DNA of 64,000 bases, from positions 124,001-188,000 of the forward strand of contig NZ_SPQR01000004.1 of the NCBI RefSeq assembly GCF_004766055.1, given 5' to 3'. The position numbers and the translations under genes were made by a program. The DNA comes from Desulfosporosinus sp. Sb-LF (lineage in GTDB: Bacteria > Bacillota > Desulfitobacteriia > Desulfitobacteriales > Desulfitobacteriaceae). Below are positions 1 through 64,000 of the stretch, in pieces; the first letter of the stretch is position 1, and every line of letters starts with the position of its first letter. Under the pieces are notes generated by a model. The model was not told the DNA's origin and ran no database searches. It saw only the letters and a program-made list of their open reading frames with translations.

Positions 1-772
1 CAGCCCCGATGTCCACAATATGGTCATTGGTCGATATTTGGGCCTTCGCGAGTACTTGGACTCGAATTTCCGCTTTGGTCATGGGAACCTTTCCCCGTAG
101 GAACTCATGGTCTGGAATACCAATTCTGCAACCAGTAGTTTGCATATTATCCTGCTCAATTGTTGGATACAGAATAACGATGGCATTTTTCAACGATGTT
201 TTCTCATGAGATAAATGCTCGGCATCCATTGTTTCCCAGAATTCTTCTGGATAGGTAAGGGCATTGCCTACAGAAATATGGGGGTTACTTCCGAGATCCA
301 AATAGAGTTGCGCTATTTTCTGAGGGGTATTTTCTCCACCCGTTAAGACCGCTGTGGGACGAGTTATCACCCGTGGCAATACGGACAATTCTCGACCATG
401 AACACTAACGAAGGTTGCCTCTTGCCAAGGAATCCCTGCTCTCGCAAAGGCGAATTGTAGAGAGCTTATTCCCGGGTAGACGTCGATTCTCTCCTCAGGA
501 AATTCCTTTTTAAGCCTGGGCAAAAAGCTGAAAAACCCGGGGTCGCCTGAGACGAGAACTCCAATAATTTTCTTTTTTTGAAGTGCGTTTGCAATCACTT
601 CAAGACTGTGAGCGAGGTCACCAGATAGGCAATACTGTCGTCCCGCGAAATTTGGAAAGAGTTCAAGCGCCCTAGAACCCCCAATTAAAATGTCGCAATT
701 TCCCACAAGTTTAGTGATTGCAGGGGGCAACCATTCCGGTCTACCGGGGCCGATACCGATCACCTGTAACAT
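1..772 (-). CDS. cbiET: Fused precorrin-6Y methyltransferase CbiE-CbiT, 3' part outside window
   Basis: The reading frame starts at ATG 772 after a GGAAGAAGG-type ribosome binding site and stays open to the left edge. The first roughly 200 residues are a CbiE-type SAM methyltransferase: an N-terminal GIGPG loop, then a VSGDPGFFSF motif and YPGISSLQ. Around residue 225 the sequence IPDHEFLRGKVPMTK begins, which is the characteristic start of CbiT, the C15-methylating and decarboxylating half. The protein is thus a CobL-like fusion that methylates the corrin ring at C5 and C15 in the anaerobic B12 pathway. A B12 riboswitch and terminator lie directly upstream. The CbiT catalytic region is outside the window, so its integrity cannot be judged. 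Confidence 0.9.
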   Translation of the reverse strand, partial: MLQVIGIGPGRPEWLPPAITKLVGNCDILIGGSRALELFPNFAGRQYCLSGDLAHSLEVIANALQKKKIIGVLVSGDPGFFSFLPRLKKEFPEERIDVYPGISSLQFAFARAGIPWQEATFVSVHGRELSVLPRVITRPTAVLTGGENTPQKIAQLYLDLGSNPHISVGNALTYPEEFWETMDAEHLSHEKTSLKNAIVILYPTIEQDNMQTTGCRIGIPDHEFLRGKVPMTKAEIRVQVLAKAQISTNDHIVDIGA

Positions 773-885
773 AGAAAACCTTCTTCCATTGCTTGATGAA
801 TTATACGTTCACCACAGGTTCTAGAAATTTCATTTCATTCATTAAGTTGACTTGCGAATGGGAAGGAAGCGTATTATAGATGGGT

Positions 886-914
886 AAATAAAAACGAGCC
901 TGAGCGGCTCGTAT
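886..914 (-). terminator. Riboswitch-controlled terminator before cbiET
   Basis: On the minus strand ACGAGCC pairs with GGCTCGT around a short loop and is followed by a T-rich run. It lies between the B12 riboswitch and cbiET, as expected for a transcriptional expression platform. Confidence 0.75.
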
Positions 915-954
915 GGTTTACCTAAATAAACACACACATTTCCTATCGCCCGTA

Positions 955-1128
955 GGTCTGTGATGTTCTTAAGGCAGGTTTCCTGGCTTCAAATCATCAT
1001 TCTCTTCCTCTAACATTCGATCATGGCATTACTGAAGAGAACTCCTTGTTTACAGTGGCGGGACCGCGCCGGATTTTCACCGACTTCCCCTTTAAAATCC
1101 CCAATTGCTGAGGAACCCTAAGAATGAG
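955..1128 (-). promoter_or_regulatory. Cobalamin riboswitch upstream of cbiET
   Basis: Read on the minus strand, the element contains the conserved blocks of the B12 aptamer in order: GGGAAGTCGGTGAAAATCC, GCGGTCCCGCCACTGT, and the B12 box region GAAGCCAGGAAACCTGCC. The order and spacing match the adenosylcobalamin-type class. With the terminator at 886-914 it should switch off cbiET when cobalamin is plentiful. Confidence 0.93.
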
Positions 1129-1216
1129 TAGTATTAAATTCATGAGTATGTATACAACTGATAATGGATTATTCTATAAGTATATACTAAATTCCTCTTT
1201 TTTAAAAATAAATTAT

Positions 1217-1252
1217 TTAAAAAGCCAGACAATTAAATTAAATTGTCTGGCT
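1217..1252 (-). terminator. Terminator after cbiD
   Basis: AGCCAGACAATT pairs perfectly with AATTGTCTGGCT across a 6-nt loop, followed on the minus strand by a run of T. It begins 10 bases after the cbiD stop codon and closes that operon. Confidence 0.88.
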
Positions 1253-1261
1253 AAGCATATG

Positions 1262-2389
1262 TCAAGGTTCAGTCGACCACACCCAACCTTGTTCTTTTAC
1301 AATTTCGCGAGCTTTCGTATCCCAACCAATCGGTTGGCCGCTTAACAACGTCATAATCGTGCCTACGCTCAGACGCCCAATGGTGAATGCCTGGGCCCGT
1401 TCACTGGCCAAATGTGCTAGATGGTGAAGCAAGTTTTGCTCGCCGAGATTTAGAAGTTCTAATGTTGCTCCTTCAGTGGTTGGAAACTCTGCCAGATGTG
1501 CTAAGGTGTCAAAATTTACCCCAGCCAGTGCCGCATGTGCCAGCAATATTTCCGAACGTGCATCTGCAACACGATTATGGGTATGGAAAATCCCACCTGA
1601 TACTTTGATCAGCTTCCCGATATGTCCCAGTAAAATGACCTGTTCAATTCCACGGTAGGCTGCTTCTTCCAAAAGGAAGCCTACAAAATTACTCATTTCG
1701 ATCACGGCTTCAGTCGGGACCTTCAAGCGTTCCGTCGCGACTCTATAGCCATAGTGCCCTGGGGTTAGCACAATAGTTTTATGTCCATAAGCCACTGCCT
1801 GATCCAACTCCGGAAGAATCGAGGTTTTAAAAGCTTCTTCTGACATAGGACGGACGATCCCACTTGTCCCCAGAATTGAAATTCCTCCGACAATTCCCAA
1901 CCTAGGATTTAGGGTTCGCAAAGCGGCGGCTTCTCCGGCAGGGACTTCGATGATTATTTCAAGTTCTTCTTCGGGGAAGACCTCACGTACAGCTTGATTG
2001 ATCATTTTCCTCGGAACTGGGTTAATAGCGCTTTCCCCAACATCAATGGCTAATCCTTTTTTTGTGACGGTTCCTACCCCTTTGCCCCCACGGATGTGAA
2101 TAATTCCATGAGGGGAAAGCTGACGTACTATCGCACGGATTTCAAGCCCATGTGTGATATCCGCATCATCCCCGCCGTTTTTGAGAATGCATGCAGTGGC
2201 TACTGAATCGTTTGATTCTCCCCCTTGGATGGGCATCATTAAGCGAGCAGAATTCGGCAGAGGAACCTCTACCTGCTCAGGTAAACTGTCCCCATGGAGA
2301 AGGAGGCAGGCTACTTTAGCTGCACCAGCTGCACAGCTTCCTGTTGTATATCCTTCGCGCCAAGTATGTCGATCTTTGTCTTTAGCCAT
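1262..2389 (-). CDS. cbiD: Cobalt-precorrin-5B C1-methyltransferase CbiD
   Basis: CbiD methylates C1 of the corrin ring in the anaerobic cobalamin pathway, using SAM. The N-terminal REGYTTGSCAAGAAKVA block is the family hallmark, and GIVGGISILGTSGIVRPMSEEA lies mid-protein. The length of 375 residues is normal. The start at 2389 is preferred over an in-frame ATG 15 bases upstream, because GAGAGG is correctly spaced before 2389 and overlaps the longer start. The gene is the last in the cblS-cblT-ecfA-ecfT-cbiD run and is followed by a strong terminator, so it is probably controlled by the riboswitch at 6493-6665 rather than by the one just downstream. Confidence 0.93.
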   Translation of the reverse strand: MAKDKDRHTWREGYTTGSCAAGAAKVACLLLHGDSLPEQVEVPLPNSARLMMPIQGGESNDSVATACILKNGGDDADITHGLEIRAIVRQLSPHGIIHIRGGKGVGTVTKKGLAIDVGESAINPVPRKMINQAVREVFPEEELEIIIEVPAGEAAALRTLNPRLGIVGGISILGTSGIVRPMSEEAFKTSILPELDQAVAYGHKTIVLTPGHYGYRVATERLKVPTEAVIEMSNFVGFLLEEAAYRGIEQVILLGHIGKLIKVSGGIFHTHNRVADARSEILLAHAALAGVNFDTLAHLAEFPTTEGATLELLNLGEQNLLHHLAHLASERAQAFTIGRLSVGTIMTLLSGQPIGWDTKAREIVKEQGWVWSTEP

Positions 2390-2516
2390 AGTTTCCTCTC
2401 CCATATTAAGTTTATCAACGTAATATCAAACTGGTATTAGATTGGCATATCTGAAAGTATAAGTTATGTGATGCATCAGCGCAACTAAGGCCTACCACGA
2501 GCTAAAACTTTATTAT

Positions 2517-3329
2517 CTACAAAACCCCCAGATGCAGTCTGAATCGAGCAAGAATAGCCAAGGTTATCGACAGAACAATGAGGAAAATCGCCCAGAAATC
2601 CCTTGGGGCAAACGCAATTTCGCGCAAAGGTGTCCAAGAACGAGTTAAGCCGTATCCCCTATTCAGCATTGCCATCGATAATGAATTAGCCATTAAAATC
2701 GAGTTTATAAACATGGGAATCATAATCGGAAGATACGATCGTATAGGACCTACAATTCCTTTTTCGTTAAATCTGGAACCTCGTGCCTTTTGAGCTTCTA
2801 GGATAAGCCTTCGTTTTTTATCCAGAGTAGGAATAAATCGTATCGCTGTTGTCAGCATCATGGAAATTTCTGCAGGGACCCTCATCTTATAGAAAAATTG
2901 CGTGAAATCATCCATCGACGTAGTCAAAGTTAACACAGAAGAAGCAATCATCAGACTAAAGAGGCGAAAGAGAAAGGTAGTGCCCATCAGAAATCCCCCC
3001 ACCGTAGCCCCCAATCGGTCTCCCGGCAGGGCATAAAAGAGGATAGCTTGGCTAGAGACCCGCTCAAAGCGCTCCGGCGCGAACGTAAATCCTGTGATTA
3101 GAATAATTGAAATGGCAATGGGAATCAAGGGAGCCATCATCCCCCCAATCTTTCGCAGTGGGATTCTAATCCAAAAAGCCAATAATCCTGCCAAAGCTAA
3201 TATTAAAACCTGGAACTGCGGATCTTGAAATAAAAACGAGAGGATACAGATCCCTAAGAATCCGAGCATCTTGGTTCGAACGTCTAAGCGATGGAGCAAG
3301 GTATTTCCCGGTAAATACTCTATAAACAT
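2517..3329 (-). CDS. ecfT: ECF transporter transmembrane component EcfT
   Basis: This is a 270-residue integral membrane protein with five to six hydrophobic segments. It couples the ATPases to a substrate-binding S component. Two coupling-helix signatures are visible: EAQKARGSRF near residue 180 and SMAMLNRGYG near residue 222, both matching the Ala-Arg-Gly type motifs of EcfT. The start overlaps the end of the ATPase gene by 10 bases, implying translational coupling. Its place beside cblS and cblT suggests a dedicated module for alpha-ribazole uptake, although EcfT proteins can also serve several S components. Confidence 0.9.
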   Translation of the reverse strand: MFIEYLPGNTLLHRLDVRTKMLGFLGICILSFLFQDPQFQVLILALAGLLAFWIRIPLRKIGGMMAPLIPIAISIILITGFTFAPERFERVSSQAILFYALPGDRLGATVGGFLMGTTFLFRLFSLMIASSVLTLTTSMDDFTQFFYKMRVPAEISMMLTTAIRFIPTLDKKRRLILEAQKARGSRFNEKGIVGPIRSYLPIMIPMFINSILMANSLSMAMLNRGYGLTRSWTPLREIAFAPRDFWAIFLIVLSITLAILARFRLHLGVL

Positions 3330-5089
3330 CCCGTTTTTTCCCCACTTTCGAACATAGCAATGAACTCGTCGGGTTCGATCAAGGTTTCCTGAAACAAGAC
3401 ATCCTTCAATTGAGAAGAGAGCCTACAAAGTTGGGGTGGGACAATGGCAGCGTCAAGAAGCTTATCGTCCTTTGAAAAAACGTCACGAGGATTACCATCC
3501 ATCAAGATACTGCCATCTTTGAGTACAATAACTCGGTTAGCATATTGGGCTACAAGGTCCATATCATGACTAATCATAATAATTGTGGTTCCTGCAGCAT
3601 GTAATTTACGGATCAAACCCAACATCGCCTGAATTCCTGTCCAGTCTGATCCGGTAGTCGGTTCGTCTATGATGAGTATTTTGGGCTCGATTACAAGAAT
3701 AGAGGCCATGGCTATCATTTGCCGTTCTCCTTTTCCTAAGGTGAACGGATGAACGTGACGGTATTTCTCTAACCCAGTAAACTGAAGCACCTGATCAACT
3801 CGGCCTTTGATTTCCATACCTTTGAAGCCAGCATTTTTGAGCCCATATTCTAATTCTTTCTCAACGGTAACAGAGAAAATTTGATGATCAGGATTTTGGA
3901 AGACATACCCGATCGTTTTGGACAAATGGTATGTATCATACTGAAGGGTATTCATGCCCTCTACGATAACTTCTCCGCTCGTTGGTTTCAGCAATCCATT
4001 CAAATGTTTGGCTAAGGTTGTTTTGCCAGCGCCATTTTGCCCGATTAGGGCTACAAACTCACCTGTTTCAATGGTTAGGTTAATTCCTTGTAAAGCAGGC
4101 TTTTCTGAATTGTATTGATAGACTAAGTTGCGAATCTGAATTGTTCCCTCATTCCGTACCTTGAAATAATCCGTCTCCTGCGGCAGAAGCGGCTGAGGGT
4201 TATCCCTCCGTTGTCCGTACTTAGGTAATAATCCTCTGATCAATTGTTCAGCAGACGAACTATCTAAAGGAATCTCGTCAAATGGAATCCAACCTTTTTC
4301 ATAGAAATCCCATCCGATTAAACTGGTAGGTAAAGGCTTTATCCCATACTGACGTAAGAGGGGAATATTTCGAAAGAGTTCAGCTGGAACCCCTCGCCAA
4401 GCCACTTCCCCCTGGCTGAGCACAATCACCTCATCCGCTATATTGATCAGTTCTTCGCCGGAATGGTCGACTAACATAATTGTTAGATCTTTCTTGCGTC
4501 GTAGATCTTCTAACGTTTCATAGATTTCCGAACGTCCTACTGGATCAAGTTCCGAGGTAGGCTCATCAAGCACCAAGATTTCAGGTTCCATCACTAGAAC
4601 GCCCGCAATCGCCAAACGTTGTTTTTCACCACCTGAAAGTTCCTCGGTTAAGCGTTGATTGTACCCTTTAAGGCGGACTTTTCCTAGAGTCCCATCGACT
4701 CTCTGATTAATTTCGTGCAACGAAACTAAAAAATTGCGTGGGCCAAACGCGGTATCTTCTTCAACGGTTCGACCGATGATCTGAGTCTCGGGATCCTGCA
4801 AGACGAGCCCAAGAACCCTTGACAACGACTGAATTGCGGTTTTCCTCACATTTTGACCGGCTGCGCTCACCTGTCCTGTCAGATCTCCTGCCAAGAGCTG
4901 AGGAATTAGACCGTTAAGACATAAACTCAAGGTCGTTTTCCCCGCTCCGGTAGCGCCCATTAAGACAATGAACGTTCCTTTTTGAACGGTAAGACTTACG
5001 TTCTTTAAACAAGGCTCTACGGCGTTTGGGTAACGGTAGGAGACATTCTTTAATTCAATAGCAATTTCAACGCGTTCCACGGTTTTCAC
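3320..5089 (-). CDS. Fused double ATPase of ECF transporter (EcfA-EcfA')
   Basis: Two ABC ATPase domains lie in one chain of about 590 residues. The first has Walker A GATGAGKTT (near residue 50), signature LSGGEKQR (near 155) and Walker B VLDEPTSELDP. The second has GQNGAGKTTLAK (near 350), a diverged signature LGKGERQM in place of LSGGQ, and IIDEPTTGSD. The fusion replaces the usual separate EcfA1/EcfA2 pair and powers the S component next door. GTG 5089 is chosen because GAGG sits 8 bases before it, whereas the longer start at 5098 overlaps that site. The atypical second signature implies asymmetric ATP sites, as in many ABC heterodimers. Confidence 0.9.
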   Translation of the reverse strand: MKTVERVEIAIELKNVSYRYPNAVEPCLKNVSLTVQKGTFIVLMGATGAGKTTLSLCLNGLIPQLLAGDLTGQVSAAGQNVRKTAIQSLSRVLGLVLQDPETQIIGRTVEEDTAFGPRNFLVSLHEINQRVDGTLGKVRLKGYNQRLTEELSGGEKQRLAIAGVLVMEPEILVLDEPTSELDPVGRSEIYETLEDLRRKKDLTIMLVDHSGEELINIADEVIVLSQGEVAWRGVPAELFRNIPLLRQYGIKPLPTSLIGWDFYEKGWIPFDEIPLDSSSAEQLIRGLLPKYGQRRDNPQPLLPQETDYFKVRNEGTIQIRNLVYQYNSEKPALQGINLTIETGEFVALIGQNGAGKTTLAKHLNGLLKPTSGEVIVEGMNTLQYDTYHLSKTIGYVFQNPDHQIFSVTVEKELEYGLKNAGFKGMEIKGRVDQVLQFTGLEKYRHVHPFTLGKGERQMIAMASILVIEPKILIIDEPTTGSDWTGIQAMLGLIRKLHAAGTTIIMISHDMDLVAQYANRVIVLKDGSILMDGNPRDVFSKDDKLLDAAIVPPQLCRLSSQLKDVLFQETLIEPDEFIAMFESGEKTGCL

Positions 5090-5106
5090 GTCTTCCACCT
5101 CATTAT

Positions 5107-5622
5107 TTAAATAAGCCGGCTACCCTTAATCCCTTTATAGGCAATTGCAGATATAATAACGTTAATGGCAGACCCAGCAACAAGAAAAGGCATTAATCCA
5201 AGAACCCCTCCCATACCCATCATAGGAAGCATAGCAAAAGATGATACGACTCCATTGAGGAGAATCCCCACGATGACAGCGGGAATGAGGCCCAGCTTCT
5301 GGCTCACCCAACGGTAGGCTAAAGCCCATAAAGCCATTTGGAAAGCAATATACAGATGAACAGGAATCGTCAAAGGAAATCCAATAACCGCTGATGTCAA
5401 TAAATGACCAAAGGCAATGACGACCACTCCCTCTAGCCCTCCAAACGCTAAAGCACTGAAAAATCCAGGAGCAGAATCCATGCCGATAGTTCCCACAGGA
5501 CTTGGAATTTTAATCAGAGCACCCACGGCACTTAAGGCGATGAAAATCGCCATAATCGATAGTCTTTTAACATTCCAAGCGGATAGTTTCAGGTCCTTTG
5601 TTTCTGTGTTTAAATTATTCAT
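5107..5622 (-). CDS. cblT: ECF S component, probable alpha-ribazole transporter CblT
   Basis: This is a 171-residue hydrophobic protein with about five to six membrane segments, the usual size of an ECF substrate-binding S subunit. After a short polar N-terminus it runs RLSIMAIFIALSAVGALI, typical of the first S-subunit helix. It starts after a clear AGGAGG site. It is assigned to alpha-ribazole because it lies directly after a cblS-type gene under a B12 riboswitch, the arrangement known from Listeria and Geobacillus where CblT imports alpha-ribazole. The sequence alone shows only the S-component fold. Uptake of another B12 precursor cannot be excluded. Confidence 0.75.
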   Translation of the reverse strand: MNNLNTETKDLKLSAWNVKRLSIMAIFIALSAVGALIKIPSPVGTIGMDSAPGFFSALAFGGLEGVVVIAFGHLLTSAVIGFPLTIPVHLYIAFQMALWALAYRWVSQKLGLIPAVIVGILLNGVVSSFAMLPMMGMGGVLGLMPFLVAGSAINVIISAIAYKGIKGSRLI

Positions 5623-5642
5623 GGGCTATTCCTCCTTAGATT

Positions 5643-6386
5643 TTAGTCTAATCTACCTAGTTTAGTTAAGGGCAATCTCTCAAAACCAGAAGATTTGAGG
5701 TCAAAGATTGAGGACGATGAAGCCGAAACTATTAGACAAGTCGAAGGCCCAGCAGATTTATGCAAATCAAGGACACAAGAGGGATCAACGATCATCTGCT
5801 TCTTCACGTTAGAAGCAAGTTGCTGTGCTTCCACATGAATCCCTCTTGATCCAACAGGGATGATGTCGTGAACACCACAAATGTTTAAGAGGGCTTGGAT
5901 GTGGTGAATTTGAACAATTTCAGAATCCTCAGGATTGTTGATCTCGGGGCCCACTTTAGGGAACCCTAAACAATAGATGTTATCACCGGATTGAGAAGTT
6001 CCGATGCGCAATTGGTTCTTCTCAGCCACACCAATCACGCTGACACCAAGGCCAGTTTGCTGTGTAATTATGTTTTTTTCAGTGCTGATCGCCATGGGTA
6101 GCGTCAATCTAGCGAATACTAACTCTTCTCTCACCCCCTCTAATATCCCTTCGCCAGTCGGATACGGCTCATTAGAAATTGCCACGGTCATCATCTGGGG
6201 AACAGCCCCAGTTGAAAGGACTTCCATCAGAGCGACTCGTGTGGTTAACCTCCCAGTAATAGACCACGAAATTCGGACCTCATCTAGATCTTTCATACCG
6301 ATCGCTCCACAGGAATCACAAGAAGCCACAAGGTATTGTTCTTTACTAATTGAAACGACCTCGACATCTCGACCATGATACCCCAA
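5643..6386 (-). CDS. cblS: Alpha-ribazole kinase-type protein CblS (AIR synthase-related)
   Basis: This 247-residue protein resembles the PurM/AIR-synthase ATP-binding fold: a CDSCGAIG segment near residue 25, then TRVALMEVLSTGAVPQMM, which in this superfamily contributes to the nucleotide site. In Listeria and Geobacillus the related CblS phosphorylates alpha-ribazole, so that salvaged lower ligand can enter B12 assembly without CobT. The start is TTG 6386 after AAGGAAGGTGAAAG. The gene is first in an operon led by a B12 riboswitch and is followed 20 bases later by the S-component gene. The function is inferred from family and context. Confidence 0.75.
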   Translation of the reverse strand: MGYHGRDVEVVSISKEQYLVASCDSCGAIGMKDLDEVRISWSITGRLTTRVALMEVLSTGAVPQMMTVAISNEPYPTGEGILEGVREELVFARLTLPMAISTEKNIITQQTGLGVSVIGVAEKNQLRIGTSQSGDNIYCLGFPKVGPEINNPEDSEIVQIHHIQALLNICGVHDIIPVGSRGIHVEAQQLASNVKKQMIVDPSCVLDLHKSAGPSTCLIVSASSSSIFDLKSSGFERLPLTKLGRLD

Positions 6387-6412
6387 TCTCTTTCACCTTC
6401 CTTCGATAAGAT

Positions 6413-6480
6413 AACAATAAAAAGTTCATGGTCAAAGTTCTTATCAACATGTGATAAGAATTTTGACCATGAACTTTACC
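6413..6480 (-). terminator. Riboswitch-controlled terminator before cblS
   Basis: A very long hairpin (AAGTTCATGGTCAAA pairing with TTTGACCATGAACTT, with an inner TTCTTATCA/TGATAAGAA arm) is followed on the minus strand by TTTTTATTGTT. It separates the B12 riboswitch from cblS and is the likely off-state structure. Confidence 0.85.
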
Positions 6481-6492
6481 TTAATTCATGAT

Positions 6493-6665
6493 TTACATAA
6501 GTTACGGGCAGGTCTCCTGACTTAGAATCATCGTCCTATACGCCTTCCCGGTTATCCAGTGGCAGTGCATAGTTCTCCTCTTTACAGTGGTGGGTCCGTC
6601 TGGGATTCTCGCCCAGTTCCCTATTCTCCCTCATCAAAGGGCACCAGTAACGAACTATTTAGTTA
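6493..6665 (-). promoter_or_regulatory. Cobalamin riboswitch upstream of the cblS-cblT-ecf-cbiD operon
   Basis: On the minus strand the canonical blocks appear in order: GGTGCCC near the 5' end, GGGAA then CTGGGCGAGAATCCCAG, GGACCCACCACTGTAA, TGCCACTGG, and the B12 box AGTCAGGAGACCTGCCC. All core aptamer segments are intact. It ties alpha-ribazole salvage and cbiD expression to cobalamin level. Confidence 0.95.
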
Positions 6666-6670
6666 AGCAT

Positions 6671-6699
6671 AGTTTAATGCAAGGAGCGGAATATTACAA
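6671..6699 (-). promoter_or_regulatory. Possible sigma-A promoter for the riboswitch transcript
   Basis: On the minus strand TTGTAA and TAAACT are separated by 17 bases and end a few bases before the riboswitch 5' end. Both boxes are imperfect, but the position is right for a leader promoter. Confidence 0.4.
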
Positions 6700-6762
6700 G
6701 AGTTTTTTGAATAATAGACGAGGTCAATTTGTGAATATCACGCACAGTTGTGATTATAATAA

Positions 6763-7181
6763 TTAAATATTGAAAATAACGTCATAGGAAGACGCCTCAG
6801 TTGCTGAGGTGCTCCATATTTCTTCGATCGTCTCATGAGTAGAATCTCCTTGTTGTTTCCATTGTTTATATCGTTCAAGGTCAATACTTACTTGTGAAAT
6901 AACAAAGCCAGCCACCGTCGCGTCATCGATAAATCCTGCAAATGGAATATAATCGAAGATCCCATCCTCTGGCGAAACGAAATAGACAATAGCCAAGACA
7001 ATCATAAGGTGTGAGCGCGTTGGCATTTCTTTACAATTGCCATTAATCCAGTCTTTGAACACGCAGAACAGCAATTGGAATTTTTCCCAGGCTTCGCCCA
7101 GAGCACCCCGGTTGCTAGTGGCTTTTCTAAGTGCATCATTGAGAAGGTTTAGTAAAAATTCGTTTGATCTTTATTATGCAT
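6763..7181 (-). pseudogene. DUF1232 (YkvA-like) membrane protein gene with a one-base frameshift
   Basis: The downstream frame encodes a DUF1232 domain: IVLAIVYFVSPEDGIFDYIPFAGFIDDATVAGFV. That frame stays open and protein-like upstream (LLNLLNDALRKATSNRGALGEAWEKFQLLF) but has no ATG, GTG or early TTG. An ATG at 7181, five bases after the preceding gene's stop, begins MHNKDQTNF in another frame. The two join perfectly if the T5 run (minus strand, 7154-7158) had six T. The gene is thus either a one-base-deleted pseudogene, a slippage-expressed gene, or a sequencing error. A short product from TTG 7074 is also possible. The family function is unknown. Confidence 0.7.
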
Positions 7182-7185
7182 TAAC

Positions 7186-8025
7186 TTAAGATTGCTTAAT
7201 CCATTTATCTTGCCCTTTATAGCGGTTTCGTATTTCCGACAGCTCTTTACGGCGGTTGCCAAATTCTCGAACTTGCTCTACCAACCAGACCTGAAAGTGT
7301 TCTTTTAACGCATGTTTTTCAAAACGTCTACCTGCCAATCCGAAATCCCACTGTACACCGTTTTCCGAAGGATGGACGTCCGCTTCCTGACCACAAAAAG
7401 GGCAAACTGCATGATTTGGTTCAGGAAACTTCCAGAGATCCGACCAACATGTAGGGCATTGACCCTCTTCAAATTGACGAGGTTCACCGAACAATGACGC
7501 ACCCAGCGAACGGATGCGCTCGAGCGATCTTTGATTTACCAAGGATTCACCGGGAAGTGCGCCCATAAACATGTGGGCATCTTTGACATTCAAGCCTATA
7601 AAACGAGCGTTTGCGATCAGGGCGGATAAGGTATACCCTTCCCAACCCTTAATTCCGGCAGTCCCAATGATTACACAGGGTTTCCCCCACAGCTCATCAA
7701 GATGTTGAGCAAGCGAAATAATCCGATCTCCAAACAACTTCGTGATTGCAGCCGGGCCTAAAGCATAGCAAGGGGCGGACAAAATGATCCCATCCGCTTC
7801 TTTAATTCGATCTAATAAGAAATACAAATCATCCGTTAGGGGGCAGCGTTGATCTGGAACTAAACAAGCATAGCAAGCTTTACAAGGCTGAAAATTCAAT
7901 TCAGGCAGTTTGATGAGTTCTACCTCAAATTCCTCTCCAATTGAGGCGGCTGCCTCCTTGATTAAAATTTCTCCATTCGCTAATTTCCGTTGAGAAGCCA
8001 CTAATCCTAAGATTCTTTTCATCAT
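7186..8025 (-). CDS. Flavodoxin-fold NAD(P)H-dependent FMN reductase family protein with C-terminal zinc ribbon
   Basis: The N-terminal 180 residues follow the NADPH-dependent FMN reductase/iron-sulfur flavoprotein pattern: RILGLVASQRK at the phosphate loop, then CKACYACLVPDQRCPL, the Cys cluster usual in iron-sulfur flavoproteins, then GIILSAPCYALGPAA. A C-terminal CPTCWSDLW...CPFCG pair forms a probable zinc ribbon. The protein may shuttle electrons through FMN and an iron-sulfur centre, but no partner is apparent. The start at 8025 has GAGAGG five bases upstream; the longer frame to 8148 has no support. The DUF1232 gene begins just after its stop. Confidence 0.8.
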   Translation of the reverse strand: MMKRILGLVASQRKLANGEILIKEAAASIGEEFEVELIKLPELNFQPCKACYACLVPDQRCPLTDDLYFLLDRIKEADGIILSAPCYALGPAAITKLFGDRIISLAQHLDELWGKPCVIIGTAGIKGWEGYTLSALIANARFIGLNVKDAHMFMGALPGESLVNQRSLERIRSLGASLFGEPRQFEEGQCPTCWSDLWKFPEPNHAVCPFCGQEADVHPSENGVQWDFGLAGRRFEKHALKEHFQVWLVEQVREFGNRRKELSEIRNRYKGQDKWIKQS

Positions 8026-8272
8026 TATACCCTCTCTTCTTTTTATAAATTTCCCCGATTCTGGAGACGTGAAATTATCAGTTTGAACGTTTACTCTTCG
8101 GTAATAAATTATATCATACAGTTCTACTCCTTTTGTATGACAATTCAATCAAATCTCAATTTGCATATTAAGTTAATGAATTTATAGAACCTCTTTAACA
8201 TTAATTGGGATTCATCAAATCGAAAAATATGGGGAAAATAGTTTAGAATTCAATTAAAGGGAGGAATGTTTT

Positions 8273-8443
8273 ATGTCAGCTGCAAAGAAAATGCCTCAAC
8301 CAAACGGAGGAATTAAATGTATGGTCAATACTTGCCATTATTATGGTTCAGGCGATCATTGCCATGCAGACAAAATTGAAGTCCAATCTCCTAATGCCAG
8401 TACCACAGAAATGACTGACTGCGTTACTTTTCTACCAGAATAA
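8273..8443 (+). CDS. DUF1540 small cysteine-rich protein
   Basis: This is a 56-residue protein with the DUF1540 pattern: IKCMVNTCHYYGSGDHCHADKI followed by a final Cys in TDCVTF. Such four-Cys peptides are common in clostridia and bacilli and probably bind a metal; their role is unknown. An AAAGGGAGGAA site stands directly before ATG 8273 and a strong terminator follows, so it is a monocistronic unit. It is convergent with the glycogen operon. Confidence 0.88.
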   Translation: MSAAKKMPQPNGGIKCMVNTCHYYGSGDHCHADKIEVQSPNASTTEMTDCVTFLPE

Positions 8444-8470
8444 CAGCAAACATAGTACCTTTTGTTTATG

Positions 8471-8510
8471 AATTCAAGGCTTGTCCGATTGGGCAAGCCT
8501 TGAATTTTTC
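8471..8510 (+). terminator. Terminator after the DUF1540 gene
   Basis: AATTCAAGGCTTG pairs with CAAGCCTTGAATT across a 10-nt loop and runs into TTTTTC. The A-rich opposite side means it may also act on the minus strand. Confidence 0.9.
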
Positions 8511-8600
8511 TTGTGTGAGGATCAGATCGTACTCAAGTACAATTCCGTCTAGGCGAACTGATAAAGAACTGAATCAAAACCCTTCGACCTAGAGCACACG

Positions 8601-8625
8601 CAAAGGCTGGTTCTCCCAGCCTTTG
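8601..8625 (-). terminator. Hairpin downstream of the glycogen operon
   Basis: CAAAGGCTGG pairs perfectly with CCAGCCTTTG around a 5-nt loop, about 85 bases past the last glycogen gene. No T-run follows on either strand. It may be a weak terminator or an mRNA 3' end stabiliser. Confidence 0.45.
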
Positions 8626-8709
8626 TTAGGACATAGCAATGTCCATTTAGTAAAATAATTGCATTATAAATTCTCGTTTTTCTCAAGCAACATGGTTGAA
8701 ATTATGGTA

Positions 8710-11700
8710 TCAGCTAAATATCCTAAACCTCTTTGTGTTCTCCGCTAAACTACGGAGCCAAATCTTAATTTCATCCAAATCCAAATTCCTAGCCAACTGC
8801 CACTGCCAATTTCCATGGATTGTTCCTGGGACATTCATTCTGGCTTCTTCCCCAAACCCCAATATATCTTGCATAGGTAGGATAACCCATTCTGCTCGGC
8901 TTCGATAGACTTCTTCGATCAACTCACGACATATTTGCTTGTTTTGGACCTTTTGGTCCACACCACTTCGACTTAGATTTTTTTCTTTTGCGGAATTAGT
9001 CTTCTCGTACCAACCTAACAAGGTGTTGTTGTCATGAGTTCCAGAATAATAGACAAAATTCCGATCACTATTTATTGATATCTCTTGCAAAGGCGTAAAC
9101 TGAAGTACCTTCATTCCTGGGAACTCGAAAATTTGTTTTAAAACATTAACCTCCGGTGTGATGACACCCAGGTCTTCCACGATAAAGGGGCATTTTCCTA
9201 ACGTTTCAAACACACTTTCAAAAAAACGCTTTCCGGGTCCCTTTATCCAGCGACCCTTTTCTGCTGTTTCTTCACCAGCATCTATCTCCCAATAAGCTTC
9301 AAAACCTCGAAAATGATCGAGACGAATGTAGTCAAATAGTTCTAATCCTAATTTTAGGCGTTTTTTCCACCAATCATACTGGGTAATGGCTAGAGCATCC
9401 CAGTTGTAGATCGGATTTCCCCATGATTGGCCAGTCTTACTAAAGTAGTCAGGGGGTACCCCCGCTGTTTTTGCTGGTTTACCATGCTCATCCAGAACAA
9501 ACAAGCTGCGGTTAACCCATACGTCGCAGCTATCGGGAGCGACAAAATGAGGAATATCCCCTATTAGTGCAACTCCTTTTTCCTTAGAGTAAGTTTTAAG
9601 TTTATCCCATTCAAAGAAAAACGTATATTGTAAGAATTGTACAAAACCCATCTCGTCTCGGAAAAGCATAGCATACTCAGCTAATTTCTTCGTTTCACGT
9701 GAAGCAAGCGTAGGTTCCCAATCATACCATGGAACATCACCGAAATGTATCTTTAGGGCTCGGAACAGGCTGTAATCTTCCAGCCATAGTTTATTTTCGA
9801 CTTGAAAGTGTAAAAAGCTTTCCTGTGAAAGGTAAGTTGACTTTGGAGAAGCAGACGACACGAAAGGATCGAATTTGATTTTAAGCTTCTTAATAAATTG
9901 TTGATAGGCTTCTTGAAGCAAATTATGTTTCAGCTCTTTTAAAGCTTGGTACAAGAACCCCGGCCGCAGGCCAAGGCTCCTCAGATGTTCGTACTTTGCA
10001 CGAGTTTCCTCTAGGCTCAAGAGTCCCTCACTGATCATATGATCGAGACTAATAAACTCCGGATTTCCAGCAAAAACGGAGTCATTCTGATAAGGACAAT
10101 CCCCTACTCCCGCTGGATTCAGGGGCAACACTTGCCACAAAGAATGTCCGGAGTCTGCTAGAAAATCTACAAACTCATAAGCTTCCTTCCCTAAATCTCC
10201 TGGGCCCCAAGAAGAGGACAGAGAACTGATATGTAGTAATACCCCACACGAGCGTTGAAGGTGCAAATGATTAGGCACCTTTTTTTGGTGCAACAAGGCT
10301 CTTGCACTCAGAGCATTTATTGGCAAGCAACTTAATGTTTCTGGATCAAGTTTTTTTCCGTCGATTAAGTCAATGACCGAAGCCGAAGGTTGAGAAAGCA
10401 TAGTGTTAAGATTCAATGTTTTTGTTTCTTCATGATGACGATTGAGAAGGATTGTTATTTCTTCCTTATCCCCTGACCGTATGAAACCATAAATATCTGG
10501 TTCGAAATAAAACGGCCTAAAATCTCCCGTCTTCAATACTTCATATTCAGCGCGTAGGCGCAGGATTCGCCTATACCAATCCATGAGTTCCCGGTCTTCC
10601 TTGCCCCAAGGGTATGTTCCCCGATTATAGGGATCAGCATAGCCTTCCACGCCTGCTTCATCACCATAATAGATACACGGAACTCCGGGAAACGTCATTT
10701 GGACTAGACTTAACATTCTAAGCCTCTGTACAGCCAATTGTCGGGCAATAGGGGGCAGCCGAAAGAACCTCTGCTCTGTCTTAGACAGGCTCTGTTCTGG
10801 CGGTGCATCTCCGAATAGAGTCAAAATCCGTGCCGTATCATGACTTCCGATTAAATTCATGGCCGCATAAAAATTTTCTCTAGGATAATTCTCATATAAG
10901 CTCATAATCTCTTGATGAATAGAACCGGAGTCACTCTGTCCGAGGATAAAGCGGAGGAAACTAACACGAAAAGGATAGTTCATGGTTGCGTCAAGTTCAT
11001 TACCTGAGAAATAGTCACGTATTTTGCCATAGCTTATTTTATTCGATGCATCTTCCCATACTTCTCCGATCAGAACAGCCTCGGGGTAAATGCTCTTGAT
11101 CGCTTGCCGGAGTTCCTGAATAAACTCATCCGGAAGTTCATCGGCAACATCTAATCGCCAACCAGCGACACCCATGTTCATCCACTTATTAATGACACTT
11201 TCTTTCGCATCATAAATAAACTGTCTGTAGGAAGGGTCTAGCTCATTCACTTCCGGTAGAGAATCTACACCCCACCAGCATTGATACTCTTGTGCGTTTG
11301 ATTCACAGGAATACCAAGTAGAATACGGAGAATCAGACGACTGGTAAGCACCTAACCCTGGATAATTGCCGTTTTTATTAAAGTAGATACTGTCACTTCC
11401 GGTGTGACTGAAGACACCATCTAAGATAATAGAAATTCCATTTTCCCTGGCAGTGTCAATTAATCGTTTGAAAACAACATCATCCCCATACATTGGATCG
11501 ATCCTGTGATAATCTGCTGTATCATATTTGTGATTACTTGGAGCATCAAAAATAGGATTTAAATAAAGAATGCTGATGCCCAATTCTTTAAAGTAAGGTA
11601 ATTTTTCTAAGACCCCTTGCAATGTTCCACCAAAAAAGTCCCAATCCGTGACCCTGCCCTGCTCATCCTTAATATAAATCGGTAGATCAGACCAATTGGC

Positions 11701-12237
11701 ATGTAAAAGCGCATTTTTCCGAGGATAGGAGGTGAATTTGTTTTCATGATCGTGACAAAATCGATCGACAAAAACCTGATACATCATCCCTCGTTTATAC
11801 CACTCAGGTATCGTCACCGGATTATAGACCGTAATTTGATAAGAAGGGGGTTCTTGTTCCCAGAGCTGACCTTGACCACCTAACTTTTTTGAGTTATTCC
11901 CGTAATAGTAAGTCTGAGCCCCTACCCGAATTATGAAATAGTACCAAATAAGCCCCGGGTCATGAGGTACTGCATAGTTCCCCTCGAATAATTTCTCTGT
12001 ATCGCAGAACTCGGGCAACGTTAAAGTTGAATTTTGGCTATTCGCAGTAGTTAAATGCATGGAAATAGATATATCTCGATCTTTTTCCCAAAGACGAAGA
12101 ACGCAGGTTTCTATAGGAACGGTCGAAAATGTTGTCAACCGGAGGATTATCTGCTGTCCACACGTGACTGCGCCAAACGGTTCACGGTAAAACAAATCGT
12201 GAGAATTGTGATACGCCTCAAAAAGCATTTTATTCAC
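8710..12237 (-). CDS. Bifunctional alpha-amylase (GH13) / 4-alpha-glucanotransferase (GH77) fusion
   Basis: This chain of 1175 residues carries two enzymes. Residues 1-650 form a GH13 amylase/neopullulanase-like unit with an N-terminal beta domain; catalytic Asp is in WRLDVAD (about 361), Glu in IGEVWEDA (about 392) and Asp in GSHDTARI (about 465). From about 662 a full MalQ domain begins at RSCGVLLHISSL, with catalytic residues in IRLDHFRGF, IVEDLG and SGTHDNN. The first half probably trims linear or branched glucans and the second redistributes maltodextrin chains. It closes the glg operon. The start may be GTG 12237 or ATG 12228; both have a possible ribosome site. Confidence 0.9.
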   Translation of the reverse strand: MNKMLFEAYHNSHDLFYREPFGAVTCGQQIILRLTTFSTVPIETCVLRLWEKDRDISISMHLTTANSQNSTLTLPEFCDTEKLFEGNYAVPHDPGLIWYYFIIRVGAQTYYYGNNSKKLGGQGQLWEQEPPSYQITVYNPVTIPEWYKRGMMYQVFVDRFCHDHENKFTSYPRKNALLHANWSDLPIYIKDEQGRVTDWDFFGGTLQGVLEKLPYFKELGISILYLNPIFDAPSNHKYDTADYHRIDPMYGDDVVFKRLIDTARENGISIILDGVFSHTGSDSIYFNKNGNYPGLGAYQSSDSPYSTWYSCESNAQEYQCWWGVDSLPEVNELDPSYRQFIYDAKESVINKWMNMGVAGWRLDVADELPDEFIQELRQAIKSIYPEAVLIGEVWEDASNKISYGKIRDYFSGNELDATMNYPFRVSFLRFILGQSDSGSIHQEIMSLYENYPRENFYAAMNLIGSHDTARILTLFGDAPPEQSLSKTEQRFFRLPPIARQLAVQRLRMLSLVQMTFPGVPCIYYGDEAGVEGYADPYNRGTYPWGKEDRELMDWYRRILRLRAEYEVLKTGDFRPFYFEPDIYGFIRSGDKEEITILLNRHHEETKTLNLNTMLSQPSASVIDLIDGKKLDPETLSCLPINALSARALLHQKKVPNHLHLQRSCGVLLHISSLSSSWGPGDLGKEAYEFVDFLADSGHSLWQVLPLNPAGVGDCPYQNDSVFAGNPEFISLDHMISEGLLSLEETRAKYEHLRSLGLRPGFLYQALKELKHNLLQEAYQQFIKKLKIKFDPFVSSASPKSTYLSQESFLHFQVENKLWLEDYSLFRALKIHFGDVPWYDWEPTLASRETKKLAEYAMLFRDEMGFVQFLQYTFFFEWDKLKTYSKEKGVALIGDIPHFVAPDSCDVWVNRSLFVLDEHGKPAKTAGVPPDYFSKTGQSWGNPIYNWDALAITQYDWWKKRLKLGLELFDYIRLDHFRGFEAYWEIDAGEETAEKGRWIKGPGKRFFESVFETLGKCPFIVEDLGVITPEVNVLKQIFEFPGMKVLQFTPLQEISINSDRNFVYYSGTHDNNTLLGWYEKTNSAKEKNLSRSGVDQKVQNKQICRELIEEVYRSRAEWVILPMQDILGFGEEARMNVPGTIHGNWQWQLARNLDLDEIKIWLRSLAENTKRFRIFS

Positions 12238-12319
12238 CTGTATCCTTGTTGATAATTAATCCCCACTTCATGGCTGATATATAGACTGAGGAGTTAGTTG
12301 GAGTTAGTAGCGATCGCGT

Positions 12320-13750
12320 CTATACTAACGACTCATAAATTTCAATATAGGCGTTTGCAGATCTATCCCAACTAAAATCGCTCTCCATAGCCGTCTGACA
12401 TAGATTACTCCAAACCTTCTTATCTAATTTGTAAAGTCTTAAGGCATGTTGTACTGTAAACAAAAATTCATGGGCATTATAATTAACAAAACTAAATCCA
12501 TTACCCGAACCGGTTATTTCATTGTAGGGGATAACCGTGTCCTTTAATCCGCCAGTTTCCCGGACGACCGGAATCGTCCCATAGCGCATGGCAATCATCT
12601 GAGCAATACCACAGGGTTCAAATCGAGAAGGCATTAAGAAAATGTCTGCCCCTGCATATATTTCATGCGCAAGTTTATCCGAAAATTCTAATCTAATAGC
12701 AAGTTTCTCTGGGTATTTTGCGGCGAAATAGCGGAGCATTTCCTCATAGCGGTTCTCTCCTGTACCGAGAATAACCATCTGCACCTCTTGCTCAAGAATT
12801 TCTTCCATGACGTGGGCCAAGAGATCCACACCTTTCTGGTCTACGAGTCGAGAGACCATTCCCAGTAATGCTCTATCCCCTCGAATTGGGAGTCCCGTAA
12901 TAGTTTGCAAATGCTTTTTATTTTCTTCTTTAGCAAGAGGAAAATTGTTAAACGGCATTGCAATATAAGGGTCATTTAACGGATCGTAGGCCTCATAATC
13001 AATGCCATTTATGATACCCGATAGAGATTCACTCCTTGTCCGCAAAAGCCCATCCAGTTGTTCTCCGTAAAAGGGATTTTGGATTTCTAGGGCATACGTC
13101 GGACTCACCGTCGTAATTCGATCTGCATAAAGTAGAGCAGCCTTCATAAAGTTAACCCCACCGAAAAATTCCAAGGCTTCTTCAGAGTAATATTCTGTGC
13201 TTAATCCTACAATATCGCTAAGAACTTCCCCAGCAAAAACTCCTTGATATTTAAGGTTATGTATCGTAAACACCGTTTTTATTGGATAATAGAGGGGTTC
13301 ACGACTATAAAACTCTTTAAGCATGAGTGGGATCAAGGCAGTATGCCAATCATGACAATGTATAATATCGGGTTTAAACCCTGGAATGTGAATTAGACTT
13401 TCAAGAGCTGCACGAGAAAAAAAAGCAAATCGCTCCGCATCATCATATTCTCCATAAACCTGTGAGCGTGAAAAATAATACTCATTGTCAATGAAATAAT
13501 AATGAACCCCTTGATAAACCATTCCCTCTAGGCCACAATATTGTTGACGCCAAGCCACTTGAACGTCGAAATGGGCCAAATGTTTAAACTCCCTTTGTAA
13601 ATGCTCAGGAATGGTGCTGTATTTGGGCATAATCACCCGAACATCAACACCCTGTTTATGCAAAAAGGCTGGTAACGAACCCAATACTTCACCTAAACCA
13701 CCTGTTTTAGCAAAAGGATCGGCTTCTGCAGTTACAAGAACGATTTTCAT
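12320..13750 (-). CDS. glgA: Glycogen synthase GlgA
   Basis: This is a GT5 ADP-glucose-dependent starch/glycogen synthase of 476 residues, the normal bacterial length. The KTGGLGEV motif near residue 15 binds ADP-glucose, and a C-terminal SRFEPCGIAQMIAMRYGTIPVVRETGGL segment holds the catalytic Glu and the second nucleotide-binding loop. It adds alpha-1,4 glucose from ADP-glucose to glycogen in the cytoplasm. It starts at ATG after GAAAGG, 20 bases downstream of glgD, and precedes the amylase/MalQ fusion. Confidence 0.96.
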   Translation of the reverse strand: MKIVLVTAEADPFAKTGGLGEVLGSLPAFLHKQGVDVRVIMPKYSTIPEHLQREFKHLAHFDVQVAWRQQYCGLEGMVYQGVHYYFIDNEYYFSRSQVYGEYDDAERFAFFSRAALESLIHIPGFKPDIIHCHDWHTALIPLMLKEFYSREPLYYPIKTVFTIHNLKYQGVFAGEVLSDIVGLSTEYYSEEALEFFGGVNFMKAALLYADRITTVSPTYALEIQNPFYGEQLDGLLRTRSESLSGIINGIDYEAYDPLNDPYIAMPFNNFPLAKEENKKHLQTITGLPIRGDRALLGMVSRLVDQKGVDLLAHVMEEILEQEVQMVILGTGENRYEEMLRYFAAKYPEKLAIRLEFSDKLAHEIYAGADIFLMPSRFEPCGIAQMIAMRYGTIPVVRETGGLKDTVIPYNEITGSGNGFSFVNYNAHEFLFTVQHALRLYKLDKKVWSNLCQTAMESDFSWDRSANAYIEIYESLV

Positions 13751-13770
13751 ATTCTCACGCCTTTCGAATT

Positions 13771-14895
13771 CTAGATCACAGTTCTTTTCAGCACAACCAA
13801 GGGGTTATTCAAACTCCCTTTTAGAACATTTTCTCCATTGACCTTCACCGATTTATCGAGTATGGCATATTCTGTTTGAGCAGTTGCATGGATATGGCAT
13901 TTCGACATAATAATACTATTTTTTATTCTGCATCCCGGTTCAATAGTTACCCCTCGAAAAATAATTGAATTTATGACTTCTCCTGCAATAGAGCACCCGC
14001 TAGCAATCAATGAGTTGCTGACCTTAGCCTGTGATGTGTATTGAGTGGGAGGATTATCCACAATCTTTGTATGGACACGATCGATCCCCAACCATAGTTT
14101 TTCGCGAAGTTCTAGATTCAGGAGATCCATACTTCGATCAAAGTAATCCTTAATTGTGCGAATCGTCCCGATCAATGAACACGTTGGACTGCCATATATT
14201 TTAAGAACCTCGAGATTTGAAGTTAAAATATTCATTAAGTCAATACAACCAACGGAACTATATTTTTCAACGATATCTAATAAAAGCTCTCGCCTGATTA
14301 TTAACATATTCACAAAACGATATGGAAAGAGCTCATCAGAGCTTTTGACACTCTTTTTGTCTTGAATATCTAACACTTTCTGATCCTCATCCATATCGAG
14401 AAACACTTCATTCGACAGATCAGCTAAGTTATCATTGTCCTTATACATTAAGGTAACGTCTGCATGCTTATCTTTGTGAAATTCAAGTGCGTTCTTAAAA
14501 TTAATATTGAATATTTGATCCCCACTCGTAATGACAACGTTATCTACATAATCTTTCTCTAAGTACTCCAAATTGTGTTGTAAATCCTTAATACAAAACG
14601 TATGTTCATTCCCAGCCAAACCATGCATAACTCCCGGTAAAATAAACAATCCCCCGTCTTTCCGCTCCAGAAACCAGTCTTTTCCAGCCCCCAAATGATC
14701 CAGAAGCGGTCTGTATTGGTGCGGTGTAACCAATCCGATGGTCCTTATACCAGAATTAACCATGCTTGATAAGGCAAAATCCAGAATTCGATATCTTCCT
14801 CCAAAGGGTACAGCTGCTATTGGCCTTTCGAGTGCAAGTCCTTGCAGACTGTCAGACCCGCTATTAGCAAAAATAATTCCTATAGCGTTCGACAC
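13771..14895 (-). CDS. glgD: Glucose-1-phosphate adenylyltransferase-like subunit GlgD
   Basis: This is a nucleotidyltransferase-fold protein with left-handed beta-helix repeats at the C-terminus (sequence of the CSIAGEVINSIIFRGVTIEPG type). It matches the GlgD paralogue that accompanies GlgC in Firmicutes. The GlgC loop GGQGSRL is replaced by IFANSGSDSLQGL, so this is expected to be a regulatory or assisting partner rather than the main catalyst. GTG 14895 gives the N-terminus MSNAIGIIFANSG, typical of GlgD, and sits after an AGGTGGGAG site; the longer GTG 14907 overlaps that site. Confidence 0.93.
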   Translation of the reverse strand: MSNAIGIIFANSGSDSLQGLALERPIAAVPFGGRYRILDFALSSMVNSGIRTIGLVTPHQYRPLLDHLGAGKDWFLERKDGGLFILPGVMHGLAGNEHTFCIKDLQHNLEYLEKDYVDNVVITSGDQIFNINFKNALEFHKDKHADVTLMYKDNDNLADLSNEVFLDMDEDQKVLDIQDKKSVKSSDELFPYRFVNMLIIRRELLLDIVEKYSSVGCIDLMNILTSNLEVLKIYGSPTCSLIGTIRTIKDYFDRSMDLLNLELREKLWLGIDRVHTKIVDNPPTQYTSQAKVSNSLIASGCSIAGEVINSIIFRGVTIEPGCRIKNSIIMSKCHIHATAQTEYAILDKSVKVNGENVLKGSLNNPLVVLKRTVI

Positions 14896-14921
14896 CAGTT
14901 CTCCCACCTTTCGAAATCGTT

Positions 14922-16115
14922 TTATCGAGCCCTATAGGCATTTGTACCAGCTTCGATAACAGAACCCTCAGTTACTATATGATGATCCTCTATTACCGTG
15001 ATCCCTTCTTGATCCGGAGCGACTCGTCCCTCAGCACCTATAATACAGTGACTCATAATTTCCGCATTTTCACCAACAATGGAATTGAGAATGACTGAAC
15101 CATCGTGAACTTTTACATAAGGTAACAAAATAGAATCATTAATTTGGACCCCTTCCCCGACATAAACCCCTGGTCCTAGGATTGAATTGTTCACCTTGCC
15201 ATGAACAACACACCCATTACAGATAAGACTGCTCTCAATCTTGGCAGAAGAACCTACAAAGTGTGGGGGTAAGATATCCTCATTCGAAAATATCCGAAAC
15301 TTCGGATCGAAAATATTAAGAAAATGGCCCTCTCGCAAGGACTCCATATTGGCATGATAATAGCTTTCGATTGTACCAACATCTCGCCAATACCCCTCAA
15401 ACTTGTAAGCGTAAACTCGTTTCTCTTGTTTTAATTGATGAGGAATAATATTTTTGCCAAAGTCGTTTTGAGACCCATAATCTTCAGCATCATCAATTAA
15501 GGCTTGTTTAAGTGTTGACCAGTTAAAAATATAGACACCCATGGAAGCAAGATCACTCTCCGGTTGAGTAGGTTTCTCTGTAAATCTTGTTATCCGAGCG
15601 TCACCATCAACAGATAAAATTCCGAACCGAGAAGCTTCCTCCCAAGGAACTTGAATGGTTGCAATGGTAATTTCCGAATTTTTCTCTTTATGAAACTTTA
15701 GCATTTGGGTGTAGTCCATTCTATAGACATGATCTCCTGAAAGGATGATCACATAATCAGGATCGTAAAAATCAATAAATTCGTAGTTCTGGTACACGGC
15801 ATTCGCTGTTCCGTTATACCAGCTTCCTTCTGCTTCACCTAGAAAAGGGGGAAGAATATGGACTCCTCCAAATGGATTATCAAAGTCCCAAGCGGAGCCC
15901 AAACCGATATATGAATTAAGTAGAAATGGCTTATATTGAATAAGAACACCTACCGTGTTAATATTCGAGTTTGTGCAATTGCTCAAAGTAAAGTCAATAA
16001 TTCTATACTTACCACAGAATGAAACGGCTGGTTTAGCCCGATTTCGAGTTAAACCACCCAATCTACTTCCTTGTCCACCGGCTAATAACATCGCTACACA
16101 TTCCTGTTTTTTCAT
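14922..16115 (-). CDS. glgC: Glucose-1-phosphate adenylyltransferase GlgC
   Basis: This enzyme makes ADP-glucose from glucose-1-phosphate and ATP, the committed step of glycogen synthesis. The N-terminal [22 protein letters not shown] is the nucleotide-binding signature, [15 protein letters not shown] follows, and [10 protein letters not shown] marks the metal site. The C-terminal third is a left-handed beta-helix. Its 397 residues are normal for the family. A GGAGGGG site precedes ATG 16115. The gene lies between glgP and glgD, and GlgC and GlgD presumably form a heteromer. Confidence 0.96.
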
Positions 16116-16175
16116 ACATTTTTCCCCTCCCTCTAATTAAGAAATCGTATTTCATAACGAATCTCCTTTCAGCAC

Positions 16176-18623
16176 TTAACTGGAAGTTATATTATTAACC
16201 GTACGGTATCGGATTTTCCATATCTTATCGGCATATTCTCTGATTGTCCGATCACTTGAAAAGATACCTGACTCGGCAATATTAACAAGGGAAATACGGT
16301 TCCACTCTTTTTGATTCAAGTATAGTGTTTGGAGTTTTTCATGCATTTCAAGATATAGATGGAAATCTTTTAAGACAAAGAACTCATCATTGTATATTAA
16401 GAGGGAATCATATAAGCCTCGGAATTCTTCACCCATATTGTGGAAGAAACCACTGCTTAATTGATCAACACACATTCTAATATCGGAGTTGGCGTGGTAT
16501 TCATCCCAGGGACTATACCCTCCATAACGGGTGTAATCCAACACTTGATCGGCAGTAAGCCCAAAGATAAAGATATTATCTTTGCCAACTGCTGTGTTTA
16601 TTTCCACATTGGCTCCATCTAAAGTTCCTAATGTAAGAGCACCGTTCATCATAAATTTCATATTTCCGGTTCCAGAAGCCTCTTTACTCGCTGTAGATAT
16701 CTGTTCACTAATGTCTGCCGCTGGATAAATCATCTCTCCCTGTGATACATTGAAATTCTCTAAAAATACGACCTTTAGCTTTTGACGGACTATGGGGTCA
16801 TTCTCTATCTTCTGACTGAGAGCATTAATAAGCTTAATGACCGTTTTAGCATAGTGGTATCCAGGAGCGGCTTTTCCACCGAAGATGAAGGTTTGCGAAC
16901 CTACTAATGACTCTGGGTCGTTTAAAGCCTTATTGTATAGGTGCATGATCTTTAGCACATTGAGCAATTGCCTTTTATAGGCATGTATTCTCTTGACTTG
17001 AACATCAAAAATAGAAAGGGGGTCGAGCTCAAGCCCCTGTTTCGTCTTGATTCTCTCTGCAAATCGACATTTATTTTCAAACTTTACTTTAGCGATCTGT
17101 TCTAGAAAACTGGAATCATCCTTGAACCTTATAAGTTTCTTTAGTTCTCCAGCATCTTCTTTCCAGGTTGGACCGATTGCCTCTGTTATCAAGCGAGACA
17201 ATTTAGGATTGGCAGCTAACAGAAACCTCCTATGATTGACGCCATTGGTTTTATTATTAAATTTGTAACCGAAAATCTGATAGTAATCTTTAAAGACCTC
17301 TTTTTTGAGAATTTTGGTATGCAGTTGCGCAACACCATTTACCGATGAACTTCCGATCACTGCCAAATTTGCCATCCAAACATATCCATCTTTAATAATT
17401 TGAGTGTTATGAACCACATCCTCATCGTCCAGAAATCTGCGCGTCAAATCCTCCTTAAATCTTCGATCAATTTCTTCAATGATCTGATAGATTCTTGGCA
17501 AAAGACTTTTGACCAAATCAATCGGCCATTTTTCCATTGCTTCAGGCATAATGGTATGATTGGTAAACGACATGCTATTGACGGTGATATTCCAAGCCTC
17601 ATCCCATTCCATTCCTTCTTCATCTATGAAGATACGCATCAGCTCAGGGATACATAAAACTGGATGAGTGTCATTAATGTGAACTGATATTCGTCGTGAA
17701 AAGTCTTGTAAGGAAATCAAATTGTTTTTCTTTTTATAACTTCTCACTATTGAACCTAAGCCAGCGGCAACAAAAAAATACTCTTGTTTAAGCCTTAACT
17801 CTCTTCCGGCACGACTACTATCGTCCGGATATAGAATGTACGATATAGCCTCAACTTCTGATTTGTAGCTTGTGGCCTGATAAAACTCCCCTCGATTGAA
17901 ACAGGTCAAATCCAGTTCTCCATGAATCGTCTCTGCACTCCATAACCTCAAGTTGTTAATGTACATGGGATTATCATAGCTCATAATCGGTACATCATAA
18001 GGTATGGCCAGTACTTGTTCATAGTTATCATGATGAAAGGTTATTCGCCCCTCATTATATTCTGTTCTCACATTCCCTTTGAACTTTACAATAATACCCT
18101 TATTAGGCTTGCGTGTTTCCCAAGGATAACCACTCTTAAGCCAGTTATCAGCCACCTCAACCTGATTGCCGGAAACGATTCTTTGCTCAAATAAGCCATA
18201 TTGATAGCGAATCCCATTACCATTCCCCTCAATTCCCAAAAAAGCCATTGAATCGAGGAAACAAGCAGCTAATCTTCCTAAACCTCCATTGCCCAAGCCT
18301 GGATCCGCTTCTTGTTCCAACAGATCTTCCAAATTGATGTTCAATTCGGACAAACCTTCTCTAACCAGATTTTCTATCTTAAAATTAACCAAATAATTAT
18401 GAAGAAGCTTCCCGATCAAAAATTCCATTGAAAAATAATAGACTTGTTTTCCCTGTGACATGGAATTGTTATTTATCGCACGGTAATAACTCATTTTTTC
18501 TTTTAGCAATCCTACCAAGGCACTAAATTTGTCCCAATGAGTTGCTTCATTGGCGGTAATCCCTTCTCCCTCCATCAATTTCTTGAGATAGGCTTGCTTA
18601 AAGCTTTCCTTGTTTGAAAACAT
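16176..18623 (-). CDS. glgP: Glycogen phosphorylase GlgP
   Basis: This GT35 phosphorylase has 815 residues. It releases glucose-1-phosphate from glycogen chain ends, using pyridoxal phosphate. The PLP lysine lies in EASGTGNMKFMMNGA (about residue 653), and the N-terminal DPGLGNGGLGRLAACFLDS block is the family hallmark. The start at 18623 has an ideal GGAGG site. It overlaps the 3' end of glgB by 49 bases, an unusually long overlap that suggests tight coupling of branching and breakdown enzymes. Confidence 0.96.
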   Translation of the reverse strand: MFSNKESFKQAYLKKLMEGEGITANEATHWDKFSALVGLLKEKMSYYRAINNNSMSQGKQVYYFSMEFLIGKLLHNYLVNFKIENLVREGLSELNINLEDLLEQEADPGLGNGGLGRLAACFLDSMAFLGIEGNGNGIRYQYGLFEQRIVSGNQVEVADNWLKSGYPWETRKPNKGIIVKFKGNVRTEYNEGRITFHHDNYEQVLAIPYDVPIMSYDNPMYINNLRLWSAETIHGELDLTCFNRGEFYQATSYKSEVEAISYILYPDDSSRAGRELRLKQEYFFVAAGLGSIVRSYKKKNNLISLQDFSRRISVHINDTHPVLCIPELMRIFIDEEGMEWDEAWNITVNSMSFTNHTIMPEAMEKWPIDLVKSLLPRIYQIIEEIDRRFKEDLTRRFLDDEDVVHNTQIIKDGYVWMANLAVIGSSSVNGVAQLHTKILKKEVFKDYYQIFGYKFNNKTNGVNHRRFLLAANPKLSRLITEAIGPTWKEDAGELKKLIRFKDDSSFLEQIAKVKFENKCRFAERIKTKQGLELDPLSIFDVQVKRIHAYKRQLLNVLKIMHLYNKALNDPESLVGSQTFIFGGKAAPGYHYAKTVIKLINALSQKIENDPIVRQKLKVVFLENFNVSQGEMIYPAADISEQISTASKEASGTGNMKFMMNGALTLGTLDGANVEINTAVGKDNIFIFGLTADQVLDYTRYGGYSPWDEYHANSDIRMCVDQLSSGFFHNMGEEFRGLYDSLLIYNDEFFVLKDFHLYLEMHEKLQTLYLNQKEWNRISLVNIAESGIFSSDRTIREYADKIWKIRYRTVNNITSS

Positions 18624-20533
18624 ATTGTTTTTTCCTCCAATATCTCACTATTCGACTTGGGTTTTAAGATGATCAAGGCTAAGGGAGGCACTTTAAGGGT
18701 TATGGAAAACATTTGACCGTGCCATGGAACCTTCTCAGCGAAGAGGAACGACTGATTGACTCGATCCTTCCCCCCATAAATCTCTCGATCAGAATTAAAT
18801 ACTTCCTGATAGATTCCCTCGTCTGGGATGCCAATTCGGAAGTCCTCGTAATTATTGGTCTGAAAATTAATTAATATGATCAAAAAATCATTAACTTTCC
18901 GCGTTTTGCGACTAAAGACTAAAATACTCTGTTGGTGGTTATCGACATCGATCCATTCGAAACCTGACCAATCCAGTTCGTTTTCCCATAGAGCCTTTTC
19001 TCGCTGATAAAGCATATTTAACGCACAAACAAAATCTTGATGCTTTCTATGCATCTCATACTCCAATAGGAACCAATTCAGTTCTTCATCATAATTCCAC
19101 TCGATAAATTGGGCAAAATCTCCACCCATAAACATTAATTTTTTACCGGGGTGGCACATCCAATAACCATATAAACATCTTAGTCCCGCAAATTTCTGCC
19201 AGTAATCGCCTGGCATTCTATTTAGTAATGACTTTTTGCCATGCACGACTTCATCGTGAGATAAAGGGAGAATGTAATTTTCAGAAAAGGCGTAGGTCAA
19301 TGAAAACGTTAAAAGTTTATGATTGTCTTTGCGTTGGGGAAAATCCAAACTCATATATCGCAAAGTATCATTCATCCAACCCATATTCCACTTAAAGTTA
19401 TACCCTAGCCCGTCTACATAAGGTGGATAGGTAACAAGCGGCCAGTCAGTCGATTCCTCTGCAATCATTAATGTTCCCGGGTAATCTTTAAAGATCACTT
19501 CATTGAGTCTTTGCATAAAAGCAACCGCCTGGAGATTTTCTCTTCCTCCGTGAATATTACGTTTCCAGGAATGGGCTGGTTTTTCGAAATCTAGATAGAG
19601 CATACTGCTTACCCCGTCCACTCGTATCCCATCGACATGAAATTGATCAAGCCAAAACACTGCATTAGAAATGAGATAACTCCACACCTCAGTTTTTGCA
19701 AAATTAAAGTTATACGTTCCCCATTGCGCATTTTCTTCGTTTTCATAAACCGCCATGCCATTAAATCGACTTAGGCCGTGGGAATCTTTACAGAAATGAC
19801 CCGGTACCCAGTCTAAGATGACGCCAATCCCTGATTGATGACATTGATTGACGAAATACATAAAATCATCTGGATTGCCGTATCTACTGGTGCATGAGTA
19901 ATAGCCAGTGACTTGATAACCCCAAGATCCGTCAAAAGGATGTTCTAAAATAGGCATTAACTCAATGTGGGTATATCCTAGTTTAAGCACATAGTCTAGC
20001 AACTCCACCGCTAATGTTCGCCAGGTATAAAAACTTCCATCCTCGTTCTTTTTCCAGGAGCCTAAATGAACTTCGTAAATTAAAAGGGGCATCTCCTTGA
20101 CCTTGACCTCTTTTTTATTTTCAATCCATGTTTGATCTTGCCAATTAAAGCTCTCTAGAGAATAGACGATCGATGCTGTTGCAGGTCTTAACTCAGAGGA
20201 GAAGGAAAAAGGATCGGATTTCAGAAAAACTTTTCCGTCCTTAGTGTGTACTTCATATTTGTATAACTGCCCTCGAAGGTCCTCAGGCATGAAGAGAGTC
20301 CATACCCCACTATTTCCCATTTCAACCATAGAACTATTATTTGTGGAACACCAATTATTAAAGTCTCCAACAAGGCTAACATTAAGCACATCAGGCACCC
20401 AAACTGCAAAATGTGTCCCTTGAATAGCATCACATTCTATGATATGCGCACCAAGTTTCAAGTAGCTGTGGTACATTTCTCCAATATTAAAAAGATATAT
20501 TTCATCTTGATTAAGAAAACATTCTTTGTGCAT
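18575..20533 (-). CDS. glgB: 1,4-alpha-glucan branching enzyme GlgB
   Basis: This is a GH13 branching enzyme with an N-terminal CBM48-like domain (VWVPDVLNVSLVGDFNNW near residue 45). Catalytic residues are visible as Asp in IRVDGVSSM (about 304), Glu in IAEESTDW (about 357) and Asp in LSHDEVVHGK (about 425). The length of 652 is normal. It creates alpha-1,6 branches in glycogen. It is the first gene of the operon, starting at ATG 20533 after an AGAGG site. The last residues beyond PLALIILKP extend into glgP and look less conserved. Confidence 0.96.
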   Translation of the reverse strand: MHKECFLNQDEIYLFNIGEMYHSYLKLGAHIIECDAIQGTHFAVWVPDVLNVSLVGDFNNWCSTNNSSMVEMGNSGVWTLFMPEDLRGQLYKYEVHTKDGKVFLKSDPFSFSSELRPATASIVYSLESFNWQDQTWIENKKEVKVKEMPLLIYEVHLGSWKKNEDGSFYTWRTLAVELLDYVLKLGYTHIELMPILEHPFDGSWGYQVTGYYSCTSRYGNPDDFMYFVNQCHQSGIGVILDWVPGHFCKDSHGLSRFNGMAVYENEENAQWGTYNFNFAKTEVWSYLISNAVFWLDQFHVDGIRVDGVSSMLYLDFEKPAHSWKRNIHGGRENLQAVAFMQRLNEVIFKDYPGTLMIAEESTDWPLVTYPPYVDGLGYNFKWNMGWMNDTLRYMSLDFPQRKDNHKLLTFSLTYAFSENYILPLSHDEVVHGKKSLLNRMPGDYWQKFAGLRCLYGYWMCHPGKKLMFMGGDFAQFIEWNYDEELNWFLLEYEMHRKHQDFVCALNMLYQREKALWENELDWSGFEWIDVDNHQQSILVFSRKTRKVNDFLIILINFQTNNYEDFRIGIPDEGIYQEVFNSDREIYGGKDRVNQSFLFAEKVPWHGQMFSITLKVPPLALIILKPKSNSEILEEKTICFQTRKALSKPISRN

Positions 20534-20606
20534 AATATCACCAACCTCTTTACTCTAGTCCAATCCTGATAATAACTATTCTCCTAATAAATGGATTATC
20601 CTTCCT

Positions 20607-20631
20607 CCTTTTGTAAATTATTTACAAAAGG
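20607..20631. repeat. Perfect 11-bp inverted repeat in the glgB leader
   Basis: CCTTTTGTAAA and TTTACAAAAGG flank a 3-bp centre, about 75 bases upstream of glgB. On the minus strand it is preceded by GGAGG and runs into a second GGAGG. It could be a repressor site or a leader hairpin hiding a ribosome site. Confidence 0.6.
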
Positions 20632-20694
20632 TTCCCTCCTGTTCAAGTGAATTCCTATAGTTAGCATGATGTTTCCGGAAAAATGATCGTTCAT

Positions 20695-21473
20695 TTAGAA
20701 AGAGAGTCCGTACCAAAAAATGGTATGGACTCTCTTTCTATAATTGAAAAGTTTTTGATATATTCCTGTTAAAAAACGAGGGAACCGAAAATGCCCAGTG
20801 ATTGGAGAAGGCCAACTAAGTAGTTGTTCCGTTTCGCTAGTGGTTGGTCCTGGATTATGGAGAATATAGGGTACCCCATCCGGTCGGCGTTTGTCAGAAA
20901 CAACTGCTATGTGTTCGTTTGGTTGGGCAAAAGTGACGATATCTCCCGCCTGCCAGTTTTGAAGATTCTCCACATTCCCTGGCCTTATTTCCAGGGTTAA
21001 TCTCTGAGCGTGACGTTGAAAAAAATGAGGAGGTTTGCAACCCCACGGAAATCAATGTTTGAGTCTGGTTGCCCCCCCAATCGTGAATACTCTTCTGGGC
21101 GTTCCCGTATATCTTTATCAACTAAGATTCTTAGATCATAGCCAGCATTCATTAGAGCTCTCCCTACCACGTCTGTACAGACCCCTTCACTCTCTGGCGG
21201 ATAACCACCTTGGTAATAAGCACTGCGATACTGAGGTTTGTTTCGCACTTCTGCTTTGGCACCTGCCAGAATATCTCTTAAATCGTCCAGACCGTCACTG
21301 TCTTTATCAATCTGACAAGCAATGGGCGAAATCTTCACCGATGGGCTAGGGAGAACCATGCCATAAGGCCAATATCTCCACAATCTAAGTCCTGCGAAGA
21401 CGATCATCAGTAAGGTTAGAAAGGCAACGACCCAAAAACGATTGGTGCGTTTATTGATCAGGGACGTTTTCAC
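20695..21473 (-). pseudogene. DUF1287 protein gene broken by a one-base frameshift
   Basis: The first frame (from ATG 21473) encodes an N-terminal membrane anchor, then the DUF1287 core with GVCTDVVGRALMNAGYDL and SNIDFRGVANLLIFF. It then leaves the family sequence and stops. In the +1 frame the family continues at once: FFQRHAQRLTLEIRPGNV, NWQAGDIVTF, HIAVVSDKR and DGVPYILHN. Eight T in place of seven at 21019-21025 (A on the plus strand) restores one protein of about 258 residues. DUF1287 belongs to the NlpC/P60-like fold. The gene is either a fresh pseudogene or a homopolymer sequencing error. The C-terminal residues are encoded by a terminator-like hairpin. Confidence 0.8.
20696..20741 (-). 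terminator. Long hairpin at the 3' end of the DUF1287 gene
   Basis: AGAAAGAGAGTCC and GGACTCTCTTTCT form a nearly perfect hairpin of about 19 bp. It overlaps the last codons of the DUF1287 frame and separates it from the glycogen operon leader. No T-run follows on the minus strand. Confidence 0.6.
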
Positions 21474-21613
21474 CTTAATTCAATCCCCCTCTAAAAAACT
21501 TTCTAAGAAAAGTAACATTTGGATCACATTAGACGTAATAAGAGTGTAACGAAAACAAACAGCCGATAGCACAGATAGCAGGTTCAAAAGAGTATCGAAA
21601 GTGAGGGAAAGTA

Positions 21614-21811
21614 ATGTCAAAACGATTGAATCGGTCTAGTCTGGATAAACAACTTGGTGGGGTCTGTGGAGGGGTTGCCGAGTACTTAGATCTTGACCCT
21701 AGCCTCGTACGGCTGGGAGCAATTCTTCTTTTATTGGTAGGTGGAACCGGACTTTTAGCCTATCTCGTCGCTTGGCTCGTGATCCCATTGGATACTTGTA
21801 AAAGTCACTAA
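21614..21811 (+). CDS. PspC-domain protein
   Basis: This 65-residue protein consists almost entirely of a PspC domain: RSSLDKQLGGVCGGVAEYLDLDPSLVRL, then one membrane helix LGAILLLLVGGTGLLAYLVAWLVIP. Small PspC proteins sit in the membrane and take part in envelope-stress control in some bacteria. No pspA or regulator lies nearby. The start ATG 21614 follows GAGGGAAAG. A terminator follows, so it is a single-gene unit, divergent from the DUF1287 gene. Confidence 0.88.
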   Translation: MSKRLNRSSLDKQLGGVCGGVAEYLDLDPSLVRLGAILLLLVGGTGLLAYLVAWLVIPLDTCKSH

Positions 21812-21844
21812 CCATTTTACTAGTACTTCACAACAGACGTTTGC

Positions 21845-21889
21845 AAAGACCCAATTCTGACTTCTCGAAATCAGACAGGGTCTTTTTTT
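21845..21889 (+). terminator. Terminator after the PspC gene
   Basis: AAGACCC...TCTGA pairs with TCAGA...GGGTCTT and is followed by seven T. It lies between two convergent genes and may also help end the minus-strand oxidoreductase transcript. Confidence 0.85.
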
Positions 21890-23878
21890 CTAAAGTGACT
21901 CGCAAACAATCTCTGCAATATCCATTATTTGTATATCTATTTCTGAACTCTTTCCAGCTTCAGTCAGTGTTGTTAGGCATAATGGGCATGAACTGGCCAA
22001 AATATCAGGCTCCGTTCTAAGTGCCTTTTTGAAGAGCAGGCCATTAATTGCTTGCTCTTTATTGTCTTCCATCCATATTCGCCCGCCGCCAGCTCCACAA
22101 CAAAAGGCCTTCGATCGATTATTTTTCATCTCTACCAATTCAAGTCCAGGAATTGAGGTCAATACATCTCTTGGTGCCTCATAAATACCGTTATATCTCC
22201 CTAAATAACAGGGGTCGTGAAAGGTAACTTTTCTTTCATTCGCTAACTTGGGTACTATCTTACCGGATTTAAGAAAGTCTAAAATTAACTCGGAATGGTG
22301 GATTACGTGATAGTGCCCCCCAAATTGTTGGTAATCATTTTTTAGAGTGTTATAACAATGAGGACAATGAGTGACTATCGTCTTAAATTTATACCGGTTT
22401 AAAGTCTCGATATTTTTAAGCGCCAACGTTTGGAAGAGTTTTTCATTGCCAAGACGCCTAACAGAATCCCCACAACAATTTTCGTCCATTCCCAATATGG
22501 CATAATCAACTCCAGCATTTTCTAAGATCTTGAACATGATCTGCGATACCTTTTTATTGCGAGATTCATATGAACCGAAACAACCGACCCAATATAAAAT
22601 ATCCGTCTGCCTCTTCTCACTACTAAGAAGGGAAACCTTCGACTCTTTTGTCAGATAATACTTACGGTCTAACCTTAGCCCCCAGGGATTTCCCACTTCT
22701 GAGATACCTTTATAGACCTTCTGAACCTCAGGTGGATAGTCTGTACTCTCAGTGCTCAGGCTTCGTCTCATATCCACAATTCTCTTTATATGTTCTATAA
22801 AGATGGGGCATTTATCTTCGCAAAGTCCGCAAGTAGTACATGACCATAGCGTCTCTTTAGAAATTACCTTATCAGTGAGTGGTAATGACTTGATCTTGTC
22901 TCTTACTCTGAACCAGGAATTCTGCTCGATAGAGTGACGTTTTAAACGTTGAATCATGATTCTTGGAGATAAGGGAGCTCCACTTGAGTAAGCGGGGCAA
23001 CCTTTCTGACACCTTCCGCAGGAAATACAGGCATCCAATTCAAGAAGCTGTTTCTTACTAAACTCTTCCAGTCGAGAAGATCCTATAGTCATGTCTTCTG
23101 TGGATATTCTTTCGACCGATGTTAACCCTCCTATAGTGTTCAAAGATCTCAAAAAAATGTTGAGTGAAGATGCAATCATGTGAAACAACTTGGAATGAGG
23201 GATATAAGCAATAAACCCAAAAGCCAACAACATATGAAAATACCATAAAGAGGCATGTGAAGATAAGGCTGATTGAATGGAGAATCCTAATAGTTGAAAT
23301 ACCACAGAGAAAAACAGACCAACCGGTGTCCAATAAGCCCAAAGATCATCCGTAACGTAAATCCGCAAACCCTCTATAACAAAGCCCGTAAATAGAATGG
23401 AAAACGTTAGAATCAATAAAACTGCATCATCGAGGGTGTAATCGTCATGGTCTGGTTTATCAATATAACGTTTATAGGTAGCCATTCCGATTCCAATCAT
23501 GGCAATTAGTCCAAATATATCCATTAAAAAACTGAGGATTAAATACTTCTTCCCATAAAATAGCGGAATTCCAAAATGATCCTGGATGGCGATAACTAAG
23601 GTTCCTAGGGTCAAAATGAGAAACCCATAAAAAACCCCTAAATGCATGAATCGGCGGAAAGTCCCCCGAAAAATTTCTGTGTCATGCTTAATCACAACAG
23701 AGAAACACATCTTCAATCTCAAAACAAAGTTATCATACCTAATAGGTCGCCCCTGTTCCCAACTCTTAATTTTCTTATAACAACCCAAAGTGAAAATAAG
23801 GAAAGCTACTAAAGCAAATAAGTACATTAATTCCTTACCATGGATATTCCAATAGATCTGTCTGGTTTCCTCCTCCAT
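21890..23878 (-). CDS. Membrane iron-sulfur oxidoreductase, NarI-like cytochrome b fused to HdrD/DsrK-like CCG domains
   Basis: Residues 1-245 hold about five membrane helices of the NarI/DsrM heme b type. Two [4Fe-4S] motifs follow, CISCGRCQKGCP (about 283) and CTTCGLCEDKCP (about 350). Then come two CCG domains: GCFGSYES with DENCCGDSVRRLG and THCPHC, and DPCYLGR with FCCGAGGGR and SCPLC. Such proteins exchange electrons between menaquinone and a thiol/disulfide or ferredoxin partner; HdrDE and DsrMK do the same as separate subunits. The gene stands alone, so its physiological partner is not evident. Confidence 0.88.
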   Translation of the reverse strand: MEEETRQIYWNIHGKELMYLFALVAFLIFTLGCYKKIKSWEQGRPIRYDNFVLRLKMCFSVVIKHDTEIFRGTFRRFMHLGVFYGFLILTLGTLVIAIQDHFGIPLFYGKKYLILSFLMDIFGLIAMIGIGMATYKRYIDKPDHDDYTLDDAVLLILTFSILFTGFVIEGLRIYVTDDLWAYWTPVGLFFSVVFQLLGFSIQSALSSHASLWYFHMLLAFGFIAYIPHSKLFHMIASSLNIFLRSLNTIGGLTSVERISTEDMTIGSSRLEEFSKKQLLELDACISCGRCQKGCPAYSSGAPLSPRIMIQRLKRHSIEQNSWFRVRDKIKSLPLTDKVISKETLWSCTTCGLCEDKCPIFIEHIKRIVDMRRSLSTESTDYPPEVQKVYKGISEVGNPWGLRLDRKYYLTKESKVSLLSSEKRQTDILYWVGCFGSYESRNKKVSQIMFKILENAGVDYAILGMDENCCGDSVRRLGNEKLFQTLALKNIETLNRYKFKTIVTHCPHCYNTLKNDYQQFGGHYHVIHHSELILDFLKSGKIVPKLANERKVTFHDPCYLGRYNGIYEAPRDVLTSIPGLELVEMKNNRSKAFCCGAGGGRIWMEDNKEQAINGLLFKKALRTEPDILASSCPLCLTTLTEAGKSSEIDIQIMDIAEIVCESL

Positions 23879-24003
23879 ATAAACACCTCAATTATTTATG
23901 AAAGTCAGAAAGTACCTTTGGCGCTATCATAAAACTTGTGATAAAGCCATTTTTATTAAAGCTTCCTGATTGACCGCGTTCCGGAATTTCCATTCTAACA
24001 ACG

Positions 24004-24037
24004 AAAATACCTTACCCCAATCTCGGAGTAAGGTATT
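24004..24037 (-). terminator. Terminator after the small zinc-ribbon gene
   Basis: AATACCTTAC pairs with GTAAGGTATT around a 12-nt loop, followed by TTTTCG on the minus strand. It lies 130 bases past the stop of the 48-residue protein and upstream of the oxidoreductase gene. Confidence 0.55.
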
Positions 24038-24166
24038 AATCTAAATTATATCATAGGTTATTGCATGATTTCTAGCCGCCAGTAAACTGTTGAGTATTCA
24101 TTACTTTTTCACTGAATAGGATTCTTCGGGAGAATTGCCTTCGTCAGCAAACCATCCAAATTACTT

Positions 24167-24313
24167 TTACTTTATCATGTTTTTTCTGTTGGCACAGGAC
24201 TCGGGGGGTGACACCGCATACTTCATTTTACAATCCTCGCAGACCTGCATACCATGATCTACATACAAATCCTCTTCTAGGACTTCAACATTACACCTCG
24301 CACATTTAGACAA
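24167..24313 (-). CDS. Small CxxC-CxxC zinc-ribbon-like protein, unrecognised
   Basis: From TTG 24313, with AGGG six bases upstream, a 48-residue frame reads SKCARCNVEVLEEDLYVD, then HGMQVCEDCKMKYAVSPPE. The pair CARC...CEDC spaced about 20 residues apart is a zinc-ribbon or LIM-like knuckle seen in many short clostridial proteins of unknown role. The ATG-less start and short length lower certainty. A hairpin terminator downstream and the brxC terminator upstream define it as its own transcription unit. Confidence 0.6.
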   Translation of the reverse strand: MSKCARCNVEVLEEDLYVDHGMQVCEDCKMKYAVSPPESCANRKNMIK

Positions 24314-24579
24314 CTCAATCCCTACTTTCAAGTTCTACTTTGATGATGAACACTTAATTAAATTAACTCAAAGATAGCGGATCTATTCTTGTAGAAAAAT
24401 AAGTCCTTTTTAGACTCGCTCTGACAAAGTAGGGGTCGAAATGTCAACCTGAAGTAATTTAAGGAATATCAATGTTTCGAGAACTTTTTATACTGCTCTT
24501 CTTATATCAAGGACATTGTTGAGAACCTAACAAACACTTGTGCCATAGTCTAAATGAACACTAGCCTTATACTTAGATA

Positions 24580-24621
24580 CAAAAGGGATTCCTTCGCACG
24601 AGGGTGAAGGAATCCCTTTTG
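24580..24621 (-). terminator. Terminator after brxC
   Basis: AAAAGGGATTCCTTC pairs perfectly with GAAGGAATCCCTTTT across a 10-nt loop, 20 bases past the brxC stop. T-rich ends on both sides make it potentially bidirectional. Confidence 0.85.
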
Positions 24622-24640
24622 TTAGGTTATTCAAGGTTGC

Positions 24641-25009
24641 TTAAAGGTTTAAATTAAAAGGAAGGCTCTCCCCTACCAAAGCTTTTTTAATGTTATCCTG
24701 GGTCACTGCTTGGTGTGAAGTATGCCATATGACTTTCCCGTCACTAATCAGGAGCACTTGAGGAGATTGATGCTTAACTCCCAAATCCTCAGCGGCTTGG
24801 TTGGAAACCGGCCGAGACTCAATTACTTTAACCATAGTCACAAGAACATCCTCTGAATTTTCATTGATAAAATCCTGTACCTCTTTCCATGCACGTGCAC
24901 TGACAGGGCATGATGTACTATGTTTAAATAATAGTATTTTACGTCGGCTAGACTCTTTCAAAATCTCTTCTAATTCTTCCGAAATGGTAATTTCCTTGAA
25001 TTCCGGCAT
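24641..25009 (-). CDS. brxC: Monothiol bacilliredoxin BrxC (YtxJ family)
   Basis: This 122-residue thioredoxin-fold protein of the YtxJ (DUF2847) family has its active-site Cys in HSTSCPVSARAWKEV near residue 34 and the cis-Pro region HQSPQVLLISDGKVIWHTSH near residue 80. In Bacillus this family removes bacillithiol from S-bacillithiolated proteins. The match fits the bacillithiol deacetylase pair at 53-54 kb and supports a bacillithiol-using organism. It is a single-gene unit with its own terminator. Confidence 0.9.
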   Translation of the reverse strand: MPEFKEITISEELEEILKESSRRKILLFKHSTSCPVSARAWKEVQDFINENSEDVLVTMVKVIESRPVSNQAAEDLGVKHQSPQVLLISDGKVIWHTSHQAVTQDNIKKALVGESLPFNLNL

Positions 25010-25119
25010 CGTTTTCTCCCCCTTCTAGGTCTGTATAATTATAACAAAAACACCCTTGTATATAAAGTCGGCTCTCTCATACTATGATGCATCCCGTTTA
25101 CACAGACATTTTCTTTCAT

Positions 25120-25893
25120 TTAATGGCTCTTTACCCGTTGCCAACGACATAAGATTGTTTCAAATATATCTACTGCAATAAATAAACTGACTCCAAGTAG
25201 AGCCATCATAATAATTCCAGCAAACATCTCGTCTGGAGCAGCACGGCTCCACGCATCCATTATGAAATATCCTAATCCTTCGGTCGTAGCAAACGATTCG
25301 GCAAAAAACAAAACAGCAATTGCTGTTCCCATACTTAAGCGAAGAGACGTCAAAACATCTGGCAAACTCGCAGGAAGGAGTACGTACCTATAAACTTGGA
25401 CCCGATTTCCTCCTAGAGAACGTAGCGAAGAAATTGTTTCACTCGGTACTTTGCGAACCGCGTCACGTGTTGTGACCAAAATTTGAAAAAAGACAATAAA
25501 GGTGATGAGGAAAATCTTCGAACTATCGCCCAGTCCGAAAAACAAGAGAATTAAGGGAAGAAAGACAATCTTTGGGATAGGATAGGTTATATAGACTAAT
25601 GGGGCAAAAAAACGATCAATTCTCCGTTCATAACCCATAATCAGGCCCAGAGGCAGCCCAAAAAATAACGAGAGTAACGTTGAAATGATGACACGGTAGG
25701 TGCTGACCCAAAAGTGTCTCCCCAAATTCGATTCAAACAGCAGCCGAATGGTAGCATTCAAAGCTGCCTCAGGTGTCGGCAGAAGAGGCGTCTTAAGGCT
25801 CCAAGTTGCAAAATGCCAGAGTGCTATTAAAAAAAGAGTAGCCCCCACGTACCCAAAGAGCTGTCCATGGAATTCTCGACCTTGCTGGGTCAT
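25120..25893 (-). CDS. ABC transporter permease, NitT/TauT (SsuC/TauC) family
   Basis: This is a 257-residue permease with six membrane segments. The EAA-type loop SETISSLRSLGGNRVQVYRYVLLPASLPDVLTSLRLSMG binds the ATPase. The family imports alkanesulfonates, taurine, nitrate or thiamine precursors. Its ATG overlaps the stop of the ATPase gene by four bases (ATGA), implying coupled translation. Third gene of a binding protein-ATPase-permease operon. The substrate cannot be told from the sequence. Confidence 0.9.
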   Translation of the reverse strand: MTQQGREFHGQLFGYVGATLFLIALWHFATWSLKTPLLPTPEAALNATIRLLFESNLGRHFWVSTYRVIISTLLSLFFGLPLGLIMGYERRIDRFFAPLVYITYPIPKIVFLPLILLFFGLGDSSKIFLITFIVFFQILVTTRDAVRKVPSETISSLRSLGGNRVQVYRYVLLPASLPDVLTSLRLSMGTAIAVLFFAESFATTEGLGYFIMDAWSRAAPDEMFAGIIMMALLGVSLFIAVDIFETILCRWQRVKSH

Positions 25894-26645
25894 TTGGCCA
25901 TCCCCCCTTCAAGAAGAGAACGGACATAGCTGGTTTTCTGGAAAAATTCTGATGTCTGACGATAGCCAGTTTGTCCAACGCGAGGATTAAGGATTTCGCC
26001 CATAACATGTGTTGGGCGGCCATCTGCTAGCACTAAAATACGGCTACCTAGAAAAACAGCCTCTTCAATACTGTGTGTCACAATAACTGTCGTTAATTTG
26101 TTTTCTTGCCATATTTCTAATAAAAGTTTTTGAAGTCGTTCGCGAGTCAAAGCGTCGAGTGCTGACAAAGGCTCATCCATTAACAACAGATCCGGTCGTA
26201 AGGTTAACGCACGAGCTAACGCCACTCTTTGTCTTTGTCCCCCACTCAATTGGCTGGGAAAATGATGTTTCACTTCCCACAACCCCATCTTATGGATCAT
26301 TTCTTCGACTACTTTTTGATACTCTCGCTTTGCTATATGCCTTACTCGCAAACCTAAACTAACATTCTTTTCCACATTAAGCCAAGGAAAGAGCCCATAT
26401 TCTTGGAGGATGAAGGCTGTTTTTTGACGGGTACCCATCACACGCTCACCCAAAACCTTTATTTCTCCGCTTGTCGGTTGCAACAAACCGGATAAAAGAT
26501 AAAGAAGTGTGCTTTTTCCACAGCCGGAGGGACCTATCAAGACTAAGCATTCACCTGATTCAATCTTTAAATTGAAATGGTCATAGACCTTGACCTGTGA
26601 CGATCCCTGAACATAAGCCAGATCACAATTAGAAACTTCAATCAC
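25890..26645 (-). CDS. ABC transporter ATP-binding protein, NitT/TauT family
   Basis: A complete 251-residue ATPase: Walker A GPSGCGKSTLLYLLSG (about 38), Q-loop FILQEYGLFPWL, signature LSGGQRQRVALARAL (about 135), Walker B LLLMDEPLSALD and H-loop VIVTHSIEEAVFL. It pairs with the permease downstream and the lipoprotein upstream. A strong hairpin separates it from the binding-protein gene, probably lowering its expression relative to that abundant component. Confidence 0.93.
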   Translation of the reverse strand: MIEVSNCDLAYVQGSSQVKVYDHFNLKIESGECLVLIGPSGCGKSTLLYLLSGLLQPTSGEIKVLGERVMGTRQKTAFILQEYGLFPWLNVEKNVSLGLRVRHIAKREYQKVVEEMIHKMGLWEVKHHFPSQLSGGQRQRVALARALTLRPDLLLMDEPLSALDALTRERLQKLLLEIWQENKLTTVIVTHSIEEAVFLGSRILVLADGRPTHVMGEILNPRVGQTGYRQTSEFFQKTSYVRSLLEGGMAK

Positions 26646-26680
26646 AGGTTATTCTCTCCTTAATATTTAGAATCAGAGGT

Positions 26681-26724
26681 CGGAGGAGCAAGTTCAAAGG
26701 TAGAACCATGAACTTGCTCCTCCG
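26681..26724 (-). terminator. Intercistronic hairpin between binding-protein and ATPase genes
   Basis: CGGAGGAGCAAGTTCA pairs perfectly with TGAACTTGCTCCTCCG (16 bp) around a 12-nt loop. No T-run follows, so it is more likely an attenuator or mRNA stabiliser than a full terminator. Confidence 0.65.
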
Positions 26725-26740
26725 ATATTATGTGGGTACT

Positions 26741-27724
26741 TTATTTTGGGAGAAGATTTGAGTCCACTAACTCCTGATAGCTATAAGCTTGAGGAATGAG
26801 TTTTTTATCAACCATCCATTTCATAACACTACTGACTTCTTCTTCTGTGGGAAGCTGAAGCTTCGAGAAGGTCGGAGTCTTGTAACTTTCTTTTAATTCA
26901 GAAGGAATTTGAGCCTTTTCCAAGAAAAGACTGCGATATTGATCCGGATTTTTACTCAAAGCTTGTCCAGCGTTGCCATAAACACGTACGGCAGCTTTGA
27001 TTCCCTCGGTGTTCTCCTGAATGCTCTTTGTCCTAAACAAAAAGACAGTCTGAGAAATATTACGATAGGTGTCATCTACGATCAGATGAGCCCCCTTGGC
27101 TTGTGCTAGAGAAGCTAATGGATCAGGGAGACAGGCGACATTAATCTGGTCAGAAAGCAACATATCTACACGTACGGGCATTTTAGGGATTGACATCTTC
27201 TTCACGTCAGTTAACGGAACTCCTTTATCCAGGAGCATTTTTTCGCTGACATAGTCAATTATCGAGTTTTGGGAAATCCCAAGTGTCGCCCCTTTTAATC
27301 CTTGTGGATCGTTGATTTTCGACTTGGGAGACGATAAAATTGCAAAACGACCTTCCTGAGGGGTTGCACCCAGTCCAATCGAAGCAATTTTAACATCCGT
27401 ACCGAGTTTCTTTAAAAGTGCTACTGCCAGCATATCCGCTACTTCTCCATCAATTTGTCCTGCTTGCAGTGCTGTATCCCGCTCCAGGGCACTTGCAAAA
27501 CTGATCAATTCTACTTTAACTCCTTCGTTGGCATAGAGTCCGTCTTTTTCCGCAACATAGAACGGTAAATTATCTTCAATCGGCAACACTCCGATTCTAA
27601 CAGTCTTACCTACACTTTTCGGTTCATTGCCTTCTGGGGCTTTTGTGGTAGCACAACCAGAAACAAAAATGGCTAGACTAAGAACGATACTTAATAAACA
27701 AAAACTCAAACAACGTTGTCTCAT
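26741..27724 (-). CDS. ABC transporter substrate-binding lipoprotein (NMT1/SsuA-like)
   Basis: The 327-residue protein has a lipobox leader (FCLLSIVLSLAIFVSGCATT; Cys about 24), so it is anchored outside the membrane. The mature part is a type 2 periplasmic-binding fold: IGVLPIEDNLPFYVAEKDGLYANEGVKVELISF, then AGQIDGEVADMLAVALLKK. This is the NMT1/TauA/SsuA pattern. It delivers an unknown small substrate to the permease/ATPase pair downstream. The leader of about 220 bases contains no motif I recognise. Confidence 0.87.
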   Translation of the reverse strand: MRQRCLSFCLLSIVLSLAIFVSGCATTKAPEGNEPKSVGKTVRIGVLPIEDNLPFYVAEKDGLYANEGVKVELISFASALERDTALQAGQIDGEVADMLAVALLKKLGTDVKIASIGLGATPQEGRFAILSSPKSKINDPQGLKGATLGISQNSIIDYVSEKMLLDKGVPLTDVKKMSIPKMPVRVDMLLSDQINVACLPDPLASLAQAKGAHLIVDDTYRNISQTVFLFRTKSIQENTEGIKAAVRVYGNAGQALSKNPDQYRSLFLEKAQIPSELKESYKTPTFSKLQLPTEEEVSSVMKWMVDKKLIPQAYSYQELVDSNLLPK

Positions 27725-27947
27725 TTAAACTCGACACTCCTCATCCTAAAAACTATTCTCATCTTTAAACTAATCTTTGAAAACATAATTTTTAGTATAT
27801 TCGACATAGATTTTGTTATTCCTTTTCCACCTTCACATATCTTGTAAAAGACGTCTACCTCTCCCCAACTATTCCTCTCCTGAAACAGACGTGAAATATG
27901 CTCCGAGAGAATAGGCAAATGACAGAAGTACCTTGTCCAAGTAAATC

Positions 27948-27984
27948 AGAAAAAGAATACCAGACAGATAAGTCTAGTATTCTT
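27948..27984 (-). terminator. Terminator after the trypsin-like lipoprotein gene
   Basis: AAGAATAC pairs with GTATTCTT (inner AGAC/GTCT) and runs into TTTTTC on the minus strand, 20 bases past the stop. Confidence 0.8.
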
Positions 27985-28003
27985 CACTTTACCTTACTTA
28001 ACG

Positions 28004-29293
28004 TTATTTCTCAGCATTTTCTGGCGGACGGCCTGAATTCGGTTCATCCGATAATTTAGAGGCTTGAGGCACCGCCAGTTCAGTGAGTGGTGGCGTAGGG
28101 GGTACACTATTTTTCTTTTTCCTCAAAATTATTAAGACACCACCTAACCCAATAACCACCACAGCGCTCCCAGCAATCCATAGCCAATAGTCCTTCAGGT
28201 CTTTTCGATCCTTACCTGATTCGATTCCTCTCTGAGATTTCGAGATATAGTCTGAAATCGCATTGTGTTTAGGATATAGGCGTTGAACTTCTTCGAATTT
28301 CGGAATGGCTTTCTTGTAATAATTCTGCCAGTACAATTGCAAACCTTCCTGCCAACGTTGGGTCACTGCCCCGGGTTTATTGACAGGCCCCCCCGCCTGA
28401 CGGGCAAACTCTAGCACGGTGCTTGAAGGAATCGCCCAACCGATACCATCGCTCGAAGTAGCCGTAGCTATTCCAACTAACTTGCCCTCTTTGGAAATCA
28501 CCGGCCCTCCACTGTTTCCAGGGTTAACATTAGCACTTAACTGTAAAACCGGCCCTTTATCCGTAGTTTTGCGTGCAGCGATGCTGCCAGTACTATAAGT
28601 GGAAACTAGAACAGATTTGTCATCTAAGAATCCTTCTAGATCTGCTTTGCCCGGATATCCGGCAATTGTCACTTTATCAGACGTTTGACTAGCATCAGAT
28701 TCTTCAATTTGAATGATCGGTAAATTCATGGCGTCTATTTTAATAATTGCAACGTCTTTACCCTGCCCAAGGGGTGCACCATAACTCTTAATATCAAAGG
28801 TGAAGGAGTCCCCCCCAGGCATGATTACTTTGCTTACCTTCTGAAAATTGCTACGTTTCGTCGTACTTTTGGCAAAAGAATAGATGTCCGCGGCATAGTA
28901 TCGGTCCTTTTTCAACAATTGTTCTTTCAGATCGTTTAGAAATAGATCATCCAATCTCTGTTTAGCATCCTTTTCCTCAAGCTTAGATGTCTCCACCACA
29001 TGAGCATTGGTCACAATATATCCGTTTTCCGACAGAATTGCTCCCGACCCCATTCCACCATCATAATAAGGAACCTCTGATGGCACCCCGAGGTATTTAG
29101 ATAGCGCTGAATCAAGCACGTAAGTAACAGAGTTAAAACTGACTACCCTTACTACTGCAGGCTTTGTGAATTCCGTGATCTTTGTCTCGGTCTCTACCGT
29201 GGGTAGTTGGTTGGAACAACCCGTCAGACTTAGAAAAATCACTAGCAAGAGCATTAATGCCAACAACCGCTTGATTGGTCTTGGTTTATACAC
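28004..29293 (-). CDS. Trypsin-like serine protease lipoprotein with C-terminal membrane helix
   Basis: This 429-residue protein has a lipobox (LLLVIFLSLTGCSN). Its S1C/HtrA-like protease core shows His in TNAHVVE (about 95), Asp in KDVAIIKID (about 177) and Ser in NPGNSGGPV (about 259). There is no PDZ domain. Instead, a short alpha-helical repeat-like stretch (LQLYWQNYYKKAIPKFEEVQRLYPKH) precedes a membrane helix near residue 375 and a polar proline-rich tail. Both ends may therefore be membrane-bound, with the protease outside. The function is probably envelope quality control. The layout differs from classic HtrA. Confidence 0.85.
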   Translation of the reverse strand: MYKPRPIKRLLALMLLLVIFLSLTGCSNQLPTVETETKITEFTKPAVVRVVSFNSVTYVLDSALSKYLGVPSEVPYYDGGMGSGAILSENGYIVTNAHVVETSKLEEKDAKQRLDDLFLNDLKEQLLKKDRYYAADIYSFAKSTTKRSNFQKVSKVIMPGGDSFTFDIKSYGAPLGQGKDVAIIKIDAMNLPIIQIEESDASQTSDKVTIAGYPGKADLEGFLDDKSVLVSTYSTGSIAARKTTDKGPVLQLSANVNPGNSGGPVISKEGKLVGIATATSSDGIGWAIPSSTVLEFARQAGGPVNKPGAVTQRWQEGLQLYWQNYYKKAIPKFEEVQRLYPKHNAISDYISKSQRGIESGKDRKDLKDYWLWIAGSAVVVIGLGGVLIILRKKKNSVPPTPPLTELAVPQASKLSDEPNSGRPPENAEK

Positions 29294-29492
29294 AAATTCT
29301 CCTCCTCACTGTGTTGAATTTATTTTCATAATATGTAGGAGTGAAACTTATGTTCAACAAAGGCAACCTCGGCCTTGATAAAGACCACGTTTTTAGGACC
29401 TATATACTTGTCAATTGATATTCCATTATCTGTATGTTATTGGACACAGGACGTTGAGAATATAACTTCTCGTGGTTAATCATATGACAATG

Positions 29493-29517
29493 TTGTACAA
29501 ACTTGGTACAATATAAT
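29493..29517 (+). promoter_or_regulatory. Inverted repeat abutting a TATAAT box, upstream of the ArAE-like gene
   Basis: TTGTAC and GTACAA form an inverted repeat with a 7-base centre (29493-29511). It directly touches a perfect TATAAT (29512-29517). No good -35 box stands 17 bases upstream, so an activator or repressor site is plausible. Confidence 0.5.
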
Positions 29518-29570
29518 TTAACGTCGGTATCTGCAAGGCAGAATTTGAATTGGCTGGGGAGAGGGTCGTA

Positions 29571-30635
29571 TTGTATGTCGGGGCACGAATATTAAAAACT
29601 GGAATTGCCGTCACTTTGGCAATGTATCTATGCAAAATTCTTCATGTTGAACCAGCTGTTTTTGCAGCTATTTCTGTTGTGGTTAACATGCAACCTTCCG
29701 TTCGTAAAGCGTTGCATAATGCTTGGGAACAAGTATGGATTCATTTACTGAGTGTCGCCTTGGCCGTTCTTTTAGGGCTCGCTTTAGGGACGAGTCCTAT
29801 GGTTACAGGTCTAGCTGTCATTCTCATCATTCTCCTGTGTAATCGGCTTGGATGGTCCGGGGGAATAACGATCGGCGTTGTGTCAATCGTCTTTGTGCTC
29901 GATTCACCGGCTAATCAATTTTTATATCATGCAGGAATTCGTTCTTTAGCAGTTTTCCTGGGTCTAGGGGTAGCTCTGGGTGTAAACCACATTCTCCTGC
30001 CTCCCGCACACAAGAAAAAACTCTATAATGAACTAGATCGACTCTTCCGCGACGCTTCCACCTACTTTCTAGACCGTGTGATCACATTTATTTCTTCTGC
30101 TTCTCTCGTATCTTTCATTGCCGAGCCTCCTGCGGAGTTATTAGAACGACTCGATATTATAATGGATCTTTATGAACACGGCAGAGAAGAATTAACCGAG
30201 CAAGATAATCCCAAACTCGTTGAGCGTGTTCTTGAAATTTGTCAGGGTTTCATTGAGCGAGGTCAAATTATCGGAGAGATGACGGCTCAGCGCATTCAAC
30301 GACGTAATGCGCCTGATTCCCGAATACCTATTGATGGACTGAGTCCAGAATATCAAAGGATTCTAGATGTGCTCCTCGAAGGAGAAAGAAAGTTAGGATT
30401 CTGGGCACGTAAAGTAAACATCGGGTTGAACCAACCCCATGCTTCAGAAAAGGCTAAAGAAGACCTCGAATACTGGGCAGAATTTGATCAGGTTATGGAT
30501 ACTTGGCAGCGTACCGTAAGTGGTGTTTTTTATCTGAGAGCCATGATGGAAATCGCTGTCGTTGCTACTGAACTTCGCTGGGCTGAACGTCGGATGAGAA
30601 AGCTCTACGATCTGGGCTCTTTTAATCAGGAATAG
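29571..30635 (+). CDS. Aromatic acid exporter (ArAE/DUF939-like) family membrane protein
   Basis: The N-terminal 150 residues hold about five to six membrane helices and begin GARILKTGIAVTLAMYL, then FAAISVVVNMQPSVRKAL, the pattern of the ArAE/FUSC exporter family. A cytoplasmic helical domain of about 200 residues follows. Members export aromatic acids or related compounds. TTG 29571 is chosen because GGGGAGAGGG ends five bases before it; the longer TTG at 29550 overlaps that site. It is divergent from the protease lipoprotein and convergent with the recombinase. Confidence 0.82.
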   Translation: MYVGARILKTGIAVTLAMYLCKILHVEPAVFAAISVVVNMQPSVRKALHNAWEQVWIHLLSVALAVLLGLALGTSPMVTGLAVILIILLCNRLGWSGGITIGVVSIVFVLDSPANQFLYHAGIRSLAVFLGLGVALGVNHILLPPAHKKKLYNELDRLFRDASTYFLDRVITFISSASLVSFIAEPPAELLERLDIIMDLYEHGREELTEQDNPKLVERVLEICQGFIERGQIIGEMTAQRIQRRNAPDSRIPIDGLSPEYQRILDVLLEGERKLGFWARKVNIGLNQPHASEKAKEDLEYWAEFDQVMDTWQRTVSGVFYLRAMMEIAVVATELRWAERRMRKLYDLGSFNQE

Positions 30636-30682
30636 ACTGAATAGGAATGATACGAGACAGTCCAAATAGAACGATCGAAAGG

Positions 30683-31243
30683 TCATAAATTAAGATTTAA
30701 GTAGACATCATCCAATTCATCTTGGGTAATGCCTATGTAGCGAAGAGTTTCTTTCGGTGAAGAATGATTTAGTAAAGCTTGAATACGGGTCACGTCAACT
30801 CCAGCAATGTAAGCATGGTATCCAAACGTTTTGCGTAACGTATGGGTACCAATTTTATCTTGTATCCCAACGGTCCTCGCCGCTTCATTAATGATTCGAT
30901 AAGCGTGTTGCCGGGTGATCGACTCGCCACCCTTACGAGAAGGAAATAAGGCTGCCCCTGGGTGGAAATCTGCTAAATATTCTTTCAGAGCTTTAATAAC
31001 CGTATCGCTAAACGGAAACGCCTTAGTCTTTCCTGTTTTCTTCTCGCGGAGGGTAATTCGGTCTTTGACCTTCCCTTTCTCATCCAAGACATCAGAAACC
31101 CTCAGTTTTAGGAGATCACTGACTCTAAGCCCAGAATTGATGCCAAGTGTAAAAAGTGCATAATCTCTCAAATTGCTCCCTCTAAGGAGCTTTTTTATTC
31201 CCTCTATCTTTTTTCGATCCCGTATTGGTTCGACAAATTCCAT
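30683..31243 (-). CDS. Small tyrosine recombinase (site-specific integrase)
   Basis: This is a 187-residue tyrosine recombinase catalytic domain without the usual SAM-like core-binding domain. The catalytic set is present: Arg in INSGLRVSDLL, His/Arg in THTLRKTFGYHAY, His in LLNHSSPKETL and Tyr in RYIGITQDEL. The start MEFVEPIRD at ATG 31243 follows GGAGG; the frame runs further upstream but without family-like sequence. The lack of neighbouring phage or plasmid genes suggests a resident accessory recombinase. The ORF facing away from it is the RHH coiled-coil gene. Confidence 0.88.
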   Translation of the reverse strand: MEFVEPIRDRKKIEGIKKLLRGSNLRDYALFTLGINSGLRVSDLLKLRVSDVLDEKGKVKDRITLREKKTGKTKAFPFSDTVIKALKEYLADFHPGAALFPSRKGGESITRQHAYRIINEAARTVGIQDKIGTHTLRKTFGYHAYIAGVDVTRIQALLNHSSPKETLRYIGITQDELDDVYLNLNL

Positions 31244-31573
31244 GTGATGCCATCCTCCGTCTTTCTCCATAACTACTGGGGCCTTACCCCTAAATAATTG
31301 GTATTGAAACCAAGAAATGTCCTTATGTGTCATAAACAAGTTTAACATATATTTATGACACATTAAAGAATAATCGTATTAATTTATGAAGACGGAAAAA
31401 AACCTGAACCTTATGGTACGTCTGGGTTTTCGCTCTTTCCGCCAATGTGACACACTCCCGTTGTGTAACATTCGTTTTATAAGTGAAATCTACTAGTAGA
31501 ATTCAAGGGTTTAGCGCAATATCACCTAAAAATCATCCTTAATCTGAGGAAAAAAATAATACTTTAAACCATT
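31244..31573. other. Intergenic stretch between recombinase and RHH coiled-coil gene
   Basis: About 330 bases without a convincing gene. It holds a weak AAACC/GGGTTT hairpin around 31393-31425, a TGACACA/TGTGTAAC pair near 31447-31471, and AT-rich sequence. No tRNA or att-like direct repeat was seen. Confidence 0.5.
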
Positions 31574-31614
31574 TTGCACCAATGGTATACTTAATGTATA
31601 CAAGTATACCATTG
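31574..31614 (+). promoter_or_regulatory. Promoter overlapped by a perfect 13-bp inverted repeat (probable autoregulatory operator)
   Basis: A -35 box TTGCAC (31574-31579) and -10 box TATACA (31597-31602) have ideal 17-base spacing. CAATGGTATACTT (31580-31592) and AAGTATACCATTG (31602-31614) form a perfect inverted repeat across the spacer and -10. A third GTATAC lies in the centre (31596-31601). A protein bound here would block polymerase. Confidence 0.75.
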
Positions 31615-31672
31615 CAATGTATTACTACTCAATAATTGTTATATACCTTTGGTAAACTGAGGAGGAAGAAAT

Positions 31673-32629
31673 ATGAGCGAAGAAACAACCACGACCGCAA
31701 AACCTGATTCATATTCTGTCAAAACAACCACGGATGTCACCGAAAGGGTTCAAGAATTAACCAAGAAGACTGGACTGAATCACAAAGATTTATTTGCAGC
31801 GATGGTAACCCGTTATTATTCAGAGCTGGAATCTGGTAGCGACTTGGATCGCAGTGACGACATGCAGCAAATCCGGTATCATCTGAACCGAGCAGAGAAC
31901 ATCTTTCTAGGGTCTCTCCAAAAGGTACAAGATCTAAAAAGAGACTTTTCCGAACATCTTGAAACTCAGAAAGCGCAGCATAAAGAAAAGCAGGAAGATC
32001 TTCAAGCGAAAAACAGCAATATAACCAAGGAGTTGGAAAAACGATCTACTGCCCAATCAGAACTTGAAAATCGACTACAAGAAACCTTAGCTCGTAACCA
32101 AGAGTTAGAGGATACAAATCGAACGAACCGGGTGACGGTTGATTTACTAGGTCAGAAGCTGGAAAACTTGGAGCAGAAAGCTGCAGCAGTGGATCCCTTA
32201 AAGGCTAAGATCACAGAGCTCCGAGGACAAACATCTTCTTATCAGCAGATCATTGCCAATCTCCAAGCAGAATTGGGGATAGCGCAGCAAACCATAACTA
32301 ACCTAGAGGAACGTCGAACAAAGGCTGAAGAAACGGCTCTTAAGCACGAAGAAGAAGTGCGAACAACCTACGAAAAAACTATACAACAGCTTCAGGAAGT
32401 CCACTCACTCGAAGTGGATAAAACCCTTTTGGAGTCTGAACGTCGAGTTTTAGAAATGATGCAGAAAATTAAAGAGGATTATGGTCAGAAAGTCGAAGAT
32501 CTTTTAGTTAAAAACGACGCCTTAAGAACGAAGTATCAAGAGTTAACGGAGAAAATATACATCTTGGAACTTGAGCGCCTGAGATTAGATAACCAATCAC
32601 AAGCCACTAAACATCCGACAACTGATTAA
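31673..32629 (+). CDS. Ribbon-helix-helix N-terminal domain with long coiled coil (KfrA-like architecture)
   Basis: Residues 13-55 (SVKTTTDVTERVQELTKKTG, then NHKDLFAAMVTRYYSELES) fit a ribbon-helix-helix DNA-binding domain: one beta strand and two helices. Residues 65-305 are an almost unbroken heptad coiled coil rich in Glu, Gln, Lys and Leu. This DNA-binding head plus coiled-coil layout recalls plasmid KfrA and chromosome-organising proteins, but no sequence match is claimed. GAGGAGGAAG precedes ATG 31673. The palindrome on its promoter suggests autorepression. A terminator follows. Confidence 0.8.
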   Translation: MSEETTTTAKPDSYSVKTTTDVTERVQELTKKTGLNHKDLFAAMVTRYYSELESGSDLDRSDDMQQIRYHLNRAENIFLGSLQKVQDLKRDFSEHLETQKAQHKEKQEDLQAKNSNITKELEKRSTAQSELENRLQETLARNQELEDTNRTNRVTVDLLGQKLENLEQKAAAVDPLKAKITELRGQTSSYQQIIANLQAELGIAQQTITNLEERRTKAEETALKHEEEVRTTYEKTIQQLQEVHSLEVDKTLLESERRVLEMMQKIKEDYGQKVEDLLVKNDALRTKYQELTEKIYILELERLRLDNQSQATKHPTTD

Positions 32630-32784
32630 TAGAATTCCCATGAAAGCTAATTAGCATAATTATAGTTCGGATTTTCAAAGACACGGTAATAAAAGGATGG
32701 TTCTTTTTAGAGGTCCCTCTTAATCACATGAAAAAGATCATATTTATGAGGCCATAATTCTATGGAGGAATTTATAAGTAAACG

Positions 32785-32824
32785 AAAGCCGGTTTTCCTA
32801 CTCTAAGGAAAACCGGCTTTTTGC
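32785..32824 (+). terminator. Terminator downstream of the RHH coiled-coil gene
   Basis: AAAGCCGGTTTTCC pairs perfectly with GGAAAACCGGCTTT across an 8-nt loop and ends in TTTT. It is 155 bases after the stop; that gap holds no other gene I can support. Confidence 0.88.
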
Positions 32825-32910
32825 TTTCAGGCTATGTCTAAGGGTACATTTTTGCATGACTTAAGTAACATTGTGTGATAGATGACCTTGTTGAAAACTC
32901 GCACGAAAAG

Positions 32911-33831
32911 CTACTGAAAATTATTCTGAGCCGATCTTACCTCTATCGTAACTTTGGGAGAAGGAGACAAAACCGCTAAAATCCCCCCCAGGACAACAAA
33001 AATTCCCCCAAACACTTGTAAAAGAGTGAGATGTTCGTCAAGCAATATCACGGCTAAACCAACAGTCATCACAGGTTCCATGGTACTAATAATCGATGCA
33101 GACGTTGCACCGATGCGCTTCATACCCTGGAAAAATGTGAGCATGGCTATAATAGTTGAGAACAGAGTTATGCCCCCAATCCACATCCACGTGCCCCAGG
33201 AGAGATTCCACGTCACCCCGCCCAATGGAAGTCCTATGACCCCATATGTCAGTGCAGCGGAAGTGGATATTACGGTCGTACTTACTAACGATGTCGTTGT
33301 CTGTAATACTTTATTTCCTACGAGAATGTAAATCGCATAGACAAATGCAGACCCAAGTGCCAAAGTAACCCCAAAAAAATTAATTCCCTGCAGTGCTACC
33401 CCGAGTACTGAGACTAAGCCTAATGTTGATAGGATTAAACCCATAAGTTTATGACTAGAATATTTCTCTTGTTTACTCAATATCGCAATAACCGTGACAA
33501 TGATGGGATATGCATACAGGAGCAAAGCAGCTAAAGACGCTGGAATATAACGTACAGAAGTTAAGTAGAGCCCCGCCATCATAGAATAGCCAATTCCTCC
33601 CATGCCCCATAAAGTTAGCCATGTTTTAAGGGGTAATCTGGGAAATCCTTCTCTCCAAATTGTGAGAGTCCAGAAAAAAAGGGCGGCTATCGTAAATCGA
33701 ACAAATAATACAGTAGAAAGGCCCGCTCCACCAGCAAATACAAACTTCCCCATAATAGGGTAAACACTAAACCCCAAGGTAGAAATAAGGATTAATATAA
33801 CACTAAATCCAATAGGTTGTTTAGCAGACAT
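32911..33831 (-). CDS. EamA-family (DMT) transporter
   Basis: This 306-residue protein has ten hydrophobic segments in two EamA repeats: the first starts SVILILISTLGFSVYPIMGKFVF, the second GVTLALGSAFVYAIYILVGNK. The TLEPV-like signature appears as STMEPVMTVGLAVILLDEHLTLLQVFGGIFVVLGG. Members export amino acids or metabolites, and the substrate here is unknown. The gene stands alone, convergent with the RHH coiled-coil gene. Confidence 0.92.
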   Translation of the reverse strand: MSAKQPIGFSVILILISTLGFSVYPIMGKFVFAGGAGLSTVLFVRFTIAALFFWTLTIWREGFPRLPLKTWLTLWGMGGIGYSMMAGLYLTSVRYIPASLAALLLYAYPIIVTVIAILSKQEKYSSHKLMGLILSTLGLVSVLGVALQGINFFGVTLALGSAFVYAIYILVGNKVLQTTTSLVSTTVISTSAALTYGVIGLPLGGVTWNLSWGTWMWIGGITLFSTIIAMLTFFQGMKRIGATSASIISTMEPVMTVGLAVILLDEHLTLLQVFGGIFVVLGGILAVLSPSPKVTIEVRSAQNNFQ

Positions 33832-33968
33832 TACATAACTCCTTCATTAAGTTGTTTCCATTAAAAGTACGGCGTTTTTCGGTCTGATTTCTGTCACGTT
33901 CAAAGCTTCCTGTCGTATCCTTATCTTATCATACGATGAAGAAAAATGGTCTATAAGATAATACCACG

Positions 33969-34000
33969 AAAAAAGGGATCAAGCGTAAAGCTTAATCCCT
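33969..34000 (-). terminator. Terminator after the second ABC importer operon
   Basis: AGGGATTAAGC pairs with GCTTGATCCCT around a 5-nt loop and runs into TTTTTT on the minus strand, 22 bases past the binding-protein stop. Confidence 0.88.
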
Positions 34001-34022
34001 AATTGCTAATCCCAACCCTAGG

Positions 34023-35027
34023 TTATTTGAAGTTTTTAATCGCCTTTTCACCAAATTTTCCCGTTACCACTTTTTCATAAGGAGCGATCTTATTGAGTTC
34101 TCCCGCATCCTTAATGATTTGTTGAAGAAGATAAAAATCCTTTTCATTAAGAACAGGGTCTTTTTTCCAAGTGTTCTGTTCTTTATAACGTTTAACTGAG
34201 CTCACGAGTACCTCTTCGTTTTCGTCCGGAAATTGAGGTTTTATAGCCTTGGCAATTTCCTCTGGAGTATGATTTGCTACCCAAAGCTGACCCTTATAAA
34301 TTGCATTCGTAAATTTCTGAATTAGTTCTGGATTCTTCTCGATCGTACTCTTCTTTGTGAAATATGCAGTATAGGGCACGTCACCACTTTCTTTACCCAG
34401 AGAGGCTACGATATAAGCTTTACCCTCTTTCTGCATGCTAGAAGCTGTTGGTTCAAAGATTATGACATAATCCCCTTTGCCCCCCATAAAAGCACCAGGC
34501 ATAGCTGCAAATTGCATCGTGGTATCGACGGATACGTCTTTTCCTGGCACAAGCCCATTTCTACTCAAGACGTATTCGAGGACAATGGCCGGCATTCCGC
34601 CTTTACGTCCGCCAATAACACTCTTGCCTTTAAGATCACTCCATTGGAAGTTTGGTTCGGGCTTCCTACCCATTAGAAAGGTTCCATCCCCGTTTGTGAG
34701 TTGGGCAAACACCACACTATTATCCTCTTTGCCTTCATTATAGACATAGACACTTGCTTCAGGTCCGGCGAATCCAATGTCGACTTGACCTGACAACACC
34801 GCAGTCATGACCTTATCCGCACCTTGCCCATTGGAAAGCTCAATTTCGAGCCCTTCTTCCTTGAAGAACCCTTGAGTTAAGGCTACATACTGCGGAGCAT
34901 AGAAAATGGAGTGTGTGACCTCAGACAATTTAACCTTAGTAAGCCCAATTTGATCACTACACCCTGTTAAAACTAAGGACATCCCCAAGAGTAGCACAAT
35001 AAGTACAAGCATAAACCTATTTTTCAT
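34023..35027 (-). CDS. ABC transporter substrate-binding lipoprotein, NitT/TauT family
   Basis: The lipobox leader LLGMSLVLTGCSD marks a membrane-anchored binding protein of 334 residues. The NMT1/SsuA fold is clear: VTHSIFYAPQYVALTQGFFKEEGLEIELS, then VLSGQVDIGFAGPEASVYVYNEG. It is the last gene of an ATPase-permease-binding protein operon, the reverse of the order in the importer at 25-27.7 kb. A substrate such as a sulfonate, thiamine precursor or hydroxymethylpyrimidine is possible; none is shown. Confidence 0.88.
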   Translation of the reverse strand: MKNRFMLVLIVLLLGMSLVLTGCSDQIGLTKVKLSEVTHSIFYAPQYVALTQGFFKEEGLEIELSNGQGADKVMTAVLSGQVDIGFAGPEASVYVYNEGKEDNSVVFAQLTNGDGTFLMGRKPEPNFQWSDLKGKSVIGGRKGGMPAIVLEYVLSRNGLVPGKDVSVDTTMQFAAMPGAFMGGKGDYVIIFEPTASSMQKEGKAYIVASLGKESGDVPYTAYFTKKSTIEKNPELIQKFTNAIYKGQLWVANHTPEEIAKAIKPQFPDENEEVLVSSVKRYKEQNTWKKDPVLNEKDFYLLQQIIKDAGELNKIAPYEKVVTGKFGEKAIKNFK

Positions 35028-35108
35028 AATGATCCTCCTCTTCTTTTGAGTTGTGTAAGTAATTTCTCGAAAGGTCTCGCGAATACGGAATTTCTCGAAA
35101 GGAATTAT

Positions 35109-35948
35109 TTATTGTTTGTTTTTCACAAGGATTTTCTCAAGAAAAACCACCCCCTGATACATCAAGGCCGCTGCTACCCCTAGAATGATGACACTTGTCA
35201 TAACAAGATCTAATTTAAACACTTGCCCCCCGTATACAATGAGGTAGCCTAACCCTGCTTTAGATACTAAGAATTCTCCCACGATGACCCCGACCCACGA
35301 TAATCCAACATTGATCTTAAGTGCATTGATAATCGTCGGAGACGATGCCGGAAGTAACACTTTCGTCAGCACTTGCAATTTTGTACCCCCAAAGGTTTGG
35401 ACGAGTTTGATTTTTTCCTGGTCAATCGCCAAAAAACCGTTTAACACCTCTAATACCGTGACAATGAGAGAAATAGCCAACGTCATGATAATAATTGCCG
35501 CAGAGCCTGCACCGATCCATACGATAAACACAGGTCCAAGTGCAATTTTGGGCAAACTGTTAAGAATCACTAAATAAGGTTCTGAGATTTTACACAGAAA
35601 TTCTGACCACCATAAGAGTATAGCGATCACCGTGCCCAAAAGTGTTCCCAAGACAAATCCAACAATTGCTTCAAGGCAGGTAATTCCAATGTGCTGAAAA
35701 AGCACCCCCTCTTCATACAACCTAATAATAGTTATGGCGATTCTTGAGGGCTGACTAGTTATGAAAGGGTCTACAATTCTAGCATTGGCGCAGATTTCCC
35801 AAAGTGCTAGCGCTAAAGTCAGAATCATAAATTGAATGACTCTAATCCATAGTTTTTCCATCTTGACCCGTCGTAAATAGTCTTTATGTTCTTGAGAAAC
35901 ATCTGGAACCTTAACCAAGTGAAGGATTTCTTGATCTATGTTAGACAT
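35109..35948 (-). CDS. ABC transporter permease, NitT/TauT family
   Basis: This protein of about 280 residues has six membrane helices and the EAA loop IKLVQTFGGTKLQVLTKVLLPASSPTIINALKINVG. The N-terminal 45 residues are polar and unusually long (through HKDYLRRVKMEKLW). The start is MSNIDQE at 35948, with ATG 35954 equally possible; both overlap the ATPase stop, so translation is coupled. The frame reaches 36029, but that part overlaps the ATPase gene by 89 bases and is unlikely to be used. Confidence 0.88.
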   Translation of the reverse strand: MSNIDQEILHLVKVPDVSQEHKDYLRRVKMEKLWIRVIQFMILTLALALWEICANARIVDPFITSQPSRIAITIIRLYEEGVLFQHIGITCLEAIVGFVLGTLLGTVIAILLWWSEFLCKISEPYLVILNSLPKIALGPVFIVWIGAGSAAIIIMTLAISLIVTVLEVLNGFLAIDQEKIKLVQTFGGTKLQVLTKVLLPASSPTIINALKINVGLSWVGVIVGEFLVSKAGLGYLIVYGGQVFKLDLVMTSVIILGVAAALMYQGVVFLEKILVKNKQ

Positions 35949-36708
35949 GGACATCCAGCCCCTTCCATATCTCCTGAAAAAATTGCTGGAACTTTGGCGC
36001 TTCCCGCGAGGATAAGGGTGTTCTATCATCCAAACTTAAGTCGATTTCATAGATGTTTTTCACCGTACCGGGTCGCTTAGATAAGAGAACGACGCGGTCT
36101 GCCATGCTAATGCTCTCTGCAATGTCATGAGTGACAAGAAGAGCGGTTTTGTTCTCTTTTTTGATGATGGCATAGATATCATCATTGACCACAAGTCGTG
36201 TCTGATAATCCAGTGCCGAAAAGGCCTCATCTAAAAGAAGGATTTGCGGATTAGTGACAAGGGTTCGTATAAGGGCGACTCGTTGTCTCATCCCGCCTGA
36301 AAGCTGGTTCGGATATTTGTTTCTGAATTCGTAAAGTCCATACGTCTTAAGGAGTTCCATGGCACGTTCCTTTGCTTCAGTTGTCACTTCTCTTCTAATT
36401 TCGAGTCCGAGCATGACATTTTGAAAAATGGTTCTCCAATCAAAAAGATGGTCCTTTTGCAACATGTACCCGATCTTTCGAGATGTCCCCGTGACCTTCT
36501 CACCACTAAGCAAGACGGTCCCGGAGGTTGGGGCCAGTAACCCAGATATGATCGATAACAAGGTGGATTTGCCGCATCCGCTTGGACCGACAATGCTTAC
36601 AAACTCTCCTTCACGAATCGAAAAGTTGATATTATCAAGAGCCGTTATCTCCCCATTGAGGGATTGATAGTTCATTCCTACATCATGTATCTCAAGAAGC
36701 TGGTTCAA
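35941..36708 (-). CDS. ABC transporter ATP-binding protein, NitT/TauT family
   Basis: A complete ATPase: Walker A GPSGCGKSTLLSIISG, Q-loop YMLQKDHLFDWR, signature LSGGMRQRVALIRTL, Walker B LLLDEAFSALD (Ala in place of the usual Pro after the catalytic Glu) and H-loop LLVTHDIAESI. TTG 36708 is chosen because AAGGGGGGAG ends about five bases before it; the ATG at 36729 precedes that site and would include it in the coding region. It is first in its operon, followed by permease and binding protein. Confidence 0.92.
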   Translation of the reverse strand: MNQLLEIHDVGMNYQSLNGEITALDNINFSIREGEFVSIVGPSGCGKSTLLSIISGLLAPTSGTVLLSGEKVTGTSRKIGYMLQKDHLFDWRTIFQNVMLGLEIRREVTTEAKERAMELLKTYGLYEFRNKYPNQLSGGMRQRVALIRTLVTNPQILLLDEAFSALDYQTRLVVNDDIYAIIKKENKTALLVTHDIAESISMADRVVLLSKRPGTVKNIYEIDLSLDDRTPLSSREAPKFQQFFQEIWKGLDVHV

Positions 36709-36764
36709 TGGCACTCCCCCCTTAGGCATCTTATCTATTTAATAGTCTATTAAAGGATGTATTC

Positions 36765-36914
36765 ATGGGTGAGGAATACGAAAATTTACCAAATTCGCAT
36801 GACAGCGCGTAGTTGCAATGTCTAAGAAAATTATGTGATGCCCCAGAAATATATGGCGTGAACATTACTTATAAAGAAGTATTCAAAATGCTAAACTTAT
36901 CTAATGATGAGTAG
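36765..36914 (+). pseudogene. Small ORF with an in-frame amber codon, unrecognised
   Basis: After an AAAGGA site nine bases upstream, ATG 36765 opens MGEEYENLPNSHDSA, then TAG, then 33 further codons in the same frame (LQCLRKLCDAPEIYGVN, then ITYKEVFKMLNLSNDE) to TAG 36914. The second part is well formed. It may be the remnant of a longer gene. UAG readthrough is a remote alternative, because relatives of the presumed host use pyrrolysine. No family is recognised. Confidence 0.3.
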
Positions 36915-36933
36915 CTTAGACTAAGTGCATATG

Positions 36934-36979
36934 GAAAACAGAACAGCCGTAGACTTTTCAAAGTCACGGCTGTTCTGTT
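36934..36979 (-). terminator. Terminator after patB
   Basis: AACAGAACAGCCGT pairs with ACGGCTGTTCTGTT, with an inner GACTTT/AAAGTC arm, followed by TTTTCC on the minus strand. It closes the molybdenum hydroxylase-patB run. Confidence 0.85.
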
Positions 36980-37073
36980 GTAGAAAATCATCAGTATTAT
37001 ATTATTCTTTTACTATTGGGCCAAGTTCTAGATTAAACATTTAAAGTTCCTAGATAGAAATCAGGAATCTAAT

Positions 37074-38249
37074 CTAGTCCAACTCTATAACCGCTGTTTT
37101 TAAGCGCTGTAATCCTTCTTCTATCACTGAGCGGGAACAACCCAAATTGAGCCGCGCAAAGCCTTCTCCTCCAGGTCCAAATAGGTAACCGGCATTTAAG
37201 CCTACCCCCGCCTTATGTACTAGGAATTTCTGTAATTCCTTCGGTTCCATCCCCAATGCCCTAAAATCAAGCCACATCAGGTAGGTTCCTTCAGGTCGGA
37301 TCGCCTGAATCTGGGGCAGCTCTCGGGCAAGGAAGGATACTAAAAACTCTTCGTTTCCCTTCAAATAGTGCATTAGCTGTTCCAGCCAATCCCAGCCATG
37401 ACGATAGGCTGCTTCCATTGCCGTTATGCCGAACACATTAGGATGATGAATTCCGGTCAAATCTAGTGATGCTTGATAGCTCTGTCGAAGCGTGGAATTC
37501 GGAATAATCAAGTTCGAGGTTTGCAAACCAGCTAGGTTGAACGTCTTGCTAGGGGCTGTGCAAACAATCGATTGCTCGGCCAATTCTGGAGATAGAGAGG
37601 CGAAGGGAATATGTCGATAACCCTCATAGATAAGATCACCATGAATTTCGTCAGAAATGACTAGGACATCCTGAGCTACGCAAAGTTTTCCTAAGCGTTC
37701 CAGTTCTCCTCGTCCCCACACTCGCCCAACAGGATTGTGCGGGTTGCAAAGAATCATCATCTTAACACCACTTGTAAACTTCTCTTCCAAGTCCACAAAA
37801 TCCATGGTGTACCGACCGTCTTCCAAGATTAGCTGGCTATTCACAACCTCACGGCCATGATTTTTTATCGCCTGAAAGAAAGGCGGATAAACTGGGGATT
37901 GAATAAGAACTTTATCCCCAGGCTTAGTTAAACTCCGTACTAATTCATTTAATGCTGGAACAATTCCGGGGCTGAATGTAATCCAGTCTTTTTGGATCAC
38001 CCAACCATGCCTCTTCTGAGTCCAATCAATGAGCGCCAGGTAATATTCGTCCGTTCCGTCTGAATAACCGTATATTCCATGCTTCGCACGGTTCACCAAT
38101 GCCTCAATCACGTCATCTGGGGCAGGAAAATCCATATCAGCGACCCACATCGGCAAAATGTCTTCGCGACCAAAAAACCGTTGATTAAAATCCCATTTTA
38201 TGGAACCAGTGTCTTTCCTGTCGGTTATTTGGTCAAAATCGTAGCGCAT
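37074..38249 (-). CDS. MalY/PatB-type PLP-dependent C-S lyase/aminotransferase
   Basis: This is a 391-residue class I/II aminotransferase-fold enzyme. The PLP lysine is in CTAPSKTFNLAGLQTSN (about 238), with NPHNPVGRVW and SDEIHGDLIY upstream and the Arg that binds substrate carboxyl near the C-terminus (FARLNLGCSRSVIEEGL). The N-terminal WVADMDFPAPDDVIEAL is typical of the PatB/MalY subgroup, which cleaves cystathionine or cysteine conjugates. It follows the hydroxylase small subunit by 61 bases and may be cotranscribed. Confidence 0.9.
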   Translation of the reverse strand: MRYDFDQITDRKDTGSIKWDFNQRFFGREDILPMWVADMDFPAPDDVIEALVNRAKHGIYGYSDGTDEYYLALIDWTQKRHGWVIQKDWITFSPGIVPALNELVRSLTKPGDKVLIQSPVYPPFFQAIKNHGREVVNSQLILEDGRYTMDFVDLEEKFTSGVKMMILCNPHNPVGRVWGRGELERLGKLCVAQDVLVISDEIHGDLIYEGYRHIPFASLSPELAEQSIVCTAPSKTFNLAGLQTSNLIIPNSTLRQSYQASLDLTGIHHPNVFGITAMEAAYRHGWDWLEQLMHYLKGNEEFLVSFLARELPQIQAIRPEGTYLMWLDFRALGMEPKELQKFLVHKAGVGLNAGYLFGPGGEGFARLNLGCSRSVIEEGLQRLKTAVIELD

Positions 38250-38310
38250 TGAATCTCTCCCATACTAATTATTTCTTCAAACTCTATAAAGTTCCTGTCA
38301 AACGTATGAT

Positions 38311-38769
38311 TCAAATGCCCTCAGAAGCAGCCTTTATCGCATGGACGATCTTGTTATAGCCAGTACATCGGCAGAGATTACCCGCTATAGAGAGCTTAAT
38401 TTCTTCTTCGGTTGGATGAGGATTTGCCATTAGTAAGGCTTTTGCGGACATGAGCATTCCCGGTGTACAGTAGCCACATTGAACTGCGATGTTATTAATA
38501 AAGGATTCCTGTAGTCTATCTAACTGTCCGTCCTTTTCCAGTGCTTCGATGGTAAGTATTTCCTTACCTCTGACTTGAGGTGCTAGGACAAGGCAAGAAT
38601 TAACCGCTTTTCCATTCATAATGACTGTGCAAGAGCCGCACTCTCCTTCACTACATCCTTCTTTTGTCCCCGTTAGTCCTAGTTCCTCTCTCAACAAATC
38701 AACTAATCTCATGGTTGGACGAATATCCATCGTATGCTCTTTTCCGTTAACCGTAAACTCTATAAGCAT
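38311..38769 (-). CDS. [2Fe-2S] subunit of a xanthine dehydrogenase-family hydroxylase
   Basis: This 152-residue protein carries both iron-sulfur clusters of the family: the plant-type ferredoxin motif CSEGECGSCTVIMNGKAVNSC (about 38-58) and the CGYCTPGM...CRCTG motif (about 98-138). It passes electrons from the molybdenum site onward. It lies 18 bases after the large subunit. No FAD-binding middle subunit is present next to it, so electrons must go to another acceptor or to a FAD subunit encoded elsewhere. Confidence 0.95.
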   Translation of the reverse strand: MLIEFTVNGKEHTMDIRPTMRLVDLLREELGLTGTKEGCSEGECGSCTVIMNGKAVNSCLVLAPQVRGKEILTIEALEKDGQLDRLQESFINNIAVQCGYCTPGMLMSAKALLMANPHPTEEEIKLSIAGNLCRCTGYNKIVHAIKAASEGI

Positions 38770-38787
38770 AACTTTTCCACCCTTATC

Positions 38788-41064
38788 TTAAACTATTTCG
38801 ACTTCTAAAGACTGATCGGCTATTAAGGCAGTCAATATTTTTTCTGGTGTCAGTGGCATGATTGATAAGGCTGTCCCAAGAGCATTGTTTACAGCATTGA
38901 TCACAGCAGCAGCAACAGGAACGAAGGCTATTTCCCCCACACTTTTGGCACCGAAGGGACCTTCATCTCCTCCTTGTTCAATCAAAAACGTTTTGACTGT
39001 GGGCATATCAGGAGCATTAATCACATGATAGTTTTTGAAACTGCTGTTCAGGATACTGCCGTCTCTACCTACCCTTACTTCTTCAAATAAGGCGTAGCCT
39101 ATCCCCATCTGAACGCCCCCCTGAATCTGTCCTTCGACCATTCCAGGATTTATTGCTTTTCCAATATCATGAACTGCCAGATAATCTGTAACACTGACCT
39201 TGCCAGTCTTTGTGTCAACCTCGACCTCGGCGAAATGTACGGCATATACACCCGGATTAGACGACCCATGATAGGTATGCGTAATCACGATGTCGGTATC
39301 ATCCATGATTTTAGCGGTCGTCGCAATTTCACGGTAACTTAGGGCATGTTGTTCATTTCCAATAACCAATACTTTTCCGTCTTCTGCCTTTAAAGACAGT
39401 TTAGGCTTCTGCATAATAAGGGATGCACATTCCAATAGTTTCTCTTTAACCATCTTAGCTACTTCATAGGCACAGGCACCACAAATATAGGTAACTCTAC
39501 TCCCATAAGAACCAAAATCATAAGGTCCATAGTCTGTATCTGCTTCTAAAACGGTAATGTAACTTGGATCAAGATCTAATACCTCGGCGGCAATCTGTTT
39601 CATCGAAGTAATCGTTCCACAGCCAATATCATGTAGACCAGTATTCAAAATGAAACTGCCATCCTCATTCATTTTCAGGGTCATGGTGCTATGTTCAGGA
39701 AAACCGCCGTACATACCATTTTTATGGGCTGCGCAGGCAAATCCTATCCCCCGGCGATACCTACCGTCACCCGGATCCCTCTTATATCGGTTGCTCCAAC
39801 CAAACGTTTCAGCCCCTTTTTTCAAACACTCAATTACCTGAGCATTTCCCAGTGAAAAGTGGGAAGCTTTATCAATATCATAGGGATGAACAAGATTCTT
39901 GAGTCTGAATTCTACAGGGTCCAACATCAACCTTTTGGCTACAGCATCCATATGGATTTCCAGAGCAGTCATTATTTCAGGAGCACCCCACCCTCTTGCC
40001 CCACCTCCAACCGGTGTATTGGTATATACAATCCTTCCATGATGTTTGTAATAAGGGATTCTATATAATCTCGATGTTTTCTTGGACATTGCAAAAGCAT
40101 TGTCCACAGAACTGGTAGCGTAGGCTCCAGCATCTATAACGCTATCAACCTTGCAATCGACCAGTATTCCACCTTTTGTGACACTTGTTCGTATACTAGT
40201 ACTCGTTGCAGGTCTCGTCATAGTAGCGATAATGCTTTCTTCCCTATTAAACATTAATTTGACAGGACGTCTAACCGCCTTGGCTAAAAAAGCGGTAATC
40301 GGCTCAATGATCGCTTCTTGTCTTCCGCCGAAAGAACCTCCAGTGGGCATTTTGATGACTCTTACTTTGTTATAGCTCAATTCCAGCAAATCCGCGACAA
40401 TTGTTCTAACGCCAAAAGCCCCTTGACAAGCAGCCCAGATGGTAAGCTTTCCAGAACTGTTGTAGTCTGCCACACAGACATGGGTTTCCAGCGCTGCATG
40501 ATGCACTTTTTGAGTAACGGTCGAGGTCTCCACAAAGATGTTCTCATTAAATATTGGAGTCTTTTCTCCTAGTTCGTAAGTAAACTGATGGATCAAATTC
40601 CCGTTTGGATGTATTTTCGTTTGATAATCCAGTAGAGCTTCCTCTGGAGTACTCAGAACAGGTAGTACATCGTAATCCACTCTAATCAGGGAAACGGCTT
40701 CCTTGGCAATTTCTAGGGTGGTAGCTACCACCGCAGCAACTCGATCTCCTGCAAATCGTACCTTTTCAGTAAAAAGGCGCTCATCCTCCGTACAAAATTC
40801 TTGATTAGGAACAATCCGATAGCGACTGTAAGGTTTGTTTGGGGTATTTATATGCGTAAAAACTCCTATAACTCCAGGAAGCGCTTTCGCTCTGCTTGTA
40901 TCAAGTTTCGTAATTAGCCCGTGGGCAATTGGACTTAATAGCAATTTTGCATACAACATATTGGGCAATTTCATATCACTAACATACACCAATTCTCCCC
41001 TCACCTTTTGAGTCGCATCATGAATTGGAAATGTTTTTCCGACATATTTCAAATCCTTGTTCAA
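38788..41064 (-). CDS. Molybdopterin-binding large subunit of a xanthine dehydrogenase-family hydroxylase
   Basis: This protein of about 758 residues has the two aldehyde oxidase/xanthine dehydrogenase domains: the a/b hammerhead near the N-terminus (GKTFPIHDATQKVRGELVYVSDMKLP) and the molybdopterin domain with TGGSFGGRQE (about 235) and GGARGWGAPE (about 350). The catalytic Glu region near the C-terminus is PFGAKSVGEIAFVPVAAA. The substrate is unknown; purines or aldehydes are typical. TTG 41064 fits the GGGAGTG site better than the GTG at 41073. A terminator separates it from the Mop-like gene upstream. Confidence 0.9.
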   Translation of the reverse strand: MNKDLKYVGKTFPIHDATQKVRGELVYVSDMKLPNMLYAKLLLSPIAHGLITKLDTSRAKALPGVIGVFTHINTPNKPYSRYRIVPNQEFCTEDERLFTEKVRFAGDRVAAVVATTLEIAKEAVSLIRVDYDVLPVLSTPEEALLDYQTKIHPNGNLIHQFTYELGEKTPIFNENIFVETSTVTQKVHHAALETHVCVADYNSSGKLTIWAACQGAFGVRTIVADLLELSYNKVRVIKMPTGGSFGGRQEAIIEPITAFLAKAVRRPVKLMFNREESIIATMTRPATSTSIRTSVTKGGILVDCKVDSVIDAGAYATSSVDNAFAMSKKTSRLYRIPYYKHHGRIVYTNTPVGGGARGWGAPEIMTALEIHMDAVAKRLMLDPVEFRLKNLVHPYDIDKASHFSLGNAQVIECLKKGAETFGWSNRYKRDPGDGRYRRGIGFACAAHKNGMYGGFPEHSTMTLKMNEDGSFILNTGLHDIGCGTITSMKQIAAEVLDLDPSYITVLEADTDYGPYDFGSYGSRVTYICGACAYEVAKMVKEKLLECASLIMQKPKLSLKAEDGKVLVIGNEQHALSYREIATTAKIMDDTDIVITHTYHGSSNPGVYAVHFAEVEVDTKTGKVSVTDYLAVHDIGKAINPGMVEGQIQGGVQMGIGYALFEEVRVGRDGSILNSSFKNYHVINAPDMPTVKTFLIEQGGDEGPFGAKSVGEIAFVPVAAAVINAVNNALGTALSIMPLTPEKILTALIADQSLEVEIV

Positions 41065-41221
41065 AATCTTCACTCCCGTGCCTTATTCACACATCTTCGA
41101 GCAATCATCTGAATTCATATCTAATTATATTGGTAATTATAGCATTAATTGAACCTAAAAAGTTTACGAGAATTTGACATTGCCAAGAATCGACCCGATG
41201 TGTAGATTAACGTAGAAGGTG

Positions 41222-41268
41222 AAAAAAAATCGGGTAGGTAATTCATAGAATACAGAATTACCTACCCG
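41222..41268 (-). terminator. Terminator after the Mop-like gene
   Basis: CGGGTAGGTAATTC pairs perfectly with GAATTACCTACCCG around a 10-nt loop, followed by eight T on the minus strand. It lies 30 bases past the Mop stop and insulates the hydroxylase genes downstream. Confidence 0.92.
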
Positions 41269-41298
41269 TTTTACTAAGTTTGAATAGAATAATACTAA

Positions 41299-41517
41299 TT
41301 AGTGTTTTACAAATACCACGTTTATAGCTTTGATTAGAGCTTCTACTGTATCTCCTTCTTTAAAACCAGCGTCTTCGAGGCTTTCCCGCGTCATCACGGA
41401 CGCGACTTCGGGGGCATTGTTTCAACCCTCAACACTCATTTTGACCAAGGCCATAAGCTCATCGGTCTTGATTTCTTCAATGACACCATAAATCTTGTTT
41501 CTTACTCCAGCTTCCAT
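41299..41517 (-). CDS. Molbindin-like (Mop/TOBE) protein with in-frame UGA, candidate selenoprotein
   Basis: ATG 41517 has an ideal AAGGAGGTG site. The frame reads MEAGVRNKIYGVIEEIK, then LMALVKMSVEG, then UGA (codon 32, 41422-41424), then 40 codons beginning NNAPEVASVMTRESLED and ending VEALIKAINVVFVKH. Both halves form one Mop domain, the small molybdate/molybdopterin-binding fold of molbindins. Just after the UGA is a stem-loop with bacterial SECIS geometry. Selenocysteine at residue 32 is therefore plausible; a nonsense mutation or base error is the alternative. The gene lies between the surface protein gene and a molybdenum hydroxylase and has its own terminator. Confidence 0.7.
41387..41404 (-). 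promoter_or_regulatory. Candidate bacterial SECIS stem-loop
   Basis: On the mRNA, CGCGUC pairs perfectly with GACGCG around the 6-nt loop CGUGAU. The stem starts 17 nt after the in-frame UGA, placing the apical loop 23 nt downstream with a G at its second position. Bacterial SECIS elements typically have the loop about 16-37 nt away with a G in its first two positions. Confidence 0.55.
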
Positions 41518-41599
41518 TTATAGCACCTCCTTCGATTTCCCAGTTATTGTTAGCTAAAATGCCCAAAATAATACTGGGAAATGAAGAATACGACTAACA

Positions 41600-43825
41600 T
41601 CAACTACGCCAGGTCAGTGCCCTATAGAGAGCAATTGCGGCTTCGCCACGGTTTACTGCTTCTTGAGGACCCAGCACCTGCCCCTCTACTTTGAGTATGC
41701 CAGTGCCGCTCGCAAGGGCAATATAACCTAAAGCATCTGGGCTAATTTGCGCAGCATCCTGGAAATTGACTTTATAAATCCCGTCGAGTTCAGCTAACTT
41801 ATTTAATTGAATATAACGAAGCAAGACTTTAGCCAAAAGTTCACGATTGACCGGATCTCCAGGCTGAAGGTCTTCCTTTAACCATCCTTGTTCCTTGGCT
41901 TTGGTCAAGATTTCAATCTCTGTAAGACCAGTATTTCCCCATAAACCTGACCTGCTAAGATACATCGCACGTAACAGCGAACTAATGCTCATGTTCTCAG
42001 AAGGTTTAAAACTATCACCAAAATCACCGAATAATCCTGCTTCCCCCAGTGCTGCTAGCTCTTGGACTCCGTTAACCCCCGCCAGATCCGTAAAAAAATA
42101 GGGTTTTGGTCCTTTCTCTAGGGGTTGCCCCTGGTAATCAAGCATTTCGCCGCACTTAGCATCGATTATGTTGGAGAGTGGAAGACTACGGTCTAGCGCA
42201 ACAGGAAGATAAACCAAACGTAAACTCCCTGGCAAGCCATTGGAATAGATGCGGACATAAACCAACGATAGAGGGCGCGCCTTCAGAAAGGACGCTACAG
42301 CCGTATCTTTACTGAGAATTCCGGAAACATCCGGCAAATCAAAATCTGACCAATTGAGTTCATAACCGGTGAGCAAGCCCGTCACAGGATCGACATTGAC
42401 AGTCATGCCATTATTCGGGAAATCAACATCATTGGCCACTCTATGATATGAAAACGATTGTATGTTCCTCGGTTCAGGGCTCATTTTACCATCGGAGTTA
42501 TTTTCGGGGTCCAAAGCCACTTGGCTAAACCGGTCGGACTGGACCCTTTTGAGGAACTCCTCGGCTAACTTTTGCGCTGCAACCCGGTCGAGTTTAGCCT
42601 CAGTCTTCCCGGATGGCTGATAAGATATATTAAAACCAAGCAACTCACCGCTTGAGGCACTGACCCTAGCACTAAGGAATTGAGCCTTTCCTTCCCCTGT
42701 TTCAGACCCAGTGTTGTTCCAGTCAAAACTCCAGACGCGTTTATCCGCACTTCGCCAGTCAACACCCAAATTAGCGCTGCGTAGTATTAGGTTATCGGGT
42801 ATCCCAATCCAACGCTGTACTGCAGCAATCCCCTCGTCTCTTTTAAGGAGCTTGGCAGTACGTTCTACTTCTTGTTGTTCCTGTGGAGTCAGGACGATTG
42901 TCCCATTTGAGATTGAGCCAGCCCGGTCCTCTTTAGCACTGCCCATTCCACCACTCATTGTAAAATCAGTTGACAGCCAATCTCCCGGAGCAACCTGAAG
43001 TGGTTTCCCCGTGAAGGCATCGATCGCTCCCCCGCTTTGGCCTGTTAATTGGTAAACAAGTTTAACTTCTTGTTTTTGGCCAGCAACCAGCGGTTTATAG
43101 GAAGCTGGAACCCAGTATTCAAGTTTGAAAAAGGGTGCTACTGCGAAAGTTTGTTGAGCCTGGTCGACGTTGACCACGTCCTTAGGCTCGGGCGCTTTCA
43201 CGTCACTCCAATTAAAGTTATAAGAAGTGATGTGCCCATCGATGCTAGACACTTGTAAATTCACACCATTACTCAGAAAAGGCAAGTCGTTAATGAGTCT
43301 TTGATATTGAAACGAATAATTAATATGGCTGTAATTACTCACTGGCACTAGCATTTGATCACTTGGAAGAAGCCGTACTTGTTTAGCTCGTTCGCCCAAC
43401 AGACGAGTCAGTAAAGCGTCACTTATTTCCTGAGCACGAAGTTTTGTAATCGTTGGATTTTCCCCGTTTTTACTCGCTTGTTGAACATCTTTCCAATAGT
43501 TTATACTCAAAATATCACCGTTTGCGGCACTAACCTCAGCCGCAAAATCCCCTGGACTTTGCGCCGTACCATTCCAGTGTAGAGACCATACTTGGCGATC
43601 ATCGTTGGTATTGTAGGTAGAATTAAAATCAGTGTATTCATTAGGCACGTCAAAGTTGGTTTTCACGATTTGAATCGCTTTTTCTAACGTGATTTCAGGC
43701 ACGGCTAAAACCTGAGTCGTTGGCGATGAACTGCTTTCTCCCGCTAGGGCTGTCACAGTAATCATCTGCATAAGCAACAGAGCAACTCCCATCACAGCTA
43801 AGATACGGCGCCAATTCTTCTGCAT
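41600..43825 (-). CDS. YcdB/YcdC-repeat surface protein with C-terminal SLH-like domains
   Basis: This is a secreted protein of about 741 residues with a cleavable signal peptide (RRILAVMGVALLLMQMITVTALAGE). Two YcdB/YcdC (PepSY-like) repeats are visible, each with a DRQVWSLHW- or DKRVWSFDWN-type block and a following INYSFQYQR- or IQSFSYHR-type strand. The last 170 residues form SLH-like modules (NFQDAAQISPDALGYIALASGTGIL, NRGEAAIALYRAL) that would bind the cell wall. The role is unknown; PepSY-like domains often inhibit or guide proteases. The start at 43825 follows GGTGGAGG. Confidence 0.87.
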   Translation of the reverse strand: MQKNWRRILAVMGVALLLMQMITVTALAGESSSSPTTQVLAVPEITLEKAIQIVKTNFDVPNEYTDFNSTYNTNDDRQVWSLHWNGTAQSPGDFAAEVSAANGDILSINYWKDVQQASKNGENPTITKLRAQEISDALLTRLLGERAKQVRLLPSDQMLVPVSNYSHINYSFQYQRLINDLPFLSNGVNLQVSSIDGHITSYNFNWSDVKAPEPKDVVNVDQAQQTFAVAPFFKLEYWVPASYKPLVAGQKQEVKLVYQLTGQSGGAIDAFTGKPLQVAPGDWLSTDFTMSGGMGSAKEDRAGSISNGTIVLTPQEQQEVERTAKLLKRDEGIAAVQRWIGIPDNLILRSANLGVDWRSADKRVWSFDWNNTGSETGEGKAQFLSARVSASSGELLGFNISYQPSGKTEAKLDRVAAQKLAEEFLKRVQSDRFSQVALDPENNSDGKMSPEPRNIQSFSYHRVANDVDFPNNGMTVNVDPVTGLLTGYELNWSDFDLPDVSGILSKDTAVASFLKARPLSLVYVRIYSNGLPGSLRLVYLPVALDRSLPLSNIIDAKCGEMLDYQGQPLEKGPKPYFFTDLAGVNGVQELAALGEAGLFGDFGDSFKPSENMSISSLLRAMYLSRSGLWGNTGLTEIEILTKAKEQGWLKEDLQPGDPVNRELLAKVLLRYIQLNKLAELDGIYKVNFQDAAQISPDALGYIALASGTGILKVEGQVLGPQEAVNRGEAAIALYRALTWRS

Positions 43826-43837
43826 GCAATCCTCCAC

Positions 43838-44208
43838 CTTTCTCTTTTCCTTATTCTTCCCTTCTCTATCAATAGTGTAAATCCTTCTATATGTGACCTC
43901 TTCATGATGTCCTTAGCCTAAATACTCCCAATAACCTCCTTCCAAACTTTATGCTTGTCCCTTTCCTCTTAGACTTGAGTGCTTCAATGGTTTCACTTAT
44001 TAATATAGACGCACTACGATACATTTTTCTGACGAAGATATTATCGACATCTATTTGCATTATCTGCACCCTTACTTTTCCAAAATTACAAATAAACCTT
44101 AAATATTAAGGTTTCAAAAAACAATATCAACTTGTTTAATATAGTTATTATCAATAATTATATTAAAGGAATGAAGTGCTCGTGTGAAAGAATCTAAAAC
44201 GGACTGAT
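43838..44208. other. Intergenic AT-rich stretch
   Basis: No gene is supported here. The main structure is a 21-bp palindrome, AAACCTTAA-ATA-TTAAGGTTT, at 44094-44114. Confidence 0.5.
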
Positions 44209-44385
44209 GTGAAAGCACTCCAAACCCGAGAATTTCTCGAAGCATCAGGGAATCTTAAACCCAGCCCGCTATGGTGAGTGATACAACGTGTTTCTGATAG
44301 TGCCTTTCATATTTGGTTAGTCATCTTAAGTTATCGAAAATCTATCACGTTAGCAGAAGCCTTTGTGTCCATTGTGGAAAGGTGA
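44209..44385 (+). pseudogene. Short degenerate ORF with an in-frame UGA, unrecognised
   Basis: From GTG 44209 the frame reads VKALQTREFLEASGNLKPSP, LW, then UGA (44275-44277), then VIQRVSDSAFHIWLVILSYR and on to a stop at 44385. Both halves look protein-like, but no ribosome site or SECIS-like hairpin is seen. It is most likely a gene fragment decaying in this 600-base gap. Confidence 0.25.
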
Positions 44386-44427
44386 TATTGTTTATGCAAT
44401 AAAAAGATTCTAAATCTGTTGATGAAT

Positions 44428-45186
44428 CTAATCCTTAATCAAGTTTGACAAACCCTCATCGAGATCATACTTCATGCCTATAACTTTAACTTGTTTTGCT
44501 TCCATACCCTCTTTAACAATGGGACTCCTGGAGATATCCGTAAGAGCATCCTGAATATTTAGATCAGTACTCTTTTCTATTAATTCTTTGCCAGTTGCCC
44601 CTGTAGCCCTAGCCTCATTGACTGCGGGTTTAAGTTTCTCAATGATTGCTGCAATACTACCGTGTGTTTCACCGCCCTGCACAGCTGCTGTGACAGCACC
44701 GCATTCCTCATGACCTAGAACTACCACTAAAGGAGCCTTTAGATGTTCAACCGCATACTCTATGCTTCCCAATTCGACTGGGGTAACGACATTTCCCGCA
44801 ACACGGACGACGAATAAGTCACCGAGGGCTTGGTCAAATAAAAGTTCGGGTGGTACCCTTGAGTCTGAGCAACTCACAATAATGGCAAATGGGTGTTGTC
44901 CATTCTTCATCAAATCGCTTCGTCTTGTATAACTAAAGTCCTTACTCAAGGGCGTACCCGAAGTGAAACGCCGATTTCCCTCAACGAGAAGTTGTTGTGC
45001 TATCTCTGGTGAGGAAATTACCTCGACTCGTTTGTAGACGGGAGCTGCAATAACCTGCTGAACGGCCAAGTTTTCCACCTCTGAAGATTGTTTATCAGCC
45101 ATTGGCGAGGTTTGACTTCCGCACCCACTTAGGATCATCGCTAGACTAAGTAACGCGGCACCGATATAAGTTAATGGTTTCTTCAC
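44428..45186 (-). CDS. Beta-carbonic anhydrase, lipoprotein
   Basis: The core of about 200 residues is a beta-class carbonic anhydrase with all zinc and catalytic residues: Cys, Asp and Arg in VSCSDSRVPPELLFD and His and Cys in LGHEECGAVTAA. It is preceded by a lipobox leader (LLSLAMILSGCGS), so the enzyme acts on the outer face of the membrane, interconverting CO2 and bicarbonate there. GTG 45186 is chosen because AAGGAG is well spaced before it. Surface carbonic anhydrase lipoproteins are less common than cytoplasmic ones. The gene is a single unit. Confidence 0.93.
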   Translation of the reverse strand: MKKPLTYIGAALLSLAMILSGCGSQTSPMADKQSSEVENLAVQQVIAAPVYKRVEVISSPEIAQQLLVEGNRRFTSGTPLSKDFSYTRRSDLMKNGQHPFAIIVSCSDSRVPPELLFDQALGDLFVVRVAGNVVTPVELGSIEYAVEHLKAPLVVVLGHEECGAVTAAVQGGETHGSIAAIIEKLKPAVNEARATGATGKELIEKSTDLNIQDALTDISRSPIVKEGMEAKQVKVIGMKYDLDEGLSNLIKD

Positions 45187-45415
45187 AGTTTCTCTCCTTT
45201 GCATTCCTATTCATAGGCCAAATTCTTGACATATAGTCAGTTTGCCGTAAACCTTGACGTTTTAGTCCTACCCGTAAACCATCGATGATATTAGGCAAAG
45301 CGCAAGAGGTTCACCGTGTCCAACTTCTGTTCGATTCGGTCAAGCTATAGAAGGCATCATTCGTTGTCAATGAAATGTGACCCTAAAAGTTTTTTATCAA
45401 ATACTAGAACGAACG

Positions 45416-45456
45416 AAAAAGCTGGGCTTTCCAAAATGCAGGAAAACTCAGCTTTT
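45416..45456 (-). terminator. Terminator after dinB
   Basis: AAAAGCTGAGTTTTCC pairs with GGAAAGCCCAGCTTTT (one internal mismatch region) and ends in TTTTTC on the minus strand. Confidence 0.82.
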
Positions 45457-45502
45457 ATCAGTCAGAATGTTTCTTTGAGTATGATCCAATTCTCTCGAGG
45501 GG

Positions 45503-46669
45503 TCACAAGAGTCTAGCCCTTGTGATACTATGATCACCGTATTTTTCATTGACTAAATCAAGAACCTTAATAAGATTTTCACGTTCCTGTTGGGGTTCTT
45601 CAAACAACGATAGCTGTGCTTCCATTTGGTCGGTCAGATTGTTTAGAGTAATCCCAATTAATCTAAGGGGTTGTTTGGGCGAAACTTCTTGCAACAAGTT
45701 ACGAGCTTCTTGGTAAATGACGTTATCTAGATCAGTGGCTCGTTGTAAAGTGCGTGAACGAGATACTGTACGAAAATCATCATACCGAGCTTTCAAGGTT
45801 ATTGTTTTACCTTTAAGCATCTCCTTACGCAAATTCCGACCGACTTCAACGGAAAGCTTTAGTAAAGCCGTCTCCAACACTTCTATATCTGCAATATCGG
45901 TAGGAAACGTCGTCTCGCGACCGATCGATTTAACGATTCTGTCACTCTCAACGGGTCGATCGTCAATCCCCTGAGCCAACTGATAAAGCTGACTTCCCAT
46001 AATTCCAAATAGCCGGGTTAAAAATCCCTGCTCCAAGCGACGCAAATCCCTAACCGTTCTAATATTAAGTTTGTGCAACTGCTCAGCTGTTTTTTTGCCG
46101 ACTCCCCAGATTCTTTCCACAGACAGTGGGTCAAGAAACTCCTGAACTCTATCCGGCGGAACAATGACAAAGCCATTGGGTTTCCGCAAGTCTGAGGCGA
46201 GCTTCGCTAGAAACTTGTTGCAGCCTAGGCCAACTGAAGCCGTTAAATTCAGTTCTTGCTGAATCCGCTGTTTAATCGTTAGAGCAATGGTTTCCGCAGG
46301 GCCAAATAAGCTCGTTGAACCTGTAACGTCCAAGAAAGCCTCATCCAAGGAGAGTGGCTCCACCATGGGAGTATAAGTTAAAAATATTTGTCTAATATGA
46401 AACGATGCTTCTCGATATTTCGGAAAGTTTACTGGTAAAAAAACTGCTTGTGGGCAGCGCCGACAGGCCTCTGCCAAGGGCATGGCCGAGTGAACCCCAA
46501 ATTTGCGTGCTTCATATGAGGCAGCAGAAACTACGCCTCTGCTGTTGGGTCTGCCTCCGACCACTACTGGCTTTCCCAGTAAGGTCGGATCATCCCGTTG
46601 CTCTACAGAGGCGTAGAAGGCATCCATATCGACATGTAATATTCTACGTAAGTTCGCCCAAGCGTCCAT
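45503..46669 (-). CDS. dinB: DNA polymerase IV (DinB)
   Basis: This is a Y-family translesion polymerase of 388 residues. Catalytic acidic motifs are RILHVDMDAFYASVEQ (about 10-24) and SLDEAFLDVT (about 102-111). The steric-gate and little-finger regions follow. A beta-clamp binding peptide QLSLFEE lies near the C-terminus. It copies damaged DNA with low fidelity. GAGGG precedes ATG 46669. No LexA-type CGAAC...GTTCG box was recognised upstream. Confidence 0.95.
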   Translation of the reverse strand: MDAWANLRRILHVDMDAFYASVEQRDDPTLLGKPVVVGGRPNSRGVVSAASYEARKFGVHSAMPLAEACRRCPQAVFLPVNFPKYREASFHIRQIFLTYTPMVEPLSLDEAFLDVTGSTSLFGPAETIALTIKQRIQQELNLTASVGLGCNKFLAKLASDLRKPNGFVIVPPDRVQEFLDPLSVERIWGVGKKTAEQLHKLNIRTVRDLRRLEQGFLTRLFGIMGSQLYQLAQGIDDRPVESDRIVKSIGRETTFPTDIADIEVLETALLKLSVEVGRNLRKEMLKGKTITLKARYDDFRTVSRSRTLQRATDLDNVIYQEARNLLQEVSPKQPLRLIGITLNNLTDQMEAQLSLFEEPQQERENLIKVLDLVNEKYGDHSITRARLL

Positions 46670-46704
46670 GTTTCCCTCAAATCAAAGTATTGGTTCGGTT
46701 ACGA

Positions 46705-47025
46705 TTACGATTCTTCCACTTCTTTCATCGGGCAAGAATTGGTAAGGTCGATATCCGCAGTTACTTCTTTCCACGAGGCTTCTTTAACGTTGATCGTTTC
46801 AAGGATGAGTATCAGGTCCGATCGCCCGAAATAAGCTGGAGCCCCTTGGGGATCTAAGGTCATGAGAACGACGGGAATCCCTTCAAAGATTGGGAGCAAT
46901 CCTTTGATAATCGTCGATGCGTTAAACGAATTTTGGAATACCGTTGGTTGGACAGAAACAACGGCAATGCTTTTACCTTGTTCTGTGACAACGGCGGCTT
47001 CAAAGTGAGTATTCAAGAAATTCAT
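46705..47025 (-). CDS. Hypothetical protein of 106 residues, unrecognised
   Basis: This is a soluble alpha/beta-looking protein beginning MNFLNTHFEAAVVTEQGK, with central strands AVVSVQPTVFQ and GIPVVLMTLDPQGAPAYFGR and an acidic C-terminus ending CPMKEVEES. I do not recognise the family. It lies 35 bases upstream of dinB on the same strand and may be cotranscribed. The central GIPVVLM and FGRSDLILIL strands suggest a compact beta sheet; no catalytic motif is evident. Confidence 0.65.
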   Translation of the reverse strand: MNFLNTHFEAAVVTEQGKSIAVVSVQPTVFQNSFNASTIIKGLLPIFEGIPVVLMTLDPQGAPAYFGRSDLILILETINVKEASWKEVTADIDLTNSCPMKEVEES

Positions 47026-47155
47026 CTCCTATTTCGTCTTAGTTATTGTCGTAACAATTTACCTTGTGTTAGAATTCGACAAGTACTCCAAAAAACCTGC
47101 TAAAAAAATGTCTAGTACGTTGAGGAATTAGATCAAACTCTCTGTGTTCAAGGAC

Positions 47156-50100
47156 TTACCCTCTGAAGTAATTTACTCCACCGGCAAAAATCGGCTGATA
47201 CTTATTACCCGGAACATTTTTCGCTATTTCTAAACCAGTTCTTTCTGAATGGGCCATTTTACCAAGAATGCGTCCATCCGGACTAGTGATTCCTTCGATC
47301 GCTTCAAAAGAACCATTTGGCGTATAGATGACATCATTGCTCGGGTTACCGTCGAGATCGACATATTGGGTAGCGACCTGCCCATTATCAATTAACGTCT
47401 GAAGCATGTCCTTATTTGCAACAAACCGCCCTTCCCCATGTGAGACGGGCACGGAGTGAATTTCCCCTAATTCAACCCCACTAAACCAAGGGGACAAAAC
47501 AGAAACGACTTTGGTTTGGACCATGCTGGAAACGTGCCGCCCGATTTTGTTATACGTAAGGGTGGGAGAGTCCTCCATTAAGTCAATGATTTCTCCGTAC
47601 GGAACGAGACCAAGTTTAATAAGAGCTTGAAATCCATTGCAAATCCCGAGCATCAAACCGTCACGTTGGTTCATTAGTTCCGTCACCGCTTCGTTTATCC
47701 AGGGGTTCCTGAACATGGTGGCAATGAATTTACCCGAACCATCCGGTTCATCCCCAGCACTGAAGCCCCCCGGCAGCATGACAATTTGAGCTTGCTTTAT
47801 CTTCTTAACCATCTCTTCGATGGATTGTTCCACATCCGTTGCCGTTAGATTTCGAATTACCAAGGTTTCTACGAGCCCTCCGGCTTTCTCAAAGGCCTTG
47901 GCCGAGTCGTATTCACAGTTGGTACCTGGAAAAACCGGAATAAAGATTCTGGGTTTAGCCACTTTGGAGGACGGTTTTTGAGTATTGCGTAAGTTAAAGC
48001 TCATTCGTTGCGGCTCAGCAACGTTTTCCGTTTGCGTAGGGAAGATTTTTTCTAATGGCTTTTTCCAGGCTTGTAAAGCGACATCCAGCTCAACATCCGT
48101 TCCATTTACTGTAATGACCGGTTTATCCTGGGTGTTACCGAGAAGTTGGTAGGCTACCTCGCCGAAAGCGTTGGCTAGATCCACCGTTTCCGCGATTTCT
48201 AAGACGATCGAGCCGTAGTCGGCCGAAAATAAATCCCTACTAATAGACTGAACGTTAAAAGCCATCCCGATTCTATTGCCAAACGACATTTTGCTAAGAG
48301 CGGCTGCTAGTCCTCCCATCCTTACTGTATGTGATGCCAGGACGAATCCGGAATGAATCAACTCAGTTATCTTTCGATAGTTTTTGATGAGGTACTCAAA
48401 GTCGGGGACTTCTTGACCATCCCGAATGGCCTTCACCAAGACAACTTGACTACCAACATTTTTAAACTCTTGCGACACAACTTTATCCGCTTCGGTCACA
48501 TTGACTGCAAAAGCCACCAATGTCGGAGGAACGTGTATATCCATGAAAGTTCCAGACATACTGTCTTTCCCACCGATGGCGGGGATCCCCAGTTTTTTCT
48601 GGGCATAAAAAGCACCAAGCAAAGCACTGAAGGGTTTCCCCCATTTTTCCGGATCGGTTCCTAATCGTTCGAAATATTCCTGCAGGGTAAGCCGAACTTT
48701 GCGATAATCTCCACCTAGGGCTACGATTTTAGTGACTGCATCAACCACGGCATACAAGGCACCGTGAAACGGACTCCATTTAGACAATTGCGGATTATAA
48801 CCATAGGTCATCATGGTGGCGGTATTCGTTTCTCCAGACAGCACGGGGATTTTTGCCACCATACCTTCTGAAGGGGTGACTTGATACTTACCTCCCAGTG
48901 GCATCAGAACGGAAGACATTCCAATAGTACTGTCAAACCTCTCCACCAAGCCTTTTTGGCTACAGACATTCAAGTCTGCTAAGTTTTCCAACCATGACTT
49001 TTTTAAGGAGACGCCTTCAATTGGCATGATTTTGGTCTTGAAGTAGTTACGGCTTTCCTCGGGAAGGGTTACCTGAACCTTCGTGGTCTGCTTGACCCCA
49101 TTGGTGTTGAGAAATTCCCGGCTGATATCGACAATAGCCTGCCCTCGCCAAAGCATTTTGAGCCTGTGATCAGAACTTACCTGGGCCACTAAAGTTGCTT
49201 CTAAGTTTTCCTCATGAGCATAGTGAGCGAACGTCTCAAAATCTTGAGCACGAATAACGACAGCCATGCGCTCCTGCGATTCAGAAATGGCGAGTTCTGT
49301 CCCATCAAGGCCTTCGTATTTTTTAGGAACGGCATCAAGGTTAATTTCCAAGCCATCCGTTAATTCGCCAATGGCCACGGAAACCCCACCTGCCCCGAAG
49401 TCATTACATCGTTTAATCAAGGTACTCACATTCTCATTACGGAAGAGCCTTTGAATCTTTCGTTCTGTAGGAGGATTTCCTTTTTGCACTTCCGCCCCAC
49501 AGGTCAGCAAAGACTCCGTGGTGTGTTCTTTTGAAGAACCGGTCGCACCGCCACACCCGTCCCGGCCCGTTCTCCCGCCGACCAGCACGACGACATCTCC
49601 AGGTTCAGGGATTTCGCGAACAACATTTTTGCGGGGAGCCGCTGCAATCACTGCCCCAATTTCCATCCGTTTCGCGACAAAGCCTTCATCGTAGACTTCT
49701 GTTACTTGCCCTGTAGCAAGTCCAATTTGATTCCCGTAGGAACTATAACCGGAAGCCGCACCCCGGGTAATCTTTCTTTGGGGTAACTTTCCAGACAGGG
49801 TATCTTCTAGTTTCGCCCTCGGATCACCGCTCCCAGTCACACGCATTGCTTGGTAAACATAGGTACGACCGGACAAGGGATCTCGAATGGCACCTCCTAG
49901 ACAAGTAGCCGCGCCACCGAATGGTTCAATTTCTGTAGGATGGTTATGGGTCTCATTTTTAAACATCACTAGCCACTCTTCATTTTGGCCGTCGACATCA
50001 ACCTCCACAACAATACTACATGCATTGATTTCCTCGGATTCGTCGAGGTCTGGCAATTGCCCTCTCTTTTTAAGTTCTTTCATTCCTAAAACGCCAATAT

Positions 50101-50938
50101 CCATGAGGCAGACATCTCGGGTAGAAACGTTTTCTTCATACACATAATCCCGAGACTTGAGATATTCCTGGTAGGCCGTAGTCAAAGGAGCGTTAAAATC
50201 CCCTTCTGAAAAAGCAACCTCTTCAATACGTGTATTAAACGTCGTATGCCGGCAATGATCCGACCAATAAGTATCAATCACTCGGATCTCCGTGATCGTT
50301 GGGTTCCTTTTCTCAGTTTCTCGGAAATAGCCCTGACAAAAGGCTAAATCCTCATAACTCATCGCTAAGCCGGTCGCTTGAAAAAACTCTCTCAGCTCAT
50401 CAGGCGTCATCTCAATGAAACGATCGATAATTTCAACATCTGGCGGGATCACAGATTCAAATTCCAGACTTTCGGGTTTATCTAATGAAGCCTCTCGTGA
50501 TTCAACAGGGTTAATACAGTAATCTTTGATCTTTTGAAAATCCTCCGCAGCAATTTGACCCTTTAGAACAATCACTTTAGCTGAGGCAATAATGGGCCGC
50601 TCTTTCTGAGTCAGGATCTGGACACATTGGGCGGCAGAATCCGCCCGTTGATCATACTGGCCTGGTAGGTATTCCATAGCAAAAACCAGGTCCTTCGTGG
50701 GAATTTCTAACTGCTCGTCAAATACTAGGTCCAGCGGTGGCTCTGCAAAAATAATTGGACGGGATTGAGCATACTCCTCATCCGTAATACCGGAAATATC
50801 GTAACGATTAATGATTCTTAAATTCTCCAACCCGATGATGCCAAGATTTTCTAACAAATCATTTAAGAGACCCTGGGCTTCAATATCATAGCCCGGCTTT
50901 TTCTCGACATAAATTCGTTTGACTAATTGTAATCTCAT
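47156..50938 (-). CDS. purL: Phosphoribosylformylglycinamidine synthase (PurL, single large form)
   Basis: This enzyme of 1260 residues converts FGAR to FGAM in purine synthesis. It joins the PurS-like N-terminus, two PurM-like halves (HNHPTEIEPFGGAATCLGG near 331; GGKDSMSGT near 800) and a C-terminal glutaminase with nucleophile Cys in LGICNGFQALI (about 1099) and His/Glu in SHGEGRF (about 1169). This is the clostridial long form, distinct from the small PurL plus PurQ plus PurS of Bacillus. It is not in a pur operon here. The leader contains a small hairpin at 51012-51039. Confidence 0.95.
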   Translation of the reverse strand: MRLQLVKRIYVEKKPGYDIEAQGLLNDLLENLGIIGLENLRIINRYDISGITDEEYAQSRPIIFAEPPLDLVFDEQLEIPTKDLVFAMEYLPGQYDQRADSAAQCVQILTQKERPIIASAKVIVLKGQIAAEDFQKIKDYCINPVESREASLDKPESLEFESVIPPDVEIIDRFIEMTPDELREFFQATGLAMSYEDLAFCQGYFRETEKRNPTITEIRVIDTYWSDHCRHTTFNTRIEEVAFSEGDFNAPLTTAYQEYLKSRDYVYEENVSTRDVCLMDIGVLGMKELKKRGQLPDLDESEEINACSIVVEVDVDGQNEEWLVMFKNETHNHPTEIEPFGGAATCLGGAIRDPLSGRTYVYQAMRVTGSGDPRAKLEDTLSGKLPQRKITRGAASGYSSYGNQIGLATGQVTEVYDEGFVAKRMEIGAVIAAAPRKNVVREIPEPGDVVVLVGGRTGRDGCGGATGSSKEHTTESLLTCGAEVQKGNPPTERKIQRLFRNENVSTLIKRCNDFGAGGVSVAIGELTDGLEINLDAVPKKYEGLDGTELAISESQERMAVVIRAQDFETFAHYAHEENLEATLVAQVSSDHRLKMLWRGQAIVDISREFLNTNGVKQTTKVQVTLPEESRNYFKTKIMPIEGVSLKKSWLENLADLNVCSQKGLVERFDSTIGMSSVLMPLGGKYQVTPSEGMVAKIPVLSGETNTATMMTYGYNPQLSKWSPFHGALYAVVDAVTKIVALGGDYRKVRLTLQEYFERLGTDPEKWGKPFSALLGAFYAQKKLGIPAIGGKDSMSGTFMDIHVPPTLVAFAVNVTEADKVVSQEFKNVGSQVVLVKAIRDGQEVPDFEYLIKNYRKITELIHSGFVLASHTVRMGGLAAALSKMSFGNRIGMAFNVQSISRDLFSADYGSIVLEIAETVDLANAFGEVAYQLLGNTQDKPVITVNGTDVELDVALQAWKKPLEKIFPTQTENVAEPQRMSFNLRNTQKPSSKVAKPRIFIPVFPGTNCEYDSAKAFEKAGGLVETLVIRNLTATDVEQSIEEMVKKIKQAQIVMLPGGFSAGDEPDGSGKFIATMFRNPWINEAVTELMNQRDGLMLGICNGFQALIKLGLVPYGEIIDLMEDSPTLTYNKIGRHVSSMVQTKVVSVLSPWFSGVELGEIHSVPVSHGEGRFVANKDMLQTLIDNGQVATQYVDLDGNPSNDVIYTPNGSFEAIEGITSPDGRILGKMAHSERTGLEIAKNVPGNKYQPIFAGGVNYFRG

Positions 50939-51011
50939 ACTATCCTCCAGCGCTTATTATTTATGAATTCATACACTCGTAGCAAGAGAGCATCGAGTTT
51001 TAAATATGTTT

Positions 51012-51039
51012 AAGGCCATAGCACTTTGTCTATGGCCTT
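51012..51039 (-). terminator. Hairpin between the UvrC-like gene and purL
   Basis: AAGGCCATAG pairs perfectly with CTATGGCCTT around an 8-nt loop. The minus-strand flank is only moderately T-rich, so it is a plausible terminator of the UvrC-like gene or a purL leader hairpin. Confidence 0.5.
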
Positions 51040-51150
51040 GTCTCCCAAGAATAGATGGCACAAAAATCCTTAGTTTGCATAATACCACGATTCACATCTA
51101 AATAAAAGTAAATAACCATATAATCCATGCAATATGGCACTATAACTGCA

Positions 51151-52257
51151 TTATTTCTTCGAGCCTGAACTTCTGGAAGTAATCCCGGTTACTATCTTTA
51201 TGACCGTGTCATCTAAAGATGTTTCACTCTTTAATCGCGTAGATGGTATCCAAAAACTAATAACCTTATTTCTATTCCTTTTCAGATACGAGTATATTAT
51301 TTGCGCTTCGTCGATGTCTTGCTGCGTCAATCTATGCAGGTCACTTTTATCAGTTACAAATTTATCCGTAATCATCTGGGTTAGGGTCTGCCTCATCTCT
51401 ATACTATCTGCCGACATTCTACTAAACACTTTTCCATAAAGTAGTCTATTTCCTTTGATGAGGAATAATTTAGCTAGTTCAGTGTCAATAAGTTCAACAA
51501 CTAAGATATTCCTATTTTTACTTGAGGATTGAACTAATCGCTGCTTTCCAATGACATGTCGGAGTCCTAGGTAATATTCCCTATATTGGATCGCCTTTTC
51601 AAACTTAAGATTCTCAATAGCCGTATCCAACATTTTAGAGAGTTCCTGAGCAGCTACCATATCATTCCCGTTGATCAGTTGCTGGATTTTTTTAATGTGA
51701 AGCCAGTATTCATCAGGACTTACTTGCCCGGTACAGACACCTAAACAAGTACCCAATTGCCGAAACAGACAACCATTTACCCTTTTGATTAATCTTGGAC
51801 TAGTACATTTTCGTATAGGGTAAAAATCACTTAGATATTGTACTGTAGCCTCCACCCGATGAAGACTTGTAAAAGGGCCAAAGTATAACGCACCATCATC
51901 CGCTTTATCGTTTACGACTGTTACCTTAGGGTAATGTTCAGCTGGTATTTTGATATAGATGTACTTTTTTTGATTCTTCATCTGCTTATTATACCTAGGT
52001 TTTATTTCCTTAATTAGGCGACATTCTTCAAGCAACGCATCTAATTCCGTATCTGTAACTTGATAATTGAACGTATAAATATGATGTATCATTTCAGCAA
52101 CTTTAGGATCTCGATTTTTTTGGTCATGAAAATATTGAGATACCCTGTTCTTAAGGTTTTTGGCCTTACCGATATAGATAACATTCCCCAATGAATCGAG
52201 CATCCTATAGACACCTGGACTTTGTGGAAGTTGCTTAAGTTTTTCCTTCAAAATCAT
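51151..52257 (-). CDS. UvrC N-terminal homologue (GIY-YIG nuclease plus UVR region), Cho-like
   Basis: This protein of about 368 residues starts with a GIY-YIG domain (SPGVYRMLDSLGNVIYIGKAKNLKNRVSQYF), the nuclease that makes the 3' incision in excision repair. It continues through the UvrC linker (CSFPI-like FYPIRKCTSPRLIKR with CLFRQLGTCLGVCTG, Cys-rich) and a UVR-type helix pair near residue 200. It ends before the RNase H-like 5' nuclease and helix-hairpin-helix domains of full UvrC (about 600 residues). It is therefore like E. coli Cho. The start at 52257 has GGAG five bases upstream. Confidence 0.85.
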   Translation of the reverse strand: MILKEKLKQLPQSPGVYRMLDSLGNVIYIGKAKNLKNRVSQYFHDQKNRDPKVAEMIHHIYTFNYQVTDTELDALLEECRLIKEIKPRYNKQMKNQKKYIYIKIPAEHYPKVTVVNDKADDGALYFGPFTSLHRVEATVQYLSDFYPIRKCTSPRLIKRVNGCLFRQLGTCLGVCTGQVSPDEYWLHIKKIQQLINGNDMVAAQELSKMLDTAIENLKFEKAIQYREYYLGLRHVIGKQRLVQSSSKNRNILVVELIDTELAKLFLIKGNRLLYGKVFSRMSADSIEMRQTLTQMITDKFVTDKSDLHRLTQQDIDEAQIIYSYLKRNRNKVISFWIPSTRLKSETSLDDTVIKIVTGITSRSSGSKK

Positions 52258-52440
52258 ATATTCTCCATAAGTGTGTTCTTGTGCCGGTAGCATTGCAACA
52301 TATTTAGGTGGCACTGCCGTAGTTACTAACCTGGTAACAAACGCAGCTTCTAAAAGTGCTCCGTTTCTCTAGTGTAATCAGTGGCAAACGGGAATCGCGA
52401 TTGTTCTGGCATGGTCGAAACAAGTTATATTGTCTAATGA

Positions 52441-52671
52441 TTAATATTTGATGATTTCTAATAAGTCTTCAGTTTTATCGTTCAAAAATTTGTATGAATC
52501 GTAAACACCTTGATTATAAAACTCCATTGCTAGTTTATCTGTAATAAAGTCGAGTAATAAACTCGAACCTAAATCTCCCAGTTCCTCTTCTCTTTCTTTT
52601 AGAAAATAGGTTTTAATGGCTAAAATCATATCTTGTCTTTTTTCTTTACTTACTTTTATCTTATTATCCAA
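52441..52671 (-). CDS. DUF2164 family protein
   Basis: This 76-residue protein follows the DUF2164 pattern: KVSKEKRQDMILAIKTYFLKEREEELGDLGSSLLLDFI, then MEFYNQGVYDS. The function of the family is unknown. It is predicted to be all helical and soluble. It lies upstream of the UvrC-like gene on the same strand with a gap of about 180 bases. The ATG 52671 is preceded by GGGAGGAAATT, a clear ribosome site. Confidence 0.85.
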   Translation of the reverse strand: MDNKIKVSKEKRQDMILAIKTYFLKEREEELGDLGSSLLLDFITDKLAMEFYNQGVYDSYKFLNDKTEDLLEIIKY

Positions 52672-52979
52672 AATTAATTTCCTCCCACTCTACAAGCTCA
52701 GCCTGCCCTAGTACTAATTTCAAACGTACCTCGAGAATTTTAGTTTCCAAGCCACTTTAGGCACATCGGTTACCTAACAGTAATGATTATACCACCTCGA
52801 ATGGACATTTTGTTATATGAGACTTCGCGTGCGCCCCGGCGGTGCAAAACATCGGAGAAAAGTATATAATGAGGCAAAAAGCATTCTTTAATACTTTAGT
52901 GTTCTGAATCAGCCCTTGGGTTGGCTCTCATATAGGAAGCAAATTCAGAATTGAATTAAGTTGAGGTGGTGGATAGTTC
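52672..52979. other. Intergenic region between DUF2164 and yojF
   Basis: The region contains no other gene. A perfect TATAAT at 52865-52870 with a weak TGCAAA 17 bases upstream is a possible yojF promoter. GGTGGTGG precedes the yojF start. Confidence 0.4.
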
Positions 52980-53330
52980 ATGAAACCAATAGATAAATCG
53001 ATTGTACAACCTGCGCTGGACATTTTTCTCAACCGCGAAGTGTATCTCCACCTTGAGACGACAAACGGAGCATATGCGGTCCATAGCCAAGAGAGTAAGA
53101 TGACCGTTGGTGCGTATATTCGCAATGGTCGCATCTGCTTTGGACGAGGGATCATCACGGGTGACGGTCCGTACCGCGTCGGACTCAAGACGGAACTCGG
53201 CTGGGTTTACGCGGAAGGACTGACCGATTTTGAGATAGAGCAAGAAGCTCAGCTATTGCTTGCCGGTCATGATCAAGAGGGACGACTGGCTGTGTCGATG
53301 GAACTCAGTTTTTCTCCGTTTGAATTGTAA
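52980..53330 (+). CDS. YojF family (DUF1806) protein
   Basis: This 116-residue protein matches the YojF pattern: QPALDIFLNREVYLHLETTNGAY and GAYIRNGRICFGRGIITG, then PYRVGLKTELGWVYAEGLTDFE. It is located directly upstream of the bshB2-type gene, exactly as yojF precedes yojG/bshB2 in Bacillus. The YojF function is unknown, but the conserved pairing suggests a link to bacillithiol. It is followed by bshB2 after 77 bases and is probably cotranscribed. Confidence 0.88.
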   Translation: MKPIDKSIVQPALDIFLNREVYLHLETTNGAYAVHSQESKMTVGAYIRNGRICFGRGIITGDGPYRVGLKTELGWVYAEGLTDFEIEQEAQLLLAGHDQEGRLAVSMELSFSPFEL

Positions 53331-53407
53331 ACTCGTCGCATCACCCGCTTTATACGGGTGTTTAGAGTTATCAGTGAAATTATGATTAACGTGGGAGGAA
53401 TCATTCT

Positions 53408-54079
53408 TTGGAACAACATGTTCTCGTAATTTTCCCCCATCCAGACGACGAAACGTTTGGATGTGGCGGAACCATAGCGCTCTTCGCCAAATCAGGGGTT
53501 CCTGTCACTTATGTCTGTGCTACTCTGGGGCAAATGGGTCGTAATATGGGAAAACCGTTCTTTGCTACTCGAGAGTCGCTGCCGAAGATTCGGGAAGCAG
53601 AGTTAGCTGAAGCTTGTGAGGCGATCGGCATTCAACGTGTCATTAAACTCGGGTTACGGGATAAAACGATTGAATTTGAAGACCCAGATCTGTTGTGCGA
53701 TAGGATTGAACGGACTCTCCGGGAGATTCGTCCAACCCTAGTCCTTACACACTATCCTGGCTATGCGGTGCATCCGGATCATAATGCTCTTGGAGAGGTT
53801 ACGATCCGTGCTATTTCTCGTCTTTCCGTTCATGAGCGTCCTATCGTATATGCCCATGCTTTTGCACGCGACTGTGAAGGAGTGCTTGGACCACCGGATA
53901 TCGTCAACGATATTTCATCCGTGTCAGAATTAAAGCTGGCTGCGGTGCAGGCCCATCGATCACAATCCCAAATGTTTCTGGCTCGTATCGCGAGTGAACC
54001 ACTCAGGGAACAGTCCTCCAAAAACCAGTTCAGTCACATGCTCCAGAGCGAATCTTTCTGGACCTATCGTTTTTCGTAA
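53408..54079 (+). CDS. bshB2: Bacillithiol biosynthesis deacetylase BshB2 (PIG-L family)
   Basis: This 223-residue PIG-L/LmbE zinc deacetylase has the metal motif PHPDDETFGCGGTIALF at residues 9-25 and the second His set in YAVHPDHNALGE near residue 120. BshB enzymes remove acetyl from GlcNAc-malate in bacillithiol synthesis. The gene starts at TTG 53408 after GGGAGGAATCATTC. The YojF neighbour identifies it as the BshB2 branch. No bshA or bshC is visible in the window, so synthesis genes must lie elsewhere. Confidence 0.9.
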   Translation: MEQHVLVIFPHPDDETFGCGGTIALFAKSGVPVTYVCATLGQMGRNMGKPFFATRESLPKIREAELAEACEAIGIQRVIKLGLRDKTIEFEDPDLLCDRIERTLREIRPTLVLTHYPGYAVHPDHNALGEVTIRAISRLSVHERPIVYAHAFARDCEGVLGPPDIVNDISSVSELKLAAVQAHRSQSQMFLARIASEPLREQSSKNQFSHMLQSESFWTYRFS

Positions 54080-54183
54080 GGCATCCTTAATGTTCATCTT
54101 ATAGCCAAAACATAAGTATTTTATATGAGTTAAAATCAAAATCACCGAGTTGTCGTAATGTCCTGAGGGAAGCTTAAAATTGT

Positions 54184-54240
54184 ATAAAAAGGCTGCCTTT
54201 TTGTGATGCCATAGACATCATTTTGAGACAGCCTCTTTAA
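54184..54240 (-). terminator. Terminator after lysA
   Basis: AAAGAGGCTGTCTCAAAATGATG pairs with CATCACAAAAAGGCAGCCTTTTT, with two or three mismatches, and ends in a T-run on the minus strand. Confidence 0.8.
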
Positions 54241-54263
54241 ATTTCAACAATTCATTTTAAGAT

Positions 54264-55523
54264 TTAATCCTCTAAACCTGAAAAATCCAAGGTAGCAAAA
54301 AGGTCTTCAATCGTTTCCGCCCGCCGGATCATTTCAACACTACCGTCCATCTTGAGAAGTAACTCTGCCGAGCGTAATTTACCATTATAGTTAAATCCCA
54401 TAGCATGACCATGTGCTCCCGTATCATGGATAACGGCAATATCATCAATATCCATTCTGGGTAATGCCCTATCTATCGCAAATTTGTCGTTATTTTCACA
54501 CAAGCCCCCTGTAACATCATAAATGTAATCACACGGCCAATCTTCTTTCCCCATCACCGTTATGTGGTGATAAGCCCCATAGAGCCCGGGGCGCATTAAG
54601 TCGGCCATACAGGCATCTAACCCTACATAATTTTTATATATTTCTTTCTTATGCAATACTTTAGTTACTAAATAACCATAGGGACCCAAGATCATCCGTC
54701 CGCTCTCCATGGCGATTTTCAAAGGGTCCAATCCCTTATCCACAATCAATTTATCGTAAGTGCTCTTTATCCCTCTACTTACAGCCTCCAAGCTAACTGG
54801 TTCTTGTTCTGGTCGATAAGGGATTCCAATACCCCCGCCCAAATTAACGAATTCAATTCTTATTCCTAACTTCTCGTATATTTCCCCTATAAGCTTAAAC
54901 ATCATACTGGCAGTCTCAATAAAATACTTAGAATCAAGTTCATTGGATATAATCATCGTGTGGATCCCGAAGCGTTCTACTCCCTTTTCTCGGGCAATTT
55001 GATAGGCTTCAAAGATTTGAGCCTTTGTTAAACCATATTTAGCGTCAGCTGGTTTACCAATAATCGCATTTCCCCCATCGCGCAAACGACCAGGATTATA
55101 GCGAAACGAAATGATTTTAGGCATACCGAGATATTTTTCTAAATAATCGATCTGAGTTATGTCATCGAGATTAATGATTGCGCCTAATTCTTTGGCCTTT
55201 TTATATTCGTGAACAGGAGTATTGTTCGAGGAAAACATAATATTTTCGTCAAAAATTCCGGCCTTTTCAGCTAAAATAAGTTCTGCCATTGAACTACAGT
55301 CTGCTCCGAATCCTTCCTCACGCAAGACTTTAAGGATATATGGGTTAGGTGTTGCTTTAACTGCAAAATACTCTTTGAATTCAGGTGCCCAACTAAAAGC
55401 TTCAATTAACTTACGGGCATTTTTCCGAATGGCCCGTTCATCGTAAATATGAAACGGTGAACCGTATTGCTCGATCATTGTCTCCAGCTGTTCCTTGGTA
55501 AAAGGTAATACTTTCTCTGCCAC
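54264..55523 (-). CDS. lysA: Diaminopimelate decarboxylase
   Basis: This is a 419-residue fold III PLP decarboxylase that makes lysine from meso-diaminopimelate. The PLP Lys is in YFAVKATPNPYIL (about 53), the phosphate-binding glycine loop is NLGGGIGIPYRP (about 232), and the C-terminal acid/Cys elements are LDACMADLMRPGLYGAYH and DVTGGLCENNDKFA. A lysine riboswitch with its terminator directly precedes the gene, fixing the assignment as lysine biosynthesis rather than another amino acid decarboxylase. Confidence 0.95.
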   Translation of the reverse strand: MAEKVLPFTKEQLETMIEQYGSPFHIYDERAIRKNARKLIEAFSWAPEFKEYFAVKATPNPYILKVLREEGFGADCSSMAELILAEKAGIFDENIMFSSNNTPVHEYKKAKELGAIINLDDITQIDYLEKYLGMPKIISFRYNPGRLRDGGNAIIGKPADAKYGLTKAQIFEAYQIAREKGVERFGIHTMIISNELDSKYFIETASMMFKLIGEIYEKLGIRIEFVNLGGGIGIPYRPEQEPVSLEAVSRGIKSTYDKLIVDKGLDPLKIAMESGRMILGPYGYLVTKVLHKKEIYKNYVGLDACMADLMRPGLYGAYHHITVMGKEDWPCDYIYDVTGGLCENNDKFAIDRALPRMDIDDIAVIHDTGAHGHAMGFNYNGKLRSAELLLKMDGSVEMIRRAETIEDLFATLDFSGLED

Positions 55524-55559
55524 TAATGTTCTCCTCCTATTTCAATGATTTATAAATAA

Positions 55560-55598
55560 TAAAAAAGCAGTCTAAAGAGCGCACTCCTAAACTGCTTA
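55560..55598 (-). terminator. Lysine-riboswitch terminator before lysA
   Basis: AAGCAGTTTAGGAGTGCG pairs with CGCTCTTTAGACTGCTT and runs into TTTTTTATT on the minus strand. It lies between the lysine aptamer and lysA, so high lysine should stop transcription. Confidence 0.88.
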
Positions 55599-55620
55599 AG
55601 TATCTAAGCGAATCTTTAAG

Positions 55621-55785
55621 AGATAGTGCTCCACCCAACGTCTAGGTGACAGTTATGTACATATTAAATACACAACCAGTAAAAGTCCTTATACCGCAGC
55701 CTTTTACTTCGGCAATCATTCCTTTCGGCACACCTCATAGCTGGATCGCTTAGTGTGCTTAGTCTTAATAACTGCACCTCTATCA
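55621..55785 (-). promoter_or_regulatory. Lysine riboswitch (L box)
   Basis: On the minus strand the element begins GATAGAGGTGC and ends GTGGAGCACTATC, the closing P1 stem of the L box. Between them lie GTGCCGAAAGG, TGCCGAAG, GGCTGCGG, ACTTTTACTGG and AACTGTCACC, the conserved blocks. It controls lysA. Confidence 0.94.
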
Positions 55786-55856
55786 TAATTATCAAGTTGT
55801 TATATTATGCAACAATGTTTAAATAAATGTCAATCCATTCTCGTTCGGATGCATTT

Positions 55857-57647
55857 TTAATCTACAAAAAGCGTTGTAAAACTGTTGTTGTATACATTGA
55901 TAAGGCCTTTGTCCGTTATCCTAATTTCGGGAATCACAACAAGCGACATCAGCGACATGGTCATAAAGGGCGAAGCAAGCGGGGATCCGAGAGCTGCCCA
56001 CGCATCGGAAAGCTCACCGAGAGCATTAGCAACCTCCTGCGCAGATAAATCGCTCATTAGTCCGGCTATCGGCATTTTTAAAAGTGCGAGAACCTTTTCA
56101 CCTTGGACCGCCGTCATGCCACCGGAACATTCAACTAATGTATTCACCGCAAAAGCCATATCGACGTCATTCAACCCCAGCACAATCAGGTTGTGGGCAT
56201 CATGCGCGTAGGTTGACGCAACCGCGCCCTTTTTCAGACCAAAGCCATGAACAAAACCAACGCTTATTCCACCATCCGGCTTATGCCTGTTAATGACCGC
56301 AACCTTGCAGATGTCTTTTTCTGTTGCAAGCTCAACTTCTCCGTTTCTAACCGGCAGAGCTTCAACTATTTCGGTCGTCAGTACATTTGAGTCATGAACG
56401 CCGATCACCCTTACCCTTGCGGTCTCCGCGCCGAGGGGTGCTTTGACAATAAAGTCGTCAGGCAAAAAAATCCGGGTTATTTTCACCGAAGTTTTAAGCT
56501 GCTCCGGATATTCATAGCCTCCAACAGGCACGATGAGGCTGCCCTTTTCCGCCACAAGCTCCCCGTTAATGATCACTTTTTCAACTCTGACCTGACCCAA
56601 GTCGCTCAAAATGTTGATGTCAGCAAAACGGCCCGGTGAAATCGAACCGATATCGCGTTCCATGCCGAAGCAGCAAGCGGTGTTAAGAGTTGCCATCTGT
56701 ATTGCCGTCACTGGCCGCACACCCATGGAAACTGCGAGGCGAATAATATAATCCATGTGCCCGCGCTTTATGATGGTGTCTGCATGTAGATCATCGGAAA
56801 CTAGCAGAGCAAGTCTCGTATCAATTTCGTGCTCCGTAATTGCCTTAATCACTTCGGGAAGGTCATCCCATGCAGAACCTTCCCGGATCATTGCATACAT
56901 TCCAAGTCGCATCTTGGCAAGAGCTTCACGCGCACTGGTAGATTCATGGCAACAATTGATTCCTGATGCAATATAGGCATTTAATGTAGCGCCTGTATCC
57001 GTCAGCGGGAAATGGCCTGTTACCGTCTTGCCCGCCTCAAGCGTTTTCTCTACCTTCTCGCAGGTTTGCGGGTCACCACACAAAATGCCGGTATAACTCA
57101 TCATCTCACCAAGTCCCACAACGCCTTCCAAGTTCATCGTGTTTTGTATATCCTGTGGCGTTATTGTACTGCCTGTATTTTCAAGGCCAGGCGACGCAGG
57201 TACACAGGATGGTATGGTTGTAAAAACGCGCAGGGGCGTTGCTGCCCCATCTTTCATCATGGCAACCATACCGTCAAGGCCCGCGACATTTACAATCTCA
57301 TGTGGGTCCATAAATATTGAGGATGTCCCGTGGGGAATAGTAGATTTTGCATACTCTCCCACCGTCATCAGGCTACTTTCTACATGAAGATGCCCGTCTA
57401 TGAACCCAGGTACCAGATACATTCCTTGTGCATCAATAATGACCGTTTTTTCACCAATAGTCATCGTGGCATCGCCTACAAGTGCAACACGACCGAATGT
57501 TACCGCAACATCTGTGTTTGGCAGAATTTCTCCGGTAAAAACATTGACCAGCTTGCCGTTTTTAATCACTAAATCAGCCTTTTGTTTCCCCTGCGCTGTT
57601 GCTGTAAGTTGCCTTCCGACTTCCCACAGCTTATATCTCTTGTTCAA
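55857..57647 (-). CDS. ade: Adenine deaminase
   Basis: This amidohydrolase of 596 residues converts adenine to hypoxanthine. The metal motif GFIDGHLHVESSL (about 80-92), the FMDPHEIVNVAGLDG block, ASGINCCHEST, and LLVSDDLHADTI (about 290) are the characteristic adenine deaminase regions. The start is TTG 57647 preceded by GAGGG. The coding sequence is visibly richer in GCC/GCG-type codons than its neighbours, which hints at different ancestry. It stands between lysA and an MBL hydrolase as a single gene. A substrate other than adenine is unlikely. Confidence 0.95.
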   Translation of the reverse strand: MNKRYKLWEVGRQLTATAQGKQKADLVIKNGKLVNVFTGEILPNTDVAVTFGRVALVGDATMTIGEKTVIIDAQGMYLVPGFIDGHLHVESSLMTVGEYAKSTIPHGTSSIFMDPHEIVNVAGLDGMVAMMKDGAATPLRVFTTIPSCVPASPGLENTGSTITPQDIQNTMNLEGVVGLGEMMSYTGILCGDPQTCEKVEKTLEAGKTVTGHFPLTDTGATLNAYIASGINCCHESTSAREALAKMRLGMYAMIREGSAWDDLPEVIKAITEHEIDTRLALLVSDDLHADTIIKRGHMDYIIRLAVSMGVRPVTAIQMATLNTACCFGMERDIGSISPGRFADINILSDLGQVRVEKVIINGELVAEKGSLIVPVGGYEYPEQLKTSVKITRIFLPDDFIVKAPLGAETARVRVIGVHDSNVLTTEIVEALPVRNGEVELATEKDICKVAVINRHKPDGGISVGFVHGFGLKKGAVASTYAHDAHNLIVLGLNDVDMAFAVNTLVECSGGMTAVQGEKVLALLKMPIAGLMSDLSAQEVANALGELSDAWAALGSPLASPFMTMSLMSLVVIPEIRITDKGLINVYNNSFTTLFVD

Positions 57648-57785
57648 ACAAATCCCTCAATCCATCACATACTTTATATTTCATCTTATATTCTACACAT
57701 CCTGTATTGTATCATGCTTTGGAGGACTTTTAGCGCTACAAAATTACTACTTGTAACCGAAATGCGCACATGGGGATACTGGCGG

Positions 57786-58529
57786 TCATTCGTTAGCTAA
57801 CTCCAGCAGGCGCTGATTTACCTTATCATTATAGACTCCACCATGATAACAGATAACAGTTTGGATATCATATTGAATTAGCTTCATCAGTGATCTTTTA
57901 GCTGTATTTATATCAGCCGCATATTCTGGTTTTGGTCCTACCATTTGACCGTCTATTACGTTAAGAGCATCTCCGGTAATAAGAGTTTTGCTCTGGTTTA
58001 GATATAAGCAAATGTGACCAGGCGTATGCCCCGGTGTGTGAATTACCGTGATTCCTCCACAGTATGGCAACACTTCACCATCATCAATCGTTGAGTCTAC
58101 GTTAAATTTTAATTTGAGCGATGCTTTGAAAACTTTCTCCATTTGTTTACGTTTTTCTTCAGGAAGAGACTCCAACCTTTTAGCCATTTGTTCTGGATTC
58201 AATTTAATTAGTGGTTTTTCTCCTTGGATATAGGGTCTTTCCTCTTTGTGCGCCAGCACTTCTACTTTATGGTCTGATAACCTCAAGATTTCAGACAAAC
58301 CACTCATGTGATCTAAATCTTGATGAGTAAGAATCACTTTGTTGAGCTTACTGAATGGAGCACCAACCTGATCCATAACCTTCCGAATTTCCGGTAGTTG
58401 GGAGGGCATCCCTGCATCTAATAAAATAATAGTCTCATCATCCCAGATGAGTGTTGGATGAATTATACTTTGATCACCCATAATATTCATTGTTAATTCG
58501 AGTGTTTCTACACCTTTAGCTATGTTCAT
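57786..58529 (-). CDS. Metallo-beta-lactamase fold hydrolase
   Basis: This 247-residue MBL-fold protein has the metal motif LTHQDLDHMSGLSEI (about 66-80; HxDxDH class), His in IHTPGHTPGHICLYL and Asp in LITGDALNV. The architecture is that of small glyoxalase-II-like or quorum-lactonase-like hydrolases, and the substrate is unknown. The start at 58529 is uncertain: a GGGAGG site lies about 35 bases upstream without an in-frame start codon nearby. The gene is separated from ade by about 140 bases. Confidence 0.85.
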   Translation of the reverse strand: MNIAKGVETLELTMNIMGDQSIIHPTLIWDDETIILLDAGMPSQLPEIRKVMDQVGAPFSKLNKVILTHQDLDHMSGLSEILRLSDHKVEVLAHKEERPYIQGEKPLIKLNPEQMAKRLESLPEEKRKQMEKVFKASLKLKFNVDSTIDDGEVLPYCGGITVIHTPGHTPGHICLYLNQSKTLITGDALNVIDGQMVGPKPEYAADINTAKRSLMKLIQYDIQTVICYHGGVYNDKVNQRLLELANE

Positions 58530-58922
58530 TTGGTTCCACAGCTCATGTTTGAGCCTTGGATCACCTCCCTTTTCATAGAACCTCTAATTTTTCAGTCCAA
58601 AAGTTATGCTGAATATTATAAGCTAATTCCTTAAATTGCATACTGAGTTAGACGCGGTTCCGGTATCCAACATTTTTCAACCTTTTCTGGGAACATTTCA
58701 TCTTGTCAAGAATTGATCATATTATAAGATTCTTCGTAATTGGCTAAATTCCTCCAAGACAATTCTCCAACAACAAATGGACTTCCAAGGTGCCCAACTT
58801 TAACATTTTATCTCAACTCAGAAAAAACTTTACTTGGAGACGGGGATGCTACCCTAAATTAAGAGATGAGGTTAACCCTAAAAAAATACTTACTAGGAGC
58901 TCTGCCCTCGCCCCAATAAATA
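58530..58922. other. Intergenic stretch
   Basis: The GGGAGG leader of the MBL gene lies at the left end. The rest is AT-rich with no gene I can support. Confidence 0.5.
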
Positions 58923-58960
58923 ACGAAGCGAACCCGTATGTAATGGCGGGTTCGCTTCGT
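58923..58960. terminator. Strong hairpin near the MacB remnant
   Basis: ACGAAGCGAACCCG pairs perfectly with CGGGTTCGCTTCGT around a 10-nt loop. It lies 30 bases past the MacB-remnant stop; neither side has a long T-run. Confidence 0.65.
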
Positions 58961-58990
58961 CGTTTATTAAGTTAGCTTTGTTGTTTTAAC

Positions 58991-59690
58991 CTATTCATAA
59001 CGTAGTGCATCTGGGTGTAGTTTCGCTGCTTTCTGGGCTGGGAAAACTCCGAATATAACACCGATAGCCACGGAAAAGGCAAACGCCATGATTACAGGAG
59101 ATGTTGTGATTTGGGTAGACATTCCTGCAAATTTATTCGACAAGGAGGAACCTCCTGCCCCGAAGAAAATGCCCATAATACTGCCTAGCATACTCATGAT
59201 GACGGCTTCAATCAAGAATTGAAGCATAATCGCCCTTCGTTCAGCCCCAGTCGCTTTACGAATCCCGATTTCCCGGGTGCGCTCCGTTACCGAAACCAAC
59301 ATAATGTTCATAATGCCGATTCCCCCCACTAAAAGAGAGATTGCCGCCACTCCACTGAGCAAAGGAGTCATGGATTGGGAAACACCTTCAGCTGTTGACA
59401 GAATATCGGTTTGACTGTAACTGTAAAGTCATTGGCTGCGTTGCCGGAAAGGCCATACTGCTGTCTTAAGATTTGGGTGATCTCGGCATAGGAAGGCGTT
59501 GTACCAATGACCTGCGTACTGGTATTTTGGCTTCCGATAACAACTTGTACTTGCTTATTCTGCGTCCGCTCCACTTTTGATAGCATTAACGTCACCCATA
59601 GTCATATTGGTTAGACTTCCGCTTCCCCCTTGACTCCGCCCGCGTTGGACTGACCAGGGGACACAATCATGTCCAGAGATCTAATGAAAG
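58991..59690 (-). pseudogene. Decayed MacB/FtsX-type ABC permease
   Basis: The last 126 residues are an intact FtsX C-terminus: LLSGVAAISLLVGGIGIMNIMLVSVTERTREIGIRKATGA and FPAQKAAKLHPDALRYE. Upstream, the homology continues in other frames: TVTVQTDILSTAEGVSQS is restored by adding one C at about 59408; a further frame gives QVVIGSQNTSTQVIGTTPSYAEI; and a third gives MIVSPGQSNAGGVKG before a G5 run that needs six G. A further short gap of residues seems missing. The N-terminal membrane helix and most of the periplasmic domain are gone. This is a multiply damaged efflux permease gene. Confidence 0.85.
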
Positions 59691-59871
59691 CTGTAATCTT
59701 AACTATATCTTCATATTCTCCTCATGGAAAATACAAATTTTTATCTTAATATTATTCATGTAATAGTTTCGTCCAACATAGTTAAGGGAATTGGTAATAG
59801 ATAGGTGTTGGTAGTGGAGTTATGTCCTCTTGAAGGCCCACGGTACCAATCATAAAGGGAGGAAATTAGAA

Positions 59872-60426
59872 ATGTTAAAACAGACTCAAGTTCATAAATC
59901 GACCAAAAGAACCTGGATAGTAGCAGGTATGTTATTGTCTTTTACCATAATTGGACTGAGCGGTTGTGGTTCCACAAACACAACTTCTTCACCTGCCACA
60001 GCTACAACTCAATCATCGTCTTCGAGTCAACAAAACCAGGGACAAACTACTCAAAAAATGGTCCAAAATCCCGCACTAAAAGCCGTTATGGAGATAAGTC
60101 GTCTGCAAAGAGATCAACAAAACGCTTTAACTAGTGACCAAAAAGCTAAGATTAAACCTATCTTGCAAGAATTGATTAGTACGCCTGATCTAAGCCAAGA
60201 TAGTTTACAACAAAAGGCTGATGCAATTAACGCTGTTCTAACCGACCAACAAAAAACCGTTTTAACTGCTCCGAGAACTCCCAATGGAACTAAGCAAAAC
60301 CCAAATAGCTCAAATGGAAACTCAACAAATGGGAATAGACCCCAAGGAGGAACTGGCGGAAAACAGGCTGGGAACGCCCCAAAACCTGGGGATATGTATC
60401 AAAGAGTATTAGACTCCTTGTCATAA
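59872..60426 (+). CDS. Small lipoprotein with Ser/Gln/Asn-rich linkers
   Basis: This is a 184-residue protein with an N-terminal lipobox (LLSFTIIGLSGCGST) followed by a Thr/Ser/Gln-rich linker. A helical domain follows, ALKAVMEISRLQRDQQNALTSDQKAKIKPILQEL and QQKADAINAVLTDQQKTVL, and then an Asn/Gly-rich tail. The helical part resembles small periplasmic proteins that often accompany MacB-type efflux pumps, and the decayed MacB gene lies divergently next to it. The start ATG 59872 follows GGGAGG; a longer frame to 59830 lacks a site. Confidence 0.75.
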   Translation: MLKQTQVHKSTKRTWIVAGMLLSFTIIGLSGCGSTNTTSSPATATTQSSSSSQQNQGQTTQKMVQNPALKAVMEISRLQRDQQNALTSDQKAKIKPILQELISTPDLSQDSLQQKADAINAVLTDQQKTVLTAPRTPNGTKQNPNSSNGNSTNGNRPQGGTGGKQAGNAPKPGDMYQRVLDSLS

Positions 60427-60451
60427 CTTTTAGTGTTTACTCATGACTCGG

Positions 60452-60511
60452 TTTTAGTGACTTTAGGCTCACCCATTAATAACATGGAAGGCCAAAGTCA
60501 CTAAATTTTTA
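60452..60511 (+). terminator. Terminator after the small lipoprotein gene
   Basis: TTTAGTGACTTTAGGC pairs with GGCCAAAGTCACTAAA across a loop of about 22 nt, followed by TTTTT. Confidence 0.85.
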
Positions 60512-60719
60512 CCAGTTTTCAGAGTATTTACATACTCAATTTGTTCCCCAAACCAAGTCTACACCCAACAGCGCATGTCGAAACCTCGAGACTGTGCCCA
60601 CAAGTGCCTATCATTCTTCAGTAAAATTCAAACCCGCTACGATCTTGACATATACCGTTATAGTACTATAATGCTTAACATATTTTGATATTTAAATTTA
60701 TGAAAGGTAACCATAAATT

Positions 60720-61844
60720 GTGGAAAAAATTGACGTACTTATAATAGGAGCAGGAGTTGTTGGTTTAGCTGTTGCCGCAGAACTATCGAAGCAATTTAAG
60801 GATAAATCTTTAGTCTTGCTTGAACAGCATAGTAAATTTGGACAAGAAACCTCCAGCCGCAACAGTGAAGTAATCCATTCGGGTATTTATTATCCAACAG
60901 GAAGTCTCAAAGCAAAATTGTGTGTTGAGGGCAACCAACGTCTTTATCAATTTTGTCGGGAATGGGAAATCCCCCATAAACGTATTGGAAAATTAATTAT
61001 TGCTCGTAATGAGACAGAAATCCCGGCATTAGAATCAATTTTGGCCCAGGGCCGAAAGAACGGGGTTAGCGATTTAGAAATCCTTGATAGAGATCAGATT
61101 ACAAAATTGGAACCAAATATTAGAGCTGACGCCGCAATCTTATCTCCCTCAACCGGGATTATTGATTCACACAAATTAATGTTAAGACTTGAATGGTTGG
61201 CGCTAGAACGAGGTGCAATCATAGCCTACAATCATGAAGTCATGAAAGTTGATTCGAAAGGAAATGAATATTATGTGACTTACCGTAACCCAACAGGCCA
61301 ACTTGAATCGATTCATTGCAGTTGGTTAATTAACTGTGCGGGTTTAAATTCTGATCGAATCGTTTCTTCCCTGGGAATTAACATTGATGAGATCGGTTAT
61401 CGCATATACCCCTGTAAGGGCGAATATTTTAGTGTGACAAATACCAAATCATCGTTAGTGTCACGATTAATCTATCCGCCTCCGTTAAAGGAATTAAAGG
61501 GCCTGGGAATTCACGCGACAAAAACATTGGATGGTCGATTGAGGTTTGGTCCAAATGCTTTTTATGTAGAAACATTGGAATACAATGTGAATGAAAATCA
61601 TGCCCAAGAGTTTTACAATGCCGCCAATACATACATGCCATTTCTAAACCCTTCAGATTTACATCCAGATATGGCGGGTATAAGGCCGAAAATTCAGGCC
61701 CCCGGTGACCCTTTCCGTGATTTTATTGTGTGTCACGAAGTTGAACATGGATTTGAAGGGTTAATAAATCTCGTCGGCATCGAATCGCCTGGATTAACTT
61801 CTTCACTAGCTTTAGCCGAGATAGTAAAAGGTTATGTTCATTGA
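60720..61844 (+). CDS. FAD-dependent oxidoreductase, LhgO-like
   Basis: This 374-residue DAO-family flavoenzyme has the FAD dinucleotide fold DVLIIGAGVVGLAVAAELSK at the N-terminus, then SSRNSEVIHSGIYYPTGSLKAKLCVEG, a block typical of L-2-hydroxyglutarate oxidase. The C-terminal GIESPGLTSSLALAEIV closes the FAD site. LhgO oxidises L-2-hydroxyglutarate to 2-oxoglutarate and passes electrons to the quinone pool. GTG 60720 lies about 12 bases after GAAAGG, so the start is not certain. It is a single-gene unit with its own terminator. Confidence 0.88.
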   Translation: MEKIDVLIIGAGVVGLAVAAELSKQFKDKSLVLLEQHSKFGQETSSRNSEVIHSGIYYPTGSLKAKLCVEGNQRLYQFCREWEIPHKRIGKLIIARNETEIPALESILAQGRKNGVSDLEILDRDQITKLEPNIRADAAILSPSTGIIDSHKLMLRLEWLALERGAIIAYNHEVMKVDSKGNEYYVTYRNPTGQLESIHCSWLINCAGLNSDRIVSSLGINIDEIGYRIYPCKGEYFSVTNTKSSLVSRLIYPPPLKELKGLGIHATKTLDGRLRFGPNAFYVETLEYNVNENHAQEFYNAANTYMPFLNPSDLHPDMAGIRPKIQAPGDPFRDFIVCHEVEHGFEGLINLVGIESPGLTSSLALAEIVKGYVH

Positions 61845-61870
61845 CAAATACCCTGAATGTAACTTAATTA

Positions 61871-61910
61871 TAAAAATTAAGCCACCCAGAATTAATTCTG
61901 GGTGGCTTAA
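61871..61910 (-). terminator. Perfect palindromic terminator after acs
   Basis: TTAAGCCACCCAGAATT pairs perfectly with AATTCTGGGTGGCTTAA with no loop bases beyond the turn. On the minus strand it runs into TTTTTATAATT. It ends the acs transcript about 180 bases past its stop. Confidence 0.75.
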
Positions 61911-61916
61911 CGGATA

Positions 61917-61962
61917 CCCATAGCCAGACACTTGATTAAAGGTGTCTAGTCTATGGGTTTTT
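61917..61962 (+). terminator. Terminator for the LhgO-like gene
   Basis: ACCCATAG...AGACACC-type arm pairs with GGTGTCT...CTATGGGT and runs into TTTTTT on the plus strand. Confidence 0.82.
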
Positions 61963-62088
61963 GAATAATCTATCAAATAATATTCGCAAAACTTGTCGTT
62001 TCTCGAGAGTAACTGTGCCCTATACGAAATGACAATATATGAATGGCTCACAAGTTTCAAGCGTGTGGAATAAATAATTACGTCTCTC

Positions 62089-64000
62089 TTAGCCCTCTGA
62101 ACCACAGAAGCAAATTTGTCCTTCTTCTGATAAATCATCCGTAATATATCCCTCATTGATCACTGCATGGCTAAAATCTGGTGTCCCACTTCCGAAGATT
62201 GCTTCGACAGCATCATGGTTGTTTATCATGATATTGGTGATAGCCAAGGCCACTTCGGCCGCTAAGTTCAGTCTTACTATCCACTGAAAACAATAAAAAT
62301 GGGTAACTGGATGACGTGATCCATCCTTAGTTGGTGTAGAGAACCAGACTGTATAACTGTACCCATCATAAGACTCTTCCTTACTTCGATTAAACGTAGC
62401 ATTGTCAGGAATTGAAATCTTATTTCTCCCTAATTTTATTGAGGAATTCCGAGCAGCTTGGATTTTCTGAGCGTCAATATTCTTTTTCAGAAAATTTATG
62501 ACCGCTACATCGGCAAGGGTGCTGGTATCCCCCATGGCCCGACCCTCCGCGATGTCCTTCAGAAGGCGCCTCATAATCTTTCCGCTTCGTGTCTTCGGTA
62601 ATTCAGCTGTCAAGAAAATGTCATCTGGTCGTGCAAGTGAACCAATCTTCAGGACAACATGGGCTTTTAGTTCATCAATTAGCCCGTCGCGGATTACTAT
62701 TCCTTCTTTTAAACTGACGAAGGCAAACACTGCTTGACCCTTTACTTCGTGAGTTCTACCCACGCAGGCTGCTTCAGCAACGGATGGATGATCAACCAAA
62801 GCACCTTCTACTTCCGCCGTCCCAATCCGATGCCCCGAGACATTGATGACATCATCCACGCGTCCGATCACCCAGAAATAACCATCTTCATCCCATTTCG
62901 CTTCGTCCCCAGTAAAATATACACCCGCAATCTCGCTCCAATAGGTGTCCTCATAACGTTTGTCATCACCATACACCGTTTTAAGCATTGCCGGCCAGGG
63001 CTCACGAACCACTAAATACCCACCCTCCCCCTTCGGTACTGGGTCGCCCATATGATTTACTATTTCTATATGGACACCTGGGAAGGGAATCGTACACGAT
63101 CCTGGCTTTAGAGGGGTAATCGCTGGGACCGGAGTCATCATAATCATACCCGTTTCCGTTTGCCACCAGGTATCTACTATGGGGCAGCGCTCTCCTCCAA
63201 TATGTTTATAGTACCACATCCAAGCCTCTGGATTAATCGGTTCCCCGACCGAACCCAAAAGCCGTAAACATGAAAGATCCCTGCCTAATGGAAAGCTTTC
63301 CCCCCATTTCATAAACGTGCGAATCGCAGTTGGCGCAGTATATAAGATTGTAACCTTATATTTCTCGATAATCTCCCAATAACGATCTTTTTCCGGATAA
63401 TCCGGCGCTCCTTCATACATAACCACCGTTGCACCATTCGATAATGGCCCATACACTAAATAACTATGTCCTGTTATCCAGCCAACATCGGCAGTACACC
63501 AATAGACATCTTCTTCTTTAAGGTCAAAGACCCATTCATGCGTTGTGGACACCCCAACCATATAACCACCGACAGTATGAACCACTCCTTTAGGTTTTCC
63601 AGTGGTTCCACTCGTATAAAGAATGAAAAGCATATCATCCGCTTCCATGGGTTCGGCTGGGCAAACGAGCGAGGCATTCTTGATGACCTCGTGATACCAC
63701 CTATCCCGTTCTTCTTGCATGGCCACAGGTTGACCCGTCCGTTGAACAACGATCACCTTTTCGACACAAGTGACCTCTTGAAGTGCTTGATCCACACTTT
63801 CTTTCAAAGGAATGATATTTCCACGACGATAACTCCCATCCGTTGTAACGACAATCTTTGACTGAGCATCTATGACTCTGTCCCTTAAAGCTTCCGCGCT
63901 AAACCCACCAAATACGACACTGTGCGGAGCTCCAATCCTAGCACAAGCGAGCATCGCGATGACTGCCTCTGGGATCATAGGCATATAAATTGTTACGCGG
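62089..64000 (-). CDS. acs: Acetyl-CoA synthetase, 5' part outside window, with an unusual C-terminal tail
   Basis: This is an AMP-forming acetate-CoA ligase. The frame is open at the right edge (reading [16 protein letters not shown]). ATP motif [15 protein letters not shown], acetate-binding WWQTETG, the adenylate-forming hinge [22 protein letters not shown] and the regulatory lysine in [13 protein letters not shown] are all present. Normal family members stop soon after a [11 protein letters not shown]-type sequence. Here about 130 residues follow, with [19 protein letters not shown] and ending ICFCGSEG. The tail has no domain I recognise and stays in one open frame, so it does not look like a frameshift artefact. 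Confidence 0.93.

Follow-up and report, generated by a model that had tools for sequence, protein, structure and literature searches.

A predicted selenocysteine-containing protein of the molbindin fold in Desulfosporosinus and other Clostridia

The window examined here is a 64,000-nucleotide stretch of DNA from Desulfosporosinus sp. Sb-LF, and its minus strand carries at 41517..41299 a small gene, which we call sec-mop, whose product is in all likelihood a genuine selenoprotein: the UGA at codon 32 would be decoded as selenocysteine (Sec) by SelB and tRNA-Sec through a downstream hairpin. A Sec-containing molbindin made by way of a bacterial SECIS was the core claim of an earlier note on this DNA, and it is now strongly supported by UGA invariance, codon freezing and covariation among relatives and by tRNA-Sec, SelB and a Sec-containing FdhA in the host. 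Sequence comparison further indicates that sec-mop is a monophyletic selenoprotein family of the Clostridia, with one or two predicted Sec residues per subunit, shared by dozens of anaerobes. The family appears to be undescribed, a new Sec-containing form of a known fold.

The gene and its in-frame UGA

The features of the locus, all on the minus strand, are these.

41299..41517, minus: sec-mop ORF, predicted 72-aa single-TOBE (molbindin-fold) selenoprotein, with TGA at codon 32 and a TAA stop
41422..41424, minus: in-frame UGA, codon 32, predicted selenocysteine, the equivalent codon being UGA in every class I relative
41386..41405, minus: SECIS-type hairpin of sec-mop, loop CGUGAU at 41393-41398, loop start 23 nt after the UGA
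41525..41530, minus: ribosome-binding site GGAGGT of sec-mop, read from the sequence
41222..41268, minus: predicted intrinsic terminator before xdh, 14-bp stem, 10-nt loop and T tract, read from the sequence
38788..41073, minus: XdhA-like molybdenum hydroxylase subunit, below every equivalog cut-off
38311..38769, minus: 2Fe-2S subunit of the same hydroxylase

The sec-mop frame, whose strand the earlier note left unstated, opens with an ATG at 41517 and closes with a TAA at 41301-41299, leaving 40 sense codons between UGA32 and the stop; with the UGA read through, the product is MEAGVRNKIYGVIEEIKTDELMALVKMSVEG-U-NNAPEVASVMTRESLEDAGFKEGDTVEALIKAINVVFVKH, a protein that lacks cysteine altogether. 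When read through it scores 28.7 bits against Pfam TOBE (PF03459; cut-off 22.3), in agreement with the original description of one TOBE domain in two in-frame halves split by UGA and followed, 40 codons on, by a normal stop and a terminator (stem and T tract at 41268-41222). As read from the sequence, the transcript appears to end at its own terminator, upstream of xdh. A second UGA-containing ORF that had been described at 44275 fared less well, as no convincing gene was found in that region.

The UGA is not peculiar to this genome. In a search of 150 related genomes it turned up at the same codon in other Desulfosporosinus members and in distant families, and a scan of GTDB genomes for relatives yielded 76 loci, among which the UGA-bearing members have predicted Sec at 32, 31, 28+32 or 14+28. 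The UGA32 class comprises Desulfosporosinus, Clostridium ljungdahlii, C. drakei and Maledivibacter; the 28+32 class Pelotomaculum, Sporotomaculum, Alkaliphilus, Anaerovirgula and Formimonas; and the 14+28 class Syntrophomonas and Thermosyntropha. Across the many Clostridia families of a single clade the UGA is kept in 48/48 sequences, never giving way to TAA, TAG or Cys, and the protein is conserved on both sides of it. Of 398 genomes spanning the phylum, 15 from about 10 families carry UGA copies, with no TAA or TAG inside the matches and every in-frame stop reported being TGA. Median pN/pS values in class I of 0.23 before the UGA and 0.19 after it (66 pairs) indicate purifying selection on both sides. 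Two decayed copies were seen in Desulfosporosinus relatives, one with an internal deletion (L009, in genome G025) and one interrupted (L013, in genome G001).

When the Sec sites are masked, a maximum-likelihood tree puts all 48 UGA rows in one clade (support 98/84); they share ancestry, so that their counts are not independent events. The clade is nested among relatives without UGA, and one state change suffices to account for it. Branching runs from the 14+28 class, near the base, through the 28+32 class to the 32 class, at the limited resolution of 65 columns; this order is consistent with relocation of Sec along the chain.

The earlier note had looked to homologues for either Cys or UGA at residue 32. 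UGA does recur, at the equivalent codon in class I relatives; the Cys forms did not materialise. In relatives without UGA, position 28 is Gln, Lys or Val and position 14 is mostly Glu, Val, Thr or Ile; none of the 17 relatives without UGA, nor of the further relatives compared, had Cys at a Sec site. Because the scan patterns avoid the Sec sites, Cys forms would have turned up. A selenoprotein family without a Cys homologue is unusual, such homologues being usual rather than defining; we do not hold their absence against Sec, since the clade to which it belongs keeps the UGA without exception.

Predicted decoding hairpins and selenium machinery

The hairpin 3′ of UGA32, CGCGUC-CGUGAU-GACGCG, has the 6-bp stem and the loop CGUGAU, 23 nt past the UGA, with which it was first described, and its synonymous sites are frozen in UGA genes only. 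The codons for its Ser-Val-Met-Thr are held as TCC-GTG-ATG-ACG solely in UGA-bearing genes: TCC is found in 45/48, GTG in 46/48 and ACG in 43/48, against 1/17, 3/17 and 1/17 in relatives without UGA that have the same amino acids (p = 2e-11 for Ser, 1e-9 for Val and 5e-10 for Thr), and the same three codons stand at 7-9% elsewhere within the UGA genes. Since relatives with the same amino acids do not freeze these codons, the constraint acts on the RNA rather than on the protein. The stem, scored over seven pairs, is 84% paired, includes C-G to U-A exchanges and covaries more than all 500 shuffles (0/500); RNAalifold recovers this main hairpin from the 28+32 class alone.

The hairpin has a weaker core in C. 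ljungdahlii and C. drakei, where an alternative fold with loop GUCU is preferred. An alternative apical hairpin with loop GUCC, proposed by RNAalifold from the pooled set, was rejected as the general element: it is 92% paired, but its shuffle count is 28/500 compared with 0/500 for the main stem. It may nevertheless play a part in these two species, for which both folds are possible.

The 14+28 class has a further element. UGA14 lies 65 nt from the main loop and is provided with its own second hairpin of 12 pairs, 95% paired and with compensatory changes, which encloses UGA28 in its loop (alignment A7, codons 14-34). Two SECIS-like elements within about 110 nt were noted in L080, L083, L086, L089 and others. 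In the 28+32 class, a 4-bp stem directly after UGA32 and upstream of the main hairpin is partly covarying and 69% paired (alignment A6, columns 18-31).

The host genome encodes SelB, tRNA-Sec and an FdhA with an in-frame UGA, which answers for SelB and tRNA-Sec the earlier query about host sel genes. All 30 tested genomes that carry the sec-mop subfamily have tRNA-Sec; it is also present in 107/151 relatives, that is, commonly in the phylum, for which reason we treat the co-occurrence as necessary rather than strong evidence and set it aside as proof of Sec decoding. Genome G025, which carries the internally deleted copy L009, gave no tRNA-Sec hit; the pairing of absence and decay may fit Sec decoding, or the assembly may be incomplete. 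YqeB, which marks selenium-dependent molybdenum hydroxylases and is also found in the host, occurs in 14/17 UGA-bearing genomes versus 4/12 others (p = 0.018).

Fold, neighbourhood and possible function

Against the NCBIfam Mop model TIGR00638 (cut-off 55) the window protein scores 35.3 bits, and this sub-threshold score marks it as related to Mop but divergent; four other UGA members reach 42-51 bits and two relatives without UGA 62-64. An AlphaFold2 model (pLDDT 86) aligns over 65-69 residues with Tub of Eubacterium limosum and Sporomusa Mop (Z 10.6 for both) and with Clostridium MopII (Z 10.5). Its first two strands span residues 7-18 (beta1) and 22-29 (beta2), and the model places Sec32 in the beta2-beta3 loop, a region of lower confidence, Sec28 where beta2 ends and Sec14 in beta1; judging by the strand register, residues 14 and 28 would point to one side of the sheet and lie roughly one diagonal step from each other. 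The oxyanion sites of the hexameric Tub and Mop are built from Ser4, Arg6, Ser40, Lys60 and Ala61 (PMC11980592). The sec-mop positions R6, T43, K63 and A64 are invariant, and Gly or Ala occupies the position of the Tub ligand Ser4.

Neighbouring genes were judged against 40 random 16-kb regions from ten of the same genomes. Genes of the XDH family lie near 3/63 mop loci and in 3/40 control regions, so the hydroxylase beside sec-mop is background. Its bit scores against the selenium-dependent XDH model TIGR03311 (344 and 169) fall under the cut-off of 830. The link that had been drawn to the adjoining xanthine dehydrogenase does not hold, as proximity is at the background level and sec-mop seems to be followed by a terminator of its own ahead of xdh; we accordingly set aside a functional partnership, and the XdhA-like neighbour probably has no functional link by position. 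Around the hydroxylase, a PatB-family C-S lyase (TIGR04350, over cut-off) lies directly downstream of the molybdenum and 2Fe-2S subunits at 37074-38249 (minus), and no FAD subunit adjoins them. Further away, 44428-45204 (minus) reads by eye as a beta-carbonic-anhydrase-like protein whose signal sequence is of the lipoprotein type. At another locus, an apparent remnant of an XDH hammerhead domain adjoins the sec-mop gene (L069:8729-9001).

Closeness to selenium-metabolism genes is not background: YedE, YedF/SirA, Se_S_carrier, SelD or cysteine-desulfurase genes are within about 8 kb at 7/63 loci versus 0/40 controls, in differing arrangements and beside relatives with and without UGA. Genes for Mo or W transporters are near three loci (L049, L070 and L101). 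Genes resembling the 2-hydroxyglutaryl-CoA dehydratase D component and its activase recur in the flanks of L056, L084, L086, L095, L097 and L104; such genes have been reported beside selenium genes (PMC5322559).

What the protein does can be proposed tentatively, at somewhat less than an even chance: it may be an oxyanion (Mo/W) buffer linked to selenium metabolism, its selenolates working as a ligand or a redox group. Stand-alone TOBE subunits would assemble into a small oligomer that binds oxyanions and is probably hexameric, as Mop and Tub are; the oligomer would buffer molybdate or tungstate; its selenolates would act as ligands to a metal or oxyanion, or else as redox groups; and the protein would in this way couple Mo/W handling to selenium metabolism. 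A fuller version is more doubtful. It holds that the selenolates, numbering 6-12 in the presumed hexamer, bind Mo, W or Se species or process them chemically in a non-enzymatic carrier, with Sec as a metal or oxyanion ligand that joins Se and Mo/W homeostasis and possibly feeds Se-dependent Mo/W enzymes, and that Sec arose from non-Cys positions and was then relocated.

Selenium itself could instead be the cargo, with the TOBE oligomer holding reduced Se species or an Se oxyanion and Sec taking part in Se transfer (the SelD, YedF, Se_S_carrier pathway) rather than in Mo/W storage. The loss of the Ser4 ligand fits such a role, as does selenium-gene proximity that extends to relatives with and without UGA, but 56/63 loci have no selenium gene nearby, Mo/W transporter genes accompany L049, L070 and L101, and the other oxyanion-site positions are invariant; we regard this as rather unlikely. 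Less probable again is that the side chain of Sec does little and that the UGA mainly ties production of a Mo/W storage protein to the selenium supply, such that Mo/W would be stored, for example, only when Sec-FDH and SDMH can be built. Variable Sec positions among classes, the lower model confidence of the Sec32 loop, and the Sec-FDH and frequent YqeB of host genomes (14/17 with UGA versus 4/12 without) would suit such a gate; it sits poorly with the retention of two costly UGAs per gene in two classes, each with its own hairpin in 14+28, with the recurrence of Sec28 and Sec32 at fixed positions, and with the fact that no clade member has replaced its UGA. That the UGA is an ordinary stop ending a pseudogene or a peptide pair, or a sequencing error, is scarcely credible despite the decayed copies L009 and L013, given 48 UGA relatives, selection on both sides and hairpin codon freezing, and the clade-wide UGA pattern rules out all of these for the family.

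Relation to known systems and significance

With the Mop proteins and molbindins (C. pasteurianum MopII, Sporomusa Mop 1fr3, Azotobacter ModG) sec-mop shares a single-TOBE subunit of about 70 aa, the fold and most oxyanion-site positions, and it departs from them in its predicted Sec at 14/28/31/32, in Gly or Ala for Ser4, in scoring under the TIGR00638 cut-off and, in the Sec32 classes, in a beta2-beta3 loop 4-5 residues longer. Tungbindin (Tub) of E. limosum, a tungstate-storage protein of an acetogenic Firmicute, has the same fold and size but no Sec, and selenium is unmentioned in its description (PMC11980592). Like FdhA and other selenoproteins decoded through a bacterial SECIS, sec-mop combines an in-frame UGA with a downstream hairpin and a host possessing SelB and tRNA-Sec; it is neither Trx-like nor of a known redox family, however, and no Cys counterparts of it were found. 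The selenium-dependent molybdenum hydroxylase trait (SelD, YqeB, YqeC; PMC2276186) has YqeB in common with the sec-mop host, but its selenium is in a non-Sec cofactor, and Mop/TOBE terms are absent from that paper.

The statement in the earlier note that no selenoprotein of this family had been described stands for the 119-family list, NCBIfam 20.0 and the searchable literature. TOBE/Mop is absent from the 2026 list of 119 prokaryotic selenoprotein families (PMC13188914 Table 1), NCBIfam 20.0 holds no dedicated sec-mop model, and a Sec-containing TOBE/Mop protein is unmentioned in deep-Sep (PMC12013277) and in a 2022 review; the open-access literature held nothing relevant on a Sec-containing TOBE, Mop or molbindin protein.

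With few exceptions, the bacterial selenoproteins that have been listed either are redox enzymes or have Cys counterparts, and it is on the Cys forms that searches depend. No such forms were found for sec-mop, and methods built on Cys/UGA pairs would therefore miss the family; the deep-Sep authors state this Cys dependence as a limit of their own filter (PMC12013277). Standard gene calling would likewise truncate or miss sec-mop genes. For the biology of these Clostridia, sec-mop would place Sec within an oxyanion-storage fold and provide naturally occurring stages of Sec relocation (14+28, 28+32, 32), including single genes in which two UGAs each have a hairpin, all within about 110 nt, and the link that it suggests between selenium and Mo/W is open to testing in culturable hosts such as Clostridium ljungdahlii.
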